From assembly GCA_023248505.1 (NCBI GenBank), contig JAHFEM010000008.1, forward strand, positions 1 to 13,582: a stretch of DNA of 13,582 bases. Direction: 5' to 3'. The notes beneath the pieces were generated by a model that saw only the letters and a list, made by a program, of their open reading frames with translations, did not search any database and was not told the origin of the DNA. The first letter of the stretch is position 1; each line of letters starts with the position of its first letter. A program made the translations under genes and the position numbers. This DNA comes from Nitrospirota bacterium. Its GTDB lineage: Bacteria > Nitrospirota > Nitrospiria > SBBL01 > Manganitrophaceae. Positions 1 to 13,582 of the stretch are shown one piece after another.

Positions 1-1
1 G

Positions 2-208
2 GCTGGCAAGCCGAATGGCGGAACGCAGGCCCCTCCGGACAAGCAGGGCGACCTCGGCGGCGGCCAGCCGGACACCGGAACGAAAGGCCAACAGCCGGGC
101 TCTGATCTCGGGGGCGCTCAGCCGGACAGCGGCGCACAGGGGGGGCCGCAAGGGGGAGGAACACAGGGCATGCAGCCAAGTCCTGACGCCGGCGCCGGCC
201 AGAAGTAA
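2..208 (+). CDS. C-terminal end of a Gly/Gln/Pro-rich low-complexity protein (5' partial)
   Basis: An open frame enters at the window edge and ends at TAA 206-208, giving 68 visible residues. The composition is almost entirely Gly, Gln, Pro, Asp, Ala, Ser and Thr, with a loosely repeated GGQPDTG / GAQPDSG unit, and it ends in GAGQK. No folded domain is visible. It looks like a disordered tail or linker of a longer secreted or surface protein, but the rest of the gene lies outside the window, so its function cannot be given. Two things favour this frame: the protein-like composition bias, and a strong intrinsic terminator 48 bases after the stop. The other plus-strand frame from position 15 is an Arg/Ala-rich shadow that runs on almost into that terminator. 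Confidence 0.6.
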   Translation, partial: AGKPNGGTQAPPDKQGDLGGGQPDTGTKGQQPGSDLGGAQPDSGAQGGPQGGGTQGMQPSPDAGAGQK

Positions 209-256
209 CGCAGATGATGCACCGACGCAGGGAGCCGCAATGCTCTCTGTGTTCTG

Positions 257-302
257 AAGAAGAGAAGGCTGACCTCACACTCAGCCTTCTCTTCTTGCAT
301 TT
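257..302 (+). terminator. Intrinsic terminator after the Gly/Gln-rich gene
   Basis: A perfect 16-bp inverted repeat (257-272 with 281-296) has an 8-base loop and a T-rich right arm followed by GCATTT. It lies 48 bases after the stop at 208. The U tract is interrupted but the stem is long and perfect. Confidence 0.75.
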
Positions 303-397
303 ATAAGGATGAGATCCGCTTTCAAAATCGAGAAGGGGCAGTCTGGGGCGGGGCAGATCAGCCCTCGCCTTTGAGACTGCCGAGATGCGATTTGAAG

Positions 398-440
398 TCC
401 TCCCTTACTCTTGGCAAGTAAGGGAGGAGGTTTTCTATTT
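398..440. terminator. Hairpin between convergent genes, likely bidirectional terminator
   Basis: A perfect 11-bp inverted repeat, 398-408 with 418-428, encloses a 9-base loop. On the plus strand it is followed by GGTTTTCTATTT, a usable U tract. On the minus strand it lies 23 bases after the stop of the small exported protein gene, where the following U tract is poor. It sits between two converging genes, so it probably ends minus-strand transcription and backs up the plus-strand terminator at 257-296. Confidence 0.6.
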
Positions 441-451
441 GGTTCCGCTCA

Positions 452-718
452 CTAACTCTTTACCTCGACCGAATTGGCATGACCCTTTTCATCGACCTGA
501 GCCGTTACTTTGGCTCCTTCCTTCAACTCACCGGTCTTCTTGGTGGCTTTCGGATCGACATGGATCTGCTGGACCTTCCCGGTGCTATCCTTCACCGAGA
601 CCATTTCGCCGTCGATCTTCACGATTTCCCCGCTGATTGTTTGGTTGGCAAGGCCAACACCGGCGAGGGCCATCACCAGAACAAAAGCACCGACCAAACC
701 GAATATCTTTTTCATCAT
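452..718 (-). CDS. Small exported protein with signal peptide, unknown function
   Basis: This is an 88-residue protein. The start is ATG at 718, supported by GGAGGA at 731-726 with 7 bases of spacing; the in-frame TTG at 733 is upstream of the Shine-Dalgarno and is rejected. The N-terminus MMKKIFGLVGAFVLVMALAG followed by VGLAN is a clear Sec signal peptide with likely cleavage after VGLA. The mature part is about 60 residues and hydrophilic. It carries a pattern of short beta strands (SGEIVKIDGEMVSVKD, then QIHVDP, then a KEGAKVTAQVDE turn), as in small exported OB-fold or DUF5666-like proteins. That resemblance is by pattern only. It is transcribed divergently from the pyrophosphatase gene and appears monocistronic. 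The role is unknown; periplasmic location is the firm part. Confidence 0.85.
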   Translation of the reverse strand: MMKKIFGLVGAFVLVMALAGVGLANQTISGEIVKIDGEMVSVKDSTGKVQQIHVDPKATKKTGELKEGAKVTAQVDEKGHANSVEVKS

Positions 719-760
719 GTGGGTATCCTCCAAGGTTTTGTAAAATAATGTGACATTTCT

Positions 761-790
761 AATCTACGGTGACGGGCCGGAAGAAATCAA
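761..790 (-). promoter_or_regulatory. Candidate sigma70 promoter of the small exported protein
   Basis: On the minus strand, TTGATT (790-785) and TAGATT (766-761) are separated by 18 bases. Both boxes match the consensus at 4 of 6 positions. The predicted start near 754 would leave a leader of about 36 bases to the ATG at 718. A 6-bp inverted repeat, TAACTT-GTT-AAGTTA (805-819), lies just upstream and could be a regulator site. Confidence 0.4.
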
Positions 791-877
791 TGCATAATCT
801 CCATTAACTTGTTAAGTTATCCTTTTTTTGGAAAAAGAATCCTCCTTTACGGTGTTTCATGTCCTGCGGCGAGGGAT

Positions 878-914
878 ATTCCCCCCCTGAAATCTTCGTC
901 TCGAGGGGGGGAAC
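878..914. repeat. Long-stem C7/G7 inverted repeat enclosing a CTCGAG site
   Basis: TTCCCCCCCT (879-888) pairs perfectly with AGGGGGGGAA (904-913) across a 15-base loop. There is no U tract on either side, so it is not a convincing intrinsic terminator. The right shoulder contains CTCGAG at 900-905, one of two such sites found by hand in the window. Confidence 0.55.
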
Positions 915-993
915 TTCTCTGGGGCCTTGCGTTTTTGGGTTCCTTCCCGTTGCTCCTGTTCCTTCTTCTTAAACGCCGCTTCAGAATAACGCA

Positions 994-1022
994 TTGACTT
1001 ACCTGGATAACTGGATTATAAA
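994..1022 (+). promoter_or_regulatory. Sigma70 promoter for pyrophosphatase
   Basis: TTGACT (994-999) and TATAAA (1017-1022) are 17 bases apart. Each box is 5 of 6 to consensus and the spacing is ideal. The expected transcription start is near 1029, leaving a leader of about 144 bases before the ATG at 1173. Confidence 0.7.
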
Positions 1023-1172
1023 AGGACCCGAGATGAAGAAAGACCGATTTAAAATGTCTGATCCTTAGGTGATTTTGTTTCCTTTCCATCCATGATCATA
1101 TCGATATAGAAGCGATACCGATCGGCGACAATACGGATCACCTCTCATTTCCCGGCAACACTGGAGCGCCTT

Positions 1173-1784
1173 ATGTCTTTTCCTTCTCCTTTCTATCGAT
1201 GGCGGCCTCACCCCTGGCACGGCCTCGACGTCGGCCCCGATGCGCCGTCCTTGGTCCACGCGTATATCGAGATCACCCCTTTCGACGCGGTTAAGTATGA
1301 GTTGGACAAGGTCACCGGCTACTTGCACGTCGACCGCCCTCAACGGACGTCCGCACTCCCGCCCACCCTATACGGATTTATTCCACGCACTTACTGCGGC
1401 AGGCGCGTCGGCGCGCTGATGCCAAACGCCACCATCGGCGACCGCGATCCCTTGGATATCTGTGTCCTCAGCGAGCGGCCGATCAACCGGTCGGACGTCA
1501 TCCTGAAGGCCCGGGTGGTGGGAGGGCTTCCCATGCTGGATGACGGGGAAGCGGACGACAAGATCATCGCCGTGCTCAACAATGACTATCTTTGGTCCGA
1601 TGTTCAGGATATCTCTGAATTGCCCGGCGTGCTTGTGGAGCGGCTTCGGCATTACTTCGAAACGTACAAGCTCGTTCCCGGTAAGACTTCCCATGTTTCT
1701 ATTGAAGCGACCTACAACCGTGAACATGCGGAACAGGTGATCAAGGCGGCGATGGAGGATTACCAAGAGGAGTACGGAACATAA
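1173..1784 (+). CDS. ppa: Family I soluble inorganic pyrophosphatase
   Basis: This cytoplasmic enzyme hydrolyses pyrophosphate to two phosphates, pulling biosynthetic reactions forward. The 203-residue protein shows the family I active site in order: E33, KYELDK (41-46), Y67 in LYGFIP, the metal-binding signature DRDPLD with D90, D92 and D95, D123 and D128 before K130 in DDGEADDK, and the Tyr-Lys pair at 165-166. All metal and phosphate ligands expected from the E. coli enzyme are present. It is about 25 residues longer than E. coli Ppa, mainly through an N-terminal extension rich in Pro and Trp. The start is supported by GGAG (1163-1166) 6 bases before ATG. A strong sigma70 promoter lies upstream. 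The gene stands alone, with the cold-shock gene 200 bases downstream under its own leader. Confidence 0.95.
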
Positions 1785-1844
1785 TATCTTCCCTCCCTGA
1801 GCATGAGTGCAATCCCTTTCAAATATTTCCGTCTCCCTGGTTTA

Positions 1845-1874
1845 TTGATTCCGCCTCCCGTGAAGTGCTATTTT
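1845..1874 (+). promoter_or_regulatory. Candidate promoter of the cold-shock gene
   Basis: TTGATT (1845-1850) and TATTTT (1869-1874) are separated by 18 bases within an AT-rich patch; TAAAAT (1874-1879) is an alternative -10. The leader would be about 100 bases and contains a small perfect hairpin, CCGGAT-TTCA-ATCCGG (1905-1920), as is common in regulated csp leaders. Confidence 0.35.
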
Positions 1875-1983
1875 AAAATTATATCCACGCGGGTTTGTCC
1901 ATACCCGGATTTCAATCCGGCGGTTGAGCGCCGATCCAAAAAAGCCGGTCCGGTGGACAGCTCAACAGTAAGGAGGGGAATCG

Positions 1984-2196
1984 ATGGCAAAGGGACGTGT
2001 AAAATGGTTTAGCCGTGAGAAGGGATATGGTTTTATCTCGCAAGAGAATGGAGAGGATGTTTTTGTCCACTTCACCGCGATCGCCGGCGGCGATCAGCAG
2101 ACCCTCGAAGAAGCGGAAGAAGTCGAGTTTGATGTGACCCAGGGGTTGAAGGGCCCGCAAGCGACGAACGTCCGTCGAAGCTCCAAGGCCGCCTGA
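1984..2196 (+). CDS. Cold-shock domain protein (CspA family)
   Basis: This is a 70-residue single cold-shock domain, an OB-fold that binds single-stranded RNA and DNA and acts as an RNA chaperone in the cytoplasm. RNP1 is seen as KGYGFI (13-18) and RNP2 as VFVHF (26-30). The N-terminal KGRVKWF strand and the final GPQATNV strand are typical, and the length is normal for the family. A strong AGGAGG (1971-1976) lies 7 bases before the ATG. The gene has a leader of about 100 bases with a small hairpin and stands as a single unit. Whether it responds to cold or is constitutive cannot be told from sequence. Confidence 0.95.
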
Positions 2197-2260
2197 GCAT
2201 CGCCGCCTCCGATATCTCCGCCGGTGTCGTCGAATAGGTTTGATTTAGTTTCGAACAGAT

Positions 2261-2665
2261 TCATTGTGAGGTGGCGTCTTCCCGACCTCTCAACGCATCG
2301 ACGCTCCACACCCCCGATCCTTGTGTCGCAATATAGAGAAAGAGAAAACAGTAGAGCACCGGCACCTCGCCTTGATTGAGGGTGGGGAAGAAGCTGTGCG
2401 GCGCGTGGGCCATAAAGTAGGCGACGGCCATCTCCCCGCTGGCGATGAAGGCCGCCCAACCGGCCAGCAGGCCGAGCGCAATCATCAACCCGCCGATCGC
2501 CTCGATCAGCCCGGCCAGACCCATCAGAGATGCGATCGCCACCGCCGGTTTATCTCCCGGCCAACCGAAGAGTTTCTGCGCGCCATGCAGCGCGAACATC
2601 AACCCGGCGATGATCCGCAGAAGGGCATAAACATAGGGGGAGTACCTGTTTAAGAAGCGTTCCAT
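2261..2665 (-). CDS. DoxX family membrane protein
   Basis: This 134-residue protein has four hydrophobic segments, at roughly 10-30, 45-68, 70-88 and 100-118. The DoxX family pattern is visible: HGAQKLFGW after the first segment, the LIEAIGGLMIALG helix, GEMAVAYFMAH in the third, and FPTLNQGE before the last. Family members are inner-membrane proteins linked to thiol, quinone or sulfur redox reactions. The substrate of this one cannot be inferred. The start is supported by GAGGG (2676-2672) 6 bases before ATG. The DUF2231 gene lies upstream on the same strand, but a probable terminator separates the two, so co-transcription is doubtful. The C-terminus carries a short charged tail. Confidence 0.9.
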   Translation of the reverse strand: MERFLNRYSPYVYALLRIIAGLMFALHGAQKLFGWPGDKPAVAIASLMGLAGLIEAIGGLMIALGLLAGWAAFIASGEMAVAYFMAHAPHSFFPTLNQGEVPVLYCFLFLYIATQGSGVWSVDALRGREDATSQ

Positions 2666-2978
2666 CGATTACCCTCTACCCTCCTCTTCCATCTCAATGA
2701 CGCCATCTTGTTTGATCACCGATTGTCTCCTGAATTATCGCACACCCGCAAGGCGCGGATCTACGATGGGGCGGGGAGGCCGGCGTGAAAAGAAGGGAGA
2801 GGGTGAGGTTGGGCAGATCGGCCTGACGACCGGATCTTCCAAGGCTGCACGATCGGGCGGTTCGACCCGAGCGGCTACGGGCTTTTTGGAGACGAAAAGA
2901 AAAATCCGACGGAGCCGGCGAAGATGGCGCGAGAAGGCAACCCGGCGCGCTGGATTCTCTCTTAGAGCGGGAAGAGGC
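2666..2978. other. Intergenic region (313 bases) between DUF2231 and DoxX genes
   Basis: It holds the probable terminator of the DUF2231 gene (2896-2918) and must hold the DoxX promoter, which I could not place confidently. Two overlapping Arg-rich open frames on opposite strands (2697-3017 and 2735-3007) lack Shine-Dalgarno sites, and both intrude into the DUF2231 gene, so they are not taken as genes. Confidence 0.55.
2896..2918 (-). terminator. Probable intrinsic terminator after the DUF2231 gene
   Basis: On the minus strand, CCGGC-TCC-GTCGG (2918-2906) forms a 5-bp stem with one G-U pair. It is followed directly by ATTTTTCTTTT (2905-2895), a good U tract. It lies about 60 bases after the stop at 2979. 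The stem is short, so confidence is moderate. Confidence 0.5.
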
Positions 2979-3467
2979 CTACCCGCCTGTTTTTCCATTC
3001 TCCACACTCGGCGCTGAAATCACGGCCGGCGCATTCAGCGCATTGGGTTGAACCCCTGCCCCGTAGCGATAGACCAAATCGCCTCCCCAGAATCCGGTCG
3101 TGGCCAGAAGCGCGAGCCCGATCATCGCCATTCCTGCATAGAGAAGCCGGTCCCGGGAAGACCAGCGGTTTCTAATCCAAAAGCGAACCAGCATCAAGCC
3201 GGCAAAGAGCGCAAGCGTCGAGAACGCGAAGGTTTCGTGCAGCTCGATGGCCGCTTTCGGAACCCCGGCCTTCTCGACGATGTCCTCGCTCCAAGTTCCG
3301 GAGAGGGTCGCGGCCAACCCCGCCACCCAGCCGAGGATCAGCAGCCAGAAGCCCCCCTTTTTAAACTCTTCCCGTCCGGTATAGAAAAAGATGAGATCAA
3401 AGAGAACCGATACAAATAAAAGGGCGATTGGAAAGTGGACCAACATTGGATGGATGGGATGGGTCAT
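2979..3467 (-). CDS. DUF2231 family membrane protein
   Basis: This 162-residue protein starts at ATG 3467. The start is supported by GAGGAG 9 bases upstream and by the family's N-terminal motif beginning immediately, MTHPIHPMLVHFPIALL. An in-frame start 45 bases earlier would add an uncharacteristic basic leader and is rejected. Four hydrophobic segments are visible, at roughly 10-30, 42-60, 82-100 and 113-132. The conserved GGDLVYRYGAGV lies just after the last segment, followed by a 25-residue polar tail. The HPIHPMLVHFP histidines suggest metal or haem contact, but that is inference; the family's function is not established. It lies upstream of a DoxX gene on the same strand, and both may serve envelope redox functions. 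Confidence 0.9.
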   Translation of the reverse strand: MTHPIHPMLVHFPIALLFVSVLFDLIFFYTGREEFKKGGFWLLILGWVAGLAATLSGTWSEDIVEKAGVPKAAIELHETFAFSTLALFAGLMLVRFWIRNRWSSRDRLLYAGMAMIGLALLATTGFWGGDLVYRYGAGVQPNALNAPAVISAPSVENGKTGG

Positions 3468-3834
3468 GTTTGTGAACTCCTCTCTTTGCGGGAGAAAAAC
3501 CGATCTCCTCAACGTTCCAGCAGCAACCTCAGTCTACCAGATCCAACCTCTGTGCGCCCTCCCCCGAAAGGGGGGTTTTGTAGGGGAGGCACTTCACAAT
3601 CTATGGACATGCTACTCTTTAAGAAAAACGGACTCTCAAGATTATTTAGGGATATTGATCTCATTCGATAGATCGACAGGGGCTTTTCTGTATGAAAGGA
3701 GAGGCTGACCGAGGAACTGGCGGGTTTGCTTTTGAGGAAATTGCGAGCGTGGCTTGAAGGAAGGGGAGATTAGGTCGGCATTCGAGGAGGTCTCGGTGTG
3801 CGGGCGGGGGAATATCAGGTTCTGCCGTTTATTT
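3468..3834. other. Intergenic region (367 bases) between R-M operon end and DUF2231 gene
   Basis: It contains the promoter region of the DUF2231 gene (not resolved), a strong CCCCC-GAAA-GGGGG hairpin with a T run at 3560-3579, and the 3' flank of the endonuclease gene. Short open frames on both strands have no coding signature. The boundary between the left chromosomal genes and the accessory island must lie here. Confidence 0.5.
3560..3579 (+). terminator. GC hairpin with GAAA loop and T run, plus-strand orientation
   Basis: C5 (3561-3565), a GAAA tetraloop and G5-6 (3570-3575) are followed by TTTT (3576-3579), the textbook form of an intrinsic terminator on the plus strand. No plus-strand gene precedes it; the opposite strand carries the DUF2231 leader. 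It could end an unannotated antisense RNA, or be a structured 5' element of the DUF2231 transcript, with an alternative pairing of CCTCCCC to the GGGGAGG at 3583-3589. Confidence 0.45.
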
Positions 3835-4578
3835 TTAACTATCCGCCCTTGCCGCTTCCGCAGCCACATGCCCGGCGAGAGTCGTGACAAAGGTCTTTAA
3901 GCCCGTCATCTCAGATAGCTCTGAGTAGTCTCCAGTATTGACGGAGGAACGTGGTGACAAAAGGACGGAAGAGGTTGTGTATAGCTGCTCCTGGACGAGC
4001 TTCCGACAAAGAATATTGTACCGATCGGCATAGGATGCGCTGTTAAATTCTTCCAACACAGGGAAGTGGGGAGATTTATCTCGGACCGGGGTTCTGGAGA
4101 CGGCACAATCTTCAACGAGCATTAACCAGCCTACGAACGGGCGTGGGCTCTCTCCAAATGCGCCTTCACGATAGGCGGTCCGCAGGTCAACGGCTGTTCC
4201 GATCGCCTCTTCGGTCCGATTATTGAAGTTGTTTCCGAACGACGGCCCCACCTGGCTCTTCATCTCCATCGCTGCCACAAGCCGGCCGTTGTTCATCACG
4301 AGCATGTCCCATAGTTTCGTCGGGCGGAAATAACCGGGAAGCGTGAGAAGTTGCCGCTGCAAGCAGATTTCCGCATCCACGAGATCATTCCGCCGTACAA
4401 TCTCCTTCATTAAAGCCAAGAAGCCGTCCATGTTCTTCCCGGCCGTAACGCCGGCGCGTTCACCCTGGTCTGTTTTACCGCTCTCAATTTGTTTCTGGCG
4501 CGCGGCTTCGCGGTTGCCCCAGAATGCTTTTACAGCCTCTCTCGCTTTGGTTTGGTAATCGGCTAAGTCAATGCCCAC
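3835..4578 (-). CDS. Type II restriction endonuclease, PaeR7I/XhoI family
   Basis: This 247-residue protein cuts unmethylated DNA as the partner of the upstream methyltransferase. It matches the PaeR7I/XhoI family along its length: an N-terminal [20 protein letters not shown] helix, the GKNMDGF motif near 48, a PD-(D/E)XK core with D91 in LWDML and E105-x-K107 in [10 protein letters not shown], then the [13 protein letters not shown] segment and the C-terminal LEDC, RTPVRDK and SPHFPV patches. PaeR7I and XhoI cut CTCGAG, so the same target is likely but inferred. The start is GTG at 4578, which shares its G with the methyltransferase stop (TAGTG), with GAGG 7 bases upstream. This coupling delays nuclease relative to methylase. 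GC falls to about 50 percent, lower than the methylase gene. Confidence 0.92.
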
Positions 4579-6305
4579 TAGCGATCCTCGTTGGCGTTAC
4601 TTCCCATGGTCGCTTGCTCCACGGGGGTGAGCCGGTACAAATTAAATGCAGCGTGGTTGCATGCCTCAACATCCCCTGTATTGGCCGCATCCACAAGCGC
4701 TTTGCGGATTGTTTCAGGAATATCGTTCCATCGAGGGAGTCTGATCCGACGTAAGTATTGGGCCTGGAATCTTAAATAGCCTCCGCGCATTTGGGTTGAG
4801 TAAAGCGACACGAACAGTTTTGCAATACCGGAGCGGAGCACGGCCTGAAGGGCTTTCAAGTCCCACTCCTCTGTTGTAATGAAGCAGAGGTTGTGATGCG
4901 GGTAGAGGTGTCCGTCTTCATATACGATATGGGCCTCGCCTTTGATGTCGGGAATTAGGAGTTTGGGGCGGCGGGTCAGGTCCGGGTAAATGCGATCAAT
5001 GGTCCGATACCAGCCTTTGGGGTTTTTCTTCGCACAGTTGCGGTTGCGGATCGCTTCGGCGTGGCGTTTGAAGTGCTGTGCAAGCTTAGGATAGTCCGCA
5101 AGATGAACGAGGCTGCCGTCTTCTTCAAACGGGTTGATGACGCCAAAACCCCGCCATCGGACGGTTCCATCCTCGATGTCCTTCGTCATAACCAGGGGCA
5201 ACTTCCGGCTCGGCTCCACGTCGAGGCTTTCGAACGGCCCGATGAACACCGCATCGGCCCCTGTCGCGACTCCGATTCCGACCTTGCACCCGGCCTCCTC
5301 AAGAATGGGGAATTCCGTTTCAAGCCGGCGGATGACTGCCAACTGGTCAAACGAATGGAGTATCCAGGGCGCTTGGTCCTGAGCGACCACCACCGTCTCT
5401 AACACGCCGCTTCCCTCGGGGAGGGTGTCGGCCTGCATCGCTTGGGCAAGCGTTGAGAGGGCTTCCGGGTCAATTTGGGGACGGTGAGCAATCCGGGTCG
5501 GTCCAGGTTTCTCCCGCCTGATGATCGTGATGGCCGGGTATGCGCTCACCTCAGAATCGAAGGCGGGGGTATCGACCATATCGACGTAGTAGGCCAAATG
5601 GTAATCGTCCGCCACCATTGCTCGAAGCGGTCCACCATATTTATTTTTCATCCACCGGTCCGCGCAGATGAAGCCGAGCGATCCCCCCGGTTCGAGGCCG
5701 GTCAAACACCGCTCAATAAAAGGGACGTACAAATCGGCCCGGTCGTAGATCGTATCGTACTGCGTCCTGTACTCCGCCAGCAGCGCGTCGGGGATCAACT
5801 CCTGGCGCACATAGGGAGGGTTTCCGACGGCATGCGTGAAGGAGTGGGGAAGATCAACCAGGAGGAAGTCGCCTTCGATGAACCACGCCGCAAGGAGTCT
5901 CTGCGCGTCCGTTCTGGAAATTCCATGTGTCCGAAACAGATCGCGGAGTTTGGTCCGGGTATTTTCTATGCTATCGCGGTGCACCTCGACGGCCCGGATC
6001 GCGTCCGAGAGCTCTTCGACGATCCTGGCGCGGTCCGAAGCCTGCTTTGTATAGGCGATCAACAGCCGCTCCACAACGACCAGAAGAAAGCTTCCATCCC
6101 CAAACGAAGGTTCGAGGAGCCGGAACCGGTGTAAGGGTCGATCGATCGTGTACCCGGCCAGATCGAGGATAAACTCAACGACAACGCGCTTCGTGAAGAC
6201 CGCGCCGCGCTCTTCGACGCTGCTTTGCGCAAGCCGGTTGACGGCCTCTGAAAAATCGAGGATCGGCAAGGAGAGTTGTTTTGCTTTGTTGGGGCGGGTG
6301 TTCAT
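4578..6305 (-). CDS. Type II N6-adenine DNA methyltransferase (M.PaeR7I-like, gamma class)
   Basis: This 575-residue enzyme methylates adenine in the recognition site and protects the chromosome from the adjoining endonuclease. Motif X-like [14 protein letters not shown] (34-47), the AdoMet-binding motif [10 protein letters not shown] (65-73) and catalytic motif IV NPPY (162-165) appear in gamma-class order. The C-terminal half, from about residue 320, is the target-recognition region of TaqI/Eco57I-like enzymes, with [13 protein letters not shown] and [11 protein letters not shown]. Length is typical for M.PaeR7I-type enzymes. The start at 6305 is forced, because an in-frame TAG lies just upstream and no other Met is near. 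There is no Shine-Dalgarno: a 6-bp hairpin occupies that position, and a tiny leader frame overlaps the start as ATGA. It is first gene of the R-M operon. Confidence 0.92.
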
Positions 6306-6325
6306 TTTCGATGGCTACCAGCCAT
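6305..6325 (-). promoter_or_regulatory. Hairpin and leader frame at the methyltransferase start
   Basis: ATGGCT-ACC-AGCCAT (6311-6325) is a perfect 6-bp inverted repeat ending 5 bases before the methyltransferase ATG, where a Shine-Dalgarno would be expected. On the minus strand its first ATG opens a 7-codon frame (MAGSHRK) whose TGA overlaps the start codon as ATGA. An in-frame ATG at 6367 would make it 21 codons, but that codon abuts the -10 box and is probably upstream of the transcription start. Confidence 0.4.
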
Positions 6326-6367
6326 GCGAATCGTTGGAAAAGCGGTTACCTCAGTGGATTGAGCCAT

Positions 6368-6399
6368 GGTATAGCATGCTGGGGCGATTGAGATCAATC
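6368..6399 (-). promoter_or_regulatory. Promoter and palindromic operator candidate of the R-M operon
   Basis: On the minus strand, TTGATC (6397-6392) and an extended -10, TGCTATACC (6376-6368), are separated by 18 bases. This predicts a start near 6361 and a leader of about 55 bases. A perfect 14-bp palindrome, GATTGAGATCAATC (6386-6399), covers the -35 box and could bind a repressor or the methyltransferase itself. No controller (C) protein gene is present nearby. Confidence 0.5.
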
Positions 6400-6418
6400 C
6401 CCCTTGTCAGACCCCTTG
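6400..6418. repeat. Left copy of a 19-base direct repeat flanking vapBC
   Basis: The copy reads CCCCTTGTCAGACCCCTTG. It matches 17 of 19 bases, in the same orientation, with the copy at 7220-7238. The two copies bracket the vapBC module. Confidence 0.5.
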
Positions 6419-6449
6419 TTTGTAAAGGTGGCAAGGACATGAACGGTTG

Positions 6450-6857
6450 TTAGGGTAGTGTTCCGAATCCCGCTTGCTTGAAATGTTTGTCGAAGGTCAG
6501 CGCTGTTTTGATTCCGCGCTGCTTCATGACGACAAAAGAAATGCAGTCGGTCAGGGAGTATGTTTTGTCACGGTGTTTCTGGAGATAACGCCATCCTTCA
6601 TGCAATAAAGGTGGGTCAATATGAATCAGCTCGATAGAAGGACTCTGCAAGAGTGTGTTTCCGATCTCCACTGCTTTTGAGTGATGGTTCCGGTTGTTAA
6701 AGAAGGTCACAATCTCATCGAAAACATAGGAAGTCGTGATGAGCGGAGGGAGGGATTTGGTGAGTTTTCCCCAATGCTCGGCTGCGACAATATGATTTTG
6801 ATCGTCCGCGACTTCCAGGGCAATCAGATAACTGGTGTCGAGTAGGAGAGGCCTCAT
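6450..6857 (-). CDS. vapC: PIN-domain toxin of a VapBC-type toxin-antitoxin pair
   Basis: This 135-residue PIN-domain protein is a predicted magnesium-dependent RNase that blocks translation when freed from its antitoxin; VapC targets are usually tRNA or rRNA. The acidic tetrad is complete: D7 in LLLDTSYL, E48 in VFDEIVTFF, D104 in SLTDCISF and D123 in LTFDKHF. Length matches the family. It begins 8 bases after the antitoxin stop and has no convincing Shine-Dalgarno, so translation is probably coupled to the antitoxin. GC is near 47 percent, below the methyltransferase and ParB-like genes. The specific RNA target cannot be inferred. It is listed as VapC rather than a solitary PIN protein because of the partner immediately upstream. 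Confidence 0.9.
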   Translation of the reverse strand: MRPLLLDTSYLIALEVADDQNHIVAAEHWGKLTKSLPPLITTSYVFDEIVTFFNNRNHHSKAVEIGNTLLQSPSIELIHIDPPLLHEGWRYLQKHRDKTYSLTDCISFVVMKQRGIKTALTFDKHFKQAGFGTLP

Positions 6858-6865
6858 TCTATTGG

Positions 6866-7069
6866 TCAGTAGAGATATTTGTCAGGGTGTTCGGATGCAT
6901 CGGGTGTTTCACAGACAATCGGATGCGTTCCCATTTTCAGGATGGGGTCCTCTTTAGCCGTAGGAACGACCAGGATTACATCATCCTTTTTCTTAATTTC
7001 GACTTCGTCTACATCCTTCAGAAGTCTTTTTGGTATGACAACCCCTTCTTTGGTCACTTTTGCTTTCAT
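6866..7069 (-). CDS. vapB: AbrB/VapB-type antitoxin
   Basis: This 67-residue antitoxin binds the PIN toxin downstream and represses their shared promoter. The N-terminal part, MKAKVTKEGVVIPKRLL then DEVEIKKKDDVILVVP, is the AbrB/MazE swapped-hairpin DNA-binding fold. The C-terminal tail, ending DASEHPDKYLY, is the likely toxin-binding segment. The start chosen is ATG 7069, with GAGGA 5 bases upstream. A longer in-frame start at 7102 overlaps the predicted -10 box and would precede the transcription start, so it is rejected. The gene has a strong promoter with an inverted repeat across the -10 element, consistent with autorepression. The toxin gene follows by 8 bases. Confidence 0.85.
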   Translation of the reverse strand: MKAKVTKEGVVIPKRLLKDVDEVEIKKKDDVILVVPTAKEDPILKMGTHPIVCETPDASEHPDKYLY

Positions 7070-7092
7070 GAAAATCCTCATTGCTTTGAAAT

Positions 7093-7131
7093 GACGAAAC
7101 AACTATAGCAGAGAATTTCGTCGATTGCCAA
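7093..7131 (-). promoter_or_regulatory. vapBC promoter with operator-like inverted repeat
   Basis: On the minus strand, TTGGCA (7131-7126) and an extended -10, TGCTATAGT (7110-7102), are 18 bases apart, a strong sigma70 match. GACGAAA (7093-7099) and TTTCGTC (7116-7122) form a 7-bp inverted repeat centred on the -10 box, with arm starts 23 bases apart, about two helical turns. This arrangement suits a VapB dimer pair blocking RNA polymerase. Confidence 0.6.
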
Positions 7132-7217
7132 TGTTTGTCGCTGCTTCTTATTCTAGCTTAAAGATCGGCCATAACGATGCTCTCTTATGCGGTGCAGGAT
7201 GAGTCAAGAGCAGATTT

Positions 7218-7241
7218 GACCCCTTGGTAGACCCCTTGGTC
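7218..7241. repeat. Tandem 12-base repeat, right copy of the vapBC-flanking repeat
   Basis: GACCCCTTGGTA is followed directly by GACCCCTTGGTC, 11 of 12 identical. Positions 7220-7238 match the sequence at 6400-6418 at 17 of 19 bases. It is preceded by CAAGAGCAGATTT. There are only two units, so it is not a CRISPR. Confidence 0.5.
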
Positions 7242-7379
7242 CTTGTTGTTCTTACACAAATAATAAAAATCCTGGATAAATGTCGAATCGGTTTTAGGCC
7301 GGATCTCAATTTAATTTCTTCTTTAAATTAGCAATTATCAGTTTCTGAATGTTAATTATACTCTTCGAACAATCTAAAG

Positions 7380-7991
7380 CTAGGAGCAATTCTGAAACGG
7401 CTTTGCCTTTCTCAATATTTTATTGATTTCGGCCTCTTCGTAGTGGCGATATGTTTTTCCCAATATTACACAAGCATGGAGATAAACCGTCCTTCGGGGC
7501 ATTTTTTTTACGAGGTCAGTTTTAGTAAAAGTGGTTCCCTCAATTTCGATCTGTTCTGGTAGGTTGTACGCAAAACATTTTACAAAAGATTTTATCTGGT
7601 TTGCATCAAGATCAACCATGTACCGGTCAAACGAGAAGTTTACATTTTTTATGTCATGAACAAGTTTGTTCCGAAGTTCTGAAAGCGAGCGAATGAATCG
7701 CCGCTCATCTTCGTCAAGCAATCCTATGTCTCGCACGAATGCAAGTTTTCCAGCAGATGTATCGCTGAGTTCAAGCCGCGAGAAAACCTCGAGAACATTA
7801 TCGAAACCAGAAGAGATGGCTAGCAGACGACTCACCGCAGATTCGAGGAGAGCATGTAGCTTAATGACGAAAGACCAATCATCCCCTTCACTGAGCAGCC
7901 TTTGAATAAACTTTTCCGGAAGATGTAACCGAGATTCAAGTGTTGCCATTCTTTCTATAAATTCTTTTTCTAATTCAGCTTCTGTTGACAT
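7380..7991 (-). CDS. HEPN-domain protein, possible RNase of a defence or toxin system
   Basis: This is a 203-residue helical protein. The middle section resembles HEPN-fold proteins of the MltR/DUF4145 type: ALLESAVSRLLA (47-58), LAFVRDIGLLDEDE (83-96), then SELRNKLVHDI, which carries the HEPN R-x4-H motif at R107 and H112. Active HEPN proteins are metal-independent RNases in toxin-antitoxin and abortive-infection systems; inactive ones are binding partners. Which applies here is not known. The C-terminal 80 residues are unassigned, and no nucleotidyltransferase (MNT) partner is adjacent. GC is about 40 percent against about 60-65 percent in the ParB-like gene 35 bases upstream, pointing to separate acquisition. 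There is no clear Shine-Dalgarno before ATG 7991. Confidence 0.75.
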   Translation of the reverse strand: MSTEAELEKEFIERMATLESRLHLPEKFIQRLLSEGDDWSFVIKLHALLESAVSRLLAISSGFDNVLEVFSRLELSDTSAGKLAFVRDIGLLDEDERRFIRSLSELRNKLVHDIKNVNFSFDRYMVDLDANQIKSFVKCFAYNLPEQIEIEGTTFTKTDLVKKMPRRTVYLHACVILGKTYRHYEEAEINKILRKAKPFQNCS

Positions 7992-8026
7992 AGCAGTAAT
8001 TTATGTGCCAAATGGTTCGTAATAGT

Positions 8027-9022
8027 TTATTCTGTCTCCTCCACCACCCCACCCGTCTTTGCCAGATCTTCCATCTTAATCTTCTCCGGATTAAACTTCG
8101 CCAGCGCCTTGTTCATCCGCTCCAGCGTTTCGTTGAATGAAAGCGGCTCGGCGTCCTTGGGCCGGAATCGGATCGGGTTGATTCTTGCCACGACAAAGCT
8201 GCGCAGATAAGGGCTGGTGAGGCCGCGGGTTTTTAGAAGTTCGACCTGGCTGCTGACGGTTTCATCCAATCGGAGCAGGGCGTCGGCCCGCTCTTGTCGG
8301 AGCGCCGTCGCATCGCCGATCGGCTTTTTGATGAAGGTATCGACGCGCCGCAGGATCGGGTGATAGGCCCCGCCGGAGAAGCGCGGGCGCGCTTCGTAGC
8401 AGAAGCCGAGGGTGATCAGGGCCGCTTCTTCAAATTCGAGCTGATAGGTTTCTTCCGTGGCGTTACCGAGGCCGGCCAGCTCCCGGTACATCCTCACCAC
8501 TTCCAGCGCCCGCTCGCGGAGATTGTGCGCCTTCTCGGTGTTCAGCGCCAGGATCTGATAGGCGACCGACGCCTCCGGCGCGACGATCGCGATGATGCTC
8601 TTGGCGCCGAGGGTCCGCATCGCCGAGAGCCGATGGTGCCCGTTCGGCGTCCAGTATTTGGTGGCGCCTTCTTTGTCGATCCGGACGGCGATGATCGGGT
8701 CCAAGAAGCGGCCGATCTTTCCGATGACCCGCTCCAGCTTGCGGACATGCATCTCGGAGAGGTTGCGCTGATAGGGGGTCGGTTCCACTTTGTCGATCGG
8801 AAGGGCCGCCATCACCAGCCAATGGCCGCCGTAGGGCTCCCGGTAGATCGACAGGACCTTCCCGCCGTCGGCTTCGATCTGCTGATGGAGCGCGATCGCC
8901 TCTCCCGGCGGCTTCGCGGCGAGCAGCTCGGTCGCGCTCAACCCCACCGAAACCCCCGCCGGCTTCCGCCGCTTCCGGACGGCGCCCGGCGCGCGCGGCT
9001 TCTTCGGTTTTTTCTCCGGCAT
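8027..9022 (-). CDS. Stand-alone ParB-like (ParB/Sulfiredoxin fold) protein
   Basis: This 331-residue protein has a very basic N-terminal tail of about 22 residues, then a ParB N-terminal-type domain at roughly 72-150: VEPTPYQRNLSEMHVRKLE, DPIIAVRID and the GHHRL motif (128-132) that replaces the GERR/GHRR nucleotide-binding motif of ParB. A ParB-like ALNTEKAHNLRERALEVV helix follows at about 159-176. The C-terminal half is helical and unassigned. There is no ParA, no visible parS cluster and no chromosome-partition neighbours. Partitioning is therefore unlikely, and a role in an accessory or defence element is more plausible; neither is shown. The start is supported by GAGGG 7 bases before ATG 9022. 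GC is about 60-65 percent, unlike the HEPN gene downstream. Confidence 0.85.
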   Translation of the reverse strand: MPEKKPKKPRAPGAVRKRRKPAGVSVGLSATELLAAKPPGEAIALHQQIEADGGKVLSIYREPYGGHWLVMAALPIDKVEPTPYQRNLSEMHVRKLERVIGKIGRFLDPIIAVRIDKEGATKYWTPNGHHRLSAMRTLGAKSIIAIVAPEASVAYQILALNTEKAHNLRERALEVVRMYRELAGLGNATEETYQLEFEEAALITLGFCYEARPRFSGGAYHPILRRVDTFIKKPIGDATALRQERADALLRLDETVSSQVELLKTRGLTSPYLRSFVVARINPIRFRPKDAEPLSFNETLERMNKALAKFNPEKIKMEDLAKTGGVVEETE

Positions 9023-9093
9023 CGTCGATCCCTCAGAAAAGAGATGTCCCTATGATAATCAAGCCGGGGTCAAAAGGGAAGCCTGACCGCATC

Positions 9094-9105
9094 AAGCGGC
9101 CGCTT
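9094..9105. repeat. 12-bp perfect palindrome between operon end and ParB-like gene
   Basis: AAGCGGCCGCTT lies 14 bases after the stop of the exported-protein gene, in the 96-base gap before the ParB-like gene. It is itself enclosed by an 8-bp inverted repeat, ATGATAAT (9052-9059) with ATTATCAT (9115-9122). No U tract follows, so it is at best a weak terminator. Confidence 0.35.
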
Positions 9106-9118
9106 CAGCGGGATATTA

Positions 9119-10177
9119 TCATCGCGACTCGAAAAGCCGCTCCCTGACTTCAATCGCCCGTTCCCACTTCTTCTGGTAGGCCGGCACCCTGTCGTCGGCG
9201 AAGCGGAAGAGGTCGATCCCCATCATGATGAAAGGGGCGTCGTTGAACCAGCGGCCGTCTTCGTTGGCGTCGTGCCAGGTGACGCCGAGGGTCACGAATC
9301 GGCCCCAGTGTGCGATGAATCCGATCCCCGGGCGAAGGTCGTCGCGAAGCGAGACGGCGGCGGAAATCCCTCCCCAGCGGAGCCCCGCTTCCGGCTTGTC
9401 GAGATTCCGCCAGTGGTACCAGACATGGCCCAAGAGCTCGATCGCCAGGCTCTCTTTGGCGGTCACTTCTTTGAAGCTCTTCGTGCCGATCTCGACCCCC
9501 AGTTCGGGATGAAGGAGGATCCACTGCCGCATCGGCGGGTACTGAATATTGTCGGCGCCGATCGTCGCGCTGTTGAAGGCCGCCTCCCACGGAAATTGCG
9601 ACATTCCCTCCCGCATGTAGATCTCCCAGCGGTCCTTGGCGTTTTCGATCGCCGCCACCGTCTGCTCGATCGCCGGCTTTTTGAAGTGGGTCAGAAGGCG
9701 ACTGACCGTGTCGATCCGAAAAAGGAGGTCTTCGGCTTGTGGGTCGGGGAGGGCCTCGATCTCCTGGTAGGGGAGAGCATACCCCTTTCCTGAGAAACAG
9801 ACCCCGTCCGGACAGGGGAATTGAAAAAGACCGGTCGGGGTGCGGGCGAGAAAGGTGTCGAGGGTCTCCCCCTTTTTATCGGCTGCCGCCAGGTTGGCCT
9901 CGAAGTGGGAGAAGCGTTCATTCAATACCCGGAGAGCTTCGAGGAGACGTTGGTACGCCGGCTCCGTCTTTCCCCAGAGGGGAGAAGATTCCAGATCCTT
10001 CTGAAGCCCCCGAAAGACGGTCGGGTAGTCGTAGGCCGCCAGCGGCTGCCGATACCGGTTCAGCGCCTGCTCAAAGGCGCGTGGGTCGTCCGGCTTCGGC
10101 GTCCATTCGTAGGGGTCGAGGGCGAGCGCCGGCCGGGCAAGAAGGAGAAGGACGATCGTCAGGAGTAGGCGCTTCAT
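9119..10177 (-). CDS. Exported protein of unknown family, third gene of the dioxygenase operon
   Basis: This 352-residue protein has a classical Sec signal peptide: KR then LLLTIVLLLLARPALA, with probable cleavage after A19. It has no lipobox. The mature protein starts LDPYEW and contains a helical region at about 30-110, a close cysteine pair in FPCPDGVCF (C122 and C127) that could form a disulfide, and a C-terminal half rich in Trp, His and Gly with alternating hydrophobic stretches (LGHVWYHWRNLD, GIGFIAHWGRF, GVTWHDANEDGRWF). I do not recognise the family. Its ATG overlaps the hydrolase stop as ATGA (10174-10177), so the two are translationally coupled and the protein likely works with that gene pair, in the periplasm or cell envelope. 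Confidence 0.85.
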   Translation of the reverse strand: MKRLLLTIVLLLLARPALALDPYEWTPKPDDPRAFEQALNRYRQPLAAYDYPTVFRGLQKDLESSPLWGKTEPAYQRLLEALRVLNERFSHFEANLAAADKKGETLDTFLARTPTGLFQFPCPDGVCFSGKGYALPYQEIEALPDPQAEDLLFRIDTVSRLLTHFKKPAIEQTVAAIENAKDRWEIYMREGMSQFPWEAAFNSATIGADNIQYPPMRQWILLHPELGVEIGTKSFKEVTAKESLAIELLGHVWYHWRNLDKPEAGLRWGGISAAVSLRDDLRPGIGFIAHWGRFVTLGVTWHDANEDGRWFNDAPFIMMGIDLFRFADDRVPAYQKKWERAIEVRERLFESR

Positions 10178-11238
10178 CGGGCGGCATCCATCGCGCCGTA
10201 AAACTGGACAAGCGATTTGATCCAGTGGGCCGGCGACGGATCATCCCCGAGAGCGGTCTTGAGCGCTTCCAACCGGACGGCCAGCTCCTTTGCCTTTTGA
10301 ATGACGGTAAACTTCCCGCCGAATTGGGGGAAGCGGTCGGGATTGATCGCGGCGATCTCCTCCTCCGGCGTGACCGACTTGGGGGTGGTCAGCTTCCTCA
10401 AGATCGGAATGTGGACGCGGGGGTTCAGGAGATAGTGGCTTAAGCTGTGGACGTTCGGATCGTAGTAGTGGCGGATCGGGACGGCAGAATAGTTTTTCCA
10501 GCCGACCGGATCGAACATTCGGGGAAAGGGGACCGGATCGGCCTCATGCCGCATGTTCCAGTAAGTGGCGCAGTAGGAGCCGGGATCTTCGACCGGCCCC
10601 GGCCGGACGATCGACTCATAGACCTTCTTCATCTCCCGATCTTCGGTCTGGAGAAAGCGGCTGGTGTTGGCGACCATAAAAATGTGATTAAACCGCCAGT
10701 GAGAAGGGTTCAACGCATTGGTTTTGTCTCCCCACCGGACCGTTCCGAGAAGATGGAGGGAATCGTGCGCCACCGCCGTCCCCATGCTGTGGGCGAGGAC
10801 CGAGCAGGCGGCGCTGCCGTCTGCGTCGAACGCCGCCTCGATCCGCTTGGCGATCTGCGCGATCACATGGCTTCGAACCCGCTCGCGGTAGACGGGGCAA
10901 AATCGGTACATGGCGATGTCGGCGACGTGCGACCAGAAGAAATTATTCTCCTTCTCCCCGGCCGACGCCATCCACGAAAGGGCCCCGGTCAGGGTGCCGG
11001 TCGGATCGAGCTGTTGGATCTGCGCCGTGTCCTGCTGGCACTTTGAGGCGATCTCCTGAAAGATCTCATCGTAGTGGATCGGGACGAACTCGACCCGCGC
11101 TTCGAGCGGCTTCGATTGAAAATAGGGATACTGTCGGCTCACCTGCCGGAGGGTCTTCACGGGACCGTCGACCTCCTCCGCCCAATCGGTCTCGTGAACC
11201 CCGATCCCATGAATCAGAAAGAGAAGCTGTTTTGGCAT
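10174..11238 (-). CDS. Alpha/beta-hydrolase, putative lipase or esterase
   Basis: This is a 354-residue protein without a signal peptide. The N-terminal LLFLIHGIGVHE (5-16) is the first strand and oxyanion loop of the alpha/beta-hydrolase fold. The nucleophile elbow is AHSMG with S151, and the helix after it reads TAVAHDSLHLLG. Likely acid and base are D234 in HEADPVPFPR and H264 or H268 in VHSLSHYLLNP. A complete Ser-Asp-His triad is therefore possible. The segment at about 75-130 is probably a lid. The substrate is unknown; lipase, esterase and thioesterase activity are all possible. It starts 12 bases after the dioxygenase stop, with TAGGAG overlapping that stop region, and is coupled by ATGA to the next gene. 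The context suggests release or processing of fatty acyl groups for the oxygenase. Confidence 0.85.
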   Translation of the reverse strand: MPKQLLFLIHGIGVHETDWAEEVDGPVKTLRQVSRQYPYFQSKPLEARVEFVPIHYDEIFQEIASKCQQDTAQIQQLDPTGTLTGALSWMASAGEKENNFFWSHVADIAMYRFCPVYRERVRSHVIAQIAKRIEAAFDADGSAACSVLAHSMGTAVAHDSLHLLGTVRWGDKTNALNPSHWRFNHIFMVANTSRFLQTEDREMKKVYESIVRPGPVEDPGSYCATYWNMRHEADPVPFPRMFDPVGWKNYSAVPIRHYYDPNVHSLSHYLLNPRVHIPILRKLTTPKSVTPEEEIAAINPDRFPQFGGKFTVIQKAKELAVRLEALKTALGDDPSPAHWIKSLVQFYGAMDAAR

Positions 11239-11250
11239 CGGTTTTTACTC

Positions 11251-13582
11251 CTACTTAAACGCCTCGTCCCCCTCCGCTCCCGCGCGGGGTTTCCATCCCA
11301 GCGAGTAATATTCCGCGCGGTCGCGGGCCCACGGATCAAACGCGTTGACGACATGCGCCAACTCCGGCGCCAGCTCCGGGGCGGCCCGCAGCAGGATGCG
11401 CTTCAAGGGCGAAACTTCCACCGCGTGACCGTTCGGCGTTCCCTTCTCCATCACCTTCCCGTCGGGGCCGTTGTTCGTCACCCACTCGACGCCGAGGTGG
11501 GTGTAGAACTCGGGGCGGAAGCTGGAGGTGAAGAAGCGGTCGCTGAAGAGCCGCCGGGAGGCGTTGAGGATGAAGACCTGGAACTGGGTCTCGGAGATCG
11601 CGAAGCCGTGCGGGCGGGCAAATTCCGACAGCCAGCCGACGACCGTATCGACATCCTCGATGTTGTCGACCAGGCTCTTGTCGGGATGGCCGAGGCAGTC
11701 GGTGATCGGCGTGCCGTCGTCGTTCACCTGGGCGGAGGTGATCACCTTCGAGGCGTCGCAGATGTGCTGGCCGTAAACCTCGCGCAGAAGTCCGACGAGC
11801 CGCGCTTGCTCGGCGCGCTCCGGCGAATCTTTCGCAAGGCGCGGGTCGATAAAGTCGTCGTAGCTCGTCAGCTGCTTCAGGCCGTACTGACGGCGGAACT
11901 CGTTGAAGCGGGGGACGCCGCGCTCGCGGTCGCGAATCAGATCGAGCGCCGCCACGTCGAGCTTGTCGGTCGCCGTCTGCAGCCGCGGCATCGGGAGGTT
12001 CTGAAGGAACTGCGGTTGGTTCTGGAGGGTGAGGAGGCCCAAGCGCTGGCGTCCCATCGAGAGGGCCCAGCTGGCGAGGCCGCGCGTCTCCATCGCCTCC
12101 GTCGCTTTGCCTCGGAAGGTCTCGACCACCGGGATTTTGTTTCGGCTGGTGTTCGGATTTCCGACTTCCCGGAATTCGATCAGATCGGGAACCAGCGCGT
12201 GCAATCGGTAGACGGTGACGAACTCCTCCGGAAAGTTGAACGGCGACCCGAAGTGGTTGACCCCGCCGTTGACATGGTCGGGATTCTTCAGGCTCCAGAT
12301 GTCTGTCTTTTCAGGATCGAACTTGGCGAAGAGGGCGTCATCTGCGTAGACCCGGCTTCCCAGGCCGAAGATCCCCGGACCGGAGGCAAAGACCGAATAC
12401 CATTGAGAGGCTTTCTTGGCGTTCTCCGATGTGCCGAAGTTGTCGATGACGATCTTCTCCAGCGCGCGCGTGACGAGGTTATCCTTCTGGATCAGTCCGC
12501 TCCAGTTGGAGTTCATCCCGAGGAAGAGCGGCTCATCGTAGAGGAGCTGCGGGGTCCATTCAATCGTGTGGATCTTGGCGATCTCCGCGGAGACGACCAG
12601 CCGCGCCACCTCGAACAGCTCATCGTCGGTGACCTCTTTGTAGCGGATGACCACATCGGGCCGCGCGGGGTTCAGAAGGCCGGAGTCGGCCTCCGGCTTC
12701 GCCGCCGCCCGCTTGCGGAAAGCTTCGACGAAGAGATTATGCTCGCGGGCGAAGAGGTTATGGTAGAAGCTCGTTCCGATCGACCAGTTGTCGGGAAAGG
12801 CGGTCGCCTCCTGGCCGGCCCAGGCGGGGTTGATCGGATCGGCCGGCGCAAACGGGGGGAGATAGCCGATCTTCTCGCCGGCCGCCGCCCGCTGCGGGAT
12901 CGGCACCAGCAGCAGCTTGGCCGGATCGTTCGGATCGCGTTTCACCCGCCGCTGCGAGGTCTCATCATAGCCGTAGAGCTGGGAGGCGTCCCACCAGGCG
13001 GTGACGGTGTTCCGCGTGGTCTTGTAGGCGCGGGCGGGCAGGGTCTTCCCTTTGTAAGTGAAGGTCGCGGGATCGCTCTCCTCGGCGAAGAATGATTTCT
13101 CCATCCGATCGTCGGGACGGCAACCGAGCTTCGCGATCTCCTCGGAGGTGAGCGGGGCCTCGACGTTGTTGACCCGCTGCATTTTGCATCCGACGGCCAT
13201 CTTCTCCGATTGATTATGTCCGTCCTCCAGGTGGGAGAACCAGTCGTGGGTCATGAACTGAATCCAGAACGCCGCCAGAACGTTGAAAAGGGGGGCTTTC
13301 TTGTAGTCGCAATTCGCTTCGGGGGAGCCGCCGGGGAGCCCCTGCCCCTCGCGGCACTTCTCCGGCTGCGACTGCGCGCGGGTGAAGAGCTTGCGGCTGA
13401 TGACTTGGGGGTCGGGCGTCAGCAGTCCGAGCCGATCGCCGTGGCGATTCCACGCCAGCTCGTTCTTTTTGAGGTCGGGGAAGGTCGATTCGAATTGGAC
13501 GTTTCGGGCGAACGGCATGCCGGTCGAACCCATGGCGGGGTTCTTGAGGTCGTTGCAGATCCCGGTGAGGTTCCGAAAACGG
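11251..13582 (-). CDS. Alpha-dioxygenase/cyclooxygenase-like haem peroxidase (fatty-acid oxygenase), 5' partial
   Basis: The frame is open to the window edge, so the N-terminus is missing; 776 residues are visible, numbered here from codon 13581. The internal ATG at 13533 is not the start, because the family motif RFRNLTGICND precedes it. The animal haem peroxidase superfamily is clear, and the closest match by eye is plant alpha-dioxygenase, which adds O2 to the alpha carbon of fatty acids. Key features: distal H112 in IQFMTHDW, WWDASQLYGYD, REHN, H338 and T343 in KIHTIEWT, radical Y458 and proximal H461 in VYRLHALVPD, AALDLIRDRERG (544-555), GFAISET (659-665), and Arg in ASRRL (676-677). 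It exceeds plant enzymes (about 620-640) by at least 130 residues, with insertions between the distal and proximal His. No signal peptide can be judged. It leads a three-gene operon. Confidence 0.92.
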   Translation of the reverse strand, partial: RFRNLTGICNDLKNPAMGSTGMPFARNVQFESTFPDLKKNELAWNRHGDRLGLLTPDPQVISRKLFTRAQSQPEKCREGQGLPGGSPEANCDYKKAPLFNVLAAFWIQFMTHDWFSHLEDGHNQSEKMAVGCKMQRVNNVEAPLTSEEIAKLGCRPDDRMEKSFFAEESDPATFTYKGKTLPARAYKTTRNTVTAWWDASQLYGYDETSQRRVKRDPNDPAKLLLVPIPQRAAAGEKIGYLPPFAPADPINPAWAGQEATAFPDNWSIGTSFYHNLFAREHNLFVEAFRKRAAAKPEADSGLLNPARPDVVIRYKEVTDDELFEVARLVVSAEIAKIHTIEWTPQLLYDEPLFLGMNSNWSGLIQKDNLVTRALEKIVIDNFGTSENAKKASQWYSVFASGPGIFGLGSRVYADDALFAKFDPEKTDIWSLKNPDHVNGGVNHFGSPFNFPEEFVTVYRLHALVPDLIEFREVGNPNTSRNKIPVVETFRGKATEAMETRGLASWALSMGRQRLGLLTLQNQPQFLQNLPMPRLQTATDKLDVAALDLIRDRERGVPRFNEFRRQYGLKQLTSYDDFIDPRLAKDSPERAEQARLVGLLREVYGQHICDASKVITSAQVNDDGTPITDCLGHPDKSLVDNIEDVDTVVGWLSEFARPHGFAISETQFQVFILNASRRLFSDRFFTSSFRPEFYTHLGVEWVTNNGPDGKVMEKGTPNGHAVEVSPLKRILLRAAPELAPELAHVVNAFDPWARDRAEYYSLGWKPRAGAEGDEAFK

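Follow-up and report, generated by a model that had tools for sequence, protein, structure and literature searches.

The reading frame that runs off the end of the window (the whole 13,582-nucleotide stretch analysed, which is all of contig C257) most probably encodes, at odds that we put at roughly two in three, an envelope-anchored long alpha-dioxygenase (alpha-DOX) that would convert free fatty acids and O2 to 2-hydroperoxides and Cn-1 aldehydes. The analysis provides as a basis for this reading the catalytic residues and lineage of the protein, the fold match of a close relative, and the export signal and gene company of its relatives; from these we infer the substrate, product and role of the window protein.

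The host is a Candidatus Manganitrophus (Nitrospirota), related to manganese oxidisers, and its genome is in 493 contigs and 72% complete. The frame (11251-13581, reverse strand, 776 codons) is cut at its 5′ end by the contig end, so that residues are numbered here from the first codon that the window contains, an arbitrary point, and the ATG at 13533 lies inside the gene. In a relative of 959 residues that is 89% identical (P0001), the distal His stands at 295 rather than 112, and with full-length relatives at ∼955 residues this means that ∼183 residues are missing from the window protein. Relatives are present in five genomes of the same genus; the proteins at L005 (Candidatus Manganitrophus) and L004 (Manganitrophaceae) are 88% and 89% identical to that of the window, and the place of the dioxygenase in genome G003 has the same coordinates as the L005 record. 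One dioxygenase frame, at L087 in genome G004, contains a single internal TAG stop ∼395 residues into the aligned part.

The window protein matches the animal-haem-peroxidase domain of Pfam (PF03098, E 6.9e-68) and rice alpha-DOX (E 4.9e-58), and the relatives search returned 3018 proteins at E ≤ 0.001 among 7996 candidates scored; the rice match and the number of relatives show that the similarity is not due to chance. When compared with PDB sequences, the alpha-DOX entries scored 192-200 bits and the only other two matches at most 25.

Catalytic residues, lineage and fold

The first-pass annotation had named the protein an alpha-DOX from its motifs, all of which lie in the frame: VYRLH with Tyr458 and His461, KIHTIEWT with His338, Trp342 and Thr343, NASRRL at 673 and RFFTSSF at 682. 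The His/Thr carboxylate pair that it placed in KIHTIEWT does align with H311 and T316 of rice alpha-DOX, for which residue roles were taken from PMC8720084. Counterparts of rice F549 and I553 are present by alignment, as are those of H157, H311, W315, T316, F375, Y379, H382, F552, A556, R558 and R559, the last eleven being the same in all 111 long and all 105 short relatives compared (over 930 and 570-680 residues, respectively, each set drawn from 120 matches listed). Rice L53 and R57 would have their counterparts in the stretch that the window protein lacks; 109 and 111 of the 111 long relatives keep these two residues. The differences from rice are Leu for M325 and Ser for A331. The cyclooxygenase signature Y-x-W-H is replaced by YRLH. 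Asp was also correctly said to be absent before the distal His, where the window protein has Thr111; this position is Asp in 11 of 12 peroxidase rows and Ser in the remaining piece, from L107.

In a tree of 42 rows, 32 alpha-DOX rows formed one clade (98/93) that includes the window protein and is separate from the cyclooxygenase-like and peroxidase rows, an outcome that agrees with the lineage proposed in the first-pass annotation. Within this clade, the long proteins and the window protein grouped together (100/99), and plant and short rows were weakly joined (90/71). Four Nitrosomonas genomes supplied YRWH cyclooxygenase-like proteins as outside rows, next to a fragment of human COX-1 and five peroxidases; the peroxidases were bacterial and included neither peroxinectin nor myeloperoxidase itself. 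The four full-length Nitrosomonas rows had been added because, in a quick 94-row tree that gave the long clade a support of 100, the COX-1 fragment lay on a very long branch (6.67) and was not separated from the alpha-DOX rows. When cyclooxygenases were left out (45 rows), the long clade was again recovered (100/100), and the order of the long, short and plant groups had a support of 20/0. The branch leading to the long clade measures ∼1.5 changes per site; rows of all three trees were hand-chosen, and the tree program warned each time that long branches meet and that letter composition is uneven.

The AlphaFold model of P0001 had the four solved alpha-DOX entries at ranks 1-4 in both fold comparisons, so its overall fold is closest to solved alpha-DOX. 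Confidence was low (pLDDT < 50) at residues 297-301 and 861-869, beside His295 and Arg860, the counterparts of the distal His and of rice Arg559. Cyclooxygenase and peroxidase identities were rejected by tree, signature and fold. Placement of the window protein on a deep, long branch of the alpha-DOX lineage, together with plant and short bacterial alpha-DOX, is supported by these sequence comparisons.

Length, export signal and cysteines

The annotation had described the protein as at least 130 residues longer than plant enzymes. It is longer, although that figure was an understatement: 106 of the 120 long relatives listed have 935-980 residues, with a median of 956, compared with 621 and 652 in the PDB chains of the rice and Arabidopsis enzymes. 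The plant alpha-DOX of rice (4kvj/4kvl) and Arabidopsis (4hhr/4hhs) are thus ∼300-335 residues shorter, and the long branch is half again as long as plant alpha-DOX. Short bacterial proteins (P0121-P0240) have 570-680 residues in 105 of the 120 listed. The annotation was right to place insertions between the two haem His residues (His112 and His461 are 349 residues apart, compared with 225 for the rice pair), and there is additional length N-terminal to the distal His, beyond Tyr458 and at the C-terminal end. Counting the segments before the distal His, from there to H311, to Y379 and to R559, and after R559, rice has 117 (in the fragment used), 154, 68, 180 and 56 residues; the corresponding medians are 290, 226, 120, 220 and 102 in long relatives and 154, 159, 68, 168 and 61 in short relatives. 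As judged from alignment, the extra length is spread across the protein and is typical of the clade rather than peculiar to the window genome.

Table 1. Features of the window: dioxygenase residues, longer segments relative to rice alpha-DOX, and adjacent genes
Feature	Position	Strand	Basis
Distal haem His112 (rice H157), in QFMTHDWF	13246..13248	-	alignment; identical in 111/111 long and 105/105 short relatives
Carboxylate-binding His338 (rice H311)	12568..12570	-	alignment; role from PMC8720084
Thr343 (rice T316)	12553..12555	-	alignment; role from PMC8720084
Catalytic Tyr458 (rice Y379)	12208..12210	-	motif and alignment
Proximal haem His461 (rice H382)	12199..12201	-	motif and alignment
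Carboxylate-binding Arg677 (rice R559)	11551..11553	-	alignment
Longer segment 1 (residues ∼122-190)	13012..13218	-	alignment gaps; edges approximate
Longer segment 2 (residues ∼214-313)	12643..12942	-	alignment gaps; edges approximate
Longer segment 3, between Thr343 and Tyr458 (residues ∼367-441)	12259..12483	-	alignment; edges approximate
Longer segment 4 (residues ∼582-638), with invariant Cys608 and Cys629	11668..11838	-	alignment; edges approximate
Putative alpha/beta hydrolase, 354 aa, 12 bases after the dioxygenase stop	10174..11238	-	weak assignment; HGIG and AHSMG motifs
Protein with signal-peptide-like start; gene overlaps hydrolase gene by 4 bases	9119..10177	-	no Pfam match

Proteins of the long branch are predicted to be exported lipoproteins. 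In 107 of the 111 long relatives the lipobox column is occupied by Cys, LAGC (34) and LGGC (16) being the commonest forms, and a stricter lipobox expression was found in 98 of 110 long and 2 of 117 short relatives. The N-terminus of the window protein lies outside the assembly, so its own anchoring is inferred from relatives, among them those of five other Manganitrophus genomes (7 loci) in which the lipobox was found. The usual lipoprotein sorting rule takes the residue at +2 of the lipobox Cys as a guide to the membrane; Asp occurs there in 4 of 107 long relatives, which by this rule suggests the outer membrane. Ten further Cys occur in every one of the 111 long relatives; none of the ten is found in more than 6 of the 105 short relatives, and the rice row lacks Cys at all ten positions. 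They would be compatible with disulphide bonds formed outside the cytoplasm, in a pairing that is hypothetical. Plant alpha-DOX, instead of a lipobox, is described in PMC8720084 as associating with lipid droplets through amphipathic helices.

Gene neighbourhoods of the long branch

The neighbourhood survey started from 198 relatives confirmed in 362 stretches and retained the 80 best loci, which include Nitrospira, Nitrosomonas, Methylomonas, Acidobacteria and Halomonas. Neighbouring frames were picked by length, without a gene caller, and the label catalase-like derives from sequence clustering. Within 150 bases downstream on the same strand there was a catalase-like frame at 10 of the 80 loci and a P450 frame at 3, and a catalase-like frame occurred anywhere at the locus in 21; none of five cluster families was found at 51, in part because contigs are short. 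Of the directly adjacent catalase-like frames that were submitted singly to Pfam, those at L026 and L027 pass the catalase cut-off, those at L070 and L079 fall below it, and those at L076 and L080 have no match.

Among the 114 immediate neighbours (Pfam E ≤ 0.001; best 25 of 86 families), we counted catalase (9), GMC oxidoreductase (5), FAD-binding oxidase (5), patatin (5), P450 (4), lipoxygenase (2) and Tle1-like phospholipase (2). As a control, the best 25 of 127 families among 101 fifth neighbours contained no catalase, GMC oxidoreductase, FAD-binding oxidase, patatin, P450 or lipoxygenase, and Tle1 was again found twice. However, this control is not clean, because some clusters are long: among its frames are at least one GMC oxidoreductase (L031:580-2580) and five catalase-like frames of a 400-aa type (L026, L027, L030, L047 and L079), for which Pfam gave no detection in the two tested alone. 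DyP counts were set aside because the profile was built from a cluster with DyP-plus-catalase fusions and also scores catalase-like frames. At four Halomonas-group loci (L070, L075, L077 and L080), proteins of 877-1022 aa match both DyP and catalase-like profiles and are apparently such fusions. A natural fusion, P0217, joins an N-terminal catalase-like part to a short alpha-DOX, and both catalase-like types are related to that part.

The cluster of Nitrosomonas europaea (L059) combines tyrosinase, a YRWH cyclooxygenase-like protein, lipoxygenase, the long alpha-DOX, GMC oxidoreductase, DyP-type peroxidase, a catalase-like protein and a di-haem cytochrome c peroxidase-like protein (below the family cut-off); PMC11941309 refers to the lipoxygenase of this species as a characterised enzyme. 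The YRWH protein is found in four Nitrosomonas genomes (those of L059, L045, L046 and L052) and stands beside lipoxygenase and the long alpha-DOX at L059 and L045. Another cluster protein (c4, 434 aa, L045:18141-19442) has no Pfam match, and its family is near the long alpha-DOX at 18 of the 80 loci; its model is weakly like duplicated alpha/beta-barrel monooxygenase-like proteins (best E 2.4e-5, TM 0.37-0.45). A lipoxygenase-family frame (PF00305, E 1.5e-7) adjoins a short alpha-DOX fragment at L095/L099 in genome G025. By analogy, the recurring neighbours may be read as recalling known oxylipin pathways.

In the genus of the window itself we did not find the partner operon: c4 was detected in 0 of 6 Manganitrophus genomes, and one of the six has a catalase-like protein, encoded far from the dioxygenase. 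With partner genes not beside the dioxygenase, its role is least certain there. The two motifs of the gene product that follows the dioxygenase are presumably an alpha/beta hydrolase signature; Pfam assigned it to no solid family, and its L087 relative gave weak DUF676/DUF900 matches. This hydrolase was found in 2 of 6 Manganitrophus genomes, the other being G004 (L087). A ParB-like gene (8027-9022) also occurs near the dioxygenase in G002, G003 and G005 (L004/L085, L005/L086 and L089). Elsewhere in the window are a complete-looking type II pair of XhoI-family restriction endonuclease (PF04555) and Eco57I-like adenine methylase (3835-6305) and an A/T-rich island (6751-8000; 37-45% G+C against 58-67% on its flanks) with a 203-aa frame at 7380-7991; the island, near which lies a PIN-domain gene (6450-6857), is possibly acquired DNA.

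Proposed reaction, alternatives and known systems

In the reading that we prefer, the dioxygenase would be a lipoprotein of the cell envelope, probably attached to the outer membrane and exposed to the periplasm or to the exterior. Haem activated by peroxide would generate a radical on Tyr458, and His338, Thr343 and Arg677 would bind a free fatty acid by its carboxylate such that the alpha carbon of the acid meets this radical. Addition of O2 would give a 2-hydroperoxy acid; if no partner enzyme consumes this product, loss of CO2 would convert it to a Cn-1 aldehyde.

An alternative that we consider unlikely, though the best placed of three, is that a haem dioxygenase of the same lineage acts at another position or on another acyl substrate, with catalase-like or P450 partners cleaving the hydroperoxide as in 10S-dioxygenase and diol synthase systems. 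The inserts may reshape the channel, and the catalase-like (10 of 80) and P450 (3 of 80) frames directly downstream recall the partners of Nostoc 10S-DOX (a catalase-related lyase) and of fungal diol synthases (a P450), known haem dioxygenases that PMC13049297 describes as working with such proteins. That paper compares these enzymes with cyclooxygenases, and the Nostoc enzyme was absent from our tree. Against this alternative, the signature here is YRLH, not YRWH, the carboxylate-binding set is invariant and by analogy with rice would put C2 at the Tyr, and the P0217 fusion shows that catalase-like partners go with alpha-DOX too. Cyclooxygenase shares with the long branch the Tyr radical and proximal His but differs in its Y-x-W-H signature and separate clade (98/93).

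We give still less weight to an extracytoplasmic peroxidase whose dioxygenase activity is lost or minor, serving, for example, oxidative defence or Mn(II) oxidation. Export is predicted, and PMC9040806 reports manganese oxidation in the host genus and names haem peroxidase homologues in connection with Mn(II) oxidation by other bacteria; yet the fatty-acid-binding residues and radical Tyr are invariant across 111 relatives, the kept loci range well beyond Manganitrophus, from Nitrospira to Halomonas, and the window protein lies apart from the peroxidase clade. Least probable of all is an ordinary bacterial alpha-DOX with a length and export signal that mean nothing functionally, since, although it has the same residues as known alpha-DOX, drift would hardly preserve the segment lengths, lipobox and ten Cys that are conserved in the clade.

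Extending the envelope-anchored alpha-DOX to its gene company, we tentatively envisage, as a possibility that we rate well below the enzyme assignment, an envelope oxylipin system, several of whose hosts are chemolithotrophs, in which a patatin or Tle1 lipase would release fatty acids, the lipid-anchored dioxygenase would convert them to the hydroperoxide, and a neighbouring catalase-like, P450 or DyP haem protein would then turn this into a defined signal or defence product. Pseudomonas aeruginosa likewise has a fatty-acid dioxygenase outside the cytoplasm, the oleate-diol synthase PA2077/PA2078 (PMC4496055), but of a different protein kind, the di-haem cytochrome c peroxidase family.

Bacterial alpha-DOX are already in print (PMC8720084 and PMC9305512), and the annotation's statement that they are known from a few bacteria understated their spread, since PMC8720084 reports them from five bacterial phyla; what is new is therefore the exported, elongated branch together with its cysteines and genomic neighbours. 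Plants and cyanobacteria are the sources of those characterised alpha-DOX that the literature surveyed names. The cyanobacterial CalDOX, LepDOX and CsDOX and the short bacterial group have the same residues as the long branch, but the short bacterial proteins are a separate branch of mostly 570-680 aa; the three named enzymes were absent from the tree. No account of a long lipoprotein alpha-DOX, of its cysteines or of its neighbours was found in the literature searched, as judged by titles and the starts of abstracts. Long-branch members may nevertheless sit unnamed in the tree figure of PMC8720084, which removed only sequences >1000 aa and reports alpha-DOX from Proteobacteria and Acidobacteria.

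A widespread extracytoplasmic branch would place fatty-acid alpha-oxidation in the bacterial envelope and would suggest that nitrifiers and methanotrophs make oxylipins that have yet to be studied. It would also be a source of Cys-rich enzymes, possibly with disulphide bonds, for fatty aldehyde production, and its recurring neighbours suggest a directly testable pathway.
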